DNA of 64,000 nucleotides, from positions 1 through 64,000 of the forward strand of contig NZ_PPSK01000007.1 of NCBI RefSeq assembly GCF_002903165.1, in the 5' to 3' direction. Within the stretch, counting starts at the first letter, position 1, and each line of letters begins with the position of its first letter. Below are positions 1 to 64,000 of the stretch, in pieces. The translations under genes and the position numbers were made by a program. The notes below the pieces were generated by a model, which saw only the letters and a list, made by a program, of their open reading frames with translations, was not told where the DNA came from and did no database searches. The DNA is from Halopseudomonas oceani (lineage in GTDB: Bacteria; Pseudomonadota; Gammaproteobacteria; Pseudomonadales; Pseudomonadaceae).

Positions 1-2778
1 AATGAAATCTTCTTGGGCGGAGCATCAGATCAGTACCAAGTCATCGAGGGTGACGCTCTGGATACTGGCGCTGATGGCTCGATCAATGGCGTATTGTTCA
101 ATGACCCGGCGGGTCTTAGCGTGTCGAGCGTTTCCAATAATGCCGATGGCACTGGCGGCACTGCAGTGGGCGTTGGTGGCGCCGTTTTGACTACCGTGCT
201 GGGTGGCACCGTTACGGTTTATGCCAACGGTGAGTTCACCTATCAAGCGCCGGTGCTTGATCATCCGCTTGCTGATCCGTATCTGACTGACAGCTTCTAT
301 TACTCTGCTACGGATGGCATCAATACCGCAGAGCCGACTCTGGTCAGTATCCGAGTGTACGATACGGCGCCGCTGATCTCTGCGGTAGACGACATGACCT
401 CCTTCAATGAAGCTGGCGTCACCGTTGGTAACTGGTCCTACAGCGCCGGTGCCGATGGGTTGTCGGACGTTGCAGCGGATCTGGAAAGTGGCATCAATCT
501 GAGTTTCGATGCTGCCGGTCTCGGCGATGACTTCACCGCCGTGCGCGAGGATATCTATAACGCGGGCGAGTATCAGGGCGAGCTGCTGACCGTAAGTTAT
601 GCCGACGGCGCAGATAGCTACACCTATTTCACTCTGTTCATGAAGGTGGATGGCACCTACGAGTTTGATCTGGTTACTCCCAAGCCAACTGGTTCGGAAG
701 GCGTGCTATTTACCACTGCCAACGGCGGGATCGCCAATACCCTTTGGGCATCGCAGGTGATCAATAACTATGGTGGAGAGACCGATATTCGCTTCACCGC
801 GACCAAAAACGGCAGCACCGACGAGGTGAACTGGGGCAATCAGGGCATTGGTTCTGACAACAACCTGTTCTCCAAGGACGAGACCCTGACGCTCGCGTTT
901 TTCGATGCCACCGGCACCGCTACGTTGCCAGCGGCCGACGCGAACAAGATGGTCGACATGGCAACCCTGACCTTCAATTTCAACGGTTCAGGTGACGACG
1001 CCAAAATCAGCATCGATGTGCTGAATGAAAACGGTGATGTGATAGCCACATTGAATGACATCGCCCTGACAGACACCTCGCCGACGATCGTGGTCAGTGC
1101 TGACGACCTCAATATTGATGGTTTTTATGCCATTACTATCAAGCATGAGGGCGGTTTCGACAGCACCAATGGTGATGAGATTCGTCTGACATCGATGGAT
1201 ATCGAGACCGCGCTACTTCCGGAAGACACCCATTTGGACTTCGGGGTCGAGATTGTCGATGCCGATGGCGACACGGACGATGCCCAGTTCGGTGTGGATG
1301 TCAGCTCCCCGGCAGTTGATCAGCTCATCGTCGGTACTGCCGAGGATGACACGCTTAATGGTGGACGGGGGGATGACATCATTATCGGTGATGTTGAGGG
1401 CTCCTATAGTGTGGTCGTGCCGGAGGATTACAATATCGCGCTGATGGTCGACCTGTCCGCGAGCATGGATGATAACTCCGGTACAGGAGGGCTGAGCCGC
1501 CTGGAGTTGATGCAACAATCGCTCACCAAGCTGGTGAACGACCTGGGTTCGCATGGCGGGGCAGTAAATGTGCGCCTGATAACCTTCGGGGGCGATGTTG
1601 GGCAGGAAGCTACCTACTCACTGAATAGCCCGGCGCAAGTCAATGCTTTGCTGCTGGTGATTGCGGGCCTGACTGCTTACTCAGGTTACACCGATATGGG
1701 CGGTACCAACTACGAAGCCGCCCTACGCGCCGCCAAGAGCTGGTTCGACGCCCAGACTCCGGGCACGCCGGACTTTGAAAACCTGGCGCTGTTCCTGACA
1801 GACGGGAATCCGACGTTCCACTTGAACAATTACGGTAACCCAAGTGATGGAGGCAGTGGCAGCAGCACGCAATATTACGATATGGCCGATGCGGTTGGCG
1901 CCATGGCTTCCTTGGTTGGTCAGTCCTATGGTGTCAAGGTCAATGCGATTGGTATCGGTGACGACATCAATACGGACTACCTTCAGTATTTCGACAACAC
2001 AAACTCCACTGGTAATCAGTGGATCTGGGTTGATGGTGGCTGGATTAACGGCGCGGTTGGCCAGGTTGATAACGTCAATACCGCAGAGGATCTGGAGCTG
2101 GCTCTGGACAGCAGCGTGACCGTTGTGCCGAAGGTCGGGGATGACACCTTGGTCGGTACTGCCGGCGATGACATCATCTATGGCGACACCGTCAGCTCGG
2201 ACAGCTTGGGAGGTGCATACGCCGGTATGGGCTATCAGGGGGTCGTTGACTACCTGACCGATACCTTGGGTCATGCACCGAGCACTGAGGAGGTCATCGC
2301 GCTGTTGCGAGCCAATCCGCTGAACTTCTATGACCAAACCACGAATGAAGGGGGCGCTGATACTATTTACGGCGGCGCAGGCAATGATCTGTTGATGGCC
2401 GGTGCCGGCGATGACGTGCTGATTGGCGGCCAGGGCAATGATGTCATGTACGGCGGCCTTGGCGCTGACACCTTTGTGTGGCAGAGCGGTGATGCCGGTA
2501 CCGTTGGCACCCCCGCAACCGACCTGGTTATGGATTTCTCCCTCGGGACCGATGTGCTTGATCTGAGCTCTTTGCTGGGAGGGATTGACGTCGCCGATAT
2601 CGCTGACTACTTGCAGGTAAGTAGCGTCTCGGTTGATGGTGTGGCCAGCGCGCAACTCAATATCAGCAGCTCGGGTGATATTGGCAGTGGTGCCGATCAG
2701 GTGATTGTGGTCAAGGGCCTCAATCCAGTCGATATCAGCAATATGTTGGCAGATCCCGATCCCAGTCTGATCGTTTAG
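1..2778 (+). CDS. LapA-like giant RTX adhesin, C-terminal part (5' truncated by window edge)
   Basis: The frame is open from base 1, so the start lies outside the window; about 925 C-terminal residues are visible. In order they show a cadherin/VCBS-like beta domain (nt about 40-370), a beta-rich adhesin region (nt 390-1300), a first RTX nonapeptide block (nt 1333-1395, GG.GDD), a von Willebrand factor A domain (nt 1425-2125) with a complete MIDAS (DLSAS at about nt 1450, a Thr in DMGGTN, and an Asp in FLTDG), a second RTX block (nt 2137-2190), and a third (nt 2341-2466) followed by the T1SS C-terminal signal region ending DPSLIV. This is the usual tail of LapA/LapF-type adhesins secreted by a type I exporter and retained at the outer membrane. 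lapG and lapD lie just downstream on the other strand, which fits a LapA substrate. The N-terminal retention module and LapG cleavage site are not visible. Confidence 0.9.
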   Translation, partial: NEIFLGGASDQYQVIEGDALDTGADGSINGVLFNDPAGLSVSSVSNNADGTGGTAVGVGGAVLTTVLGGTVTVYANGEFTYQAPVLDHPLADPYLTDSFYYSATDGINTAEPTLVSIRVYDTAPLISAVDDMTSFNEAGVTVGNWSYSAGADGLSDVAADLESGINLSFDAAGLGDDFTAVREDIYNAGEYQGELLTVSYADGADSYTYFTLFMKVDGTYEFDLVTPKPTGSEGVLFTTANGGIANTLWASQVINNYGGETDIRFTATKNGSTDEVNWGNQGIGSDNNLFSKDETLTLAFFDATGTATLPAADANKMVDMATLTFNFNGSGDDAKISIDVLNENGDVIATLNDIALTDTSPTIVVSADDLNIDGFYAITIKHEGGFDSTNGDEIRLTSMDIETALLPEDTHLDFGVEIVDADGDTDDAQFGVDVSSPAVDQLIVGTAEDDTLNGGRGDDIIIGDVEGSYSVVVPEDYNIALMVDLSASMDDNSGTGGLSRLELMQQSLTKLVNDLGSHGGAVNVRLITFGGDVGQEATYSLNSPAQVNALLLVIAGLTAYSGYTDMGGTNYEAALRAAKSWFDAQTPGTPDFENLALFLTDGNPTFHLNNYGNPSDGGSGSSTQYYDMADAVGAMASLVGQSYGVKVNAIGIGDDINTDYLQYFDNTNSTGNQWIWVDGGWINGAVGQVDNVNTAEDLELALDSSVTVVPKVGDDTLVGTAGDDIIYGDTVSSDSLGGAYAGMGYQGVVDYLTDTLGHAPSTEEVIALLRANPLNFYDQTTNEGGADTIYGGAGNDLLMAGAGDDVLIGGQGNDVMYGGLGADTFVWQSGDAGTVGTPATDLVMDFSLGTDVLDLSSLLGGIDVADIADYLQVSSVSVDGVASAQLNISSSGDIGSGADQVIVVKGLNPVDISNMLADPDPSLIV

Positions 2779-2796
2779 GTTGCCGCAGCCTGATTC

Positions 2797-2836
2797 AAGG
2801 GCCGACACCGGGTGACCGGTGCCGGCCCTTGTTCTA
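2797..2836 (+). terminator. Probable terminator of the RTX adhesin gene
   Basis: A 15-nt arm at 2797-2811 pairs with 2816-2830 around the loop GTGA, with one A/C mismatch inside the stem. A modest T-containing tail (GTTCT) follows. It begins 18 nt after the adhesin stop codon and separates it from the small gene at 2881. The tail is weak, so termination efficiency is uncertain. Confidence 0.6.
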
Positions 2837-2880
2837 TAGTCTTTTCATTAACTCAGCCTTCGGCAGAAGGGGACTGATCG

Positions 2881-3219
2881 ATGTACGTTAAACGTGATCC
2901 CGCAGGCATGATTGCTGTGGTTTCCAGCGAGGCGGTGACTGGCTGTACCGAGTGGATCGCGGATGATGCTGCGGAACTACTGGAGTGGCAGCAGGAGCGC
3001 TCGCTGAAAGAGAGCCTGCAGCGGTTGCAGGGAAGCGATACCGATATGATCCGGGTGCTGGAGGATCTTATCGAGGTGCTGTTGCAGCGTGGTGTTATCC
3101 GTATTACTGACCTGCCGGGAGCGGCGGTCGCCAAACTCAATAGCCGGTCTGCTGAGCGGGCGAAACTCAGTGAATTGAGCAGTTTGATTGATCAGGATGA
3201 AGTTGACGTACTGATCTAG
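2881..3219 (+). CDS. Small conserved protein of unknown function (often mislabelled TrpB-like)
   Basis: This gene encodes 112 residues starting MYVKRDPAGMI, with a purine-rich ribosome binding site (AAGGGGA) about 7 nt upstream. The protein is acidic and predicted mostly helical, with no signal peptide, membrane segment or cysteine cluster; one Cys is seen in TGCTEW. I recognise it from memory as a short Pseudomonas family that databases sometimes call tryptophan synthase subunit beta. It is far too short for TrpB and lacks any PLP-binding motif, so that name should not be trusted. It sits between the RTX adhesin and lapD (convergent). A link to adhesion is only positional. Confidence 0.7.
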   Translation: MYVKRDPAGMIAVVSSEAVTGCTEWIADDAAELLEWQQERSLKESLQRLQGSDTDMIRVLEDLIEVLLQRGVIRITDLPGAAVAKLNSRSAERAKLSELSSLIDQDEVDVLI

Positions 3220-3297
3220 ACAGGCTGTTCTGCCAGCACCCTGCCGATGCCTGTGAGGGCAAAGGCAAGGCGCTTTGGCCCGCCAGAGGGATCGAGG

Positions 3298-5253
3298 CTA
3301 AGTGTTGCCCTCGGTTTTCCACTCGCCGGGCTCAGCTAATGCCCGGCCCTGCATGGCTTCAATCCCTGCCGCCTTCAGCGCAGCAATCTCTCCCTGGCTC
3401 TGCACCTGCTCGGCAATCAGCAGCAGGTCAATGCGCTGAGCGGTGCGTACCAGGGCTTCAAGGTAGAGGTGCTTGTCGCTTTCGGTGTCCAGATCGCGAA
3501 TGAAGCTGCTCTCGATTTTCAGGTAACTTAGACCAATCAGCGCGAGTTCGCCGATCAGGCTGAGCTGGCGACCGAAGTGCTGCAAGCCCAATTGCACTGA
3601 CAGCGGGCGCAGATCCTGAGCAAGGCTGGCGAGGTCGTCGCAGTTCTGCAGGTAGCGCGCGTCGACTTCCAGGGTCAGGTGGGCAGCCTCGTTACGGTGC
3701 TGCTCGAGCAGTTGGCGAATTTGCTTGCGGTTCTCGGCGCTGTGCAGGGTGTCATTGGTGATGCTGAGAGCCAGCGGGCCCGGGTGACGTTGCAAGTGAG
3801 ACAGCGCCAGCCCGACCATGCAGCGGTCAAAGGCGGCTGAAAGCCCAAGGCGCTCGACCCAAGGCAGGAACTGACCGGCCATCATCAGTTGGCCATCTGC
3901 GCTGCGCATCCGCACCAGCAGCTTCTGGTGCAGAAGCTGTTTGAGGTCAGCTCCTTGCAACACCGGCTGAAAGTGCAGCGTGAACTGAAAGTCCTTGAGG
4001 GCTTGTTCCAGCAGGCTGCGCCATTCGTGCGCATTGTTGAGCGTCTGGTCATCTTCGCTGGCGGGTTTGTAGCCGGGTTTGATACTGGTGCCGCTGAGGC
4101 TGGATTCGGTCATTGCCTGATCAACGCGTCCAAGCAATTGCTTACTGTCGTCACCGATGCGGTACCCGGCTATGCCGAACTCCAGCGGCTGCTGCTCGTG
4201 CAGTTCTGTCAATGCTTCCAGGGCTGCGGTCTGAATGGCGAGTTGCTCGGTCACTGCCTGCACACTTTCGAGGTTGCTGCCGGGCGCAAGGATCAGGAAC
4301 TCGCCGCCCCGCGAGCGGCAGCACAGCCAGCTTGGGTGGGCCTCCTGCAGCGCCTTGAGCTGAGTGCCAATGCTTTTTAGCAGCGCGTCGGTCCGGGCGC
4401 CGCCAAGCTGCTGGTTGATCTTGTTGAGGTCGCTGATCCGCAGGCCCAGCAGGTGGCCTTCCAGGCTCTCGGTGGAGGTGAGGGCTGCGGCCAGCGTGTG
4501 GTCGAACGACAATCGGTTTGGCAGGTCAGTCAATGCATCATGGTATGCCTGTCGGCGATAGTGCTCAGTTTGGGCTGCTTCCTCTTCAAACAGCGTTTTC
4601 AGCTTGCCGACCATCTGGTTCATTGCCATGACTACGTGCTTGAGTTCAGGCGTGCGTGGAATACGCGGCAGGGTGCGGTATTCGCGACGGGTGATGGCTT
4701 CGGCCTGGTCGGCCATCGACATCAGGGGCATCAGTTGGCGTTTCAGCAGTAGGGCGCCAAGCAGGGCGCTGAACAGACCACAGACTACCAGCCAGGCTAG
4801 CGTGCCCAGAGCGCTGTCCCAGAGTTTGTTCAGGGCGAACTGTGGATGGCTGACGACTTCAACGCGGGCAAATTGCTGCCAGCCGTTCATGATAATGGCA
4901 TCCCCGGTTTGTTCCTGCAGATTGACCAGCCTGACGAACCAGTCCGGTGCCTTGGTCTCATCAAGGCTGCGAACCCGCTCGACGATGACCTGGCCATCGC
5001 TGACCGCATAGACGCGGATTCGGGCAAAGTAGCCGCTGTCAAAAATCGAGCTCACCATCAGCTCAACCATGGCTGGATCTTGCACGTGGGGCGTGAGGGA
5101 CAAGCCGAGCGCCGTTGCTGCGTCCTGCGCGTGCGAGCGCAACTGAGTCTGCAGCTGATTGCGTGAGCTCTCCAGGCTGACCAGAAAGCTGCCGCTGAAG
5201 GCGATCAGCAGGAACAGGCAGATGGCGAGGATGAGCTGTTTGACCAGTGACAT
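3298..5253 (-). CDS. lapD: LapD, c-di-GMP receptor controlling LapG (degenerate GGDEF-EAL)
   Basis: The protein has 651 residues. An N-terminal membrane segment (about 6-27) is followed by a periplasmic output domain, a second membrane segment (about 147-170), HAMP (about 170-222), GGDEF-like (about 235-395) and EAL-like (about 405-645) domains. The GGDEF site reads RGGEF (315-319) and the EAL site reads KLLVR (444-448). Both are degenerate, as in characterised LapD proteins, which bind c-di-GMP but neither make nor degrade it. Trp125 in NGWQQF matches the periplasmic tryptophan that LapD uses to contact LapG in P. fluorescens. Expected role: with c-di-GMP bound, LapD sequesters LapG in the periplasm so the adhesin stays on the surface. 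The gene lies 17 nt after lapG in the same direction, with GAGG before the ATG, so the two form an operon. Confidence 0.95.
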   Translation of the reverse strand: MSLVKQLILAICLFLLIAFSGSFLVSLESSRNQLQTQLRSHAQDAATALGLSLTPHVQDPAMVELMVSSIFDSGYFARIRVYAVSDGQVIVERVRSLDETKAPDWFVRLVNLQEQTGDAIIMNGWQQFARVEVVSHPQFALNKLWDSALGTLAWLVVCGLFSALLGALLLKRQLMPLMSMADQAEAITRREYRTLPRIPRTPELKHVVMAMNQMVGKLKTLFEEEAAQTEHYRRQAYHDALTDLPNRLSFDHTLAAALTSTESLEGHLLGLRISDLNKINQQLGGARTDALLKSIGTQLKALQEAHPSWLCCRSRGGEFLILAPGSNLESVQAVTEQLAIQTAALEALTELHEQQPLEFGIAGYRIGDDSKQLLGRVDQAMTESSLSGTSIKPGYKPASEDDQTLNNAHEWRSLLEQALKDFQFTLHFQPVLQGADLKQLLHQKLLVRMRSADGQLMMAGQFLPWVERLGLSAAFDRCMVGLALSHLQRHPGPLALSITNDTLHSAENRKQIRQLLEQHRNEAAHLTLEVDARYLQNCDDLASLAQDLRPLSVQLGLQHFGRQLSLIGELALIGLSYLKIESSFIRDLDTESDKHLYLEALVRTAQRIDLLLIAEQVQSQGEIAALKAAGIEAMQGRALAEPGEWKTEGNT

Positions 5254-5270
5254 GGTTGGTTCCTCTTTAC

Positions 5271-5939
5271 TCAGGGTAGCGCGAGGTCATCGAAGCCCTC
5301 GTTCTGCATCTTTTTCAGCAGGTCCTGCCAGCGTGAAAGCTGCTTGGCCGAGCCGGTTTGGCTGTTGCCACGGCCAGCCAGCCACAGGCCTTCCGCGTTG
5401 AAACTGTAAACCGGCAGCAGGTCGTTGCGGTGTGAGGCAGGCAGGATGCGGTCGGTCAGATTGTCGAGCACCAGCGGTTCGCTGTCGGGCGTTGCATAGT
5501 ACGTCAGCACCATATGCGCCTGGTTCAGTTCGAGCGCCTTGACGTAGGTCAGGCGCAACTGGTCGTTGGGGATGCCGGCGCGGCGCAGGCTGAAGTATTT
5601 GGCGATAGAGTAGTCTTCACAGTCGGCGGCACCCTTGACCATGGACTCTGCCGGAGAGGCCCAGTAGTCGACCTCGCCCCAGATGCTGATATCGTCGCTG
5701 AAACGCAGGCGCTGGTTGAAGAAGTCGTTGACGGCTTCCAGTTTCTGCTGGTCGCTCAGGGTCTGGCTGTTGTCCAGCAGTGTGCGCCATTCCTGCAGCC
5801 GCCACTGGGCCTGCATGTCCGGGTTGTAGAGGGTGTTGATGCGGGCGAAGATATGCTCATAGTCCCAGCCGATGGCCGATAGGGCGACCAGCAGCAGGCA
5901 GGCAGGTAGCAGGGACCAGGAGCGCAAGGATATGTTCAC
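5271..5939 (-). CDS. lapG: LapG, periplasmic cysteine protease that releases the adhesin
   Basis: The protein has 222 residues and belongs to the DUF920/transglutaminase-like protease family (BTLCP). The N-terminal hydrophobic stretch (about 9-24) is a signal peptide or anchor. The catalytic triad is visible as Cys107 (in AADCEDYSIAKY), His142 (AHMVLTYY) and Asp159 (LVLDNL). The acidic residues around Cys107 correspond to the calcium-binding site known in this family. The His-to-Asp spacing of 17 equals that of P. fluorescens LapG. LapG cuts the N-terminus of LapA-type adhesins when c-di-GMP is low. It is the first gene of the lapG-lapD operon, and the RTX adhesin whose end opens this window is the obvious candidate substrate. 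Confidence 0.95.
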   Translation of the reverse strand: MNISLRSWSLLPACLLLVALSAIGWDYEHIFARINTLYNPDMQAQWRLQEWRTLLDNSQTLSDQQKLEAVNDFFNQRLRFSDDISIWGEVDYWASPAESMVKGAADCEDYSIAKYFSLRRAGIPNDQLRLTYVKALELNQAHMVLTYYATPDSEPLVLDNLTDRILPASHRNDLLPVYSFNAEGLWLAGRGNSQTGSAKQLSRWQDLLKKMQNEGFDDLALP

Positions 5940-6041
5940 TGTGATGGCATTCCGGCGGGATCAGCCGAGGTAATGCCACCCAGTGTAGGCAAGTGCGCGC
6001 AGTTAGTCATGCTGCCACGCGCCGCTGCCTCTGTCAGTGGA

Positions 6042-6629
6042 TCAGGAGCGCTTCAGCAGCGCAGGACGGGGTTTCTCCTCCGGCGCGTGGAACAGCAGGA
6101 ACAGCTGTGTCAGCACCTGGGGAATATGCTCTGCCATGTCCTCAACCATATCCGGGTCTTTGTCGATCTCGGCAAACTCCGGTTGATCAGCAAACAGTCC
6201 GGAGCCGACCATGACCGGCAGCAACAGCTCGCTTACCAACTCCTCATCACCGCTGAACCAGGCTTCTTCACGCAGGAATACGCCTTCCATGAAGCCGATG
6301 CACCAACTGCGCAGATCCGAGTAGTCAGGCTCGTCACCGAGGCTCAGCTCGCAGGGCAGTTCAAGATCTTCATCACTGGCCAGCTCGCGGGCGATACGTG
6401 CTTTCAGCTCCAGCAGGGTACTGACAATGGCTTGCTGCTGTTCGTCGCTTTCGTAGTTCGGGGTTTCGGCGAACAGCTCTGCCAGCATTTCATCATCAGC
6501 AACGGCTTCCGGGCTGATGGCCAACGCGGTCAGATAGCCACAGGCGGCCATGTAGTCCAGCGCTTCGTCGTGCAGGTCATCGGCGTCCAGAAAAGCTTGC
6601 AGGCGCTGGAGTTGATCATTGAAGGACAT
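6042..6629 (-). CDS. UPF0149/YecA-family protein
   Basis: The protein has 195 residues, is very acidic and helical, and starts MSFNDQLQRLQ after an AGAGGTG ribosome binding site. The segment with DEALDYMAACGYLTAL and the later WCIGFMEGVFLREEAW match the UPF0149/YecA-type helical fold. The C-terminal SEC-C zinc motif found in some family members is absent. Function is unknown; family members are small cytoplasmic proteins. It is divergent from recQ, with about 120 nt of shared upstream sequence. Confidence 0.75.
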   Translation of the reverse strand: MSFNDQLQRLQAFLDADDLHDEALDYMAACGYLTALAISPEAVADDEMLAELFAETPNYESDEQQQAIVSTLLELKARIARELASDEDLELPCELSLGDEPDYSDLRSWCIGFMEGVFLREEAWFSGDEELVSELLLPVMVGSGLFADQPEFAEIDKDPDMVEDMAEHIPQVLTQLFLLFHAPEEKPRPALLKRS

Positions 6630-6749
6630 GGGACACCTCTCTTTGGTTGTCCGGGCATTTTACGCATGCCCCGGGCAATTGCCAAAGGCGTTATACTCTG
6701 CGGCCGCTGATTCTGCCCATCAACGGAATCAGATCTGGTGAGGAGACCC

Positions 6750-8879
6750 ATGCGCGAGCAAGCACTGCAGCAACTGAAGAACGTGTTTGGCTACGGCGAG
6801 TTCCGTGGTCAGCAAGCCGACATCATTGATCAGGTCGCCTGCGGTGGCGACGCGTTGGTGTTGATGCCAACCGGTGGCGGCAAGTCGCTGTGCTATCAGG
6901 TGCCGGGTTTGCTGCGCGAGGGTTTGACGGTGGTAGTTTCACCGCTGATTGCCTTGATGGATGATCAGGTGGCGACGCTGAATGAGCTGGGCCTTAAGGC
7001 GGCAGCGCTCAACTCGACGCTGAGTGAAGATGCCCAGCGCGAGGTGGCCCGGCAGATGCGTGCCGGTGAGCTTCAGTTTCTTTATCTCGCCCCGGAGCGG
7101 CTGCTCAAACCCCGTACTCTGAATTTTCTGCAGTCGCTGCCTCTTGCGCTGTTTGCGATTGACGAAGCCCACTGTGTCTCCCAATGGGGCCATGATTTTC
7201 GTCCCGAATACCTGCAGCTGGGACAGTTGGCGGAGCTGTTCCCCGGCGTGCCCCGCATGGCGCTTACCGCCACGGCGGATGAGCGTACCCGTGAGGAGAT
7301 GGCTCAACGACTGAAGCTGGAGCAAGCGGCCTGTTTTGTCTCCGGTTTTGATCGCCCCAACATCTTTTACCGCATCGTGCCCAAGGACAAGCCACGTCAG
7401 CAATTGCTGGGCTTTCTGCGCGAGCACAAGGGCGATGCCGGTATTGTTTATTGCCTGTCGCGCAAGAAGGTGGAGGAAACCGCCGCCTGGCTGTGCGAGC
7501 AGGGCTGGCCGGCCTTGCCTTACCATGCGGGCTTGCCGCCGGAGCTGCGGTCAACGCACCAGAAGCGCTTCCTTAATGAGGAGGGGCTGGTGATGGTGGC
7601 GACTATCGCGTTCGGTATGGGGATCGATAAATCCAACGTGCGTTTCGTTGCCCATCTTGATCTGCCCAAGAGCGTGGAAGCCTACTATCAGGAGACTGGG
7701 CGGGCGGGGCGCGATGGTTTGGCCGCGGACGCCTGGATGGCCTACGGCCTGCAGGATGTGCTGATGCTGAACCAGATCATGGCCAGCTCGGAAGGCGATG
7801 AACGCCACAAACGGATTGAACGGCACAAGCTCGATGCCATGCTTGCGCTCTGTGAGCTGACCACCTGTCGCCGGCAGACGCTGCTGGGCTACTTTGGCGA
7901 GACGCTCGAACAGCCCTGCGGTAACTGCGACAACTGTCAGGAGCCGGTCGTGACCTGGGACGGCAGTGAGCCAGCCCGGATGGCGCTGTCGACCATCTAT
8001 CGCAGCGGGCAGCGCTACGGTGTGGGTCACCTGATCGATATTCTGCTTGGGCGTGACAATGAAAAGATCCGCAGCGCCGGTCATCAGCATCTATCGACCT
8101 ACGGCATTGGGAAGTCTTTGGGCGAGAACGAGTGGCGCTCGGTATTCCGTCAGTTGATCGCTCGTGCACTGGTTGAGGTGGATCTCGACGGTTATGGCAG
8201 CCTGCGCCTGAGCGAACGGTGTCGTCCGCTGCTGCGTGGTGAGGAGAGCCTGCAGCTGCGCCGCGATGTCAGCAAGCCGGCAGCCTGGGGTAGCCGGGGC
8301 AGCAACAAGCCCGTTATTGCCGAGGCTGATCGCGCGCTTTGGGAAGCCTTGCGGACCCTGCGTAAGCAACTGGCCGATGCCCACGGTGTGCCGCCCTACG
8401 TCATCTTTACCGACAACACGCTGGTCGACATGCTACGCCAGCGCCCTGCGACCCTGCAGGATATGGCGCTGGTCAGCGGCGTCGGCTCGCACAAGTTGGA
8501 GCGCTACGGCGCTGATTTTTTGCAGGTGCTTGACGGCAACGGCTCCGCGGCACAGGCCCAGGAGCAGCGCGATGCACACGAAGCGATTGCGCTGGTGCGC
8601 GCCGGCATGAGCGCAGAGCAGGCGGCGGTTCAGCTTGGTCAGCCACTGCGAAAGGTCTACGGCCAACTGGCGCAGGCGATTACCACCGGCAACCTGACGC
8701 TGGAGCAGGCCGTTGATATCGGCCCGGTCCAGCTGGAGCGATTGCAGGACGCTTTTCTCAATCATGATGGCGACGATCTGCCGGGCGTCCGAACGCTTGC
8801 GCGTGAGCTGGACGAGCAGGTTGATGAGGGTGTCCTGCATTGCATCCGAGCCGCTTTGGTACTGGAGATCAGCGGCTGA
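6750..8879 (+). CDS. recQ: ATP-dependent DNA helicase RecQ
   Basis: A 3'-5' DNA helicase of recombination and replication-fork repair. The start is placed at ATG 6750 ([10 protein letters not shown]) because AGGAG lies 5 nt upstream; a GTG at 6738 would add four residues. The resulting 709 residues fit Pseudomonas RecQ. Motifs in order are the Walker A TGGGKS near residue 50, DEAH followed by [11 protein letters not shown] (about 138-155), motif V/VI ([10 protein letters not shown] and [10 protein letters not shown]), the zinc-binding cysteines of the RQC domain ([12 protein letters not shown], then CGNCDNC near 390), the RQC winged helix, and an HRDC domain (about 510-590). About 110 further helical residues end the protein. 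Its stop is 12 nt from the convergent patatin gene. Confidence 0.96.
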
Positions 8880-8890
8880 GGCGCACGCCC

Positions 8891-11068
8891 TCAGAAGGTC
8901 TGACCGAGCTTCATGTACAGGGCTTCGTGCCCCTCTTCGTTGACCCCAAGGCCGAAGAATAGCGGACCAACCAGCGTATCCATGCCCAGCAGCAGGCTGC
9001 CCGCGCTGAAGTAACCGGTATCAAAGCCGGCGTCGTCGCGGTTGTATACCCGGCCATATTCCAGACTTGCGCCAAGATAGAGCGGCAGGCTCAGGGTGTC
9101 GAAGTAGCTGGGAGTCAATCGGCGGTAGTAGACCAGGCGGCCAAGCTGATAATTCTGACCAGCCAGACCGTCCTGACGGAAACCGGAGAACCAGCCTGGC
9201 CCACCGAGGCTGAAGCTGCTTTGGGCTACATCCACGTCACTGTCTGTCCGGCCGATGAAACCGCCGACCTGAAGGCTGTTTGGACCAAAGCCAAATGCCT
9301 TGTTTGCCTTGAATTCGATCTGCTGGTAACGCTCGTCCGCGCCCAGGTCTGGCTCGGACTGACGCCAGCTGAGGCGGGCTTCCTCGCCGGAGTGCGGGAA
9401 GTTCACATCGTCCAGCGTGTCGCGGTCGATTTCGATGGAGTAGAACGCTTCGTTGAAGTCGATTGATGGCAGATCAGGGTCGCCGATGCGCACCCGTGAA
9501 TTTCCGCGGTAGCGCGACAGGCCGAAACGCACCTCGCCGCTGTTGGCGATCTGGCGACCCAGATTCAGGCCGGCACCATAGCGTTTCTGGCGGTAGGCAA
9601 CGATCGGGTCATCGTCGTCGATCACGTCGATATTGCGCGCCTCGGCATCGATGAAGGGCGCGAGAAAGTAACGAGAGCCATAGTCCAGCGGCTGATAAAA
9701 TTCGGTATACAGCTCCTGATCCGAGCCAACCTGAAGGCGCGTGAGCCATTCAGCGCCCAGCGGATTAAGGCCATTGACGCGGAAACTGGCACCGAGGTTG
9801 TACTGGCTGTCGCCCTCGAAGTCGTCCACCAGATTCAGGCCCAGGCGCAGGTAGTCAGTGCCGGTGCGGCGCCCGGCGGTATGGACCAGCAGGGTGTTGC
9901 GGCCGCTGTCATGCACGACTTCGTAGGTGACGCGGCTGAAGTAGTCGGTCCCATAGATGGTGCCCATGTCCGTCTGCAGGCGGGCGAGGTTCAAGGGCTC
10001 ACCAATCGGCTGGCGAATCATGCTGAGCACCACCTCGTCTGCTACCTTGCCGCTATTGTCGACCTCAATCGCATGGATGATGGCTTGGCGTTGCGGCCGG
10101 CTGCTAGCCAGGTTGCCGCCGCTGGAGCCGTCATCCGGGGCGACGAAGGCCAGCACGCCATTGGCTTCCGCGAGGCTGCGGGCACCAGCATCAATTGCTT
10201 GCTGCGTTTCGGCGAAGCTGCTGAACCCCATATTGCCAAGCGCCGGCTGCAGCAGCAGGTCGCGATCGGTCAGGGTGGCAAGCTGCTTCTCTGTGTTGGT
10301 GCGGGTGAGCAGGGTGGTCGTCTGATCCATGATGTCGAGCACCGAGGTCAACTCGCTGGCAGACTTCAGCGGAGTGCCAATATCGACCACGATGACCCGG
10401 TCAACGCCCATGGCGCGGGCGACGTCGATCGGAACGTTCTTGCTCAGTACGCCATCAACCAGCAGGCGGCCATCGACCTCAACCGGGGCGAAGAATCCGG
10501 GCAGCGCCAGGCTGGCGCGGATCGCCAGCGGGAGATGACCGTGGTCGAACACCACGGCTTCACCGGTCGCGATGTCGGTGGCTACTGCGCGGAATGGAAT
10601 TGGCAGCTTGTCGAAGTCGTCGATCTCATTGGTGTGGACCAGCAGGCTTTCCAGCACCACGCCCATGTTCTGGCCCTGCATCAGGCCAAGTGGAAAACTC
10701 AGGACGCCATTGTTGAAACTCAGACGCTGTTTGACCAGAAAGTCGCGGTCGTCCTGCTTGCGTCGATAGGGAATGTCCTCTCGCCTTGGGGAGTCGCCCA
10801 AGGTGTTCTGCCAGTCCAGGCTAAGTGCCAGTTTCTCCAGTTCGTCGGCGCTGTAGCCGGATGCGTACAAACCGCCGATGACCGCGCCCATGCTGGTACC
10901 GGCAATGGCGTGGATCGGAATATTCATCTGCTCCAGTTGCTTGAGTACGCCAATGTGAGCCAGGCCCCGGGCGCCACCCCCTGACAGGACCAGGCCTGTA
11001 CGCAGAGGTTCAGCCAGGGTCCAGCTGGACACAATCAGCAACAGCAGAGGCAGCAGGCGTTTGAACAT
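8891..11068 (-). CDS. plpD: PlpD-type patatin-like phospholipase, type Vd autotransporter
   Basis: The protein has 725 residues. A signal peptide (1-19, ending TLAEP) precedes a patatin domain (about 22-310) with the oxyanion loop SGGGARG, nucleophile Ser59 in GTSMG and catalytic Asp205 in VDGV, forming a Ser-Asp dyad. A POTRA-like segment follows (about 335-410, IHAIEVDNSGKVADEVV), then a C-terminal outer-membrane beta-barrel (about 420-725) ending in an aromatic residue (LGQTF). This order is that of P. aeruginosa PlpD, where barrel and enzyme are one polypeptide and the lipase is delivered to the cell surface or medium. The gene is monocistronic, convergent with recQ and divergent from the phosphoesterase gene. 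Confidence 0.93.
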   Translation of the reverse strand: MFKRLLPLLLLIVSSWTLAEPLRTGLVLSGGGARGLAHIGVLKQLEQMNIPIHAIAGTSMGAVIGGLYASGYSADELEKLALSLDWQNTLGDSPRREDIPYRRKQDDRDFLVKQRLSFNNGVLSFPLGLMQGQNMGVVLESLLVHTNEIDDFDKLPIPFRAVATDIATGEAVVFDHGHLPLAIRASLALPGFFAPVEVDGRLLVDGVLSKNVPIDVARAMGVDRVIVVDIGTPLKSASELTSVLDIMDQTTTLLTRTNTEKQLATLTDRDLLLQPALGNMGFSSFAETQQAIDAGARSLAEANGVLAFVAPDDGSSGGNLASSRPQRQAIIHAIEVDNSGKVADEVVLSMIRQPIGEPLNLARLQTDMGTIYGTDYFSRVTYEVVHDSGRNTLLVHTAGRRTGTDYLRLGLNLVDDFEGDSQYNLGASFRVNGLNPLGAEWLTRLQVGSDQELYTEFYQPLDYGSRYFLAPFIDAEARNIDVIDDDDPIVAYRQKRYGAGLNLGRQIANSGEVRFGLSRYRGNSRVRIGDPDLPSIDFNEAFYSIEIDRDTLDDVNFPHSGEEARLSWRQSEPDLGADERYQQIEFKANKAFGFGPNSLQVGGFIGRTDSDVDVAQSSFSLGGPGWFSGFRQDGLAGQNYQLGRLVYYRRLTPSYFDTLSLPLYLGASLEYGRVYNRDDAGFDTGYFSAGSLLLGMDTLVGPLFFGLGVNEEGHEALYMKLGQTF

Positions 11069-11230
11069 GGTGTTGTTCCGGACGAGGGCGTTCGACTAAG
11101 GCTGGCCATTGTATACGAAGGTGAGCGGCTCTGCGGTGCTGTCGCGCTGTCATGTTGTTGTCATTTGGGTGACACAATCCGGTCACTGCCTGCCAGTAGC
11201 GTGAAGGCAACTTCCCGAGGAGACAGGCGC

Positions 11231-12049
11231 ATGAACACAGCAGTGTCGTTGCCAGCGGAGCAGAAACAGCGAGTCAGAACCCTTTGGATCTCGGATTTGC
11301 ACTTGGGTACCCGCGGTTGTCAGGCTGACAAGTTGGCGGCTTTCCTCAAATCTTACGAATGTGATCAGCTCTATCTGGTCGGCGACATCATCGATGGCTG
11401 GCGTCTGCGCAAGGGGATCTACTGGCCGCAGGCGCACACCAATGTGCTGCGCCGCATTCTGACCATGAGCAAGCGCGGTACACGGGTGGTGTATGTCACG
11501 GGTAACCACGATGAGTTCCTGCGGCGCTATTCCACGCTACTGCTGGGCAGTATCGAGCTGGTAGATGAGGCGGTGCACCACTGTCAGGACGGGCGCCGAC
11601 TGCTGGTTATTCATGGTGACCAGTTTGATGTGATTACCCGTTGCCACCGCTGGCTGGCGTTTCTGGGGGATCATGCCTACGAGTTCAGCCTGGTTCTCAA
11701 TCGCTGGCTCAATCACTGGCGCAACCGCTTCGGGCTTGGCTATTGGTCGCTGTCCGGTTATCTGAAGCACCGGGTGAAAAAAGCGGTCAATTTCATCAGC
11801 GAGTTTGAGGAGGCGCTGGCACATGAGTGCAACAAGCGCGGCCTGGAAGGCGTTGTCTGCGGACACATCCACCACGCAGAAATCCGCCAAGTCAGCGGTA
11901 TCGACTACCTCAACTGCGGGGACTGGGTCGAGTCCTGCACCGCGCTGATCGAGCACCAGGATGGCCGGATCGAGCTGTATCGCTGGAATGAGGCGACGGC
12001 AGCTGCCTTGCAGCCGGTCGATGACGCACTCGAGGGCAGCGTGGTCTGA
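11231..12049 (+). CDS. Calcineurin-like metallophosphoesterase, LpxH/YbbF-like
   Basis: The start at ATG 11231 is chosen because CGAGGAGA lies about 7 nt upstream, giving 272 residues. The metal-binding motifs of the family are all present: SDLHLG, GDIIDGW, GNHDE, HGDQFD and GHIHHAE. It belongs to the branch usually annotated as UDP-2,3-diacylglucosamine diphosphatase, the lipid A pathway enzyme, but Pseudomonas species also carry a canonical LpxH, so the exact substrate here is not certain. It is a cytoplasmic or peripheral membrane enzyme with no signal peptide. It is divergent from plpD, and its stop is 6 nt from the convergent adenylate cyclase. Confidence 0.82.
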   Translation: MNTAVSLPAEQKQRVRTLWISDLHLGTRGCQADKLAAFLKSYECDQLYLVGDIIDGWRLRKGIYWPQAHTNVLRRILTMSKRGTRVVYVTGNHDEFLRRYSTLLLGSIELVDEAVHHCQDGRRLLVIHGDQFDVITRCHRWLAFLGDHAYEFSLVLNRWLNHWRNRFGLGYWSLSGYLKHRVKKAVNFISEFEEALAHECNKRGLEGVVCGHIHHAEIRQVSGIDYLNCGDWVESCTALIEHQDGRIELYRWNEATAAALQPVDDALEGSVV

Positions 12050-12055
12050 GCTGCC

Positions 12056-13435
12056 CTAGACGATGACCTTGTCGCGCAGTTTGCGGGCGGCCTGTTCAAG
12101 CGCCTTGATGATCTGCTCTTTGTCGTAGTTGCGTACGTGGTTGGTGTCCAGATACATCGAGAATCCGGTCAACTCGTGTTCAACAAAGGTCGGTGCCGCA
12201 CCCAGCTCGCGGCGCAGGCCGACTACTTCATAGATCTGTACTGGTCGAGAGAAGCCCTTGACGCTGATCTGGCCCTTGTCACGGCACATGATCAGCTCCT
12301 TCACCAGTGAATAGGTCTCGTGCGAGATCAGAATCTCGCCCGCATCGGCTGCGCCTTCGAGGCGGCTGGCTAGGTTAACTTCCCGGCCGATGATGGTGTA
12401 GTCCATGCGGGTTGCGGTGCCGAAGTTGCCAACCGTGCAGTAGCCCGTGCTCAGGCCCATGCGAATTTCCAGCGGCTTGGTGATACCACGACTGCGCCAC
12501 TGTTGCCGTAGTACCTTCATATGCTTGCGCATGGCGATGGCCATGGACACGGCGGCTTCGGCGTCCTGTTTGGCGCCGCGGGTGTTGGGGTCACCAAAGA
12601 ACACCATCACGCAGTCACCGACAAACTTGTCGATGGTGCCGCCGTATTGCAGGGCAATGCGCGACATCTCGTCCAGGTAGTTGTTCAGCAGATCGGTGAG
12701 CGCCTCGGCCTCAAGCTCTTCGGCCAGCTCGGTAAAACCGCGAATGTCCGAGAAAAATACGGTCAGCTTTTTGCGTCGGGTTTCCAGTCGTGCACTGCGC
12801 TTACCGGAGAAAATCGATTCCCAAACCTGTGGTGATAGGTATTTGGAAACGTTGGCGGCGAGCCGCGCGGTTTTTTCCTGTTCACGCTGTAGCTTTTGGC
12901 GCGTCTGCTCCAGGTTGTGGCTCTGCTTGTGCACGAAGGCGGCCATGACCAAAAGGAACACGCCGCCGCTGATCAGGCTGACCAAGGCAACCAGCGGGGA
13001 ACTGGCTAGCGCGATTTGCGGCTGAAAAGCGGCCGCGCCGAGCAGTGTTCCGGAGATCGTCAGCAGGCTGCCGGCAATCAGGTAGGTCGAGCCGCCGGCG
13101 ATCAGACAGGCGACGCCCATCAGCAGCAAAAACATCAGGCTCGGAACTACGCTGAAGCCAATCAGAGCAATAAACGCGCCAGTGTGGAAGGCATCAAGAG
13201 CAAGCAGGGCCAGGCGCGGGGAAACGGGTTTATCCTGTGGCAGCCGCCGACCAAGCACTTGCGCGAGTTGCGGGTACAGCAAGGCATAGAGAATGGTGGC
13301 GAGATAGGGCAACTGGTGACCCCGTTCGACCAGCAGGGCACTGAAGGTCAGGGCGACGCCAAGATAAGCGATGACGCGGGAATAGTAACCATCGAGCGGC
13401 GGTTTGACAGGCGTTGCGCGGGTGTCGGTGATCAT
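12056..13435 (-). CDS. cyaB: Class III adenylate cyclase, CyaB-type (MASE2 membrane domain)
   Basis: The protein has 459 residues. The N-terminal half (about 20-185) is a multi-spanning membrane domain of MASE2 type, followed by a short helical linker (QSHNLEQTRQKLQREQEKT) and a cyclase homology domain (about 225-400). The catalytic domain shows the metal Asp residues in FSDIRGFTELAEELEAE and FVGDCVMVFFGDP, and the downstream nucleotide-binding segment DYTIIGREVNLASRLEG. Length and domain order match P. aeruginosa CyaB (463 residues), the membrane cyclase that feeds cAMP to Vfr to control virulence and surface behaviour. It makes cAMP from ATP at the inner membrane. The HD gene upstream is separated by 110 nt and a hairpin, so it probably has its own promoter. 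Confidence 0.92.
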   Translation of the reverse strand: MITDTRATPVKPPLDGYYSRVIAYLGVALTFSALLVERGHQLPYLATILYALLYPQLAQVLGRRLPQDKPVSPRLALLALDAFHTGAFIALIGFSVVPSLMFLLLMGVACLIAGGSTYLIAGSLLTISGTLLGAAAFQPQIALASSPLVALVSLISGGVFLLVMAAFVHKQSHNLEQTRQKLQREQEKTARLAANVSKYLSPQVWESIFSGKRSARLETRRKKLTVFFSDIRGFTELAEELEAEALTDLLNNYLDEMSRIALQYGGTIDKFVGDCVMVFFGDPNTRGAKQDAEAAVSMAIAMRKHMKVLRQQWRSRGITKPLEIRMGLSTGYCTVGNFGTATRMDYTIIGREVNLASRLEGAADAGEILISHETYSLVKELIMCRDKGQISVKGFSRPVQIYEVVGLRRELGAAPTFVEHELTGFSMYLDTNHVRNYDKEQIIKALEQAARKLRDKVIV

Positions 13436-13504
13436 GTTCAGTCAATTCCGTGGCCAGGAAAGAGCACCGAGCGGGTGTCCATGACTGAGCATGATAGGCC
13501 CTAA

Positions 13505-13531
13505 TCCGCACGGCGGACAATGCCGTGCGGA
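13505..13531 (-). terminator. Hairpin downstream of the HD-domain gene
   Basis: A perfect 10-bp inverted repeat (TCCGCACGGC at 13505-13514 with its complement at 13522-13531, loop GGACAAT) lies 15 nt past the HD gene stop on the minus strand. The sequence after it lacks a clear U-run, so it may be a Rho-assisted or weak terminator, or a stability element. Confidence 0.45.
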
Positions 13532-13545
13532 CAGGCTGATATTGA

Positions 13546-14115
13546 CTAGAGCTTGTAGATGGAGTTGCGCGGCTTGGCGAATACGCGGCGTAGCATCGGT
13601 TCGAAGAACTCCAGCGGCTCGCTTTCGTAGTCCGGATCAAAGGCCGGCGCATCGTACTTGGCACAGAACTCGGCGGTGTACTGATACAGAGGATGATCCT
13701 TGAACTGGTCGCGCAAATGGCGATCCATGCCCAGGTGATGGAAGAAGTAGTAGCCCTGGAATATGCCGTGCTTCTCAACCATCCAGAGGTTTTCCGGGCT
13801 TACGAAGGGCTTGAGAATGGCGGCAGCAATGTCCGGGTGATTGTAGCTGCCCAGGGTGTCGCCAATATCGTGCAGCAGCGCGCACACCACATATTCTTCG
13901 TCCCGACCATCACGGTGGGCGCGGGTAGCGGTCTGAATCGAATGTTCCAGCCGGTCGATCGGGAATCCGCCGTAGTCGCCGTCGAGCAGACTCAGGTGGG
14001 CAAGGATGCGGTCGGGCAGCTTCTTGGCGAACGGACGGAAGTGTTCGGAGATGATGCTCCAGTCTTCGGCTGTTCCCTCTTGCATGGCACGGAACGTAGC
14101 GTGTTGCTCACCCAT
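13546..14115 (-). CDS. HD-domain metal-dependent phosphohydrolase-like protein
   Basis: The protein has 189 residues, starts MGEQHATFRAMQEG and has no signal peptide. HD-superfamily metal ligands are recognisable: H near 67 (DRLEHSIQTATRAH), the HD pair in CALLHDIGD near 94, and further His residues in YFFHHLGMD. The family resembles the small HD proteins annotated near inositol oxygenase-like or phosphonate HD enzymes, so an oxygenase or a phosphohydrolase are both possible. The substrate cannot be read from the sequence. It is probably transcribed alone. Confidence 0.75.
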   Translation of the reverse strand: MGEQHATFRAMQEGTAEDWSIISEHFRPFAKKLPDRILAHLSLLDGDYGGFPIDRLEHSIQTATRAHRDGRDEEYVVCALLHDIGDTLGSYNHPDIAAAILKPFVSPENLWMVEKHGIFQGYYFFHHLGMDRHLRDQFKDHPLYQYTAEFCAKYDAPAFDPDYESEPLEFFEPMLRRVFAKPRNSIYKL

Positions 14116-14221
14116 GATGGATCTCCTCTTGTTATCTGTTTTGGGGTCAGGCTACGAGGCATCATAGAGGTGATGGCTGGCACTGACTGTCGCTGTGCTG
14201 ACATTCACGTGATTCACCCCC

Positions 14222-14548
14222 TCAGAAGCGGATGCGCCCAGTCATCGCGTCGCGCAGCATGACCCAGTCCCCCAGCAGGCTATAAAAGGGGTGGGTGAAG
14301 GTGGCCGGTTTGTTGTGTTCAAAAAAGAAGTGACCAACCCAGGCGAAACCGTAGCCGGCGACGGGCAGGGCCAGCAACCACCAGAGGTTGCCGCTGAGCA
14401 GGCTGTAGATCAGCAGTGCGATCACCAGGCTGCTGCCCGCATAATGCAGCCGCCGACAGGTATCGTTGCGGTGCTCGCTGAGGTAATAGGGGTAGAATTC
14501 AGCGAAGTTGCGGAAGGGGCCGGGGGCGGAGGAAGTCGACTCGGGCAT
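14222..14548 (-). CDS. DUF962/Mpo1-like membrane protein
   Basis: The frame is open further upstream, but homology begins at MPESTSSAP, so the start is set at ATG 14548 (108 residues). The protein shows FAEFYPYYLSEHRNDTCRRLHYAGSS, two or three hydrophobic segments (about 43-75), and the C-terminal signature WVGHFFFEHNKPATFTHPFYSLLGDWVML. The last, with its conserved His and Glu residues, is typical of DUF962/Mpo1. Yeast Mpo1 is an iron-dependent dioxygenase of phytosphingosine breakdown; the bacterial role is unknown. The gene is divergent from the AraC regulator, with about 205 nt between the starts in which I see no strong promoter match. Confidence 0.82.
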   Translation of the reverse strand: MPESTSSAPGPFRNFAEFYPYYLSEHRNDTCRRLHYAGSSLVIALLIYSLLSGNLWWLLALPVAGYGFAWVGHFFFEHNKPATFTHPFYSLLGDWVMLRDAMTGRIRF

Positions 14549-14753
14549 GATGGCGTCTCGGCAGGTGAGCGGAACAGTGGGCGCTGGCCTTATGGCGCGC
14601 AGAGTCAGCTTAGTCATTGCTTCTGGTCGCGGGTATGGCTCTGGCGGCCAAGTGGCGGTGCGCAGGTTTTTTCTTCCCTTCAACTTTAGTCTATGATCAG
14701 CCGCCGGACATAAAAACCAGTTCACCGGAATCAGCACACAGCAACGAGAGATC

Positions 14754-15785
14754 ATGGAGCGCGCATCACGGACCACATCAGCAGGTTGGGTTTCGGCCAT
14801 CGGTCACGCGTTGGCCGTCGACGGGCTGGATATCGCCGCATTATTTCGGGAGCTGGGTCTGGATACCGACGTGCTGACCGACCCGGATGCACGGATCAGT
14901 CAGGACAGCATGACCCGGGTCTGGCATCTGGCGGTGGAGCGCAGCGGCAATCCGGCTATCGGACTGAATATGGCCAGGGTGCTGCGGCCGGGGCATTTCA
15001 GTGTGGTTGGCTACTCGCTGATGTCGAGTCGCAGCCTGCGTGAAGGCTTTGGTCGAGTGGTCCGCTACCAGCGGCTGATCGGTGAGTCGTCCGACATGAT
15101 GATGCAGATTGAGCCGGATACCTGTCGACTGCAGTTTGCCATTCATGGTGACCGCCTGCCGGCGGCCCTGCAGAGCGTTGAGGCGGCCATGGCCTATGCG
15201 CTGGCGTTCTGCCGCTGGATGACGGCTGATCCGATAGTGCCGATCAAGGCCACCTTCGCCCGGTCGGAGCCGCAGGATGTCGCTCCCTATCGTGCGTTGT
15301 TCGAGTGCCCGCTGGAATTCGATGCGCCAGCCTATTCATTGTTAATGTCGCGGCAGTTGATGGAAGCGCCCCTGGCAACGGCCAACGACAGTCTGGCCAA
15401 GTTGCATGACCGCTTCGCCGGCGATTTTCTTGCCCGCTTCGAATCCGACCCGGTGACACACCAGACCCGTCAGGTGCTCTGCCGCCTGCTGCCTCAAGGT
15501 GAACCCAAGCGGCAAACCGTTGCCAGTGCCATGAATATGAGCACGCGTACCTTGCAGCGCCGCTTGCAGGAGGAGGGTGTCAGCTTTCAGCAACTGCTTG
15601 AGCGTACCCGGCGGGAACTGGCGTTGCAGTATCTGGGTCAACCCCAACTGACGTTGTTCGAGATTGCCTGCATGCTGGGCTTTGCCGATCCAAGCAATTT
15701 CTTTCGTGCCTTCAAACGTTGGTTCGGCCTGCCGCCGGGTCAATATCGTGAGCAGGTATTGCAAGACCAGTCCGAGGAGGAATGA
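14754..15785 (+). CDS. AraC-family transcriptional regulator
   Basis: The protein has 343 residues. The N-terminal 200 residues resemble the ligand-binding domain of the OruR/ArgR-like AraC subgroup (Arabinose_bd type, LRPGHFSVVGYSLMSSRSL). The C-terminal 100 residues contain the paired helix-turn-helix: VASAMNMSTRTLQRRLQEEG and IACMLGFADPSNFFRAFKRW. The ATG overlaps the next gene by four bases at its end (ATGA at 15782), so the regulator and the nitroreductase are translationally coupled. It may regulate the nitroreductase or the divergent Mpo1-like gene; the ligand is unknown. Confidence 0.88.
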   Translation: MERASRTTSAGWVSAIGHALAVDGLDIAALFRELGLDTDVLTDPDARISQDSMTRVWHLAVERSGNPAIGLNMARVLRPGHFSVVGYSLMSSRSLREGFGRVVRYQRLIGESSDMMMQIEPDTCRLQFAIHGDRLPAALQSVEAAMAYALAFCRWMTADPIVPIKATFARSEPQDVAPYRALFECPLEFDAPAYSLLMSRQLMEAPLATANDSLAKLHDRFAGDFLARFESDPVTHQTRQVLCRLLPQGEPKRQTVASAMNMSTRTLQRRLQEEGVSFQQLLERTRRELALQYLGQPQLTLFEIACMLGFADPSNFFRAFKRWFGLPPGQYREQVLQDQSEEE

Positions 15786-16357
15786 CACCCGTGGATGCCC
15801 TGACCCTGCTGCATGAGCGGGTTTCCGTGCCGCGCCTCGTGGGCCCTGCACCCACTGCCGAGCAGCAACAGGCGATGTTTCGTGCTGCCCTGCGCGCGCC
15901 GGATCATGCCTATATGCGCCCCTGGCGGTTTATGGTCATCGAGGGTGACGGGCTGGACGCCCTGGGCGAGGTATTTGGGCAGGCCGCGCTGGCGGACACG
16001 CCGGACCTATCAGCCGATACCCTGGCACGCTACCAGGGGTTGCCGTTGCGGGCGCCGTTGATGATTGTGGCTATCAGTCGCCATCAGGATCACCCCAAGG
16101 TGCCGGTGATTGAGCAGGACCTGGCCTGTGGTGTCGCGGTTGGCAATATGTTGCTGGCGGCACACGCGATGGGGTTGGGAGCGGTCTGGCGTACCGGCGC
16201 GCTGGCCTATCATCCGGTTGTGCGTCGCGGTCTCGCGCTGGACGAGAACGAACATATTCTGGCGTTTCTCTATGTTGGCCATCCGGCTGGTGCGCGTAAG
16301 GCAGTGCCGACGCTGGACGTCAACGAGTTCTTCAGCCGCTGGCCAGCAGAGAGCTGA
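15782..16357 (+). CDS. Nitroreductase-family flavoprotein (YdjA-like)
   Basis: The protein has 191 residues and begins MTPVDALTLLHERVSVPRLV. Family motifs are the N-terminal R.S/V.P FMN-binding region, ALRAPDHAYMRPWRF (in place of the usual SPS..N.QPW), and the glycine-rich AVGNMLLAAHAMGLGAVWRTG. Its short length and single-domain form point to the YdjA subgroup of FMN-dependent NAD(P)H reductases. The physiological substrate is unknown. It overlaps the AraC gene by four bases and ends one base before the convergent sensor kinase gene. Confidence 0.87.
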   Translation: MTPVDALTLLHERVSVPRLVGPAPTAEQQQAMFRAALRAPDHAYMRPWRFMVIEGDGLDALGEVFGQAALADTPDLSADTLARYQGLPLRAPLMIVAISRHQDHPKVPVIEQDLACGVAVGNMLLAAHAMGLGAVWRTGALAYHPVVRRGLALDENEHILAFLYVGHPAGARKAVPTLDVNEFFSRWPAES

Positions 16358-16358
16358 T

Positions 16359-17690
16359 TCAGCGGCGTGTCGTCGGCAGGCTGATGTCGACCCGCAGGCC
16401 ACCCGGCGGATTGTGTGAGAAGGACAGGCTGCCGCCATGTCGCGCAATGGCCCGGCGGGCGATGGTGAGCCCCAGTCCGTAACCGCTGTCTGCGCTTTGG
16501 CCCGGCACTCTGACGAAGGGTTCGCTCAGCTTGTCCAGCCACTCATCCGCCACGCCCGGCCCCTGGTCGTCGATCCGAATCAGGGCCTGCGCCGCAGTGC
16601 GGCGCAGGCTGATCTGAATCTGGCCGTTGTCCGGACTGAAGCGCACTGCATTGCGTAGCAGGTTATCGATGGCGGCAGCCAATTGGTCGGGCCAGCCATG
16701 CAGCTGTACGCCGGTTTCTCCGCTCAGTTCAAGGGCAAGATCGGCTGCGCTGAAACGGGCATCCTCCACCACCTCGGCAATCAGAGCGTCGAGGTCGAAT
16801 GCGGTTGCCGGTTCGCGCCGGGTGTCCAGTCGGCTGAGGGTCAGTATGCCGTCAATCAGTTGATCCAGACGGTCGCACTCGCGATCCAGGCGCTGCCATA
16901 GTGGATCATCCTGCGGCAGGTTCTGCTGGCTGCCCAGCGCCAGTCCGACGCGCAGCCGCGCTAGCGGTGAGCGCAGCTCGTGGGATACATCACGCAGCAG
17001 TTGCTGTTGGCTGTCCAGTAGCGACTGGACCTGGTCGGCCATGCTTTCGAAGCGGCGGGCCAGTTCGCCAAGCTCGTCGCGGCGAGCGGTGGTTTTTTGC
17101 AGGCTCTGAGCGTTGAACTCGCCCCTGGCGAGTGATTGGGCCGCAGCGCCCAGCTGGCCCAGCGGACGGGTCAGATAGCGGCTAAGCAGCAGGCTCAGTA
17201 GGGCCAGCACTACGACCGCCAGGCCGATATTGAGCAGCAGGGTGAATGGCGTACGCTGGCTGCGCCACAACGTTGGCGCAGGAACGTGGAGGGCGATGAT
17301 GTAGCTGGCGTGATCAGTGCTCCAGGCCAACTGAAACAGGCGGCCATGCCCGGGTGGCTGCGGTGGTGGCTCCGGCCGTGCTGGTGACGGTTCGACTTGA
17401 AAGCGCGGCAGGCGCGTCAGAGTGCCCGGTAGCAAGCTGTCGCCGGCGGCATCAAACAGGCGGGCACGCAGGCGGCTTTCACGGCGTTGTTGCTCGAGCC
17501 ACTGCTGGGCTGCGGTCGGGCCGTCCTGCTCGTATACGGTTGCGAGCTGCGCGGCAAAGTCGCGCAGCTCGGGGTTCAACTGCAGTAGCAACCAATCCTG
17601 TTGCAGCGCGCGGCTGACCAGAAAGCCTGAGCCGCCGACCAGCAAGGTCGCCAGCCAGAGTACGGCAAATACTTTCCAGAACAGGCGCAT
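16359..17690 (-). CDS. cpxS: CpxS/CpxA-type sensor histidine kinase
   Basis: The protein has 443 residues. It has a membrane segment (about 8-28), a periplasmic sensor (about 30-145), a second membrane segment (about 148-168, LLLNIGLAVVVLALLSLLLS), HAMP (about 168-225), a HisKA domain with the phospho-His in RDVSHELRSPLARL, and an HATPase domain with the N box (NLLRNAVRFS), DQGPGV and GYGLGLTIA. Together with the CpxP-like gene and CpxR upstream in the same direction, it forms an envelope-stress two-component system of the P. aeruginosa CpxRS layout, in which the small periplasmic protein lies between regulator and sensor. It is the last gene of that run. Confidence 0.88.
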   Translation of the reverse strand: MRLFWKVFAVLWLATLLVGGSGFLVSRALQQDWLLLQLNPELRDFAAQLATVYEQDGPTAAQQWLEQQRRESRLRARLFDAAGDSLLPGTLTRLPRFQVEPSPARPEPPPQPPGHGRLFQLAWSTDHASYIIALHVPAPTLWRSQRTPFTLLLNIGLAVVVLALLSLLLSRYLTRPLGQLGAAAQSLARGEFNAQSLQKTTARRDELGELARRFESMADQVQSLLDSQQQLLRDVSHELRSPLARLRVGLALGSQQNLPQDDPLWQRLDRECDRLDQLIDGILTLSRLDTRREPATAFDLDALIAEVVEDARFSAADLALELSGETGVQLHGWPDQLAAAIDNLLRNAVRFSPDNGQIQISLRRTAAQALIRIDDQGPGVADEWLDKLSEPFVRVPGQSADSGYGLGLTIARRAIARHGGSLSFSHNPPGGLRVDISLPTTRR

Positions 17691-17712
17691 GCGGCGGTCT
17701 CTTGGTCAGGGT

Positions 17713-18078
17713 TCAACGGTTGCAGGGTTCGCCGCGTGGCGGGCGGCCGTCCCGGCGCTCCTGCATGAACTCGCGACGTTGCGCGCGCAGTTCTTCCATT
17801 CGCTGGCGCTGCTCTGCGGTCAGAACCGCTTCAAAGCGTGCTTTGCTTTCTGCGCGCAGGGTCTGGAACTTTTCGCGTTCTTGCTCGCGAATCTGGCTCA
17901 GTTGAGCTTTTTGTTCATCGGTCAGTGAGAGTTCTTCGGCCATACGGTCGAAGCCTCGCTGGTACATTGAGCCGTCACGGGGCTGCGCAGGCATGCCATC
18001 CGTTGTGGGCGCGGCCATCAGGCCGGCAGACAGACTGGTGGTCATCAGCAGGGTAGTGGCAAGCAGGGTCTTTTTCAT
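17713..18078 (-). CDS. Periplasmic CpxP/Spy-like LTxxQ protein
   Basis: The protein has 121 residues. A cleavable signal peptide (1-22, ending LMAAP) is followed by a charged, helical mature region containing two LTxxQ motifs (LTDEQ near 52 and LTAEQ near 87), the signature of CpxP/Spy. These proteins act as ATP-independent chaperones or as inhibitors of the Cpx sensor. The gene lies between cpxR and cpxS, starts 103 nt after the end of cpxR, and has a candidate CpxR box in that gap. It is therefore probably strongly induced by envelope stress. One Cys occurs at the extreme C-terminus (GEPCNR). Confidence 0.88.
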   Translation of the reverse strand: MKKTLLATTLLMTTSLSAGLMAAPTTDGMPAQPRDGSMYQRGFDRMAEELSLTDEQKAQLSQIREQEREKFQTLRAESKARFEAVLTAEQRQRMEELRAQRREFMQERRDGRPPRGEPCNR

Positions 18079-18165
18079 GGTCGTTCTCCGTGGGTGTCTG
18101 ACCGGGGAATCCGCTCATTACCTGCAGAGTCTAGCGATCGCTTTGTCAGCAGCGGCCTGCACTGG

Positions 18166-18181
18166 GTAAAGATTGTGTAAA
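18166..18181. promoter_or_regulatory. Candidate CpxR binding site upstream of the CpxP-like gene
   Basis: Two direct GTAAA pentamers (18166-18170 and 18177-18181) are separated by 6 nt, close to the known CpxR consensus of tandem GTAAA with about 5 nt between. The site abuts the cpxR stop codon and lies about 88 nt before the CpxP-like ATG on the minus strand. This fits autoregulation of the locus. No footprint is available, and the pentamers could be chance matches. Confidence 0.5.
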
Positions 18182-18871
18182 TCAGCTGCCCAGCAGATAG
18201 CCGCGACCGCGGATGGACTGAATGCGGGGGCGCCCGTCCGGATGTGGACCCAGTTTGCGGCGCAGATTGCTGATGTGCATGTCCAGGCTGCGATCATAGT
18301 TGCCCAGCGGTTTGCCCAGCGCCTCGCGTGACAGTGTTTGGCGGTCTACCACCTGAGCTGGCCTTGTCATCAGGGCACGCAGGATCAGTGCTTCGCTCTG
18401 GGTAAGCTGCAGGGGCTCGTCGTCCAGCCAGGCCATCAGGTTGCCGCCGTCCAGGCGCAGTCCGGCATGCATCAGCATGTCACTGGCGCCGTCCTGGGCA
18501 GGCTGGCTGCGCCGCAGCAGGGCGCGCAGCCTGGCGACCAGCTCGCGCGGATCGCAGGGCTTGGCCAGGTAGTCGTCGGCGCCGAGTTCGAGTCCCAGAA
18601 TGCGGTCAACTGGCTCGCCGCGGGCGCTGAGCATCAGTAGCGGTGTCTGGCAGCTTTGGCGCAGCTCACGCAAGATTTCCAGCCCATTCATGCCGGGCAG
18701 CATGACGTCCAGAATAATGGCAGCGTAGCTGTCTGTGCGGGCAGCCTGCAGTCCGCCGGGACCGTCGTGATAGCAGCTCAGGGCGAAGCCTTCGGTCGCC
18801 AGCCAGTCACGCAGCAGGTCGCAGAGCTCCTGATCGTCGTCGATGATCAGGACCGGGGTCAGTTCAGCCAT
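18182..18871 (-). CDS. cpxR: CpxR-type response regulator (OmpR family)
   Basis: The protein has 229 residues. The receiver domain has the acidic pair DDD near 11-13, phospho-acceptor Asp near 55 ([12 protein letters not shown]), Ser/Thr in LMLSARG and Lys in YLAKPCDP. The C-terminal winged helix of OmpR type ends in [25 protein letters not shown]. It pairs with the CpxS kinase two genes downstream. Its start overlaps the end of the preceding coiled-coil gene by 13 nt, so the pair are co-transcribed. The expected regulon is periplasmic folding factors, including the adjacent CpxP-like gene. Confidence 0.9.
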
Positions 18872-19260
18872 TCGCGGCGCTTCGACCGGCCTATCTTCGC
18901 CAGCATGAAGCCGGCCAGCAGGCTCAGCGCGACGGTCAGACCGCCAACCATGAACCAGCGCTGCTGCTGGGCCATCAGGCGCGATTGCGCTTCCAGCCGC
19001 GCGGCCTGGTTTTCGTTGCGCAGTTGCTGGTTTTCGTCCTGCAGCTGGGTCAGGGCATCGGATCCGTCGCCGGCGGCCAACTGATCGGCAAGTCGCTGGC
19101 GCTCGGCTTCAACCTTGGCCAGCTCGGCCTGAAGGGTGCCGACGTCGTGCTGACTGGCGGTTTCGGTTGGTGTCTCGCTGGGTGTGTTGTCCGCGGTCTG
19201 GGCGGAAGCGGTGCCGACCAGTCCGCACAACAGCAGTGCTAGGGTAATGGGTCTTAACAT
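18859..19260 (-). CDS. Single-pass membrane protein with periplasmic coiled coil, unknown function
   Basis: The start at ATG 19260 is preferred because AAGG lies 9 nt upstream; an in-frame ATG at 19269 sits directly on that AAGG. This gives 133 residues. The layout is a signal peptide (about 1-20, ending TASAQ), a coiled coil rich in Gln, Glu and Leu (about 40-95), a transmembrane segment (about 102-122, FMVGGLTVALSLLAGFMLA), and a basic cytoplasmic tail ([12 protein letters not shown]). The arrangement resembles the TIGR04211/YgiM family without its SH3 domain. It overlaps cpxR by 13 nt and follows yciI closely, so it belongs to the cpx transcription unit and may sense or modulate the envelope, which is inference. 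Confidence 0.7.
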   Translation of the reverse strand: MLRPITLALLLCGLVGTASAQTADNTPSETPTETASQHDVGTLQAELAKVEAERQRLADQLAAGDGSDALTQLQDENQQLRNENQAARLEAQSRLMAQQQRWFMVGGLTVALSLLAGFMLAKIGRSKRREWLN

Positions 19261-19275
19261 GGGCTGCATCCTTGA

Positions 19276-19578
19276 TCAGGCCGGGAAGACACGCTTGAAG
19301 GGTTTGATGGTGACGTGCTGGTAGACGCCTGCGGCGACATAAGGGTCTGCGTTGGCCCAACTTTGCGCATCCTCCAGCGAGGCAAACTCGGCCACCACCA
19401 GGCTGCCGGTAAAGCCGGCACTGCCCGGATCGTTGCTGTCTACCGCTGGCAGCGGTCCGGCCAGCAGCAATCTGCCCTGGTCCTGCAGGACTTGCAGTCG
19501 GGCGAGGTGGTCCGGGCGGGCGGCGAGGCGAGCAGCGAGGCTATCGGGTACGTCGGTGGCCATGATGGCGTAGAACAT
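19276..19578 (-). CDS. yciI: YciI family protein
   Basis: The protein has 100 residues, starts [17 protein letters not shown], and has the dimeric alpha-beta ferredoxin-like YciI fold signature. It carries the His/Asp pair expected of the family (RPDHLARL and [10 protein letters not shown]). Biochemical role is unknown; the fold is shared with muconolactone isomerase-like proteins. It begins the minus-strand run yciI, coiled-coil gene, cpxR, CpxP-like gene, cpxS, with only 15 nt to the next start. Confidence 0.85.
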
Positions 19579-19740
19579 GTGGGTTCCTTGCAGTGAAATG
19601 TACGCAGACGCGTTTGGTTGTCTACCGGCAGAGCCTGTTCTGGTTCGCTTGCTGCGGTCTGCTTGGGGTTGTCAGTGCTTAGGCGGCATAATAGGCGAAA
19701 GCCCCGTCGCCGCGTCAAGCAACCCGCCAGGAGAGTTCCC

Positions 19741-20595
19741 GTGATTGTTGATCTGCACATGCATAGCACCGCGTCTGATGGCAGCCTGGGGCCCGACGTT
19801 CTGATGCAGCGAGTGAAAGCGGCAGGGATCGATCTGGTTGCGTTGACCGATCATGACTGCATCGACGGTTTGGAGCAGGCGGCCGCTACCGCCAGGGAGC
19901 TGGGTGTGCGCTGGGTTAGCGGAGTCGAGATGTCGGCCCAGTGGTTCGGCCATACCCTGCATATTCTCGGTTATGGTTTTGACCCGACAGCGCCTGCGCT
20001 CACCGACGCGCTGGCCAATGTCAGGGAAGGGCGCTGGAGTCGCGCCCGGCAGATTGGTGAACGGTTGGCGGGCAAGCGCATGCCCGGCGGGTTCGAGGGT
20101 GCCGTTGCGGTGCAGCAGGCTGCCGGTGGCGATGTGTCGCAGCCTCCGGGTCGCCCACACTTTGCCGAATGGATGGTGCAGGCCGGGCACGTACGCGATC
20201 ACGGTGAGGCGTTCCGCAAGTGGCTGGGTGCCGGCAAGCTCGGCGACATTCGCCAGCATTGGCCAACTGTTGTGGAGGTTGTCGAGCAGCTTCGCGCTGC
20301 TGGCGGCATGGCGGTCATTGCTCACCCGTGGCATTACGGCCTTACCCGCAGTAAGCTGCGTGCGCTGCTGCGCGAATTCGCCAGTGCCGGCGGACGCGGG
20401 ATTGAAGTGGTCAACGGCAAACAGCCAGTTGATCAGGTCGCCTATCTGGGCAAGCTGGCGGTCGAGTTTGGTTTTCTTGCCAGCTGCGGCAGTGACTTTC
20501 ACAGCCCTGATTCCCCCTGGACCTCACTCGGTCAGATGACAGCCATGCCGGTCGATTGTGAACCGGTATGGGAGAATCGGCTGTTCTCCAGCTAA
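19741..20595 (+). CDS. rnm: PHP-domain 5'-3' exonuclease RNase AM (YciV/TrpH)
   Basis: The start is GTG 19741 (MIVDLHMHSTASDGS), set by AGGAG 7 nt upstream and by homology, giving 284 residues. The PHP metal-binding signatures are HMHSTASDG, TDHDC, GVEMS, AHPWHYG near 197, and CGSDFHSP near 250. In E. coli this protein removes 5' ends during maturation of rRNAs and degrades 3',5'-bisphosphonucleotides; older names are TrpH and YciV. It precedes the YciO-type gene by 30 nt and probably shares a transcript with it and trpS. The divergent partner is yciI. Confidence 0.9.
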   Translation: MIVDLHMHSTASDGSLGPDVLMQRVKAAGIDLVALTDHDCIDGLEQAAATARELGVRWVSGVEMSAQWFGHTLHILGYGFDPTAPALTDALANVREGRWSRARQIGERLAGKRMPGGFEGAVAVQQAAGGDVSQPPGRPHFAEWMVQAGHVRDHGEAFRKWLGAGKLGDIRQHWPTVVEVVEQLRAAGGMAVIAHPWHYGLTRSKLRALLREFASAGGRGIEVVNGKQPVDQVAYLGKLAVEFGFLASCGSDFHSPDSPWTSLGQMTAMPVDCEPVWENRLFSS

Positions 20596-20625
20596 ACTGC
20601 AGTTAAAACAGCCTCGCGAGGGCAC

Positions 20626-21270
20626 ATGAGCCAGTTCTTTCAGATTCATCCGCACAATCCGCAGGTCCGCCTGATTCGTCAGGCCGCCGATATCATCCGC
20701 CAGGGTGGGGTAGTCGCCTATCCGACTGACTCGGCCTACGCGCTGGGTTGTCAGTTGGGCAACAAGGCTGCGCTGGAGCGCATTCGCCGGCTGCGTCAGC
20801 TGGATGACAAGCACAATTTCACACTGGTCTGTCGGGACTTGTCCGAGCTGGGTGTCTACGCCAAGGTCGACAACACCACCTTCCGTTTGCTGAAAGCCAC
20901 TACGCCCGGTCCCTATACCTTCATTCTGAATGCCACCAGTGAAGTGCCGCGGCTGTTGCTGCATCCCAAACGCCGAACTATCGGTCTGCGCGTACCGGAT
21001 CACCAGATTACGCTGGATCTGCTCGAAGCGCTGGGCGAGCCGTTGCTGAGTGTGACCCTGATTCTGCCGGACGACCCGCTGCCGCTAACCGACCCGGAAC
21101 AGATTCGGGATCGGCTGGGCAAACTGGTTGATCTGATCATCGATGGCGGCGCCTGCACCGTAGAGCCGACCACTGTGATCAGCCTGCTCGATGGCGAGGC
21201 AGAGCTGCTGCGCGAAGGGCGGGGCGACCCCGAGCCATTCGGCCTCAGCCGTGATGAAATTCTTGATTGA
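20626..21270 (+). CDS. YciO-type Sua5/YrdC family protein
   Basis: The protein has 214 residues, beginning MSQFFQIHPHNPQ. The core Sua5/YrdC features are present: AADIIRQGGVVAYPTDSAYALGC (with the Pro-Thr-Asp nucleotide site), RLRQLDDKHNFTLVC in the RxRKR.KP-type region, the PGPYTFIL motif and TIGLRVPDH. It belongs to the YciO branch rather than TsaC; YciO proteins show weak threonylcarbamoyl-AMP synthase activity and their physiological role is not settled. It lies between RNase AM and trpS, all plus strand. Confidence 0.85.
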   Translation: MSQFFQIHPHNPQVRLIRQAADIIRQGGVVAYPTDSAYALGCQLGNKAALERIRRLRQLDDKHNFTLVCRDLSELGVYAKVDNTTFRLLKATTPGPYTFILNATSEVPRLLLHPKRRTIGLRVPDHQITLDLLEALGEPLLSVTLILPDDPLPLTDPEQIRDRLGKLVDLIIDGGACTVEPTTVISLLDGEAELLREGRGDPEPFGLSRDEILD

Positions 21271-21356
21271 TTGGCGCCGGGCGCTGACGCTTTGCGCATT
21301 ATCGGTATAATCGCCGCTGAGCAAATATCACAATACGTCTTTTTCAGGAGTTCCCC

Positions 21357-22574
21357 TTGAGTTCTGTCGATTCGCAGCGCCGGGTTCTGTCAGGCATGCG
21401 TCCTACCGGGCGTTTGCATCTGGGCCACTATCACGGCGTGCTGAAAAACTGGGTGAAGCTGCAACACGAGTACGAGTGTTTTTTCTTCGCTGCTGACTGG
21501 CACGCGCTGACCACCCACTATGAAGATCCGCAGAGCATCGAACAGAACGTCTGGGACATGCTGATCGACTGGCTTGCCGCTGGCGTCAGCGGTACCTCGT
21601 CAACCATATTTATCCAGTCGCAGGTGCCCGAGCACGCTGAGTTGCACCTGCTGCTGTCGATGGTCACTCCGGTCAGTTGGCTGGAGCGCGTGCCGACCTA
21701 CAAGGATCAGCAGGAAAAGCTCAAGGATCGCGATCTGGCCACCTACGGCTTCCTTGGCTATCCGCTGCTGCAGAGCGCCGATATTCTGATTTACCGCGCC
21801 GGTCAGGTGCCGGTTGGGGCTGACCAGGTCGCGCACGTCGAGATTACCCGCGAGGTGGCACGCCGCTTCAATCACTTGTACGGCAAGGAAGTCGGCTTTG
21901 AAGAGAAGGCCGAGGCTGCTATCAAGAAGATGGGCAAGAAGGCCGCCAAGTTGTATTCCTCGCTGCGCAAGGCGTATCAGGAGCAGGGCGATGGCGAGGC
22001 GCTGGAAACCGCCCGTGCGCTGCTGAAAGAGCAGCAGAACATCACTCTGGGTGATCAGGAGCGTCTGTTTGGTTACCTGGAAGGTGGCGGCAAGGTCATT
22101 CTGCCTGAGCCGCAGGCACTGCTGACACCCGATTCCAAGATGCCTGGGCTGGACGGTCAGAAAATGTCCAAGTCGTACGGCAACACTATCACCCTGCGTG
22201 ACACCACCGACGAGGTGTCGGAAAAGGTTCGTCGCATGCCGACCGACCCTGCTCGGGTGCGCCGCAACGATCCGGGCGATCCGGCCAAATGTCCGGTATT
22301 CCAGCTGCATCAGGTCTATACCGACAAGGCCACCCATGACTGGGTGCAGGAAGGTTGCCGCAGTGCGGGTATTGGCTGTATCGATTGTAAGAAGCCGGTC
22401 ATTGATGCCATCAGCGCCGAACTCGAGCCCATGCAACAGCGGGCAGCCGAGTACGAGGCTAACCCCGATGCGGTTCGGGTGATCCTCAACGAAGGAACTG
22501 AGCGCGCACGTGATGCTGCTCGTGACACCTTGATCGAAGTGCGCCAGGCCATGGGCCTGCAGTACCGGCAGTGA
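21357..22574 (+). CDS. trpS: Tryptophanyl-tRNA synthetase
   Basis: Class Ic synthetase charging tRNA-Trp. The start is a TTG at 21357, supported by CAGGAG 6 nt upstream and by the typical N-terminus SSVDSQRRVLSGM; no closer ATG fits. The protein has 405 residues. The HIGH motif is GRLHLGHYHG (about 18-27) and the KMSKS motif is GQKMSKSYGN near 270. A helical insertion of about 65 residues (around 180-245) precedes KMSKS, a feature of the longer pseudomonad/proteobacterial TrpS type compared with the 334-residue E. coli enzyme. The stop codon directly abuts the scpA start. Confidence 0.96.
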   Translation: MSSVDSQRRVLSGMRPTGRLHLGHYHGVLKNWVKLQHEYECFFFAADWHALTTHYEDPQSIEQNVWDMLIDWLAAGVSGTSSTIFIQSQVPEHAELHLLLSMVTPVSWLERVPTYKDQQEKLKDRDLATYGFLGYPLLQSADILIYRAGQVPVGADQVAHVEITREVARRFNHLYGKEVGFEEKAEAAIKKMGKKAAKLYSSLRKAYQEQGDGEALETARALLKEQQNITLGDQERLFGYLEGGGKVILPEPQALLTPDSKMPGLDGQKMSKSYGNTITLRDTTDEVSEKVRRMPTDPARVRRNDPGDPAKCPVFQLHQVYTDKATHDWVQEGCRSAGIGCIDCKKPVIDAISAELEPMQQRAAEYEANPDAVRVILNEGTERARDAARDTLIEVRQAMGLQYRQ

Positions 22575-23453
22575 ATGATGGCTGACCCAACGCAAGACGC
22601 TGAGGTCAGCCCAGACGCCGAAGCCGCGGTGGATCGCTCCCGCGGCATAGGTCGGCAGCAGGAGCTGCCGCTGGCCGTCGTTTATGGCGAGGCCTACACG
22701 GAAGTCCCGCAGGACCTCTACATCCCCCCTGAGGCCCTCGAGGTTTTTCTCGAAGCTTTCGAGGGGCCGTTGGATCTGCTGCTGTATCTGATTCGCAAGC
22801 AGAACATCGACATTCTTGATATCCCCGTCGCCGAAATCACCCGCCAATACATGTCCTACGTCGAGTTGATGAAGGCGGTGCGGCTGGAGCTGGCGGCCGA
22901 GTATCTGGTGATGGCGGCGATGCTCGCCGAGATCAAGTCCCGCCTGCTGCTGCCTCGTCCGGAAGAAATGGAAGAGGATGAGGGAGACCCGCGGGCCGAG
23001 CTGATTCGCCGACTGCAGGAGTACGAACGTTTCAAGAAGGCGGCCGAAGATATCGACGCACTGCCGCGCATGGGGCGCGAGACCTGGGCTGCGCGGGTGG
23101 AGGTCGGTGAGTTGCCGAGCCGGCGCGCCCACCCCGACGTCAGCATGCAGGAGTTGCTGCTGTCATTGTCGGAAGTGTTGCGGCGGGCGGAGATGTTTGA
23201 GAGCCACCAGGTCACCCGCGAGGCGCTGTCGACCCGCGAGCGGATGGCTGAGGTGTTGGACCGTTTGAAGTCAGGTCAGTTTGTGCCCTTTGTCAGTCTG
23301 TTCAACGCCAGTGAGGGCAAGCTTGGCGTGGTTGTCACCTTTATGGCGGTGCTGGAGCTGGTCAAGGAGCAATTGGTTGATCTGGTGCAGAGCGAGCCGC
23401 TTGCACCCATTCACGTCAAAGCGAGGGGAGAGGATGAGTCAGCCGCCGATTGA
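22575..23453 (+). CDS. scpA: Segregation and condensation protein A
   Basis: Kleisin subunit that bridges the SMC heads in the SMC-ScpAB condensin, which organises and separates chromosomes. It has 292 residues from ATG 22575; a second ATG at 22578 is equally possible. The first 55 residues are a variable acidic leader, then the conserved N-terminal kleisin motif FEGPLDLLLYLIRKQNIDILDIPVAEITRQY (split across about 55-95), ending with the winged-helix region FVSLFNASEGKLGVVVTFMAVLELVK. It follows trpS with no gap and overlaps scpB by 20 nt. Confidence 0.94.
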   Translation: MMADPTQDAEVSPDAEAAVDRSRGIGRQQELPLAVVYGEAYTEVPQDLYIPPEALEVFLEAFEGPLDLLLYLIRKQNIDILDIPVAEITRQYMSYVELMKAVRLELAAEYLVMAAMLAEIKSRLLLPRPEEMEEDEGDPRAELIRRLQEYERFKKAAEDIDALPRMGRETWAARVEVGELPSRRAHPDVSMQELLLSLSEVLRRAEMFESHQVTREALSTRERMAEVLDRLKSGQFVPFVSLFNASEGKLGVVVTFMAVLELVKEQLVDLVQSEPLAPIHVKARGEDESAAD

Positions 23454-24264
23454 GCACATCATTGAAGCCGCCTTGCTGGCTGCTGGTCGCGCTTTGTCGA
23501 TCGACCGCCTGCGCGAACTCTTTGATGAAGACCGGATGCCCGGCTTTGACGATATGCGCAAGGCGCTGGAAAAGATTGCTGCCAGCTACGAGGGTCGCGC
23601 GATCGAGCTGCGCGAGGTGGCCAGCGGCTGGCGCCTGCAGGTGCGCGAAGCCTATGGGCCCTGGGTCGCTCGGCTTTGGGAGGAGCGCCCGCAACGCTAT
23701 TCCCGCGCTCTGCTGGAGACGCTGTCGTTAATCGCCTATCGTCAGCCGATCACCCGGGGTGAGATCGAAGATATCCGTGGCGTGGCGGTCAGTACCCAGA
23801 TTGTCAAAACCCTGCTCGACCGCGAGTGGGTGCGTATTGTCGGTCATCGCGATGTGCCCGGTCGCCCTGCGATGTACGCCACTACCCGGCAGTTTCTCGA
23901 CTACTTTAATTTGCGCAGTCTGAACGAGTTGCCGCCGCTGGCGGCGGTGCGCGAAATGGACGAGTTGGACCTGGAGCCCGAGCTGGCGCTGTCTGCTGAG
24001 GGAGAGCAATCGGACCAGACTGAGGCGGCCGTTGACCAGCCCTGGCTGCCGGTGGAGCCGCTCAAGCCGCTTGATTCGGAAGAGGGGCAGACCGGTTTTC
24101 GCAATCTGCTTGATGAACTCAATGCGATGGAAGCCAATCTCAAGAGTGATTTTGATGACATGCCGGTTTCGGACATGCCGGTCTCGGACGTGCCGGTTTC
24201 GGACACGCCGGCGACCGATGGGCCGGATCAGACAGATGATTCCGACGAAGAGCCTTTGAACTGA
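23434..24264 (+). CDS. scpB: Segregation and condensation protein B
   Basis: The start at ATG 23434 (MSQPPIEHIIEAALL) overlaps the scpA end by 20 nt, and GAGGGGAGAGG upstream provides the ribosome binding site. The protein has 276 residues. Two winged-helix domains occupy about 5-180, with signatures LSLIAYRQPITRGEIEDIRG and DVPGRPAMYATTRQFLDYFNL. ScpB dimers bind the ScpA kleisin in the SMC complex. A long acidic, low-complexity tail (about 185-276) carries a fourfold 5-residue repeat (see 24157-24216). The tail is unlikely to be needed for the core fold. Confidence 0.94.
   Translation: MSQPPIEHIIEAALLAAGRALSIDRLRELFDEDRMPGFDDMRKALEKIAASYEGRAIELREVASGWRLQVREAYGPWVARLWEERPQRYSRALLETLSLIAYRQPITRGEIEDIRGVAVSTQIVKTLLDREWVRIVGHRDVPGRPAMYATTRQFLDYFNLRSLNELPPLAAVREMDELDLEPELALSAEGEQSDQTEAAVDQPWLPVEPLKPLDSEEGQTGFRNLLDELNAMEANLKSDFDDMPVSDMPVSDVPVSDTPATDGPDQTDDSDEEPLN
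24157..24216 (+). repeat. Four tandem 15-bp repeats in the scpB tail
   Basis: Units start at 24157, 24172, 24187 and 24202 and encode DMPVS, DMPVS, DVPVS and DTPAT. The first three differ by single bases. The repeat keeps the frame, so copy-number change would lengthen or shorten an acidic linker without breaking the protein. Confidence 0.85.
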
Positions 24265-24329
24265 TATAGCTGGCACACAGGTGTCAGTGTTATCCTGCTC
24301 GGCTTTTATCTACACCGGGAGGTGCTCCA

Positions 24330-25232
24330 ATGACCGACGAATTTGAAGTAAACGACAGCCCGGCGGCCCCCGCCGCTGGTGAAAAACTGCAGAAAGTTCT
24401 GGCCCGCATGGGGCTAGGCTCGCGCCGCGAAGTGGAAGGCTGGATTGCCGCCGGTCGCGTCAGCGTGAATGGTCAGCGCGCCGAGCTGGGCTGCCGCGTT
24501 GACAGCATGGATCAGATCAGTGTTGACGAACGTCCCTTGCGCCGCGATCTCAGCTCCGAAGTCGTGCGCCGCGTAATGCTCTATAACAAGCCCGAGGGCG
24601 AAGTCTGTACGCGCGATGATCCGGAGGGGCGCCCCACCGTTTTTGATCGTCTGCCGCGCCTTAAACATGGCCGCTGGATTAACGTCGGTCGCCTCGATAT
24701 CAACACCAGCGGATTGTTGCTGTTCACCACTGATGGCGAGCTGGCGAACCGGCTGATGCATCCATCCTGGCAGATGGACCGCGAGTACGCGGTGCGTGTC
24801 ATGGGTGAGGTGGATGACGAGATGATCGAGCGTCTGAAGGAAGGCGTTATGTTGGAAGACGGTCCGGCTAAGTTCACCGACATTGTTTCTTCAGGCGGTG
24901 AGGGTATTAACCGCTGGTTTCACGTCTGCCTGATGGAGGGCCGCAACCGCGAGGTCCGCCGTCTGTGGGAGTCGCAAGGTGTGCGCGTCAACCGCCTCAA
25001 GCGCGTGCGCTTCGGGCCGGTCTTTCTGGGGGCTGAGTTGCCCGTTGGTCGCTGGCGCGAGCTGAAACAGAACGAGCTGGACGCGCTGAGCATGGAGGTT
25101 GGTCTGGAGCCGATTGCGCTGCCGGCGATGAAGACCAGCGATAAGGAAAAGCTGCAGCGTTTGGCGCGCAAGCCGTCTATGCACCAGGCCCGTCAGCCAC
25201 GCGGCGGTCGCAAGCCGACACGTTCGCGGTAA
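24330..25232 (+). CDS. rluB: 23S rRNA pseudouridine 2605 synthase RluB
   Basis: The protein has 300 residues. An S4 domain (about 15-62, [22 protein letters not shown]) is followed by an RsuA/RluB-type pseudouridine synthase domain. The catalytic Asp lies in [26 protein letters not shown] near residue 118. [15 protein letters not shown] gives the family's substrate-binding loop. The basic C-terminal tail (about 265-300) is typical of RluB. The start has CGGGAGGTG 5 nt upstream. It lies 65 nt after scpB and ends the conserved backbone segment before the TPS block. Confidence 0.93.
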
Positions 25233-25247
25233 CGTCGGACTTTAATC

Positions 25248-25271
25248 AATGTGACAATGGATTGTCACATT
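25248..25271. promoter_or_regulatory. Perfect 24-bp palindrome between rluB and tpsA
   Basis: Two 11-bp arms with a GG centre; the core is TGTGACAAT, GG, ATTGTCACA. It is symmetrical enough to be a dimeric regulator operator. It lies 15 nt after the rluB stop and about 108 nt before the tpsA ATG, and is upstream of the rluB terminator. A TGTGA/TCACA pair is present, but separated by 10 nt rather than the 6 of a CRP/Vfr site. It could instead act as an RNA hairpin with the next element. Confidence 0.55.
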
Positions 25272-25272
25272 T

Positions 25273-25303
25273 CGGTCAAGACCAGTGGTGACCGGATTTT
25301 TTT
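25273..25303 (+). terminator. Rho-independent terminator of rluB
   Basis: CGGTCA (25273-25278) pairs with TGACCG (25289-25294) around a 10-nt loop, followed after GA by seven Ts (25297-25303). It insulates the TPS genes from the scpAB-rluB transcript. The TTGACG at 25302-25307 overlapping the T-run could be a -35 element for tpsA, but no convincing -10 is seen at the right distance. Confidence 0.75.
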
Positions 25304-25378
25304 GACGGATCTAATTGTTCTTGCCCATGCATGTTGATAGCATTTGCAATCAACATTTCCGTCGACAGTGAGGTTGGC

Positions 25379-28300
25379 ATGCGCGGCGCAGGAAGCAAGG
25401 CAAAGAAAGCAGGCAAGAACCGGATAACCAGCCGGGTTTTCAAACACCATCCACTAACAGCTTTGATGCTTGCCTCGGGCATGATGCCCGGTTGGACGCT
25501 GGCCAACGACATTACCTTGCACACCGGTGCTGGCGGATCGACCAACACGTCGATTGTCACAAATGGGGTTAACACCGATATCACGACCGCTACGGTGAGA
25601 GGCCAGACGGGGTTCAACTCCTTCGGCAATTTCACCGTCGATGCCGGCAACACGGTTAACCTCCACGTCCCGGGTGGTGCCAGTAACCTGGTCAACCTGG
25701 TGCATGATTCGCGCGCAGTCATTAACGGCACCCTCAACGGCCTCAAGGGTGGCAAGGTCGGCGGCAATATCATCTTTGCTGATCCGCATGGTTTTGTCGT
25801 CGGCGCCAGTGGCGTCGTCAACGTCGGCAGCCTCACTGTTACGACTCCCAATACCGCGACTATGAACGAGTTGCACCGGATTGCTGCCGTCGATGGCGCG
25901 GTGACCGGGGATCAGGCTGATGACTACGTTGCCAAGCTCGCTGCTGGCGAGTTGCCGAGCGCAGAACTGGCCAGCGACGGCAGTAATGCCATTGTCATTC
26001 AGGGCATGGTCAATACCAACGGCTCGATCAATCTGCATGGTGCGTCAGTGCTGGTTGAGGCGACCGCAAAGCTGCAATCAGGCACTGACGTTGCCCGCGA
26101 GGTCTTTAACAGCACGGTAAACACTGAGGGTTTGACCATCGGTGATGGTGTTGTTCGTGGCGATGGCGGGATTGTCATCACCGCAACCGATAACGTTGAG
26201 ATCGCCGGCGAGCTTGCTGCACTGATGGCCGACGACTCGGGTGCGCAGGTGCAGGTTGCTGCGCGCAAATCGCTGGAATTGAATGGTAACGCGTTGATCA
26301 GCGCTGCCGGCCAGAATGACCAGGATGGTGGCGATGTCACCATCGAGTCGCCGTCGATTACGCTCAGTGACAATGCTCGGGTCGTCACCCGCGCTACCGG
26401 TGCTGGCAGTTCGGGCGATATTGCCCTCAATGCGTTGAGTGATATTAGCTGTACTTTCTGTGACGAGGATGCCGAGGCGCAGACTCTGGATGAGTTGAGA
26501 AACGGCATCCAGTATCAGGCCAACCCCTGGCTGTCGGCCAATCTGGGCAAGGCCGAGATCATCGTCGGCGAGAATGCCGTGTTGGACGCTGGACACAACA
26601 CCGCAGCCAATGCCGGCGATGTAACGCTGGATGCCTATGGCCTGAATCGGCAGATGGCAGGCTATGCCGAAGCCAGCGCACGGATTGATGTCGACGGCAC
26701 TATCACCGGGCGGAATGTCACCATTACCGCTGACGCACGGTCTGAGGTCGCTCGCGATATCCTCGGCATGCTGTTCAGCAAGTACGACCTCAAGAACGAC
26801 ATCGCCCAACTGGCATCCGATAACGGTTGGACCGAGGCGGAAACCTGGGCGAACGTGCTCGATACGCTGGCAGACCCGATCAAGGCCTATGCCGGTACCG
26901 CAGACACCGATGCTTTCCTTGAAACGCCGACCAACTTCACCGAGCTGACCCTGCTGGTGCCCAATTTGTCGGCCTATATCGCCAAGGCCGATGCGGTTGT
27001 CGATATTGGCTCCACCGCCACCATCAATACTTCAGAAGACTTGACTGCCTGGGCATCCACCTCGCGCAATGTTTCCAGCTCCACCTGGAGTATTCCGGTT
27101 CTCGGCAAGAAAATTCCGTTCGGCTTCGATGCCGCGTACGGCCAGATTTCCGGCTTGACCGAAGTGGCGATTAACGACGGTGCCACGCTCAACGTAGGGC
27201 AAGATCTCACGGTAGTCGCGCACAGCGACAACAGCCTGTCAGTTACCGCCGCTGCGGAAAACAGTGTGGATGGCGGCGGCAGTGCGCTGAAGACCATGGG
27301 ACTTGGCTTCGGTATGGCGATGAGCGATATCAGCACCCGTGCCGTGGTAGCCGATGGCGTCAATCTGAGCGTTGGGCGTGATGTCAGCGTGCTGGCCCTG
27401 ACGGAGCAGGAGCTGGAGAACAGCGTCAGCTTCAAGGCCAGCGGCGAAGGGGCAACCGGCGGACCCGCTGTTGGGGTATCGCTGTTCAACAGCGATACCT
27501 ATGCGGAATTCAGCGCCGATCTCTCCGGTGCGCGTAATCTTAATGTCAACGCCGCCAATGTGGTCTACAAACAGATCACATCCGTTTCCGTATCGGCCGG
27601 CGCCTCCGAACCCGGCTATCTCGACAAGCTCAAGGAAAAAGCCAGCGAACAGGTAGCCAAACCCGTTACCGATTACCTGGGCAATAGCCTCAAGGGTCTT
27701 TTTGGCATCAAGCCTGAGTCGAAGGAAGAGGGTGGGTCCAAGCCGGCAACCGACAGCCAGTTTCGCCTGGCCTCGGCAATTGATGTGACCTTGGCCGACC
27801 ACAGCGTTAAGTCGGTACTCGGTGGTGGCAGCAGTGCACCGGTTATCGATATCAGTGGCGACCTGGCAGTTCAGGCCTGGCAGCAGCAGAAAAGCCTTCA
27901 CAACGCTGCCGAGAGTACGGTCAACGCGTCTGCCAAGCGCGATGACGGTAGTACCGATGGTGCTGAAGTATCGCTGAGCGTTGCTGCCGTCTATACCGAG
28001 CTGGATCAGCAAACCCACGCGATTATTGGCGACGGGACTCAGGTGACCGCCGGCCGTATCGGCGTTGGTGCCCGATTTGATCAGCCCATCGGGCTGCTTG
28101 GCCTGGATCGCTGGAGTTCGCTCAAGCAGGTCTATGCCAACCTCAAGCTGCTGAGCGAAGGTCCGCAGGCGGTCATCGGCAAGATCGCTACCCAATACGC
28201 GAATTCGACTGGCGAAGCCGACAAGCTCGGTATGGCGGGCTCGTTGTCGATTCTGCAGAACCGCATCGATACCCAGGCTTGGGCCGGGGACAACGTCAAT

Positions 28301-31300
28301 CTCACTGCTACCTCGACCGACGATGCGGCCTGGTCAAGTCTGCTGGCGGCAATACTGCCAGAACTCGATAGCACCACGGCGCTGGAAGCACGCCGCGAAG
28401 CCCTGCGCACGCTGGGTTGGGAATGGTCTGCTCCGTTGCAGGTGACGGCAGATAATCAGTTAGAACAACTTGTCATTTCGGGCAACTTCGACGGACTGTT
28501 CGGCACCACCAGTGAGGATGGCGGTGCGGTGGGCGCGGGGCTCAATATCCAGATTACCGACAATCGGGCGATTGCCGGTATCGGGGCCAATGGCAGCCTG
28601 ACGGCCGACGCTGTAAACGTGGGCGCGCTGCAGGACGAGCTTCTCATTGCCGTCAGCCCGTCCGCGGGCAAGGGCGCGAGCGTTGCAGGCAACGGCTCGG
28701 TGGTTGTCAGCGTGGTCGACAGTGCCGTACATAGTTCGATCCATAGCAGCACCGACGTAACGGCTGACACGGTCAACATCGAAGCAGAGCACCAGCTTGG
28801 ACTGTGGAGCGCTGCTGGCGCCATTGCCGCCTCGGAGAATACCGGGGTGGGTGTTGGTGTCGCCGTCAATGTGGTGAATACCGACGTTTATGCGCTGGTT
28901 GGCGATAACGTCGGCTGGCGCCCTGACTATCTGTCCGCCGGTCTGGACGACAGCAGCAAAGGCAGCTGGCTGGTTAATGACCTGACCCTCAGTGCGCAGA
29001 GCTCCGGCCAGAGCGGGGCCTTCTCGATTGCTGGTGCGCTGGCACGCTCGGAACAGGAGCAGGAACAACAGGATGAGGTGGCCAGCCAGAGCGGCAATGC
29101 AGATGCTGGCTCACAGGAGCAGGCTGGCAGCTTGGGTGAGGCGATCAAGACCTCGCTGACCAACGGGCTGGCGCTGATTACCGGCGAAGTGCAGAACGCT
29201 AAGGACAAGGCCGTTTCCACCGGTGAAGCGGCGATGGACAAGATCAGCGAGTATTGGGGCAAGCTGCAGACCGCATTCAATGGTGATAGCAGCAGCGACG
29301 GCAGTGATGGAACCACCAAGGAAGGTCTGAGTCTGGCAGCGGCAGCTTCAGGCAGCATCAACGTGTCAGGCCAGAAGAACCGCGCCCACCTTGGCAACAT
29401 CGTACTGGATCCGCGCGATAGTGATGGCAGCAAGGTCAATGTTCTGTCGCTTAATCAGACGCACCAGTTCAGTGGTTCTGGTGCTGGTGCACTGACGTTG
29501 TCCGGTGGTGACAAGAGTCAGCACAGTGCTGCCCTCGCCGGTGCGGTTGCCTACAACCAGCTCAACAACGTTACCGAGGCGCTGATGCAGGATACCGTCC
29601 TGCATGATAATGATCTGCTCAAAATCCAGGCCGCCAGCGGTGGCGACCAGATTGCCATGGGGCTTGGCTTGGCAGTCGCCGCCGGTGGTGAGAGCAATGT
29701 TGCTGTCGCACTGTCCGGCTCCGCCGGGGTATTCAACAATGCGACGCGGGCAGCCGTCATCGACAGTGAGGTTGAGCAGCGCGGCGCTGCGCCAGGCATC
29801 ATCGCCGTTAATGCCTATGACCGTTCCCGCTCACTGCTGGGTGGTGGCTCTTTTGCCGTAAGCAAGGAAAAGGGCGGGAGCGCAGGTGGTTCTATGGTGC
29901 TTGCCATCATGGGCAATGAGCTTCAAGCCGAATGGCTCGGCAGCTCGGCGAGCGACTTCGACAGTTTCGAGGTCAAGGCCAACAGCGCCTCTCGAGTGCT
30001 GGCTGGCGCCCTGGCGGTTGCCGCGAGCACGGGTCAGCAGAGTGGTTCAGGCGCTGGCTCGTTGTTTGTTGTGGTGATGAACAACAAGGTCAAGGCGAAC
30101 GTCGATAAGACCGACAACGGCGATTCGTCACTGACCGGGGCAGACGTAACCGTCGCCGCCGCCAGCGTTCCCGGTGGTGATGCGCTGAACGATATCTTCA
30201 ACTATGACGCCAGCGCCGACACTACGTTGAGTGAAACCGGTCTGGACATGACCGGCAGCAATGCTGCCTCGCAGATCGAGGTCGAGTCAGAAACCAACGA
30301 CGAACTGTTCAGTGAAGACGGTATTGATACCAATACCGACGAGTCTGCCAGTACCGCCGATACCACCACGCGCAACCTGTTCGACAGTGGCGATATTGCC
30401 GGCGAAGCGGTGCTCGCCATCGCCGGCAGTGTCGCCGGCACCAGCGGCAAGACCGCAGTGGGTGGCGCCATTGGCGTGGTCTACAACGGCAGCGATTACA
30501 GCGCCAGCGTTGCCAATACCGATATTGATCTGACTGGTGATCTGGGTATCACGGCTCGCAACGAAACCGACGTGCTGGCGGGTAGCATCGGCGCGGCGGT
30601 TGCTTCCAATGTCTCGGTTGCGGGTTCCGCTACCGCACTGATCGGCCGAGGTAACGTCTCCGCTGAGCTGGACATGACCGGCCGTACCCTCAAGGCTGAT
30701 GACCTGACGGTGCAGGCACTGAAAACCGGTGGTTTCTACTCGCTGGCGGGCAGCATCTCTGGCAGTACCAACACTGCCGCTGTTGGTGCGGCGTTCAGCA
30801 TCAACGACATGCAGCAAAGCGCGAGCGCGAATGTCACCGGCGGCAGCTATGAACTGACCGGCGATGCCACCCTCAACGCCGCTCAGCAGAGCCGGATTAT
30901 CACCGCGGCGCTGTCGGGGGCGGTATCGGCGAGCGGCTCCGGGGTGGGGGCGGCGATGACCTACAATCGTATCGCCGACACCACCACAGCCGAACTCAGC
31001 TCTGCGCTGATGACCGCACGTAACCTGACCATTTCTGCCAGCCAACCCAATCTGGGCGCCAGCATCTGGTCGCTGGCCTTCAATCTGGCAGCAGGCGGCG
31101 GTACCGCTGGTGTTGGTGCCGGCGTCGCCGTCAACCTGATCGACGCCGAGCGCGCAGCGAAACTGACCGATAGCACGGTCAACCTGAGTGGTGATGCAAG
31201 CCTTGAATCGGCGCTGGACGGCGAAATCTGGAGCATCGGTATTGATGCTGCCGGTGGCGGAACAGCGGGTGTGGGCGGGTCCTTTGCCGCTAATAACATC

Positions 31301-34300
31301 AATGGCAATGATGAAGTCAGCATCTCAGGCAGTACCGTCAACGCCACTGGCAGCGACCAGAGCCTGTCTCTGGATGCCAGCGCCGGGGCCGGTCTGACTA
31401 TTGCCTCGTTGGCAGGCTCGGTAACCGGCGGTGGTACAGCGGCCGTTGGTCTGGCAGCGTCGGTGAACCGCATTGCGGCAGACCGCAGTGCGCTGGTTCA
31501 GAACAGCAGCGTCATCCATGGTTTTGCTGATGCAAGCCTGAAGAGCGGCGTAGAGCAGGCGATCTATTCCATCGCCATTGCCGGTGGCGGAGCGGGCACT
31601 GTCGCGGTCAACGGGGCGACCACAACCAACATTCTCGATGGTGAAGAACGCGCCGAGATTCTGTCCAGTGAGCTGACCTCTGTCAGCAATCTGTCCCTCT
31701 CGGCAGCAGAGGGCTCGCGCACCATCTGGGGCCTCGGCGCGGTCATCAATGGTGCCGGTGGCACCGCTGTCGGCGCGGCCAACGTCAACAACGTCATTCT
31801 GGCCAAACGGATAGCGCGAATAGACGAGTCTGCGCTGTCATTGTCCGGGACACTTAATTTGGCCAGTGGCGGTGACGCGTTGATTCGCTCTGCTGCATTG
31901 GGTGGCGGCGGTGCCGGTACCGCCGCTGTAGGTGCCTCTATCGCGGTTAACGTGGTTGATGGCGAAGAGTCCGCCAGCATTGAAGACAGTGACATCGAAG
32001 GCGCTACCGCACTCACCGCCGAGGTGACCGAGGGCCAAGTCGATATCAAGACGCTGGCAGGTAACGTCCAGGGTGCCGGTGCGGGCGCAGGGGCCGGTGC
32101 GGTTGCGGTCAGCACCGTGACCCAGGTACGTCAGGCCTGGATCAGCGACAGCTCGCTGGATCTGGCTACCGGCGCGGATGCTCGGGTTGAGGCGCTTACC
32201 CGGGCCAACATCGATACACTGGCGCTCAGCGGCGCCGGAGCAGGGACTACTGCTGTCGCTTTCTCCAACACGACTAACAATATCGATGCGCGCACCTATG
32301 CGCGGGTACTCAACAGTGGCGGTGACGCGGACCAGATGCTGGTCAAGGCGCGTGATGAGTCCAGTATCAACTCACTTTCTGGTGGTGTTGCCGCCGCCGG
32401 TAGTGTCGCAGTGGGTGTTGCTACGGCGGTCAACCGTATCAACAATGATATCGACGCCAGCGTCAGTGGCCGTCATGCCGACGGCGGTTTTGCACTCAAC
32501 GACCTGGCCGTGCAGGCCGAGTCTGACGCTGAGATCAATACCATCTCGGTCTCGGGCGGCTTCTCCGGCACTGCGGCGGTAAACGGCGGTGTTTCCACCA
32601 GCATTTTGAATACCCGCGCGCGCGCGCTCATTGACGGTGGTGCGGCAATCCTGGCCCGCAACAACGTCGCAGTGATGGCGTTCAATAATGACACCGTCAA
32701 TTCCTATGCCGGTGTCGTCGCCGGCAGCGGCAACGCCGCTGTTTCTGGCTTGGTAACGGTGAATGTGCTGCAGAGCCAAACCGAAGCAGCGATTCGCGGT
32801 GCCGCCACCGACGTCACCGCGCTGGCACTGGGTGCTGGCGTGTCGGTTGATAACGGCGAAGTAGCCAATGCGCCGGATACCGATACCTGGGCTGATGCTG
32901 AACAGTTCAACCCTGTACTCAATCTGCAGACTGGCTCCGAGCTGGTCAAAGGGGTCGCGGTAAGAGCCACCTCGCTGCAGCAGACCGGCCAGACCAGTGT
33001 CAGCGCTGCGGTTTCGCTGGTGCCGCTGGCCAGCGCGTCTGTTGGTGGCGTCAGCAATACCCAAGTTCTGGGTGGTTCCACGCTGGCGGCCATTGATGAG
33101 GCTCAGATCAACCAGATCAACACTGGCGCAGCCGCCGACCAGCAGGTCAGCGTGGGCGCCGCCAGCCATAGCTACAGCTTTGGCGGTGTGCTGAACGCGG
33201 CGCTTTCGCTTGGCGCGGCCGCGGTGGCAGTGACTGCGGATACCGGCGTGATCAGTCGAGACGTCACCGCACGGGTGCGCGGTGCCAAGGTCACCAGCCG
33301 TGGCGCGATGGAGGTTGATGCCAGTGCTACCAACTCGGCCAGCAACATTGTTGTCAGTGCCTCCGGTGCGATTGTCGGTGTAGCCGGCAGCGCCGCAGTG
33401 TTGGTGCTTGAGGGCAATACCGAGGCTCTGGTCGATGGCGGCAGTGACTTGACCGTTGGCAGCCTCAAGGTGAGTGCGGATGCGATCAACAGTCTGGCGC
33501 CAAGCGCAGACACCGCCAGTGGCGGCGCGGTTGGCGCCGGTGCCGGCGTGGCGGTGGGCTACAACCGCAGCACCGTACGTGCCTGGTTGGGTGCTCAGCA
33601 GGGTAGCACCGAGGCGCGTACCAAGATCACCAGCCTCGGCGCAATCAGTGTCGAGGCCGATAGCGTGACCCGGTTGCTCGGCAACAGTGTCAGCGTCAGC
33701 GGTGGCGGTGCCGCCATGGCGGGCTCGGTGAATGTATTTATCGTTGAGAACGTCACCGAAGCCGGTGCCGGCAAGCTGGATCTGGGCACCTCGGCGAGTC
33801 GGGCCGGCAGTCTGAATGTAGACGCTTACGACAAGCTGATTGCTCTGAGCAACGCCGGCTCTGCCGCTATCGGTGGTGTGTCGCTCGGCGCCAGTGCCAA
33901 CGTGCTGGTAGCTAATAATGCGACTCGAGCGATGCTGCTTGACTCTCAGGTGTATACCTCCGGAGCAGTGAAGGTTGCCGCTGCGCGCGATGTGGATGTG
34001 CAGCTTTACACCGTTACCGGTGGTGTCGGTGGCAGCGCTGCGCTGGGCGGCAGTGTAGGGCTGCTGATGCTGGGTTCCGGCGCGACCTCAGTCGAGGGGA
34101 CTGATCCGCTGGATGAACTGAACAGTGGCGGTAACGGCACGCTGTCCATGGTTGACGGTTTCACCAGTAGGGAAACCGCCGAGACCGGCTATGACACCGT
34201 GGTGTACGACAGCGCAACCGGTGAGTATGTTGTCGAGCGCCGCAGTAACACAGACGAGACCAATCTGCTTAATCAAAGCGGGCGGGTTGGCTCAAGTTCG

Positions 34301-37300
34301 GATCGTCTCAAGGCTGGCACCACTTATTCCCACGAGACACTGGCCCGCATTAAGGGTGGGCGTGTTGATAGTCAGGGAGCCGTTACGGCTAGCGCGGTCG
34401 ACTCGATTGCGACGCGCAATCTCACCGGCTCCGCGCAGCTGTCAGGCAGCGCGGCAGTGGGCGCTGCGGTGGCCTATACCCTGTCTAATGCCAGGGTGAG
34501 CACCGAGGTCGATGCGACCGTACGTGCCGCTTCGCTGTCGGCGACGGCCAGGAGCAAGGCCCTTAACGGCGAGCCTGCAGTCAAGGTCGAGAGCTATACC
34601 GGCGCTGCGGGATTTGCTGCCGGTATTGGTGCGGCTGTATCGGTTGCCGATATGAACAACACGATCGGCGTCAATCTGGGGGGTGACCAGCAATACGGTG
34701 ATGCTCTCAGCGCTACTGCAGCAGATACTCTGGGACTGTCGGTGAAGGCCGACGGTGCCGCTCTGGGCGCCGTGGCAGCAGGACTGGTCATCGGTACCGG
34801 TCTGCGCGACAGCGCTGTGGGAGTCAACGTCGCGGCAGGCAGCAGCCTGACGGCCAACGGCATCAGTCTGTCGGCCAATGGTGCCGGTTCGCTCAGCGTA
34901 GATACGGTTGGTGCGGCGGGCGGTCTGTTTGCCGCAGGTACCGCCGTCGCGGCGCTGGGTATCGACAGTACCCGGGTTACCACCGAAGTGGGTGATGGTG
35001 CCATGCTGGACGGCAAGGCCGGTGGGGTGACAGTGCAGGCATCCGCAGCGCCGCAGATTGATGTCAGTGCCATCGGCGCAAGTGTGTCTGCAGGTGCCGG
35101 TGTGGGTGCCTCTTACGCCCGGGCGCAAGGCAGCACTCGGGTGACGGCCAAGCTGGGTAATGCAGTTGATATCAAGGGCACCGGCGGTCTCAAGGTCGCT
35201 GCCAAACTGGATAACCAGCGTAGCGGTAACGAGGTGGACCCCGACGAGGCAGCGGTCCGGGCGCGTTCCGTTGCCGGCAGTGGCGGCCTGTATTTCTCTG
35301 CCAATGGTTCGGTTGCCGAGGCGGTTAACAGCTCTACTGTCAGCGCTACCACAGGGACTGACCTCAAACTGCCCTCCGGGCGGGTTGAAATCGATGCCCG
35401 TAGCGAAACCCAGCAGTATGCTGAGGCCACCGGTATTGCGGTCGGCGGGCTGGCGGTGGGGGCGTCTGTTGCCGAGGCGCGCTCGACAACCACTACCGAG
35501 GCGAAACTGGGTGATCGCGCCAATGATCGTCAAGGCGCGTCGCTGCTGACTGATCTGGTCGTCTCTGCTGACGGCGAGGACATCAATCAGGCCAAGAGCA
35601 TCGCGGGTAGCGGCGGTCTTGTCGCGGGCAATGCAACCATCGCCCGGACCCGCACTACCGGGAACGTGTATGCCGAGATCGGCAAAGCCGTAGACATTGC
35701 TGCTGACAGCCTGGCGCTCACCGCCAAGTTCAATGCCCTGTATGGGGCCCATGCCAACTCGGTCAACGCCGCGGTAGTCGGCGGCAGTGGTGCCGGTTCC
35801 GATAATGAGGTGACAGTCACTACCCGAGCCAGGATCGGTAATGATGCCGAACTGTATCTTGGGCAGGACGCATTGCTAAGCGCCAACTCCAACATTTACA
35901 CGCGTCATCTTGGTTCCGCTGCCAGCGGTGCCGGTGGCGGCGTGATCAGCGGCCAGGCGGTCACCAATCGGTCTGATGTGACGGCTGATTCGTTGGTCGA
36001 TATCGGCGAACGGGCAATACTGGTTGCCGGACTGGCCGGTGGCGATTATGACGGTAAGCTGATTGCCCGTGCCTTTACTCGCCATGAGGCAAATGAAAGT
36101 GTCACGCTCAGCACCGGTGGTGCGATTGCCGGCGGCGGTGCGGACAACGTTCACGATGCCAGTTTTACCAATGCGGTCAACGTGGGTGATGGGGCAACCC
36201 TCACCGCCTATGGTCAGATCGGTCTGGGTACCTACACCCTATCGTCGTCAGCTATCGAATCCCTGGTCAGCACCTGGGGAGCAGCAGGTGTAGGTGTCGC
36301 GAATGCCAAGGCCGATATTGCCAGCCAGCAATCCGTTTCCGTGGGCGAGGGCGCGACGCTGTCTGCGCTGGGCAATATCGATCTGTCGGCAGGCCGTGAT
36401 CCCGAGGGGCTGTGGCAGACACGCATCAATGCCGATACCGTAGCGCACAGTGTCGTGCGCGGTATTATTGCGGTGCCTGATGCGCGCGCCGAGAGTCTGA
36501 TCACTAACGTTGCCGGCGTTTCCGTTGAGCAGGGTGCTTCGGTTCTTGCCGCCCGCAACATCACCGCAGGCGGTTACAACGGGCTTAACGCCGCGCTCGC
36601 CGATGGCGAGGCGCGAGGTTATCAGCTCGGTTTTATCCCGGTTACCAACCGTGACAGCAGAACCAATGTCGTGCGCGACAGCTTCGCCCATCTTGACGGT
36701 AACTTCCTGGCCGGCCGTTATAACGAGCTGATCATCGATATCGCGCCCAACGGTAATGTGACCCAGAGTGCCGGTTTGCCGGTTCTGGTTCTCAGCACCA
36801 GCAGCTTTGTTCCGACCGATTTCCTTGACAGTTACTCGGGTATCGATCCGGTTACCAAGCAGATCCTGCGCAGTACCATTTCCAGTTCGGCCACCGGTTC
36901 GGTGGAGCTGGGTTCCATGATGGCGGCAGGCGGTAATATCACCGTCAATGCCGACCGGCTATCGGGCGCCGGTACCCTGACGGCCAACGGCGGTCCCAAG
37001 ATCCAGGTGACCAACCGCAGCAGCAAGTATCTGCTGGTAGGTGACGTGCTGATTCCGGATGAGCCGGGCGGCCATGTGCTGTTCACCGGGGGAGCCGATG
37101 GCTCGCGCTTCACCAGTGGCACCATCAATGAGGTCAACGCTGATCGGCGAGCCCAGGTGCGCATTGACAACAGTTACAGCGGTTACTCGGGCAACGTCAG
37201 CTATGGCCCGGCCATTTTCCTGACCGGCGATATCTACAACCTGGGTGGTCTGGTTCATATCTCCAATGCCAAGGGCTCGCTCGGACAGTTCGGCGCTACC

Positions 37301-40300
37301 TTCGGCCAGCAGGTGCTGGTTGAGGTACCGGAAGGTTCGATGTCGGTGTTCCAGCCCAATGGCTATTGGTCTGTCGGCTCAAACCCGCTGTCGGAGTGGA
37401 AGAGCTTCGCCGGCGTGACCGGTTCCACCACTGTCGCCATCGAACTGATTGCCAACTATGTTTACGGCAGCGGTGGACTGTCGAACAACAATGCGGGTCT
37501 GCTCCTGCAGGGAGCGCCCAGCAGTGGACAGTCCGGTCGTAGCGATGTTCTGTTTGGAGGGTGTCTGCCTGCGTCGGTAAGCAGCGGCAGTAACTGCTCG
37601 GAGAGCACCGGGAAGTCCTACACCGGGCTGGCGTGGCAGTTCCGTGGCATCGATAACGCTGCGTCCTGGATGCCGATTCTGCGCCAGCGCAATCTTCACA
37701 GCAGCACCGCCAGCTATGCGTCGGCTGATCTGAGCGGTAGCGCTGCCAGCAAACGAATAGTCGGCGGTCAGGTTGGTATTCAGGCACGCTATATCGACAT
37801 CAATGGCACCATTTCCAGTGGTCAGGCAACCAGCCGCACCCTGACCGTCAGTGCCAGCCTCGACAACTGGCTTGCCAGCCATTACTGCGCCAGCAATACC
37901 TGTGTTTCTGCGGTCGACATCCCGCTGGAATACCTGTCCGCGACCAGTGGCAGCTCGTTGATTCGTGCCAAGTACGACTTTGTCAATCAACGCATTCTGG
38001 TCGATGACGTCAACGCCTCGGGTGGCGGTTACGTCTACCTCAAGGGCGGCATCATCAGTACCAATCCATTGGGGCGGATTGAGGTCAACAACGGCTACGG
38101 TCAGGTCAGTATCAACAACCTGTCGCAGGCTCAACTGCAGCTGGGTGCCATTGATACCGGCGCGGGATCGGTGGGTATCGTACAGATCGTCGATACGCTC
38201 AAGGCCCCAGTCGCCGGCCAGCACGCCACGTCCTGGTATGTGCATACCCAGGGCAGCGGTCTGTCGGTTTTCGATAACCGCAATGGCGGCACCTCTATCT
38301 CCAACGCCTACCTGGTAAGCAGCTCCTCGGCCAGCAGTGCAACGTATTCACCGAGTACGAATCTGCGCTATGAGTGGAGTCAGCAGGCATCACTCCATCG
38401 CACATACAGCTACGACGGCGACAGTTACTATGTCAGCGACTGGGCGTGGGTCTACCCGTCAGGGCAGCCGAATGATCCCTGGAATGTCAGCACCGGAAAC
38501 GTGGTTTACGGGAACGCTTCGCAAGGCGTGTATGAGCAGAATATCAGTGGTTCGCTGAGCAACTTCAAAGGTTTCAACGTCAACTACCACGGTTGCGGTG
38601 AAAGCCTGGGATCCGGTTGTAACTGGGGCTTCAAGGCCAGTGGCCAGTACACCAGCGGCGATCGCGCCGGTGAGTACTACTCGCAGTGGAACTATCGTTT
38701 CCCGCTTAACGCATCGATCACTATTCGCCATTCGGTCAAGGCCGATAATCCGTTCCAGATTGCCTTTATCGGAAACGCGACAGGGCTGATTGAAGCGACC
38801 ACACTCAACGACCTGTATGTGGGCGGTCGTCTGAATAACCCGGGCGGCTCGACTACGCTGACGGCGGGTGGCGATATCATCGATATGCCTGACGGCAGCG
38901 TCTATACCGGGCATCTGACCCTTAACGCAGGTGGCGAGATCGGTAACGCGGGCAATCGCTTCTCCGCGAGTTTGGCGCCGGGCGGTACCCTGACCGTTCA
39001 GGCCGGCTCGGCTGGTGTGAACCTGAACTTGGGTTCTGATGCCATTATCAAGCGTGTTGATGCCGGTAACGGCAGTGGCGATGTGGTTATTTCGGCTTCC
39101 GGTGACCTGCTTGGCAGCCAGCAAACCGCTGCTGCTACCCCGCACGTTCGCGGCCGCAACATTACACTGACCAGCCTGTCGGGCGGCATTGGCGAGAGCG
39201 GCAAGGCTCTGCGTGTTCATGCCAAAGAGGTTTCAACCCTCAATGGCGGTGTTGAGCACGGGGTACTTAACGCTACTGCCAATCGCGGTATCTACCTGCA
39301 CGAAACCGAAGGCGATAGCTGGGTCGGCAGTATCCGCTCGGAAACCGGCGACGTCTGGCTGCGGGTTGAGCAGGGCTCTCTGTACGATGCAGGTCGTCGC
39401 CTCGCCTCCGACACGCTGGATGAAACCCAGCGCAAGGCGGTTTGGGAGAAACTGCGACTGACCGAAGCCTATGGCGCCGAAGATAATATTTACGCCACCT
39501 CGGTCAAGCCGTTCCAGGATCTGGTGGATGCAAGCTACCGTGAATATTGGCAGCTAAAGGCGCTGGGCAGCGTCAGCGGCTCGGAGTTTGTGCTTGATGC
39601 CGGCAATCTGGCGTTCATGCGGCCATTGGCTGAGTTGAAGCTGGGTGTCTCCGGGTTGACTGATGCGCAGGTGCAACAGTTTGCCAGCGAACGCTTTGCC
39701 GAGCTGGAATCCTTCTTCAGCAATAATGTTGCGGGCGACTGGCGGTCGCAGAGCGCATTCCAGAGTTATGACGCGCTGTTTGCCTACACGGCATCGGCAG
39801 CGCAGATCGAGTCGCTTACCAGTGACGCGATCTGGACCGAGAATGAACTGCTGTACGCGATCGAGCTGGCGGCGCTGCGTCCGTCTTCGGGCACCTCTGT
39901 GGGTTCTGCCGAGCCTAACCTGACCGGGCGTCATGTCACTGTGCAGGTTGCCGGTGATGTTGGTCAGCTGGCTGATGCGTTGCTGATTGATCTGGCAGAC
40001 CTCAAGTCCGGTGCACTCAGTGCCGAGCAGGCTGCCGCGCTGGCGCTGGCCAATGCACCGGGTGATGTGGTGTTCAACCGCAATGATGCCGGTGAAGTGG
40101 TCAGTCTGTCGGTTAGCCGAACTGCACCTTTCTATGTAGAGGCATCCGAGCGTTTTGATGCCGACGTGACCGGATCGCTGTATCTGCAGTCGGCGGGTGA
40201 CCTGAAGATTGGCTCGGTCAGTGCCGGAGAGAATGCGCGGCTGGCCGCAGCCGGCAGCATTCTGGCCGCAGAGGGCAGTGGCTTTGGCCAGTTCCAGGTT

Positions 40301-43300
40301 GGTCAGGATCTGACCCTGCAAGCGGGCACCGGCAGTCTGGGCACAGGCGAGAGTGTAGACACCATGCTGACCCTGAATGTCGGCGGGCGCCTGCTTGCGG
40401 CATCCTCAGGTCAGGATGTGGCGCTGCGCTGGGCCAATGGCGACTTCGAGATTGGCCAGGTGTTTGCTGTAGGCGACATTCATCTGGACGCCATCGACGG
40501 CAGTCTGATCGGTGTGCTCGATCAGGTGAGCGTCAGTGGCCGCAACATCCACCTGGTTGCCAGGGACGACATTCGGGGCGTCGACGGCGCGCTGCAGATC
40601 GAGTTGCAGTCTGCCAGTGCGGGTGAGCTGTCTGGCTATGCCGGCGGCGATGCTGACCTGAGCAGCGGCAAAGCCCTGTCGGTTGGCGAGCTGGCTGCCG
40701 AGGGTGATCTGAGTCTGAGCAGCGCTGTTGATCTGCAGGTGCGTGATGTGCAGTCAGGTGCCAACATGCAGCTTGATGCCCAGGGTGACATCACCGTCGC
40801 GCAGGCCCAGGCGGGTGGCAATCTGCTGATCAATACGCTGTCTGATGCGATCCTGACCGGCAGTGCGCAGGCAGATGGCAATCTGACCCTGCTGGCGAGC
40901 AGCCTGGACATGGCTGACGACAGCCGTTTCAGTGCCGGCGGCACGCTGGCGCTGACCACTGTCGGCGACATGCATCTGGGGCTGCTGGAAAATACCGGTA
41001 CCGCCGCCACCCAGTTCCTGATCAGGGCTGGTGGCTTCGTACGCGGCAACGGCGACGGCCAGGTCAACCTCACTGGTTCGCACGCAGGCATCGCCGAGAT
41101 CGAGGCGGGGCTTGGCATCGGTAGCGAGACCACTGCCTTGCTGGTCGACTTGCCGCAGCTGACGTCGGTCGAGGCGTTGAGTGGCAATATCTATCTGCAA
41201 CACCGTAACGACCTGTCGATCGGCAGCCTGCTGGCGCAGGACGGTCACGTGGCGCTGGGCAACAATGGCGGGCTGCTGTCGGCCGGCACACTGGATGCCT
41301 ATCACTCATTCGACTTCACCGGTGGCAGCCTGACTGCGACCGAAATCTGGGCGCGTAACGACGACATGGTCGTTGATGCCAGCGGTGCTGTTGATATCGG
41401 CTCCCTGGACGCAGCGGGTGATCTGGAATTGCTGGTTGATGGTGAACTGGTGCTGACCCGCGCCGAGGTCGGTGGCGACGCACTGCTGCAGCATCGTGGT
41501 GCTGCTGGTACCGCGCTGCAGTATGGCAGCCTGATTATCGGCGGCGATCTGACTGTGGATGGCGCAGGTGACTGGCAAGGTACCGAGGCCACTGTTGAAA
41601 ACGACGTGGTGTTCGACGTTGGCAGCGCCGATCTGGGCAGTGTCGACAGCATTACCGGCACCCTGTCGCTGGCAGCCAGCGCGCTGTTTGCCGCCGAGCA
41701 GCTGACAAGCCGGACGCAATGGGTTGACCTGCAGGCCGGCTCCGCTCTGCTGGGGGATGTTGAGGCCTATTCGACCCTTGATGCGCACACCTTCGGTGAC
41801 CTGACTATCAGGACTGGTCGCAGTGGCGGCAACCTGACGCTGACTACCGAAGCTGGCTCGCTCGGTACCATCCGCTTCGGCGAACTGGCCGACGCCGAGG
41901 CCGTCGATGTGCTGGTTCCTGCCCACCTTTACTCGGGAGCAGACCTGCTGGTGCAAACCGACGGTGATGTTTTTGGCGGCAATGCCGAGGCCGAAGGTGA
42001 AGCCCGGATGATTGGTCGCAACCTGTTCTTCGGTCGCGCCCAGAGTCTCGGCACCGATGTGTTCCTGCAGGCAACTGGCGACGCGGAGCAGGGCGACGGC
42101 AACATCACCGGCCTGATGGTCGAGGCTGCCCGAGATGTGGCCATCCTGGCCAACGGCAACCTGCTGATGCCGACGGTTCGCTACGGTGGCACCTACTCGT
42201 TGAAGGCTGGCCGCGACCTGACTGTCGGTATCGGACAGGATATGAGTCTGGGTGGCTCGGCAGAAGCGGGCCGTGACCTGACCTTTGTGGTCGGCGGCTC
42301 TGTTGATCTGGCCAATGTGACGGCCGGCCGGCATGTGAGCATCACCTCCGGCGAGTACATCAACATTAACGACAGCGTCGTGGCCGGAGGCAATATTCTG
42401 CTGGATGCGGCAAACGGCGACATTACCGTCGGCAACGACATTATCTCTACCGGCGTGCCCTACCAGGGTGAGTCGCTGAGCGGCAATATTCACCTGACCG
42501 CATCTGGTGACATCCGCGCCAGGACAGTGAGCACAGCGTTGGGGCAGATTGACGCTGACGGTCACCACCTGTCGTTCGATAACCTGATTGCCGAGCAGGA
42601 CATCAACCTGCTGGCACTGGGCGCGATAGCGGTTGGTGAGAGCACCAGCGGCGGCGACCAGGACTGGAGCGCCGATGAAGACATCAGCTTCCAGCGCCTG
42701 CTGGCCGGTGGCCAGGTGCTGCTTGATAGCTTGCTTGATACTACGGGTGACGTGGTCGTGGCAGAAGGCGGTCTGACCGCCAATGCGGGTTGGCGCGATG
42801 GCACTGCCACGCCGGCGGTTATCGAGTTGCGGCAGGTGGTAACACCGACCATGAGTCTGTGGGCTGGCTCGGCTATTCGGGTTGCCGATGCGCAACTGGG
42901 TGTCGCTGCCGATCTGCATGCGCAGGACGTTGAGCTGGGTGCGCAGCAAACCGGCAGTGGTGCACTGCAGTTGCTGGTGACCGGCCTGAACAACGACGGC
43001 GCGGCCGGTGATCGTTTTGTCCTGCGGCTGCAGGGCAGTGCGGTTACAACCTCGCTGCTGGACATGGTCTACACCGACTTTGAAACGACTGCTGCCATCG
43101 CCGACTTCGACGATATTCGCAATGCCGACTTCTTCCGGTTGAGCACGCCTCAGGCGCTGCTGATCGCGGATAACCTGTCGCCGGCATATCGCGCGGACGC
43201 CAATGTGCAGCTGTATGAGCTTGATAAGGCTTTCTGGTTGTATCAAAGCGATGTATCGACCTATACCAACGCCTATGTGCTGCACCGCGATTCGACCCAC

Positions 43301-43561
43301 CTGGTGCGCGTGCCGAACTTCGCCGAAGGCCACCAGGACGGCGGCGTTGACTATCAGGGCATTACGGCTGCGCGTTACGCCCAGGCGATGCTGACGCCCG
43401 ATCTGATGGCGCTGCGTCTGGGGCAGTTGATGAATCAGGCTGCCGGTATTCCGCCGGCGCCGAGCAAGCAGGTTCAGGTTCCCGGGCAAATGGGTCCGGT
43501 TAATCTGCAGTGGCCACAGGGTTCAACCAACAATGATGACGAGGAACGGTGGGATATCTGA
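25379..43561 (+). CDS. Giant two-partner-secretion adhesin (TpsA, LktA-type filamentous adhesin)
   Basis: The start at ATG 25379 has GTGAGG 5 nt upstream and gives 6,060 residues; an ATG at 25331 in the same frame lacks a ribosome binding site. A basic extended signal peptide (1 to about 42, KKAGKNR... ending GWTLAND) precedes the TPS secretion domain (about 43-200). In it IIFADPHG (F133, P136, G138) fits the FxxPxxG motif of the LktA-family filamentous adhesins, in place of the NPNG motif of FhaB. Most of the rest is Gly/Ala/Ser/Asn-rich beta-helix. There is a helical, acidic interruption at about 1225-1320, a block of about 55-residue repeats at about 1675-2460, and a second helical module at about 4670-4841. 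Eight cysteines were found, in four local pairs (358/361, 4062/4073, 4170/4175, 4406/4414). No CDI toxin marker or anchor domain is seen at the C-terminus. TpsB follows at once. Confidence 0.92.
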   Translation: MRGAGSKAKKAGKNRITSRVFKHHPLTALMLASGMMPGWTLANDITLHTGAGGSTNTSIVTNGVNTDITTATVRGQTGFNSFGNFTVDAGNTVNLHVPGGASNLVNLVHDSRAVINGTLNGLKGGKVGGNIIFADPHGFVVGASGVVNVGSLTVTTPNTATMNELHRIAAVDGAVTGDQADDYVAKLAAGELPSAELASDGSNAIVIQGMVNTNGSINLHGASVLVEATAKLQSGTDVAREVFNSTVNTEGLTIGDGVVRGDGGIVITATDNVEIAGELAALMADDSGAQVQVAARKSLELNGNALISAAGQNDQDGGDVTIESPSITLSDNARVVTRATGAGSSGDIALNALSDISCTFCDEDAEAQTLDELRNGIQYQANPWLSANLGKAEIIVGENAVLDAGHNTAANAGDVTLDAYGLNRQMAGYAEASARIDVDGTITGRNVTITADARSEVARDILGMLFSKYDLKNDIAQLASDNGWTEAETWANVLDTLADPIKAYAGTADTDAFLETPTNFTELTLLVPNLSAYIAKADAVVDIGSTATINTSEDLTAWASTSRNVSSSTWSIPVLGKKIPFGFDAAYGQISGLTEVAINDGATLNVGQDLTVVAHSDNSLSVTAAAENSVDGGGSALKTMGLGFGMAMSDISTRAVVADGVNLSVGRDVSVLALTEQELENSVSFKASGEGATGGPAVGVSLFNSDTYAEFSADLSGARNLNVNAANVVYKQITSVSVSAGASEPGYLDKLKEKASEQVAKPVTDYLGNSLKGLFGIKPESKEEGGSKPATDSQFRLASAIDVTLADHSVKSVLGGGSSAPVIDISGDLAVQAWQQQKSLHNAAESTVNASAKRDDGSTDGAEVSLSVAAVYTELDQQTHAIIGDGTQVTAGRIGVGARFDQPIGLLGLDRWSSLKQVYANLKLLSEGPQAVIGKIATQYANSTGEADKLGMAGSLSILQNRIDTQAWAGDNVNLTATSTDDAAWSSLLAAILPELDSTTALEARREALRTLGWEWSAPLQVTADNQLEQLVISGNFDGLFGTTSEDGGAVGAGLNIQITDNRAIAGIGANGSLTADAVNVGALQDELLIAVSPSAGKGASVAGNGSVVVSVVDSAVHSSIHSSTDVTADTVNIEAEHQLGLWSAAGAIAASENTGVGVGVAVNVVNTDVYALVGDNVGWRPDYLSAGLDDSSKGSWLVNDLTLSAQSSGQSGAFSIAGALARSEQEQEQQDEVASQSGNADAGSQEQAGSLGEAIKTSLTNGLALITGEVQNAKDKAVSTGEAAMDKISEYWGKLQTAFNGDSSSDGSDGTTKEGLSLAAAASGSINVSGQKNRAHLGNIVLDPRDSDGSKVNVLSLNQTHQFSGSGAGALTLSGGDKSQHSAALAGAVAYNQLNNVTEALMQDTVLHDNDLLKIQAASGGDQIAMGLGLAVAAGGESNVAVALSGSAGVFNNATRAAVIDSEVEQRGAAPGIIAVNAYDRSRSLLGGGSFAVSKEKGGSAGGSMVLAIMGNELQAEWLGSSASDFDSFEVKANSASRVLAGALAVAASTGQQSGSGAGSLFVVVMNNKVKANVDKTDNGDSSLTGADVTVAAASVPGGDALNDIFNYDASADTTLSETGLDMTGSNAASQIEVESETNDELFSEDGIDTNTDESASTADTTTRNLFDSGDIAGEAVLAIAGSVAGTSGKTAVGGAIGVVYNGSDYSASVANTDIDLTGDLGITARNETDVLAGSIGAAVASNVSVAGSATALIGRGNVSAELDMTGRTLKADDLTVQALKTGGFYSLAGSISGSTNTAAVGAAFSINDMQQSASANVTGGSYELTGDATLNAAQQSRIITAALSGAVSASGSGVGAAMTYNRIADTTTAELSSALMTARNLTISASQPNLGASIWSLAFNLAAGGGTAGVGAGVAVNLIDAERAAKLTDSTVNLSGDASLESALDGEIWSIGIDAAGGGTAGVGGSFAANNINGNDEVSISGSTVNATGSDQSLSLDASAGAGLTIASLAGSVTGGGTAAVGLAASVNRIAADRSALVQNSSVIHGFADASLKSGVEQAIYSIAIAGGGAGTVAVNGATTTNILDGEERAEILSSELTSVSNLSLSAAEGSRTIWGLGAVINGAGGTAVGAANVNNVILAKRIARIDESALSLSGTLNLASGGDALIRSAALGGGGAGTAAVGASIAVNVVDGEESASIEDSDIEGATALTAEVTEGQVDIKTLAGNVQGAGAGAGAGAVAVSTVTQVRQAWISDSSLDLATGADARVEALTRANIDTLALSGAGAGTTAVAFSNTTNNIDARTYARVLNSGGDADQMLVKARDESSINSLSGGVAAAGSVAVGVATAVNRINNDIDASVSGRHADGGFALNDLAVQAESDAEINTISVSGGFSGTAAVNGGVSTSILNTRARALIDGGAAILARNNVAVMAFNNDTVNSYAGVVAGSGNAAVSGLVTVNVLQSQTEAAIRGAATDVTALALGAGVSVDNGEVANAPDTDTWADAEQFNPVLNLQTGSELVKGVAVRATSLQQTGQTSVSAAVSLVPLASASVGGVSNTQVLGGSTLAAIDEAQINQINTGAAADQQVSVGAASHSYSFGGVLNAALSLGAAAVAVTADTGVISRDVTARVRGAKVTSRGAMEVDASATNSASNIVVSASGAIVGVAGSAAVLVLEGNTEALVDGGSDLTVGSLKVSADAINSLAPSADTASGGAVGAGAGVAVGYNRSTVRAWLGAQQGSTEARTKITSLGAISVEADSVTRLLGNSVSVSGGGAAMAGSVNVFIVENVTEAGAGKLDLGTSASRAGSLNVDAYDKLIALSNAGSAAIGGVSLGASANVLVANNATRAMLLDSQVYTSGAVKVAAARDVDVQLYTVTGGVGGSAALGGSVGLLMLGSGATSVEGTDPLDELNSGGNGTLSMVDGFTSRETAETGYDTVVYDSATGEYVVERRSNTDETNLLNQSGRVGSSSDRLKAGTTYSHETLARIKGGRVDSQGAVTASAVDSIATRNLTGSAQLSGSAAVGAAVAYTLSNARVSTEVDATVRAASLSATARSKALNGEPAVKVESYTGAAGFAAGIGAAVSVADMNNTIGVNLGGDQQYGDALSATAADTLGLSVKADGAALGAVAAGLVIGTGLRDSAVGVNVAAGSSLTANGISLSANGAGSLSVDTVGAAGGLFAAGTAVAALGIDSTRVTTEVGDGAMLDGKAGGVTVQASAAPQIDVSAIGASVSAGAGVGASYARAQGSTRVTAKLGNAVDIKGTGGLKVAAKLDNQRSGNEVDPDEAAVRARSVAGSGGLYFSANGSVAEAVNSSTVSATTGTDLKLPSGRVEIDARSETQQYAEATGIAVGGLAVGASVAEARSTTTTEAKLGDRANDRQGASLLTDLVVSADGEDINQAKSIAGSGGLVAGNATIARTRTTGNVYAEIGKAVDIAADSLALTAKFNALYGAHANSVNAAVVGGSGAGSDNEVTVTTRARIGNDAELYLGQDALLSANSNIYTRHLGSAASGAGGGVISGQAVTNRSDVTADSLVDIGERAILVAGLAGGDYDGKLIARAFTRHEANESVTLSTGGAIAGGGADNVHDASFTNAVNVGDGATLTAYGQIGLGTYTLSSSAIESLVSTWGAAGVGVANAKADIASQQSVSVGEGATLSALGNIDLSAGRDPEGLWQTRINADTVAHSVVRGIIAVPDARAESLITNVAGVSVEQGASVLAARNITAGGYNGLNAALADGEARGYQLGFIPVTNRDSRTNVVRDSFAHLDGNFLAGRYNELIIDIAPNGNVTQSAGLPVLVLSTSSFVPTDFLDSYSGIDPVTKQILRSTISSSATGSVELGSMMAAGGNITVNADRLSGAGTLTANGGPKIQVTNRSSKYLLVGDVLIPDEPGGHVLFTGGADGSRFTSGTINEVNADRRAQVRIDNSYSGYSGNVSYGPAIFLTGDIYNLGGLVHISNAKGSLGQFGATFGQQVLVEVPEGSMSVFQPNGYWSVGSNPLSEWKSFAGVTGSTTVAIELIANYVYGSGGLSNNNAGLLLQGAPSSGQSGRSDVLFGGCLPASVSSGSNCSESTGKSYTGLAWQFRGIDNAASWMPILRQRNLHSSTASYASADLSGSAASKRIVGGQVGIQARYIDINGTISSGQATSRTLTVSASLDNWLASHYCASNTCVSAVDIPLEYLSATSGSSLIRAKYDFVNQRILVDDVNASGGGYVYLKGGIISTNPLGRIEVNNGYGQVSINNLSQAQLQLGAIDTGAGSVGIVQIVDTLKAPVAGQHATSWYVHTQGSGLSVFDNRNGGTSISNAYLVSSSSASSATYSPSTNLRYEWSQQASLHRTYSYDGDSYYVSDWAWVYPSGQPNDPWNVSTGNVVYGNASQGVYEQNISGSLSNFKGFNVNYHGCGESLGSGCNWGFKASGQYTSGDRAGEYYSQWNYRFPLNASITIRHSVKADNPFQIAFIGNATGLIEATTLNDLYVGGRLNNPGGSTTLTAGGDIIDMPDGSVYTGHLTLNAGGEIGNAGNRFSASLAPGGTLTVQAGSAGVNLNLGSDAIIKRVDAGNGSGDVVISASGDLLGSQQTAAATPHVRGRNITLTSLSGGIGESGKALRVHAKEVSTLNGGVEHGVLNATANRGIYLHETEGDSWVGSIRSETGDVWLRVEQGSLYDAGRRLASDTLDETQRKAVWEKLRLTEAYGAEDNIYATSVKPFQDLVDASYREYWQLKALGSVSGSEFVLDAGNLAFMRPLAELKLGVSGLTDAQVQQFASERFAELESFFSNNVAGDWRSQSAFQSYDALFAYTASAAQIESLTSDAIWTENELLYAIELAALRPSSGTSVGSAEPNLTGRHVTVQVAGDVGQLADALLIDLADLKSGALSAEQAAALALANAPGDVVFNRNDAGEVVSLSVSRTAPFYVEASERFDADVTGSLYLQSAGDLKIGSVSAGENARLAAAGSILAAEGSGFGQFQVGQDLTLQAGTGSLGTGESVDTMLTLNVGGRLLAASSGQDVALRWANGDFEIGQVFAVGDIHLDAIDGSLIGVLDQVSVSGRNIHLVARDDIRGVDGALQIELQSASAGELSGYAGGDADLSSGKALSVGELAAEGDLSLSSAVDLQVRDVQSGANMQLDAQGDITVAQAQAGGNLLINTLSDAILTGSAQADGNLTLLASSLDMADDSRFSAGGTLALTTVGDMHLGLLENTGTAATQFLIRAGGFVRGNGDGQVNLTGSHAGIAEIEAGLGIGSETTALLVDLPQLTSVEALSGNIYLQHRNDLSIGSLLAQDGHVALGNNGGLLSAGTLDAYHSFDFTGGSLTATEIWARNDDMVVDASGAVDIGSLDAAGDLELLVDGELVLTRAEVGGDALLQHRGAAGTALQYGSLIIGGDLTVDGAGDWQGTEATVENDVVFDVGSADLGSVDSITGTLSLAASALFAAEQLTSRTQWVDLQAGSALLGDVEAYSTLDAHTFGDLTIRTGRSGGNLTLTTEAGSLGTIRFGELADAEAVDVLVPAHLYSGADLLVQTDGDVFGGNAEAEGEARMIGRNLFFGRAQSLGTDVFLQATGDAEQGDGNITGLMVEAARDVAILANGNLLMPTVRYGGTYSLKAGRDLTVGIGQDMSLGGSAEAGRDLTFVVGGSVDLANVTAGRHVSITSGEYININDSVVAGGNILLDAANGDITVGNDIISTGVPYQGESLSGNIHLTASGDIRARTVSTALGQIDADGHHLSFDNLIAEQDINLLALGAIAVGESTSGGDQDWSADEDISFQRLLAGGQVLLDSLLDTTGDVVVAEGGLTANAGWRDGTATPAVIELRQVVTPTMSLWAGSAIRVADAQLGVAADLHAQDVELGAQQTGSGALQLLVTGLNNDGAAGDRFVLRLQGSAVTTSLLDMVYTDFETTAAIADFDDIRNADFFRLSTPQALLIADNLSPAYRADANVQLYELDKAFWLYQSDVSTYTNAYVLHRDSTHLVRVPNFAEGHQDGGVDYQGITAARYAQAMLTPDLMALRLGQLMNQAAGIPPAPSKQVQVPGQMGPVNLQWPQGSTNNDDEERWDI
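30400..32760 (+). repeat. Degenerate ~165-bp coding repeats within tpsA
   Basis: About a dozen consecutive units of roughly 54-58 residues share the pattern SLAG...GGGTAAVG.A..VN.I....A.I..S.V.....L.L.A. Examples begin near AFNLAAGGGTAGVG, IDAAGGGTAGVGG, SVTGGGTAAVG and AIAGGGAGTVAVN. Units are clearly related but divergent in DNA, so the array looks old rather than freshly expanded. Boundaries are approximate. Each unit probably forms a fixed number of beta-helix turns. Confidence 0.75.
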
Positions 43562-45222
43562 TGACAACGCAGGCAAGGAGCAATAAGCGAGTATGGATGC
43601 TGGCAGTGGCTGCGTTGTTGCCCTGTGTTGCCCAGGCTCAGGTGGTTCTGCCTGGTGGCGTCAGCGCCGGGCAGGTCAATCCCAGTTTGCAGCGCGAGCA
43701 GATCGATGCTCAGCGGCGTCAGCAGGAGATAGAGGAGCGAGCGCGTCGAATCGAAGTGCCGGCCATCCAGGGTGAGCAGCCTGAGCAGGGCGATGCACTG
43801 CCTGCCGACAGCCCGCCCTTCGTGCTAAGTGGTATCAGCTTCAACCAGTCGGTGTTCCTGTCGCAGGATGAACTGAAGGCGATAGCTGGCCGCTACGTTG
43901 GCCGCGAGATTACCTTTGCCGACCTGAACGCGATGATCCGTGAGGTGAATCAGCGCTACGCCGACAGTGGCCAACTGACGGCACGGGCGATCATCCCACC
44001 GCAGTCGCTGGAAGACGGGCAGTTGCGCGTCGTATTAGTGGAAGCCAAGCTTGATAGCGTGGTCTTCAGTGGTGAGGCGCAGTCTGTTGACGAGAGCTTC
44101 TACCGTGAACGCTTGAGCCTCACGGAGGGGGAAACGCTTAATAGTCCGATGCTGATCGAGGCGATTCGACGCTTCAATGCCACCAGTCAGGGGCCGCAGC
44201 TTTCCGCAGGTCTGGCGCCCGGCGAACGCTTTGGTACTACTCGGGTTGACCTGGAGCGCTTTGAGCCGAAGCGTTTTTCCTGGTCTCTGTTTGCCAACAA
44301 CTACGGCAGCGAAGGCACCGGCTACGAGCAGCTTGGTGGTACCTTCAACTGGTTCTCGCCGACCGGCGCAGCCGACAACATCAGCGCGGTGCTGGTTGGA
44401 ACGCGTGGCAGCCAGTACATGAATTTGCGCTATACCCGCCCGGTTACCCGCAGCAACGGGTTTGCCTGGATTGAGGCGGGAGCCAATACAATGGAGATCA
44501 AACGCGGGCCGCTGGCGGATCTCAATATTGAAGGGGACTCCAGCAACTATGGCCTGGGCTTCGACCAGCCATGGTGGCTGTCTGATCGTTGGCTGCTTCT
44601 GGGCGGACTCGGGTATACCTTCCAGACCTCGGAGACGACGCTGGAGGGCGTTACCCTGAGTGAGGTGGATATTCAGGAAGTATTCGTCAAGGGCCAGTTC
44701 GAGTACCGGGCGGCGCCCTGGTACACCCGCTACGAGCAGCGCATTCGTCAGGCCTCGCCAGATAACGCCCTGACCGGAGAGAGTGGCAACTTCACTATCC
44801 TCACCGGCGATCTTTACTCCTCACGACAACTCGGCGAGGAGTACGAGCTGGTAGGCAAGGCCGGCTGGCAGTATGCGACCCGTCAGGAAGAATTGCCGTC
44901 AGCCTTGCACAAGCAGTTTGGTGGTATCAGCGCCCAGCGCGGTTATGAACCGGGTGTCATCACCGCACCATGGGGGGTGAACCTTAGTGTGGAGGGTTAC
45001 TGGCATCTCAGTCAGCGCTGGCAGCCGTTTGTGTTTATGGATTACGGCCGGGCCATGGAGTTGGGCGACGAAGATGTGGATCTGATCAGCGGTGGTGCTG
45101 GTGTCAACAGCCGCTGGTGGAACGACAGGATTTCTGCAAGCCTGGTGGTTGCAGGTGCATTCAAGGACGTAGTGCCCGATCAGGACAGCGGACAGGTATT
45201 GCTGCAGCTGGTTTTCCGATAG
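43561..45222 (+). CDS. TpsB outer-membrane transporter (ShlB/FhaC/HecB family)
   Basis: The start is ATG 43561, overlapping the tpsA stop (TGATG), which implies translational coupling; a GTG at 43549 lies too close to the GAGGAAC ribosome binding site. The protein has 553 residues: a signal peptide (about 1-28, PCVAQAQ), a Gln/Glu/Arg-rich linker helix (about 40-75, QREQIDAQRRQQEIEERARR) and POTRA domains (about 80-220, FVLSGISFNQSVFLSQDEL). A 16-strand barrel follows (about 225-553), with the conserved pore-lid loop motif RGY (R460-G461-Y462 in QRGYEPG) and a C-terminal Phe-Arg (LQLVFR). It moves TpsA across the outer membrane without ATP. Confidence 0.93.
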   Translation: MTTQARSNKRVWMLAVAALLPCVAQAQVVLPGGVSAGQVNPSLQREQIDAQRRQQEIEERARRIEVPAIQGEQPEQGDALPADSPPFVLSGISFNQSVFLSQDELKAIAGRYVGREITFADLNAMIREVNQRYADSGQLTARAIIPPQSLEDGQLRVVLVEAKLDSVVFSGEAQSVDESFYRERLSLTEGETLNSPMLIEAIRRFNATSQGPQLSAGLAPGERFGTTRVDLERFEPKRFSWSLFANNYGSEGTGYEQLGGTFNWFSPTGAADNISAVLVGTRGSQYMNLRYTRPVTRSNGFAWIEAGANTMEIKRGPLADLNIEGDSSNYGLGFDQPWWLSDRWLLLGGLGYTFQTSETTLEGVTLSEVDIQEVFVKGQFEYRAAPWYTRYEQRIRQASPDNALTGESGNFTILTGDLYSSRQLGEEYELVGKAGWQYATRQEELPSALHKQFGGISAQRGYEPGVITAPWGVNLSVEGYWHLSQRWQPFVFMDYGRAMELGDEDVDLISGGAGVNSRWWNDRISASLVVAGAFKDVVPDQDSGQVLLQLVFR

Positions 45223-45280
45223 GCTCGGGCATTGGGAAAAACGAAACAACCGGACCAGAGTCCGGACAGGGAGTAGAAGG

Positions 45281-46015
45281 ATGTCAACGTTGTTGCTTTA
45301 CAAGGAAATCAAGGCGCTCAACCGCGATCAGCACAAAGCGCTCAAGCTGAAAACCGACAAGGGGTGCGAGTTCGCCGCAGGGACGCATATTGTGCCGCTC
45401 GCCGGGCTCGAGTTTTTCCAGGCGGCGCGCAGTTATCCGGTTGTGTTTATCGGTGAAGGCGATGGGCTCAGTCCGATTGCGTTGATGGGGCTTAAACAGG
45501 GATTGAACAGCTTTGTCGGTGACTCCGGACAGTGGCGCTCAAATACCTATGTTCCGGCCTTTATTCGCCGTTATCCCTTTGTGCTGGCGCAGTCTGAAAA
45601 CGATGAATTCACCGTTTGCTTCGACGAGGCCTACGCGGGCTGGAATGAAGAGGAAGGTCGTGAGCTGTTTGCCGAAACCGGTGAAAACAGTGCCTATCTC
45701 GATGAAATGATTCAGTTCCTGCAGAACTTTACCGCCGAGATGCAGCGCACACGTCAGTTCGTGGCAATGCTGCGTGAAATGGATCTGTTGGTACCGCGTA
45801 CCTTGAAGCTGACCCATGCAAGCGGTGAAAGCTTCGTCCTCAAGGATTTCCACGCGGTGGATGAGGAGCGCTTCCTGGCGCTTGCTGACGAGCAGGTGCT
45901 GGCGCTGAACAAGGCGGGCTTCCTCGGTTGGGTCTACGCGCACCTGATGTCACTGGGTAACGCGAACCTGTTGTTCGAAGATTATCTTGCCAACAAACCG
46001 GCGCAGACTCACTGA
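45281..46015 (+). CDS. SapC family protein
   Basis: The protein has 244 residues starting MSTLLLYKEIKALNRDQHK, with AGGGAG 7 nt before the ATG. The sequence matches the SapC family (named after a Campylobacter fetus S-layer-associated protein): HIVPLAGLEFFQAARSYPVVF, YVPAFIRRYPFVLA and FLQNFTAEMQRTRQFVAML. There is no signal peptide or membrane segment, so it is probably cytoplasmic. It lies 58 nt after tpsB, with a 6-bp hairpin (45250-45265) between them and a strong terminator after it. It is thus the third gene of the tps unit. A role in adhesin production or surface-layer control is inferred only from position and family name. Confidence 0.85.
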   Translation: MSTLLLYKEIKALNRDQHKALKLKTDKGCEFAAGTHIVPLAGLEFFQAARSYPVVFIGEGDGLSPIALMGLKQGLNSFVGDSGQWRSNTYVPAFIRRYPFVLAQSENDEFTVCFDEAYAGWNEEEGRELFAETGENSAYLDEMIQFLQNFTAEMQRTRQFVAMLREMDLLVPRTLKLTHASGESFVLKDFHAVDEERFLALADEQVLALNKAGFLGWVYAHLMSLGNANLLFEDYLANKPAQTH

Positions 46016-46021
46016 GCCATC

Positions 46022-46055
46022 CGGGAGCAGCGTTCGCTGCTCCCGTTCTTGTTAT
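46022..46055 (+). terminator. Terminator closing the tpsA-tpsB-sapC unit
   Basis: Eleven-bp arms (46022-46032 and 46035-46045) form a perfect GC-rich hairpin, followed by the T-rich GTTCTTGTT. It starts 6 nt past the sapC stop and also lies at the end of the convergent GGDEF gene. Confidence 0.8.
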
Positions 46056-46975
46056 TCCGTCCCAATCACCTGATTACGACCGTTGCGTTTGGCCTGGTAC
46101 ATGCGCTGGTCGGCGCGGTCCAACAGGCTGCGTGCGTCGTCCTGTGAACGCAGAGTGGCATGGCCAAGGCTGGCTGTCATGGGCAGAGGCTGGCCATCAA
46201 TCTGGAACTGGAGTTCTTCAATCGACTGACGAATTCGCTCCGCTACCAGATGGCAGGCTTCGGCGTCAGTATTGTTCAGCAACACGACAAACTCTTCGCC
46301 GCCGAGGCGGTACAGACAGTCAACGTTGCGCAGTGTGGCGGTAACGCAGTCAACCATTGCCTTCAGCGCTTCGTCGCCGTAGGCGTGACCATAGCGGTCG
46401 TTGACGCTCTTGAAGTGATCAACGTCAAGCACCATCAGCGACAGCGGCTGCCCGCTGCGTTTGCTGCTCCGGATGTCGCGTTCCAGGTTCTGGTTCAGTG
46501 CCAGGCGGTTGCCAGCGCCGGTCAGGGTATCGTTCAGGGCACACGCCAGTGCCTCCCGATAGAGCAAGGCGTTTCGTAGCGGAAACATCAGGGTAGCCAG
46601 CAGCCCTTCGATGCTGAGCAGTTCATCCTCTGCGAAGCGCGTCTGCCGGCTCAGCTGAAGCTCGCCCAGATAGTTGCCGGCATGGGACATGCGATAGCTG
46701 CAGCGGTGCAGTCCAGGCTGCCCGAAAAGGAGCGGTGTAGTCACGCTGGTATGGCGGTATTCCAGGCTGTCGATCAGCAACAGGTCTTGTAGCGCAGAAA
46801 AGAATACCTGGAGTACCCGATCAAGCTCGAGACTGGTCTGCAGGTTCTGCATCAGATTTCGCTGGGTGTTCTGAAATGTGGCGGCCGGCTTGCCGTTACG
46901 GCGCTGCTGGGTACTGCCATGGCCTAGCTTTACGCGCGCCGAGTCGAAGTCGATGGTATTTCCCTGAACTGGCAT
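46052..46975 (-). CDS. GGDEF diguanylate cyclase
   Basis: The start is taken at ATG 46975 (MPVQGNTIDFDSARVKLG), giving 307 residues; a TTG at 47014 would add 13. The N-terminal half (about 25-145) looks like a GAF-type sensor, followed by a complete GGDEF domain. The active site is GGEEF in LYRLGGEEFVVLL, and an RxxD inhibitory site (RNVD) lies five residues before it. The protein should therefore make c-di-GMP from two GTP with product feedback. There are no membrane segments. In P. aeruginosa a similar cyclase lies between rluB and yciK, so this gene belongs to the backbone and the tps block appears inserted beside it. An AT-rich stretch (47015-47060) with TATAAT on the minus strand may hold its promoter. 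Confidence 0.9.
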   Translation of the reverse strand: MPVQGNTIDFDSARVKLGHGSTQQRRNGKPAATFQNTQRNLMQNLQTSLELDRVLQVFFSALQDLLLIDSLEYRHTSVTTPLLFGQPGLHRCSYRMSHAGNYLGELQLSRQTRFAEDELLSIEGLLATLMFPLRNALLYREALACALNDTLTGAGNRLALNQNLERDIRSSKRSGQPLSLMVLDVDHFKSVNDRYGHAYGDEALKAMVDCVTATLRNVDCLYRLGGEEFVVLLNNTDAEACHLVAERIRQSIEELQFQIDGQPLPMTASLGHATLRSQDDARSLLDRADQRMYQAKRNGRNQVIGTE

Positions 46976-47095
46976 GTTGGCTGTGTCCGCTAATTTGCTG
47001 ATACAGGCATCCAAGCAATCAATGTGCCATTATAATAAAGTCAATTAAATCAGTGTCTTGTGTTATTGGTCGTGATTTTGTGCGGCGATAACGGC

Positions 47096-47134
47096 AAAAA
47101 AATGCCGCCCTCAGTCGACTGGCTGACGGGCGGC
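47096..47134 (-). terminator. Rho-independent terminator of the mtaD-ubiG-mupP-yciK operon
   Basis: On the minus strand GCCGCCC and CTGA (47123-47134) pair with TCAG and GGGCGGC (47104-47114), with one bulged base. Seven Us follow, seen as As at 47096-47102. It lies 26 nt past the yciK stop. Confidence 0.85.
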
Positions 47135-47159
47135 GGTAAGGCTTCGTCAAAATGTCGCC

Positions 47160-47900
47160 TTACTGGGCGTTCAAGGCCTGACCATTGCATTCACGGCTAT
47201 CGGGACCAAGCAGGTAAAGAAATGCAGGCATGATGGCCTCCGGCTCGGGGTTGGTCTCCACGGGTTCGTTGGGGTAGGCCCGGGCACGCATGCGGGTGCG
47301 GGTGGCTCCCGGATTCAGGCTGTTGACGCGGATGTTGCTGGTGCCATCCTGTTCATCGGCGAGGACTTGCATCATGCCTTCAACGGCGAACTTGCTGATT
47401 GCATAGGGCCCCCAGTAGGCACGACCCTTGCGACCGACGCTGGAGGAAAGCAGTACCACGGATGCGTCACTGGCGGCGCGCAGTAGTGGCATCATCGTCT
47501 TGGTCAGCAGGAAGGGGGCGTTGACGTTGACCTGCATGACCCGTATCCAGGCGTCGGCCTTGACACTGTCGAGCAGCGTGCGTGGGCCTAGCTCTGCCGC
47601 GTTGTGCACTAGCCCGTCCAGGTGGCCGAAGGCGTCAAACAGCTGGTCGGCGAGGTCTTCGTAGTCCTTCTCTGTGGCGGTTTCCAGGTTGAGGGGGCAT
47701 AGCGCCGGCTGCGGGTGGCCTGCGGCTTCGATGGCGTCGTAGACCTCTTCAAGCTTGCTCTGGGTGCGGCCTACCAAAACGACGGTGGCGCCGTGTGCGG
47801 CGCAGCTCAGGGCACAGGCGCGACCAATACCATCGCCAGCGCCGGTGATCAGAATAACGCGGCCTTCGAGCAGGTTGGCCGGGGCGGTGTAGTCAAACAT
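47160..47900 (-). CDS. yciK: YciK-type short-chain dehydrogenase/reductase
   Basis: The frame extends upstream through mupP, but the real start is ATG 47900 (MFDYTAPANLLEGRVILITG), giving 246 residues. The Rossmann motif is TGAGDGIG, the catalytic Tyr-Lys lies in YWGPYAISK, and HNAAELG corresponds to the NNAG motif. YciK members are cytoplasmic NAD(P)-dependent oxidoreductases whose substrate is unknown. It overlaps mupP by 8 nt and is the last gene of a four-gene operon. Confidence 0.92.
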   Translation of the reverse strand: MFDYTAPANLLEGRVILITGAGDGIGRACALSCAAHGATVVLVGRTQSKLEEVYDAIEAAGHPQPALCPLNLETATEKDYEDLADQLFDAFGHLDGLVHNAAELGPRTLLDSVKADAWIRVMQVNVNAPFLLTKTMMPLLRAASDASVVLLSSSVGRKGRAYWGPYAISKFAVEGMMQVLADEQDGTSNIRVNSLNPGATRTRMRARAYPNEPVETNPEPEAIMPAFLYLLGPDSRECNGQALNAQ

Positions 47901-48573
47901 CAATTGTCTCCAGATTGCGCCGGCCAAGGAGCCAGGGCTGCAGGTCGGTGGCGGTGTAAACGCTGTGGGTTGCTTGCCAGGCGGTGTGGTCTTCTTCCGC
48001 TGGCAGGTAGCCGTAGAGGGCTGCAATGGTGTCCATTCCGGCGGCGCGGCCAGCTTGGATGTCGCGCAGGTGGTCACCCACGAAGACGCAATGCTGCGGG
48101 CTGATACTAAGCTCTGCGCAGGCTTTGAATATAGCTTCCGGGTGCGGTTTGCCCTGGCTGACCTGATCGGGACAGACCAGACTGCCGCAACGCTCGGACA
48201 GGCCAATCTGTTCCATCAGTGGGATGCTGAAACGGCTCAACTTGTTGGTGACCACGCCCCAGGGCAGGCCTTCAGTATCCAGCCAGTCGAGCAGCGGCAT
48301 GATGCCGGGGAACGGTCGGGTATGCACGGCGAGGGCGCGTTCGTAGCGGGTCAGAAACTCATCGCGCAGGGCGTCAAAGCCGGGCTCACCGGGGCGCGTA
48401 GCAAAGGCCACTGAGAGCATGCCGATCGAACCGTCTGAGACCTGAGCACGGATCAGCTCGGGTGCAACCCGTGGGCGCTGGTGCTCGTCAAGCATGCTGT
48501 CAATCACCGCCATAAAGTCTTCCACGGTGTCCAGCAGGGTGCCGTCAAGGTCGAATAGAACGCCGCTAAGCAT
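47893..48573 (-). CDS. mupP: N-acetylmuramic acid 6-phosphate phosphatase MupP
   Basis: The protein has 226 residues of the HAD superfamily: nucleophile motif DLDGTLLDT near the start, Thr in VVTNK, Lys in QGKPHPEAIFKA, and the acidic pair in FVGDHLRDIQAG. In Pseudomonas this gene, between ubiG and yciK, encodes MupP, which dephosphorylates MurNAc-6-P in the anhydro-MurNAc recycling route to UDP-MurNAc. That route bypasses de novo synthesis and affects fosfomycin and beta-lactam tolerance. Its ATG overlaps the ubiG stop by one base (TGATG). Confidence 0.9.
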   Translation of the reverse strand: MLSGVLFDLDGTLLDTVEDFMAVIDSMLDEHQRPRVAPELIRAQVSDGSIGMLSVAFATRPGEPGFDALRDEFLTRYERALAVHTRPFPGIMPLLDWLDTEGLPWGVVTNKLSRFSIPLMEQIGLSERCGSLVCPDQVSQGKPHPEAIFKACAELSISPQHCVFVGDHLRDIQAGRAAGMDTIAALYGYLPAEEDHTAWQATHSVYTATDLQPWLLGRRNLETIDV

Positions 48574-49280
48574 CAGGCGTCGATCCCGCGCTGGCAGTAG
48601 ACCATGTAGTTGACGTCGACATCGGCTTCCAGCTTGTAGGTGCGGGTTAGCGGATTGAAGGTCAGGCCAGTGATGTCGTGCAGGTCCAGCTCGGCGTCGC
48701 GAATCCAGCGGCCGAGTTCCGCCGGGCGGATGAACTTGGCGAATTCGTGTGTGCCACGCGGCAGCATACGCAGAACGTATTCAGCACCGACGATCGCAAA
48801 CAGGAATGACTTGGGGTTGCGGTTGATGGTCGAGAAGAATACCTGGCCGCCGGGCTTGACTAGACGAGCGCAGGCGCGGATGACCGAACCCGGGTCAGGT
48901 ACGTGCTCAAGCATCTCCAGGCAGGTGACTACATCAAAGGTGCCAGCATGCTGCTCGGCGTACTCTTCGGCGGTGCTCTGGTCGTACTCAACGCTGACGC
49001 CAGACTCCAATTGATGCAGGCGGGCGACGGCCAGTGGCGCTTCGCCCATGTCGATACCGGTGACCTGGGCGCCGCGCTGGGCCATGGCTTCCGCCAGAAT
49101 GCCGCCGCCACAACCAACGTCCAGCACCTTCTTGCCCGCCAGACCGACGCGCTCGTCGATCCAGTTGGTGCGCAGCGGGTTGATTTCGTGCAGCGGTTTG
49201 AATTCGCTGTTGCGGTCCCACCAGCGGCTTGCCAGCGCTTCAAACTTGGCGATTTCGGCGCGGTCGACGTTAAGACTCAT
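48573..49280 (-). CDS. ubiG: Ubiquinone biosynthesis O-methyltransferase UbiG
   Basis: The start at ATG 49280 ([16 protein letters not shown]) has AAGGGG 7 nt upstream, giving 235 residues. The SAM-binding motif is [17 protein letters not shown], with GIDMGEAPL and [11 protein letters not shown] as motifs post-I and II. It catalyses both O-methylation steps of ubiquinone synthesis at the membrane surface. It overlaps mtaD by 11 nt upstream and mupP by one base downstream. Confidence 0.95.
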
Positions 49281-50610
49281 GGGTATCCCCTTTGGCAATG
49301 AGTTCAGCCAGGCTGCGGGCCTGCTGGAGAATGGATTGCGTATCTATTCCAATCAGTTGGCCGTCACGCAGTTTGCTGCGGCCAGCCACCCAGACATCGC
49401 TTACCTGGCTGGCGTTGCAGGTGTAGAGCAGCTGCGAAACGGGGTGGTAGAGCGGTTGCTGGGCCAGCCCAGACAGGTCAACGGCGGTAACGTCGGCCGC
49501 CTTGCCGACTTCGATAGAGCCAGTTTCCTCGTCGAGCCCCAGGGCCCGTGCCCCGGCGAGCGTGGCCATGTGTAATGCGCTATGGGCATCCAGCGCCGTT
49601 GGTGCGCCGCTGACGATTTTTGCCAGCATGGCCGCAGTACGCATTTCGCCGAGCATATCCAGGTCATTGTTGCTGGCAGCACCGTCGGTGCCCAGGGCGA
49701 CGTTGAGGCCGCTATCCAGCAGGCGCTGAACCGGCATCATGCCGCTGGCCAATTTCAGGTTTGATTCGGGGCAGTGGATCAGTTGTACGCCGTATTCGAC
49801 CAGCAGTGCGAGGTCTTCGTCGTTGATCTCGGTTGCATGCACGGCCTGCAGGCGAGGGCCAAGCAGGCCCAACTGCTGGAGTCGCTGCAGTGGACGCATG
49901 CCGGTCTGTGCAACGGCGTCGGCAACTTCACCGGCAGTCTCGTGAATATGCATCTGAATCGGCATATCCAGCTCGTCGGCGAGGGTACGAATACGGCCGA
50001 GCGTCTCGTCGCCCACGGTGTAGGGTGCGTGTGGACCAAAGGCGACGCTGATCAAGGCGTTGTGGCGCATCTCGTCACGCAGGCGCAGCCCCTTGGCGAC
50101 GGCCTCGGCCGCGTCACGTGCCCCTGGAATCGGGTTGTCGATCACAGGGAAGCAGAGCTGGGCGCGTATGCCGGCGTCGGCTGCTGCGGCAGCGGCGACA
50201 TCAGGGAAGAAATACATGTCGGAAAAGCAGGTCGTACCGCCGCGCAGCATCTCGGCAATCGCCAGCTCAGTACCCAGACGGACAAAATCGGCGTTGACCC
50301 AGCGGCCTTCTGCGGGCCATATATGGTCTGTCAGCCATGTCATCAGTGGCAGGTCGTCGGCCAGGCCGCGGAACAGCGTCATCGCTGCGTGGCCATGGGC
50401 GTTGATCAGGCCGGGAATGAGCACATGGTTTGGCAGGTCGCGCCGCTCGCGTGGGGTTAACGCGTTGGCGGAGGCCACCGGCACAATGCCGACGATGCGC
50501 CCCTGATGGACTGCCAGGGCATGATTTTCAAGTACCTGGCCGTGCGGGACAACGGGCACGATCCAGCGTGGCACGATCAGTAGATCGAGCTCACGGGGCA
50601 GCGTGGTCAT
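49270..50610 (-). CDS. mtaD: 5-methylthioadenosine/S-adenosylhomocysteine deaminase
   Basis: The start at ATG 50610 ([16 protein letters not shown]) has AAGGTGAA about 7 nt upstream; ATGs at 50628 and 50631 in the same frame are possible alternatives. The protein has 446 residues. The amidohydrolase metal ligands are intact: HGH in [14 protein letters not shown], His in HIHETAGE, and Asp in [21 protein letters not shown] gives the substrate loop. In P. aeruginosa this enzyme deaminates MTA to methylthioinosine, the first step of MTA salvage in that genus. It begins the minus-strand operon and is divergent from the mtnA-like gene (115-nt gap). Confidence 0.93.
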
Positions 50611-50725
50611 GTTCAGTTCACCTTGCATCATGGTCGGCAAGTATACCTGCTGGTGGTGCGCAAATGCAGCGTGAAAGTAGCTGTGGTTCGCAACGAATGA
50701 CAGTGCCGGAATAGGGGGTTCGCTC

Positions 50726-51781
50726 ATGTTGCATGTGGATACGATGGCGGCTGATCAGCCGCTGCAAGGGCTGGTATGGCTGGCGGAAGGCAAAGTCAGG
50801 CTGCTGGACCAACGGGTGCTGCCTGATCAGGTGGTGGCGATTGAGTGCGGCAATCCGGCACAGGTGCTGGCTGCCATGCGTGATGGCGTGGTCTGCGGAG
50901 CTGCAGCGTTGGGGATTGCGGCGGCCTATGCGCTGGCGCTGGCGGCCCGAAGGCCAGTGCCTCCCGTAAACTGGCTGACAGCCCTGCAGCCGTTGCTGGA
51001 CGAGCTGGCGGCGGTGCAGCCCATGGCGGCTAACCTGCACTGGGCGCTCGGCATCATGCGGCAAACCATTGCCAGCACCAGTCCAACTGATGACATGGCT
51101 GTGCGCCTGTTGCAGGCGGCTCAGGCTATTCAGGCAGCCGACCGGGAGGCCAACCAGACAATGGCCAAGCTGGGTGTTCAACTGCTGCGCCGGCACCAGG
51201 CGCCGGTGCACCGGGTCATGTTGCACGGCTACGGCGGTGATCTGTCCGGTGGCGGCGGCGGTACCACCTATGGGGTCGCCCGCACCGCCAGCGCGGCCGG
51301 GCTGGTCGGCGAGGTACTGGTCAACGAGGGGCGGTCGTTGCTGCCGAGCGCTTCGCTGGGGTTGTCCGAGTTGCTGCGCAGCGGCGCGCCAGCGGCGCTG
51401 CATGCCGATGTCGAGGCCGGGCGGCTGATGAAACACGACGGGGTTACCTGGGTGCTGGTCGGTGCCGAGCGCATTGCTGCCAACGGCGATGTTATCGGCC
51501 CGCTGGGCAGCTACATGCTGGCGATTCTGGCTATGCATCACGGGCTGCGTTTTATGGTCGTCGCGTCTACTGCAACCATCGATATGTCACTGGCGGATGC
51601 GGACGACCTTGGCCCGGATCAGCTTGGCAGCGGGTCATTGACCCGTGGTGGTGGCGAGTCGTCTCCGCTAGAGGTTACGCCGGTTGAGCTGATTGATGCG
51701 ATTGTCACCGAAAAGGGCATTATCGAGCAGCCTGACGAGCGAAAAGTAGCCAGCCTGATGAGCGTTCGCCAGCTCCACTGA
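50726..51781 (+). CDS. MtnA-like protein with lost active site (putative pseudoenzyme)
   Basis: The protein has 351 residues starting [15 protein letters not shown]. Overall it aligns with Pseudomonas methylthioribose-1-phosphate isomerase: [55 protein letters not shown], and the near-identical C-terminus [17 protein letters not shown]. Yet the catalytic positions differ. The phosphate-site RGAP is CGAA, the Cys motif (HCNTG/HCNAG) reads HGYGG, the ADR catalytic Asp is Glu, the DVANKIGTY motif reads DVIGPLGSY, and DETRP is NEGRS. A glycine run (SGGGGGT) replaces the ALAT loop. The frame is intact and codon usage matches its neighbours, so this is not a recent pseudogene. It sits at the normal mtnA locus between mtaD and gyrA. 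Isomerase activity is doubtful. Confidence 0.85.
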
Positions 51782-51820
51782 GGCTGTGTGGCGGGTGTGC
51801 TTCGTGCTCCCGCCAGCGCC

Positions 51821-51849
51821 TTGTCTGTGGTATCCTCTGTCGCTTTGAT
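51821..51849 (+). promoter_or_regulatory. Candidate sigma70 promoter of gyrA
   Basis: TTGTCT (51821-51826) and TTTGAT (51844-51849) are separated by 17 nt, each matching consensus at about four of six positions. It lies about 130 nt before the gyrA ATG. A preceding hairpin (51789-51815, 7-bp stem) may end the mtnA-like transcript. Confidence 0.4.
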
Positions 51850-51852
51850 CGG

Positions 51853-51885
51853 GCGGGACGCGTCCCGCTGCGGGCCTTGGCCCGC
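51853..51885 (+). other. Two adjacent GC-rich hairpins in the gyrA leader
   Basis: A perfect 16-bp palindrome (51853-51868, centre GACGCGTC) is followed after one base by a 7-bp stem with a TT centre (51870-51885). Neither has a U-run and both precede the gyrA ribosome binding site by about 80 nt. They may be operator sites, supercoiling-sensitive elements or mRNA structure. Confidence 0.6.
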
Positions 51886-51978
51886 GGTGAGGGTTGGTCG
51901 GCGTGTTCGTCCTCCTTGCGCATGTGACTAATGCTTTTGGCATCAATGGGTTGCCGACAATAAAAGGAATGCCGTTTC

Positions 51979-54738
51979 ATGGGTGAACTGGCCAAAGAAA
52001 TCCTTCCAGTCAATATCGAAGACGAACTGAAGCAGTCCTACCTGGATTACGCGATGAGCGTAATCGTCGGTCGTGCCCTGCCGGATGTGCGCGACGGTCT
52101 CAAGCCGGTACACCGTCGCGTCCTGTATGCGATGAGTGAGCTGGGTAATGACTGGAACAAGCCGTACCTGAAGTCGGCCCGTGTTGTTGGTGACGTAATC
52201 GGTAAGTACCACCCGCACGGCGACTCTGCCGTGTACGACACCATCGTGCGTATGGCGCAGGACTTCTCCATGCGTTATCCGCTGGTCGACGGTCAGGGCA
52301 ACTTCGGTTCCATTGACGGCGATAATGCTGCCGCAATGCGTTACACCGAAGTGCGGATGGCCAAGCTGACCCATGAACTGCTGGCTGATCTGGACAAAGA
52401 AACCGTCGACTGGGTACCTAACTACGACGGCAAGGAACAAATTCCTGACGTTCTGCCGACCAAGATTCCGCACCTGCTGGTCAACGGTTCCAGTGGTATC
52501 GCTGTCGGTATGGCGACCAACATTCCGCCGCACAACCTGACCGAAGTGATCAACGGCTGTCTGGCTGTGATCAGTAATCCCGACATCAGCATCGACGAGC
52601 TGATGGAATTCATTCCGGGCCCTGATTTTCCGACCGCCGGCATCATCAACGGTCGCGCTGGTATCGTTGAAGCCTACCGCACCGGCCGTGGCCGCATTTA
52701 CGTGCGGGCGCGCTGCCATATTGAAGATATCGACAAGGTTGGCGGTCGCCAGCAGATTGTCATCTCCGAATTGCCCTATCAGCTCAACAAGGCGCGTCTG
52801 ATCGAGAAGATCGCCGAGCTGGTAAAAGAGAAGAAGCTTGAGGGTATTACCGAGCTGCGCGATGAGTCCGACAAGGACGGTATCCGCGTGGTGATTGAGC
52901 TGCGTCGTGGCGAAGTGCCTGAGGTTATCCTTAACAACCTCTATGCCCAGACCCAGATGCAGAGTGTATTCGGCATCAACGTGGTCGGGCTGCTCGACGG
53001 CCAGCCGAAGATCCTGAACCTCAAGGAGCTGCTGGAAGCCTTCGTACGCCACCGCCGTGAGGTGGTTACCCGTCGCACCGTCTATGAGCTGCGCAAGGCC
53101 CGTGAGCGTGGTCACATCCTTGAAGGTCAGGCGGTTGCGCTGTCCAATATCGATCCGGTGATCGAGCTGATCAAGCAGTCGCCGACTCCGGCCGAGGCGA
53201 AGGAGCGCCTGCTCGCTGCTGCCTGGGCGCCGGGTACCGTGATCGAGATGGTTGAGCGTGCCGGTGCTGAATCCTGCCGTCCTGACGGGCTGGGTGAGGA
53301 GTTTGGGCTGCGCGATGGTCAGTACTACCTGTCCGCCGAGCAGGCGCAGGCGATTCTGGATATGCGTCTGCATCGCCTGACCGGCCTGGAGCATGAAAAA
53401 CTGCTCACCGAGTATCAGCAGATTCTTGAGCAGATCGGCGAGTTGCTGCGCATCCTCAATAGTCACGAGCGCCTGATGGAAGTGATCGTCGAGGAGCTGG
53501 AACAGGTCAAAGCCGCCTTCGGTGACGCCCGCCGTACCGAAATCGTCGCCTCGCGGATGGACCTGACCATCGCTGACCTGATTACCGAAGAGGAGCGTGT
53601 GGTCACCATCTCCCATGGTGGCTATGCCAAGAGTCAGCCGTTGACCGATTATCAGGCACAGCGCCGCGGTGGTCGTGGCAAGGCCGCAACCGGGGTTAAG
53701 GACGAGGATTACGTCGAACACCTGCTGGTTGCCAATAGTCATGCCACGCTGCTGCTGTTCTCCAGCCGCGGCAAGGTCTACTGGCTGAAGACCTACGAAA
53801 TCCCTGAAGCCTCGCGTACTGCGCGGGGGCGTCCGCTGGTCAATCTGTTGCCGCTGGAAGAGGGTGAGTGGATTACCGCGATGCTGCAAATCGATCTCGA
53901 AGCCCTGCAGCAGCAGAGTGCCGAAGAGGGCGATGAGCTGGACGACGACGCCGGCGTGATCGAAGGCGAAGCCGTCGAGGTTGAGGCTGAAGCTGACGCC
54001 GAGGCTGACGGTGATGATGACGAGAATGACGAGCCGACCGGCGCTTACATCTTTATGGCGACTGCTCGCGGCACGGTGAAAAAGACTCCGCTGGTGCAGT
54101 TCAGTCGTCCGCGCAGCAACGGTCTGATTGCGCTGCGCCTGGAGGAGGGTGACACCCTGATCGCCGCGGCCATTACCGATGGTTCGCGCGACATCATGCT
54201 GTTCTCCGACGGCGGCAAGGTCATTCGTTTCAAGGAACGCCATGTGCGCACCATGGGGCGCACTGCGCGCGGCGTACGCGGCATGCGTCTGCCGACTGGC
54301 CAGCGTCTGATCTCCATGCTGATTCCCGAGCCACAGGCGCAGATTCTGACCGCCTCCGAACGGGGGTACGGCAAACGCACCGTGCTGGAGGAATTCCCGC
54401 GTCGCGGCCGTGGTGGCCAGGGCGTGATCGCGATGGTGTCCAACGAGCGCAACGGTGCGCTGGTCGGTGCCGTACAGGTAGTGGACGGCGAGGAAATTAT
54501 GCTGATTTCTGACCAGGGCACGCTGGTGCGCACCCGGGTCAGCGAAGTGTCCAGCCTGTCGCGCAACACCCAGGGCGTAATGCTGATTCGCTTGGCGACA
54601 GAAGAGAAGCTGGTGGGGCTGGAGCGTGTGCAGGAGCCGTCGGAAGACGATATTGAGCTGGAAGAGGAAGCCGCCGCAGAAGGTGATGCCCAGCTTCCGG
54701 AAAGTGACGAGCAGCAACCCGTGGATGATCAGGAGTAA
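51979..54738 (+). CDS. gyrA: DNA gyrase subunit A
   Basis: The protein has 919 residues, starting [18 protein letters not shown] with AAGGA 10 nt upstream. It is the breakage-reunion subunit of gyrase, introducing negative supercoils with GyrB. Catalytic Tyr122 lies in [11 protein letters not shown]. The quinolone-resistance region has Ser83 and Asp87 (GDSAVYD), the sensitive-type residues. The GyrA box is QRRGGRGK near 570. The C-terminal beta-pinwheel holds a very acidic insert of about 45 residues (about 641-689, [11 protein letters not shown] onward) between blades, as in other pseudomonads, and the protein ends in an acidic tail. serC starts 2 nt after the stop. Confidence 0.97.
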
Positions 54739-54740
54739 TC

Positions 54741-55826
54741 GTGAGTAAGCGTCTGTTCAATTTCTGTGCTGGGCCGGCCGCGTTGCCGGAAGCGGTACTG
54801 CAGCGGGCTCAGGCCGAGCTGCTTGACTGGCAGGGCAAAGGCCTGTCGATCATGGAAATGAGTCACCGCAGTGATGAGTTTGTTGCCGTCGCCCAGCAGG
54901 CCGAACAGGACCTGCGCGACCTGATGTCCATTCCTGACAACTACAAGGTCCTGTTCCTGCAGGGCGGTGCCAGTCAGCAGTTTGCCCAGATTCCGCTGAA
55001 TTTGATGCCGGACGGTGGCAGCGCTGACTACATCGATACCGGTATCTGGTCCCGCAAGGCGATTGAAGAAGCCTCGCGCTATGGCAGTGTCAACGTTGCC
55101 GGCAGCGCAAAAAATTACGACTACTTTGCGATTCCCGGTCAGAACGAGTGGCAGTTGTCTGCGGATGCGGCCTATGTGCACTACTGCCCGAACGAGACCA
55201 TTGGCGGTCTGGAATTTAACTGGGTACCGCAGACCGGTGAGGTGCCGCTGGTAGCGGACATGTCTTCGAGCATTCTCTCCCGTCCTGTAGATGTCTCGCA
55301 GTTCGGCATGATCTACGCCGGCGCGCAAAAGAACATTGGCCCAAGCGGTCTGGTAGTTGTCATTGCGCGTGAAGACCTGCTGGGGCGTGCCCGTGCCAGC
55401 TGCCCGACCATGCTCGATTACGCGGTCGCAGCGAAGAACGACTCGATGTACAACACGCCGCCGACCTTTGCCTGGTACCTGTCTGGCCTGATCTTCCAGT
55501 GGTTGAAGGAGCAGGGTGGTCTTGAGGTGGTCAAGCGCGTCAACGATGCCAAGCAGAAAGCTTTGTATTCGGCGATTGATGCCAGCGAGCTGTACACCAA
55601 CCCGATCAACGTGGCCGATCGTTCTTGGATGAACATTCCGTTCCGCCTGGCCGATGACCGTCTCGACAAACCCTTCCTGGCGGGGGCAGAAGAGCGCGGC
55701 CTGCTGAACCTGAAGGGTCACCGCTCGGTGGGCGGCATGCGTGCCTCCATCTATAACGCGGTGCCGCAAGCGGCGGTTGACGCTTTGGTGGCCTACATGG
55801 CCGAGTTCGAAAAGCAGCACGGTTGA
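54741..55826 (+). CDS. serC: Phosphoserine aminotransferase
   Basis: The start is GTG 54741, with AGGAG at 54731 inside the gyrA end, giving 361 residues. It transfers the amino group from glutamate to 3-phosphohydroxypyruvate in serine synthesis, and also serves pyridoxal phosphate synthesis. The PLP-binding Lys lies in YAGAQKNIGPSGL. The N-terminal FNFCAGPAALPE and the C-terminal GHRSVGGMRASIYNA are family signatures. It lies in the gyrA-serC-pheA-hisC-tyrA/aroA-cmk-rpsA run. Confidence 0.97.
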   Translation: MSKRLFNFCAGPAALPEAVLQRAQAELLDWQGKGLSIMEMSHRSDEFVAVAQQAEQDLRDLMSIPDNYKVLFLQGGASQQFAQIPLNLMPDGGSADYIDTGIWSRKAIEEASRYGSVNVAGSAKNYDYFAIPGQNEWQLSADAAYVHYCPNETIGGLEFNWVPQTGEVPLVADMSSSILSRPVDVSQFGMIYAGAQKNIGPSGLVVVIAREDLLGRARASCPTMLDYAVAAKNDSMYNTPPTFAWYLSGLIFQWLKEQGGLEVVKRVNDAKQKALYSAIDASELYTNPINVADRSWMNIPFRLADDRLDKPFLAGAEERGLLNLKGHRSVGGMRASIYNAVPQAAVDALVAYMAEFEKQHG

Positions 55827-55831
55827 TACTC

Positions 55832-56929
55832 ATGTCCGATGAAGATCAGTTGAAGGCGCTGCGTAAGCGCATCGACACCATTGACGAAAAGATTCTTGAC
55901 CTGATCAGCGAGCGAGCGACTTGCGCGCAGACTGTTGCTCACGTCAAGCAGAAGGCGCTGGAACCGGGCGTGAAGCCGGTGTTCTATCGTCCGGAGCGCG
56001 AGGCATGGGTGCTGAAGCACATCATGGAGCTGAACAAGGGCCCGCTCGATAACGAGGAAGTGGCGCGTCTGTTCCGTGAAATCATGTCTGCCTGCCTGGC
56101 GCTGGAAGAGCCGCTACGGGTGGCTTACCTCGGTCCGGAAGGCACCTTTACCCAGGCCGCAGCACTGAAACATTTTGGCCATTCGGTCGTTAGCGTACCG
56201 ATGGCAGCAATCGACGAAATCTTCCGTGAAGTTGCCGCGGGTGCCGTGCAGTTTGGTGTGGTGCCGGTGGAGAACTCCACCGAGGGCGCGATCAACCATA
56301 CGCTGGACAGCTTCCTGGAGCACGATCTGGTGATCTGTGGCGAAGTCGAGCTGCGCATTCACCACCATCTGCTGGTGGGTGAGAACACCAAGACCGACAA
56401 GATTTCCCGGGTCTATTCCCACGCTCAGTCGCTGGCGCAGTGCCGCAAGTGGCTGGATGCCCACTACCCCAACGTAGAGCGCATTGCGGTTTCCAGCAAT
56501 GCTGACGCGGCGCGCCGGGTCAAGGGTGAGTGGAACTCGGCAGCGATTGCCGGTGATATGGCTGCTGACCTCTATGGTCTGACCCGTCTGGCCGAGAAGA
56601 TCGAGGATCGTCCGGACAACTCCACGCGCTTTTTGATCATCGGTAACCAGCAGGTTCCGCCGACTGGTGACGACAAGACATCGATCATCGTTTCCATGCG
56701 TAACAAGCCGGGTGCTCTGCATCATCTGCTGCAGCCGTTCCACTCCAATGGTATTGATCTCAGTCGCATCGAAACCCGCCCGTCGCGTAGCGGCAAGTGG
56801 ACCTATGTATTCTTCATCGACTTCTTCGGCCATCAGCACGACCCGCTGATCAGGGATGTGCTGGAGAAGATCAACGACGAATCGGTAGCGCTCAAGGTGC
56901 TGGGGTCGTATCCGAAGGCGGTGCTCTAA
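55832..56929 (+). CDS. pheA: Bifunctional chorismate mutase/prephenate dehydratase
   Basis: The start at ATG 55832 (MSDEDQLKALRKRIDTID) gives 365 residues, the usual pseudomonad length; an in-frame TTG at 55823 overlaps the serC stop. The AroQ chorismate mutase domain covers about 1-90 (IDEKILDLISERA). The prephenate dehydratase domain covers about 95-275, with VPVENSTEGAINHTLD and the Thr motif NSTRFLIIG. A C-terminal ACT domain (about 290-365, PGALHHLLQPFHSNGIDLSRIETRP) carries the Phe feedback site. It makes phenylpyruvate, the substrate of the next gene, hisC. Confidence 0.96.
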   Translation: MSDEDQLKALRKRIDTIDEKILDLISERATCAQTVAHVKQKALEPGVKPVFYRPEREAWVLKHIMELNKGPLDNEEVARLFREIMSACLALEEPLRVAYLGPEGTFTQAAALKHFGHSVVSVPMAAIDEIFREVAAGAVQFGVVPVENSTEGAINHTLDSFLEHDLVICGEVELRIHHHLLVGENTKTDKISRVYSHAQSLAQCRKWLDAHYPNVERIAVSSNADAARRVKGEWNSAAIAGDMAADLYGLTRLAEKIEDRPDNSTRFLIIGNQQVPPTGDDKTSIIVSMRNKPGALHHLLQPFHSNGIDLSRIETRPSRSGKWTYVFFIDFFGHQHDPLIRDVLEKINDESVALKVLGSYPKAVL

Positions 56930-56942
56930 ATCATCAGCGACG

Positions 56943-57016
56943 AGCTGCAAGCCGCAAGCTGCAAGCAACTGCGGCTTGGCGTGACTTGGAGCTTGCCGCT
57001 TGTAGCTTGAGGCTTG
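56943..57016. repeat. Inverted heptamer-array element between pheA and hisC
   Basis: The left arm (56943-56966) is made of GCAAGC-type units (AGCTGCAAGCCGCAAGCTGC onward). The right arm (56991-57016) holds the complementary GCTTG units (GCTTGCCGCTTGTAGCTTGA onward). The two can fold into a long imperfect hairpin. The GAGG at 57009-57012 within the right arm is the apparent ribosome binding site of hisC. It is related in sequence to the array at 62970-63163. Confidence 0.8.
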
Positions 57017-57020
57017 TGTT

Positions 57021-58133
57021 ATGAGTTGTGATTTTCTTGGCCTGGCGCGTCCAGGCGTGCAGAAGCTGTCCCCTTACGTGCCGGGCAAGCCGGTGGAAGA
57101 GCTGGCGCGTGAGTTTGGTCTGCGCCCGCAGGATATCGTCAAGCTGGCCAGTAACGAGAACCCGCTTGGCCCGAGCCCGGCCGTCCGTGATGCTATTGCT
57201 GCCGCTTTGCCGGAGCTGACCCGCTATCCCGATGGCAACGGCTTTGCGCTCAAGCAGGCGCTGGCCGCAAAGCTGGGCGTGGATACCGCTGGTATCACCC
57301 TTGGCAACGGCTCGAACGACATTCTTGAACTGGTCACCCGCGCCTTTGTCGGGCCCGAGCATGAGGTGGTGTTCAGCGATCACGCGTTCGCGGTCTACCC
57401 GATTGTCACTCAGGCGGTGGGTGCCAAGGCAGTACCAGTGCCGGCAAAGGACTGGGGGCATGATCTGGATGCCATGGCGGCAGCGATAACGCCGGCTACC
57501 CGCATCGTTTTTATTGCCAATCCGAACAACCCAACCGGTACCTGGATTGAGCGTGATGCACTGGAAGCGTTTCTGGATCGCGTCCCCGAGAACGTGATCG
57601 TGGTGCTGGACGAGGCCTACACCGAGTACGTTGAAACCGACGACGTGCCCAACGGCGTCGATTATCTGGCCCGCTACGGTAACCTGCTGGTCTCGCGTAC
57701 CTTTTCCAAGGCCTACGGTCTGGCAGCGCTGCGGGTGGGCTACGGCCTGTCCGCGCCGGCGATTGCCGATGCGCTGAATCGGGTGCGTCAGCCATTCAAC
57801 GTCAACAGCCTTGCGCTGGCTGCTGCGTTGGCTGCGTTGGAAGACGAGGCCTATCTGATTGAAAGTCGCCGCATCAACCGTCAGGGCATGCAGCAACTGG
57901 AGGATGGTTGCCTGGCCATGGGGCTGAGCTGGATCCCGTCGCGGGGCAATTTCCTGGCCATTGATCTCGGGCGTGAAGCCGCTCCGGTATTCCAGGGGCT
58001 GCTGCGTGAGGGCGTGATCGTGCGCCCGGTTGCCAATTACGGCATGCCAAATCACCTGCGGGTGACCATCGGCCTACCGGCAGAGAACCAGCGTTTTCTG
58101 GATGCTCTCAAGCAGGTGCTGGCGCGTGCCTAG
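57021..58133 (+). CDS. hisC: Histidinol-phosphate/aromatic aminotransferase (HisC2 type)
   Basis: The protein has 370 residues, starting MSCDFLGLARPGVQKLSPYV. It is a class I/II PLP aminotransferase with SNENPLGPSP at the N-terminus, NPNNPTGTW, DEAYTEYV and the PLP Lys in SRTFSKAYGLAALRVGYG. The position between pheA and tyrA/aroA fits the second HisC copy of pseudomonads, which probably transaminates aromatic keto acids as well as histidinol phosphate. The ribosome binding site lies in the upstream repeat element. It overlaps tyrA/aroA by 8 nt. Confidence 0.94.
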   Translation: MSCDFLGLARPGVQKLSPYVPGKPVEELAREFGLRPQDIVKLASNENPLGPSPAVRDAIAAALPELTRYPDGNGFALKQALAAKLGVDTAGITLGNGSNDILELVTRAFVGPEHEVVFSDHAFAVYPIVTQAVGAKAVPVPAKDWGHDLDAMAAAITPATRIVFIANPNNPTGTWIERDALEAFLDRVPENVIVVLDEAYTEYVETDDVPNGVDYLARYGNLLVSRTFSKAYGLAALRVGYGLSAPAIADALNRVRQPFNVNSLALAAALAALEDEAYLIESRRINRQGMQQLEDGCLAMGLSWIPSRGNFLAIDLGREAAPVFQGLLREGVIVRPVANYGMPNHLRVTIGLPAENQRFLDALKQVLARA

Positions 58134-60369
58134 TGTAATCGCGTTGTCACAGGGGGCGCCGAAAATCGGTCGTCTTGCGGTTATTGGTCTGGGTCTGATT
58201 GGTGGCTCCTTTGCCAAGGGTATGCGCGAGAGCGGTCTGTGCGCCGAGGTGGTCGGCTGTGATCTTGACCCGGTGGCGCGTCGCCAGGCGGTGCCGCTAG
58301 GTGTCGTCGATAAGGCCACTGCCGATCTGGCTGAGGCCGTTGCCGGTGCTGACCTGATCATGCTCGCTGTTCCCGTACTCGGCATGCGCGCGGTGCTGGC
58401 CCAGTTGGCTGCGATGGATCTCGGTCAGTCGGTAATGACCGATGTGGGAAGTACCAAGGGTGCGGTTGCGCTGGCGGTAGAAGAGGTTTTTGGACAGGTG
58501 CCGGCCAACTTCGTGCCGGGGCATCCGATCGCCGGTTCAGAGAAAAGTGGTGTTGAAGCGGCGCGTGCAGACCTGTTTCGCCATCATAAGGTTATTTTGA
58601 CGCCGCTCGAGCAGACCGCAAAAGACGCTGTTGAGCGGGTTCGACAGTGCTGGCAGGCGCTGGGCGCCGATGTGGAGCAAATGTCACTGGCCGACCATGA
58701 CGAAGTCCTGGCAGCCACCAGTCATTTGCCGCATTTGCTGGCCTTTTCGCTGGTCGACACCCTGGCATCGCGTAACGAGAATCTTGAAATTTTCCGTTAT
58801 GCGGCCGGTGGTTTCCGGGACTTTACCCGCATTGCCGCAAGCGATCCGGTGATGTGGCGCGATGTGTTTCTGGCTAACCGGGATGCGGTCTTGCGCAGCC
58901 TGGATGCCTTTACCCAGGATCTGGGTCGATTGCGTGAGGCGGTGGAAACCCGCGACGCCAATACGCTGCTCGGTGTGTTTACCCGAGCCAAATCGGCACG
59001 AGAGCATTTCAGTACTATTCTGGCCCGCAGGGCCTACATGGAACCTATGCAGACTAACGAATTCAATTTCATCGCGCGCCCTGGCGGGCAGGTGACCGGG
59101 CGCATTCGCGTGCCGGGCGACAAATCCATCTCCCATCGCTCCATCATGCTTGGCTCGCTGGCCGAGGGAGTAACCGAGGTAGAAGGTTTCCTCGAAGGTG
59201 AAGACAGCCTGGCAACCCTGCAGGCGTTCCGTGACATGGGGGTCGTCATCGAAGGTCCACATCATGGTCGGGTCACCATCAATGGTGTTGGCTTGCACGG
59301 CCTCAAGTCTCCGCCGGGTTCGCTGTATCTGGGTAACTCCGGTACCTCCATGCGCCTGCTGTCGGGGCTGCTTGCTGGTCAGGAGTTCGACACTGTGCTC
59401 ACCGGTGATGCGTCTCTGTCCAAGCGTCCGATGGGGCGGGTGGCCAAGCCGCTGCGTGAGATGGGTGCCCAGATTGAAACCGGTGACGAAGGCCGTCCGC
59501 CGCTGCGCATCAAGGGCGGCAGTCGCATGATGGGCATGGATTATCAGATGCCGATGGCCAGTGCGCAGGTCAAATCCTGCATCCTGCTCGCCGGTTTGTA
59601 TGCCTCCGGCACGACTTCCGTGAGCGAGCCGGCACCGACTCGCGATCACACCGAGCGCATGCTCAAGGGCTTCGGCTATCCGGTCAAGGTGGATGGCGAC
59701 ACGGTTACCATCGAGTCTGGCCACACCCTGACCGCCTGCCGTATCGACGTGCCGGCCGACATTTCCTCCGCGGCATTCTTTATGGTCGCCGCCAGCATCT
59801 GTGAAGGTGCTGATCTGACTCTGGAACATGTCGGCATCAACCCGACGCGTATCGGTATCATCAATATCCTGCGTGAGATGGGTGGCAATCTGGAACTGCT
59901 GAACGAGCGCGAAGTCGGGGGCGAGCCGGTTGCGGACATCCGTGTTCGCTATGCGCCACTCAAGGGAATCGACATTCCGGTGGATCAGGTGCCGCTGGCC
60001 ATTGATGAATTCCCGGTGCTGTTTGTTGCTGCCGCCTGCGCCGAAGGGCGCACCATTCTGCGTGATGCAGAAGAGCTGCGGGTCAAGGAATCTGATCGTA
60101 TTCAGGTTATGGCTGATGGCCTGCAGGCGCTGGGCGTCAAGGCCGAGCCGACACCGGACGGCATTGTCATCGACGGCGGTCCGATTGGCGGCGGCACTGT
60201 TGAAAGCCACGGTGACCACCGCATCGCCATGTCGTTCTCGGTTGCTGCGCTGCGTGCCACTGGTGACATTCATATTAAAGACTGCGCCAACGTGGCAACG
60301 TCGTTCCCGGGCTTTGTCGAACTGGCGCAGTCGGTCGGCATGAAAGTCCAACTGGAGGAAAACGCGTGA
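58126..60369 (+). CDS. Prephenate dehydrogenase fused to EPSP synthase (TyrA-AroA)
   Basis: The start is uncertain; GTG 58126 gives 747 residues, close to the pseudomonad fusion, while ATG 58102 adds eight. Residues about 15-300 are TyrA, with the NAD-binding motif [13 protein letters not shown], the substrate motifs TDVGSTKG and [10 protein letters not shown]. Residues about 310-747 are AroA, with [32 protein letters not shown] and [11 protein letters not shown]. The first half oxidises prephenate (or arogenate) toward tyrosine; the second makes EPSP from shikimate-3-phosphate and PEP. The fusion is normal for Pseudomonas. It overlaps cmk by four bases (GTGA). Confidence 0.95.
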
Positions 60370-61058
60370 TTGATCAACAGGCCCCCGTCATTACCATCGA
60401 CGGCCCCGGCGGCTCAGGCAAGGGGACCATTGCCGGTCTGCTAGCCCGTCGGCTGGGCTGGAACCTGCTCGACTCGGGGGCGCTGTATCGTCTGCTGGCA
60501 TTTGCCGCCCGCAATCATGGGGTTGATCTGACCAACGAAGCGGCGCTTGAGGCGTTGGCTGCGCATCTGGATGTGCAGTTTGTCGCCGCTGAAGACGGTC
60601 GCGAGCAGCAGATAATTTTGGAAGGCGAAGACGTCAGTCGGGCTATTCGTACCGAAGCGGTTGGTGCTGGTGCCTCTCAGGTTGCGGCGCTGCCGGCCGT
60701 CCGCGATGCGCTGCTGCAGCGCCAGCGCGCATTCCGTGAAAAGCCCGGTCTGGTTGCCGACGGGCGTGACATGGGGACGGTGGTATTCGCCGATGCCCAG
60801 TTGAAGGTGTATCTGACGGCCAGCGCGCAGGAACGCGCGTCACGTCGTCACCGGCAGTTGCTCGAAAAGGGCGAAACTGCTAATCTGGCGAGTCTTCTAG
60901 ATGAGATCGTCGCGCGTGACGAGCGAGATATGAATCGCAGCGTTGCTCCGCTCAAGCCAGCGGAGGATGCCGTTCAGATCGACTCCACGCAGATGGGCAT
61001 CGAAGAAGTACTTGAAACAGTTCATGCGATGGCGCGCGAGCGTGATCTGCTGGGCTGA
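60366..61058 (+). CDS. cmk: Cytidylate kinase
   Basis: The start is GTG 60366, overlapping the aroA stop. The protein has 230 residues. The P-loop is [10 protein letters not shown] (about 12-21), the CMP-binding domain follows, and [10 protein letters not shown] plus the LID region [10 protein letters not shown] are typical. It phosphorylates CMP and dCMP with ATP for nucleotide recycling. The order aroA-cmk-rpsA is widely conserved. Confidence 0.96.
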
Positions 61059-61068
61059 TCAGTCTGTA

Positions 61069-61097
61069 CTTTCCGGTCAACCAGCGTCACCGGAAAG
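61069..61097 (+). other. Hairpin after cmk / rpsA leader
   Basis: A perfect 9-bp stem (CTTTCCGGT at 61069-61077 with 61089-61097) has an 11-nt loop and no U-run, 10 nt after the cmk stop. It is more likely a processing or attenuation structure than a simple terminator. The 155-nt gap to rpsA also holds the palindrome AAAGCGCGCTTT (61152-61163), two direct copies of GTAGCTGC (61144, 61178), and TAAAAT (61188-61193) as a possible -10. Confidence 0.5.
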
Positions 61098-61213
61098 AAC
61101 ATTGAGATAATCAACCCACGCAAGCTGGTGGCGTGGCGGGACAGTAGCTGCAAAGCGCGCTTTAAAACGGCTCTGCGGTAGCTGCCCTAAAATACTTACT
61201 TACAGGATTCCAA

Positions 61214-62896
61214 ATGAGCGAAAGCTTTGCCGAACTTTTTGAAGAAAGCCTAAAAACCCTTGATATGGAGCCGGGCTCCATCATCACTGGTATCGTTGTG
61301 GACATCGACTCCGACTGGGTCACCGTTCACGCCGGTCTGAAATCAGAGGGTGTCATCCCGCGCGATCAGTTCCTGGACGAGCAGGGCGAACTGACCATCG
61401 AAGTGGGTGATGAGGTACACGTTGCACTGGATGCCGTTGAAGACGGTTTCGGTGAAACTAAACTGTCCCGCGAAAAGGCCAAGCGCGCCGAATCGTGGAA
61501 AGTCCTCGAAGCTGCTTTCGCTGCAGAAGAAGTCGTCAAGGGCGTCATCAACGGCAAGGTCAAAGGTGGCTTTACCGTCGACGTCAACACCATCCGTGCG
61601 TTCCTGCCGGGCTCGCTGGTTGACGTACGTCCCGTACGTGACACCACCCACCTGGAAAACAAGGAACTGGAATTCAAGGTCATCAAACTGGACCAGAAGC
61701 GCAACAACGTTGTCGTTTCCCGTCGTGCAGTTCTGGAAGCCGAGAACTCCGCCGAGCGCGAAGCCCTGCTGGAAACCCTGCAGGAAGGTCAAGTCGTCAA
61801 GGGTATCGTCAAGAACCTCACCGATTACGGTGCGTTCGTCGACCTGGGCGGCGTCGATGGCCTGCTGCACATCACCGACATGGCGTGGAAGCGTATCAAG
61901 CATCCGTCCGAGATCGTCAACGTTGGTGACGAGATTGACGTCAAGGTCCTGAAGTTCGACCGTGAGCGCAACCGCGTTTCCCTGGGTCTGAAGCAACTGG
62001 GTGAAGATCCGTGGGTCGCCATCACCGGTCGCTATCCGGAAGGTACTCGCGTTACCGCCAAGGTCACCAATCTGACTGACTACGGCTGCTTCGCTGAGCT
62101 GGAAGAAGGCGTTGAAGGTCTGGTTCACGTATCCGAAATGGATTGGACCAACAAGAACATCCACCCGTCCAAGGTCGTACAGGTCGGCGACGAAGTGGAA
62201 GTTATGGTTCTGGACATCGACGAAGACCGTCGTCGTATCTCCCTGGGCATCAAGCAGTGCAAGATGAACCCGTGGGAAGAGTTCTCCAGCAAGTTCAACA
62301 AGGGCGACAAGATCTCCGGTTCCATCAAGTCCATCACCGACTTCGGTATCTTCATCGGCCTGGACGGCGGCATCGACGGTCTGGTTCACCTGTCGGACAT
62401 CTCCTGGAACGAAGCAGGCGAAGAAGCTGTCCGTCGCTTCAAGAAAGGCGACGAGATTGAGACTGTCATCCTGTCTGTTGATCCGGAGCGTGAGCGCATC
62501 TCCCTGGGCGTCAAGCAACTGGAAGATGATCCGTTCTCCAACTTCGTTTCTCTGAACGAGAAGGGCAGCATCATCACCGGTACCGTCAAGGAAGTTGACG
62601 CCAAGGGCGCTGTAATCACCCTGGCCGATGACATCGAAGGCACTCTGAAAGCCTCCGAAATCAGCCGTGACCGTATCGAAGATGCTCGCAACGTCCTGAA
62701 CGTTGGCGATGAAGTCGAAGCCAAGATCATTGGTGTTGACCGTAAGAGCCGCGTCATCAGCCTGTCCATCAAGGCGAAAGACGTTGAAGACGAGAAAGAA
62801 GCCATGCAGGATCTGCGTAAGCAGGAAATGCTGGCCGCTGGTCCGACCACCATTGGTGATCTGATCAAGCAGCAGATGGAAGGCAAGGGCAACTAA
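61214..62896 (+). CDS. rpsA: 30S ribosomal protein S1
   Basis: The protein has 560 residues with six S1 RNA-binding repeats (about 20-90, 105-170, 190-260, 275-345, 362-432, 449-518). Each ends in a D.DR.R.SLG.K-like strand, for example [15 protein letters not shown] and [15 protein letters not shown]. It binds mRNA upstream of starts and delivers it to the 30S subunit. The ribosome binding site CAGGA is 6 nt before the ATG. Codon use is strongly optimised compared with its neighbours, as expected for a highly expressed gene. A canonical terminator follows. Confidence 0.98.
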
Positions 62897-62910
62897 GCCT
62901 ATCCAGCTGT

Positions 62911-62941
62911 AAAAAAAGGGCGACTTCGGTCGCCCTTTTTT
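62911..62941 (+). terminator. Rho-independent terminator of rpsA
   Basis: GGGCGAC (62918-62924) and GTCGCCC (62929-62935) close a TTCG tetraloop, with seven As before and six Ts after (62936-62941). It is 15 nt after the rpsA stop, and its symmetry would also stop transcription from the other side. Confidence 0.95.
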
Positions 62942-62969
62942 GTGCCTGTTCGCTGGGCGGGGCGGGCAC

Positions 62970-63163
62970 AGCTGCAAGCTTCAAGCCCTAAGCTGCAAGT
63001 AAAACCTGTGGGGGTGCCAGTTGCTCGGATTCTCTGAGGATTATGAATACGTGACAAGGCTTATAGAAAAGACTTGATAGCCTGGCAAGGCAACGCATCC
63101 TGATTACGCTTGCGGCTTGCGGCTTGCGGCTTGCGGCTTGCGGCTTGCGGCTTGCGGCTTGCG
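62970..63163. repeat. Split inverted heptamer element with eight perfect GCTTGCG copies
   Basis: The left arm (62970-62999) has four degenerate NNNAAGC heptamers. After about 108 nt of unrelated sequence, the right arm (63108-63163) has eight uninterrupted perfect copies of GCTTGCG, then a ninth lacking one T. The arms are complementary in type, as in the pheA-hisC element. Together with the rpsA terminator and the hairpin at 63167-63188, this accounts for most of the 372-bp gene-free stretch between rpsA and ihfB; the 63000-63107 interior shows no feature I recognise. Confidence 0.9.
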
Positions 63164-63166
63164 GCT

Positions 63167-63188
63167 GCGAAGCGCGCAAGCGCTTCGC
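63167..63188. other. Hairpin with GCAA loop upstream of ihfB
   Basis: A perfect 9-bp stem, GCGAAGCGC (63167-63175) with GCGCTTCGC (63180-63188), closed by the GNRA-type loop GCAA. It follows directly on the heptamer array and precedes the probable ihfB promoter region, where TATAAA at 63229-63234 could be a -10. Confidence 0.7.
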
Positions 63189-63268
63189 TTAACAGGCTGT
63201 TCAAACCTAGTCAAGCATGGTAAAACCTTATAAAACGAGTCTACTCGCTTGATAAGAAAGGGAAAACC

Positions 63269-63562
63269 ATGACCAAGTCGGAGTTGATCGAGCGCATTGT
63301 CGAACAGCAGGGGCAGTTGTCGGCAAAAGATGTTGAGTTGGCAATCAAAACGATGCTGGAGCATATGTCGCAGGCGCTGGCGACCGGTGAGCGTATTGAG
63401 ATTCGCGGCTTCGGCAGTTTCTCGCTGCATTACCGGGCACCTCGTGTCGGTCGTAACCCCAAGACTGGCGACTCGGTTGAGCTGGACGGCAAGTTCGTGC
63501 CGCACTTCAAGCCGGGGAAGGAGTTGCGTGATCGGGTGAACGAGTCACTCGAAAACGCCTGA
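63269..63562 (+). CDS. ihfB: Integration host factor subunit beta
   Basis: The protein has 97 residues, starting [17 protein letters not shown] with GAAAGGG about 6 nt upstream. The DNA-bending arm contains the intercalating proline in [13 protein letters not shown], and [11 protein letters not shown] is the HU/IHF signature. With IhfA it bends DNA about 160 degrees at specific sites and affects recombination, replication and sigma-54 promoters. It follows the repeat array and probably has its own promoter. Confidence 0.96.
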
Positions 63563-63631
63563 TCCCATACCTCGCCATCGATACCCTGGGTTATACTTCG
63601 CAGACACTCAACGGATGCGGAGTCGTCTCAC

Positions 63632-63931
63632 ATGCTGTGGTTAAAGCGCGTGTTGCTGATCCTGGTTTTCCTGCTGGTAGCACTGGCGACCATGGATTTC
63701 ATGCTGGAAAATCAGCAAACCACCTCACTGCAGTTTCTTGAAATGCAGTCTCCTGCCTGGCCTCTCTCCATATATATCGTGCTGGCGTTCATTCTTGGCA
63801 GTGTTCTCGGCGTCTTCGTAGGCTGGCTTATCACCACGCGTCTGCGTTTGAAATTGATGGTTCAGAGCAATGAGTTGAACCGTTATCGCAAGGAAATTGA
63901 CAAGCTGCGCACCCAGGCTGTTAAAGGCTGA
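63632..63931 (+). CDS. Lipopolysaccharide assembly protein A (YciS; not the adhesin LapA)
   Basis: The protein has 99 residues with two membrane helices (about 5-22 and 43-66) joined by a short periplasmic loop, and a cytoplasmic helical tail (LRLKLMVQSNELNRYRKEIDKLRTQ). This is the DUF1049/LapA domain. In E. coli LapA works with LapB to control LpxC turnover and thus lipopolysaccharide supply. It lies between ihfB and the start of lapB (4-nt gap), the conserved order. The symbol lapA is avoided because the adhesin at the window start belongs to the unrelated LapA family. Confidence 0.92.
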   Translation: MLWLKRVLLILVFLLVALATMDFMLENQQTTSLQFLEMQSPAWPLSIYIVLAFILGSVLGVFVGWLITTRLRLKLMVQSNELNRYRKEIDKLRTQAVKG

Positions 63932-63935
63932 TCTC

Positions 63936-64000
63936 ATGCAGGAACTGATGTTCCTGGGCCTGTTTGTACTGGCCCTTGCCATAGGCTGGTTCCTGGGTCG
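63936..64000 (+). CDS. lapB: Lipopolysaccharide assembly protein B, N-terminal fragment (cut by window edge)
   Basis: ATG 63936 opens a frame running to the window end, with 21 codons visible: MQELMFLGLFVLALAIGWFL and then G/R. A single N-terminal membrane helix directly after LapA is the expected start of LapB (YciM), the TPR/rubredoxin protein that guides LpxC to FtsH. The rest lies outside the window. Confidence 0.8.
   Translation, partial: MQELMFLGLFVLALAIGWFLG

Follow-up and report, generated by a model that had tools for sequence, protein, structure and literature searches.

The closest described relative of the protein described here is MtnA (TIGR00512, EC 5.3.1.23), the methylthioribose-1-phosphate (MTR-1-P) isomerase: the two are alike in fold, length, locus, scaffold residues and vertical descent, whereas our protein is without the catalytic Cys and Asp, is changed at 12 of 19 tracked active-site positions, falls below the family cut-off and is encoded in a genome without MtnB or MtnC over cut-off. 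Ribose-1,5-bisphosphate isomerase (R15Pi, TIGR00511) has a related fold and, as far as the accessible part of its literature goes, catalytic Cys/Asp chemistry; our protein reaches 56 bits of the 314 required for membership of that family. The accessible part of one study (PMC5789824) reports that R15Pi C135S is inactive and still binds substrate, and that the R15Pi Cys position is occupied by Ala or Gly in human and fission-yeast eIF2B-alpha. The alpha, beta and delta subunits of eIF2B are members of the MtnA/R15Pi superfamily that turned regulatory; they are, however, subunits of a eukaryotic GEF, to which our protein has no sequence membership, and eIF2B-alpha has kept sugar-phosphate binding in the old pocket (accessible part of PMC8187479), whereas the corresponding ligands are largely gone in our protein. 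Human MRI1/MRDI (PDB 4ldq, 4ldr) is an MtnA for which a second role has been reported (Rho-dependent invasion, according to the structure title) and thus a precedent for moonlighting of this fold. It differs in being a human protein that is also an isomerase, with its second role in a eukaryotic cell. As for bacteria, P. aeruginosa MtnA has been counted among virulence-associated proteins in a proteomics study, the accessible part of which explains this by salvage (PMC9748083), and the literature that we searched, which included few subscription papers, held no report of an MtnA pseudoenzyme or second function.

An MtnA-like protein without the catalytic residues

The window (that is, the whole stretch of 64,000 nucleotides from Halopseudomonas oceani that was analysed) carries the gene order mtaD-mtnA-gyrA-serC, which the locus of the window protein has in common with the MtnA locus (Table 1). 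An earlier note, made from the sequence alone, had described an intact frame of 351 codons, which we confirm on the + strand; a search of the whole genome (4.16 Mb in 64 contigs, listed as 100% complete) found no second MtnA homologue at E <= 0.001, and a plasmid search gave nothing of use. The nearest named relative, Halopseudomonas aestusnigri VGXO14 (L031), has 79% protein identity. The open reading frame of the divergent mtaD could open at 50727, but its family match starts only at residue 44, and we therefore consider the ATG at 50610 probably the true start. The mtaD reading frame is open across the intergenic region, with a head-to-head overlap of 2 bases with the mtnA-like start.

Table 1. 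Features of the mtnA-like locus in the window (positions are those of the window).
Feature	Position	Strand	Basis or remark
MtnA-like protein, putative pseudoenzyme, 351 aa	50726..51781, stop codon included	+	ORF, HMM and predicted structure
mtaD-like deaminase, divergent neighbour	49270..50610	-	ORF and family match
gyrA, downstream neighbour, same direction as the mtnA-like frame	51979..54738	+	
CGAA in place of RGAP	50894..50905, residues 57-60	+	Arg57 in 89/89 genomes with MtnC
QPMAANL in place of RPTAVNL	51017..51037, residues 98-104	+	alignment
HGYGG in place of HCN(A/T)G, with Gly168 for the catalytic Cys	51224..51238, codon 51227-51229	+	
11-residue segment in place of DETRPWLQG(S/A)R	51323..51355, residues 200-210	+	alignment
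GAER in place of GADR, with Glu248 for the catalytic Asp	51461..51472, codon 51467-51469	+	
DVIGPLG in place of DVANKIG	51488..51508, residues 255-261	+	alignment
Retained segment, residues 261-280	51506..51565	+	best conserved 20-residue block of Cys-less copies
Retained C-terminus ending RQLH, residues 316-351	51671..51778	+	

Compared with the MtnA, eIF2B and R15Pi families, the window protein has the MtnA fold and lies below all of their curated cut-offs. The MtnA models match most of its length at 218 bits (TIGR00512, cut-off 279) and 264 bits (PRK05720, cut-off 271), against 445 and 495 bits for an intact copy of the same genus, and PRK08335, on the eIF2B/R15Pi side, gives 29 bits (cut-off 339); the Pfam model IF-2B (PF01008), with 119 bits over a cut-off of 22.4, places it in the MtnA/eIF2B fold. 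The predicted structure (a model from six sequences; pLDDT 82, pTM 0.84) has its best PDB match in the product complex of B. subtilis MtnA (2yvk, TM 0.83), followed by human MRDI, R15Pi and eIF2B subunits. Residues 170-179, which follow the former Cys, fall below a pLDDT of 50, a level that no stretch of an intact relative (L033) modelled with the same rows goes under.

A phmmer alignment to the solved MtnAs (T. maritima, P. horikoshii, B. subtilis) pairs Gly168 with the CNAG Cys and Glu248 with the GADR Asp; this Cys and this Asp we take to be Cys160 and Asp240 of B. subtilis on the assumption that 2yrf carries a 21-residue tag. All six motif changes listed in the earlier note are present letter for letter, and its statement that the whole active site had been lost proved slightly too strong: beside the 12 changed positions, seven are kept (N103, E201, R203, R249, N253, D255 and G261). 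The putative substrate or phosphate ligand positions now read C57, Q98, P207, G258 and P259; by homology, we take the ligands to be the Arg of RGA, the Arg of RPT, the Gln of LQG, and the Asn and Lys of NK. A sequencing error or assembly fault behind the substitutions can be excluded in practice, given the same kind of changes in independent genomes: a second species (G002), whose protein is 79% identical, has nearly the same motif changes, and four further species have both Cys to Gly and Asp to Glu.

Recurrent loss of the catalytic residues and the salvage pathway

We compared 158 copies, that is, those of 36 Halopseudomonas genomes with a homologue and 122 from other Pseudomonadaceae; the family sample comprised 148 genomes, 143 of them with a homologue (21 in the genus). 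One homologue, never with an internal stop, is present in 36 of the 37 genus genomes (the match in G004 is partial), and the absence from the remaining genome (G028) may be due to assembly, because gyrA begins there at base 88 of a contig. No homologue turned up in five of the 148 family genomes, so that the gene is not needed everywhere. Four loci from genomes of 2.6-3.3 Mb (L239, L241-L243) have no mtnA match and have other genes upstream of gyrA, presumably a gcvT/gcvH-like pair in L241-L243 and a purF-like frame in L239.

MtnC scores over cut-off in the genomes of 89 of the 158 copies, and MtnB and MtnC do so in the same 89 of the 148 family-sample genomes. All 89 copies from these genomes keep both the Cys and the Asp, and 18 of the 19 active-site positions never vary among them (the exception, N253, is changed in four). 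Of the 69 MtnC-less copies, 68 are full-length and one (L041) is partial and was excluded both from the Cys counts and from the Cys state on the trees. The Cys has been lost in 31 of the 68 (20 in the genus and 11 in three other genera), the Asp in 20 and both in 17. The loss of MtnB and MtnC alone does not end selection on catalysis, since the Cys persists in 37 of the 68 MtnC-less copies; all 19 positions are canonical in 31. Residue 251 is Thr in 88 of the 89 copies with MtnC and Ala in 30 of the 31 full-length Cys-less copies, as well as in 36 of 36 genus copies, intact ones included; Ala251 may mark relaxed catalysis early.

On a gyrA tree (1,245 columns and 156 of the 158 rows, two stretches being without gyrA), 10 changes of the Cys state are required, six or more of them on well supported branches. 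With losses only, this tree has 19 losses of MtnC and 10 of the Cys; every one of the latter falls on the MtnC-less branches, which make up 52% of the tree length (branch-length estimate, P = 0.0014, assuming midpoint rooting and no regain of Cys). An MtnA tree built with the motif columns removed requires six changes, at least four of them supported; because the long branches of dead copies may attract each other in this quick and weak tree, we take four independent losses as the safe minimum, with 10 as the best estimate. A Fisher test of Cys loss against MtnC absence (P = 4e-14) ignores relatedness and is not to be leaned on, and an independent-pairs test points in the expected direction with too few pairs (median P = 0.5). 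Spread of a single dead copy by gene transfer was considered and is not supported: in the MtnA tree all 35 genus rows group in a single clade, and six changes are required there for the Cys-less copies, weak as that tree is.

These counts bear on the possibility that the window protein still isomerizes MTR-1-P with an unusual active site. Its fold and overall length are retained, and E201, R203 and D255 are kept; against this, it has lost both catalytic residues and most of the tracked ligands, the Cys and Asp are kept in all 89 copies from genomes with MtnB and MtnC, and the single change of Cys to Ser is enough to inactivate the related R15Pi, according to the accessible part of PMC5789824. 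We regard continued isomerase activity as very unlikely.

Neither MtnB nor MtnC scores over its curated cut-off in any of the 37 genus genomes (weak MtnC matches below the cut-off occur in three), and for this reason salvage through MtnB and MtnC looks absent from the genus whether or not MtnA works. Weak matches to the MtnB model are found in all 37 genomes (at most 46 bits, cut-off 137) and are probably other class II aldolases; because of them, intact copies may conceivably serve some other use of the isomerase product. Matches to the ARD family (14 of 37 genomes, seven over cut-off) each cover about 50-65 of 157 positions, were provisionally taken to be other cupin proteins and were not used. 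An MTAP/MtiP match is present in 27 of the 37 genomes (26 over cut-off), and of the full-length Cys-less copies of the genus 13 lie in genomes with such a match and seven in genomes without. In P. aeruginosa, according to the accessible part of PMC6302742, MTA is deaminated to MTI before phosphorolysis. At five genus loci (L023, L028, L038-L040) mtaD is gone and ubiG adjoins the mtnA-like frame, which stays; MTAP is also missing from these genomes. The earlier note had left the fate of MTR-1-P open, a question that is sharpened by the absence of MtnB and MtnC beside a widespread MTAP/MtiP: MTR-1-P may be a dead end or exported in the genus.

A scan of 276 genomes of the class gave an MtnA match in 176, over cut-off in 170. 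Below cut-off were, beside the genome of the window, two with pieces at contig ends (G189, G322), one with a 20-bit match (G417), one with pieces on two contigs and one stop (G336), and one with two pieces and two stops (G164). Six more genomes with weak scores were inspected as well, all of them over cut-off; one copy is in two frames (G215), and the weak full-length copies that were aligned (L222, L223, L225, L227) keep Cys and Asp. The dead but kept state was thus not seen outside Pseudomonadaceae among the copies examined, which cover a minority of the 170. The 30 best loci of the scan all match the Cys pattern, and three (L194, L207, L220) have no match to the Asp pattern. Because gyrA lies within the fetched mtnA flank in at least 19 of these 30 loci from other families (L192-L221; some stretches are short), the linkage of mtnA and gyrA is older than Pseudomonadaceae.

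Purifying selection and retained regions

Across 17 pairs of degenerate copies, dN/dS (NG86) is 0.029-0.348 with a median of 0.071 (one pair includes the partial copy L041), compared with 0.031-0.148 in seven intact genus pairs and 0.039-0.227 in 24 pairs with MtnC (two of 26 were dropped from this range for saturated synonymous distance); pairs were chosen as close relatives, and several share members. A pair that keeps the Cys and has lost the Asp (L019/L021; 0.076) was counted in neither group. Constraint is weaker on the most degenerate pair, L039/L040, as its dN/dS of 0.35 indicates. With its catalytic residues lost and purifying selection in force, the window protein has the features of a putative pseudoenzyme under selection.

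A decaying gene that has not yet broken would account for the rapid divergence of the mtnA-like gene relative to its neighbours (79% identity to G002, against 91% for MtaD and 99.8% for the first 433 residues of GyrA). Such a gene is, however, at odds with a dN/dS that is far below 1 in every one of the 17 pairs, with a neutral simulation (substitutions only) in which drift from seven dead copies to the observed distances left 0-32 of 500 frames open, and with the occurrence of the state in at least four to six independent lineages without an internal stop in any genus copy. We therefore reject decay as most improbable, and the earlier note, which had preferred a pseudoenzyme or a new function over drift, is supported in this respect.

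What is kept is concentrated towards the C-terminus. All 31 Cys-less copies have 336-362 residues, and 36 of the 64 columns with at most one exception among them fall in residues 251-351. In 13 dead pairs, fourfold sites change at 0.22-0.49 along the whole gene and amino acids 261-280 change at 0.02. AMHHG is found in 148 of the 158 family copies, dead and intact, and the final LH in 150; copies from genera g18 and g6 account for the exceptions, and the LH ending is absent from all of the 30 best class-scan loci. The LH end is thus a mark of the family rather than of dead copies, and it counts as a candidate site for a second function, not as proof of one. The retained C-terminal half may also be conserved for folding or dimerization alone. 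Constraint at the DNA level, in the form of a hidden gyrA promoter, was considered and rejected, as fourfold sites vary throughout the gene and a promoter search (a weak test) gave no match.

A protein that is itself inert could be encoded by a frame kept open solely for gyrA, so that transcription passes through and Rho polarity is avoided. Within the genus the frame adjoins gyrA and reads the same way, gyrA is present in 156 of 158 fetched family stretches and 19 of 30 loci of other families, and no sigma-70-like promoter was found in 50500-52050 (a weak test, with 0.3 expected by chance). Yet such a role needs only the absence of stops, not a median dN/dS of 0.07 and specific invariant residues, and a shorter frame would serve gyrA equally well, whereas the 31 Cys-less copies keep their length; fourfold sites are variable all along, and the one terminator-like site between the two genes, at 51804, is at chance level (1.1 expected). 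We consider this explanation unlikely.

The pocket might instead have been remodelled and now act on another substrate. One copy (L110) differs only in the Cys and one Asn among the 19 positions, and the subclade of L009, L011 and L014 shares HSNDG and AADR with most ligands kept. In this subclade the Asp is kept, and HSNDG for HCNAG and AADR for GADR are constant in the three members; of all the copies, these three have the strongest claim to a remodelled rather than a dead site. For the dead copies at large, the former catalytic loop varies by lineage (HGYGG, LGYSG, HGNAG, HSNDG, LGNAG and others), with a deletion of the loop in L038 and a shortened form in L040; positions 57, 98, 207 and 259, presumably phosphate contacts by homology to R15Pi, are not conserved; and the motifs of the dead copies have no new residue in common except Ala251. 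Remodelling is accordingly an unlikely account, which, like that of a frame open for gyrA, fits the data worse than a pseudoenzyme does. Of the two roles raised by the earlier note, a non-catalytic (regulatory) one is favoured over action on another sugar phosphate, given that the former catalytic loop is not the same in all lineages and that two copies have it deleted or shortened.

A proposed second function older than the loss

It is very probable that the window protein is functional without being an isomerase. We consider it probable that it is an MtnA-fold pseudoenzyme that does not isomerize MTR-1-P and is kept for an older, non-catalytic second function; its lack of activity, oligomeric state and binding partner are what we infer, beyond the residues and the selection described above. 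Under this scenario, the MtnA of Pseudomonadaceae would have had a second, non-catalytic function beside catalysis. Once MtnB and MtnC were lost in a lineage, selection on the isomerase reaction could lapse and the active site decay, while the second function would preserve fold and frame alike and, most of all, the C-terminal half (residues 251-351) with its AMHHGxRFMVVA segment, VTEKG strand and LH end. This nearly invariant half probably carries the second function, the likeliest mode of which would be non-catalytic contact with another protein, as in eIF2B alpha, beta and delta of the same superfamily. The neighbouring gyrA may hint at a link to gyrase, the first candidate for a partner.

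Loss of the pathway around it would be expected to make an enzyme disappear or break down; here MtnA has lost its chemistry repeatedly with the protein still under selection. Somewhat more cautiously, we lean towards the general view that a hidden non-catalytic function of MtnA in Pseudomonadaceae outlasts catalysis and gives rise to pseudoenzymes repeatedly after the loss of salvage, by an eIF2B-like route. Such genes should not be annotated as isomerases. The dead copies constitute a natural set of separation-of-function variants, in which what stays conserved should serve the second function, and the question of what else MtnA does becomes directly testable in laboratory pseudomonads (we take PA3169 to be the mtnA of P. 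aeruginosa). If this view holds, the family would offer a bacterial parallel to the origin of the regulatory subunits of eIF2B.
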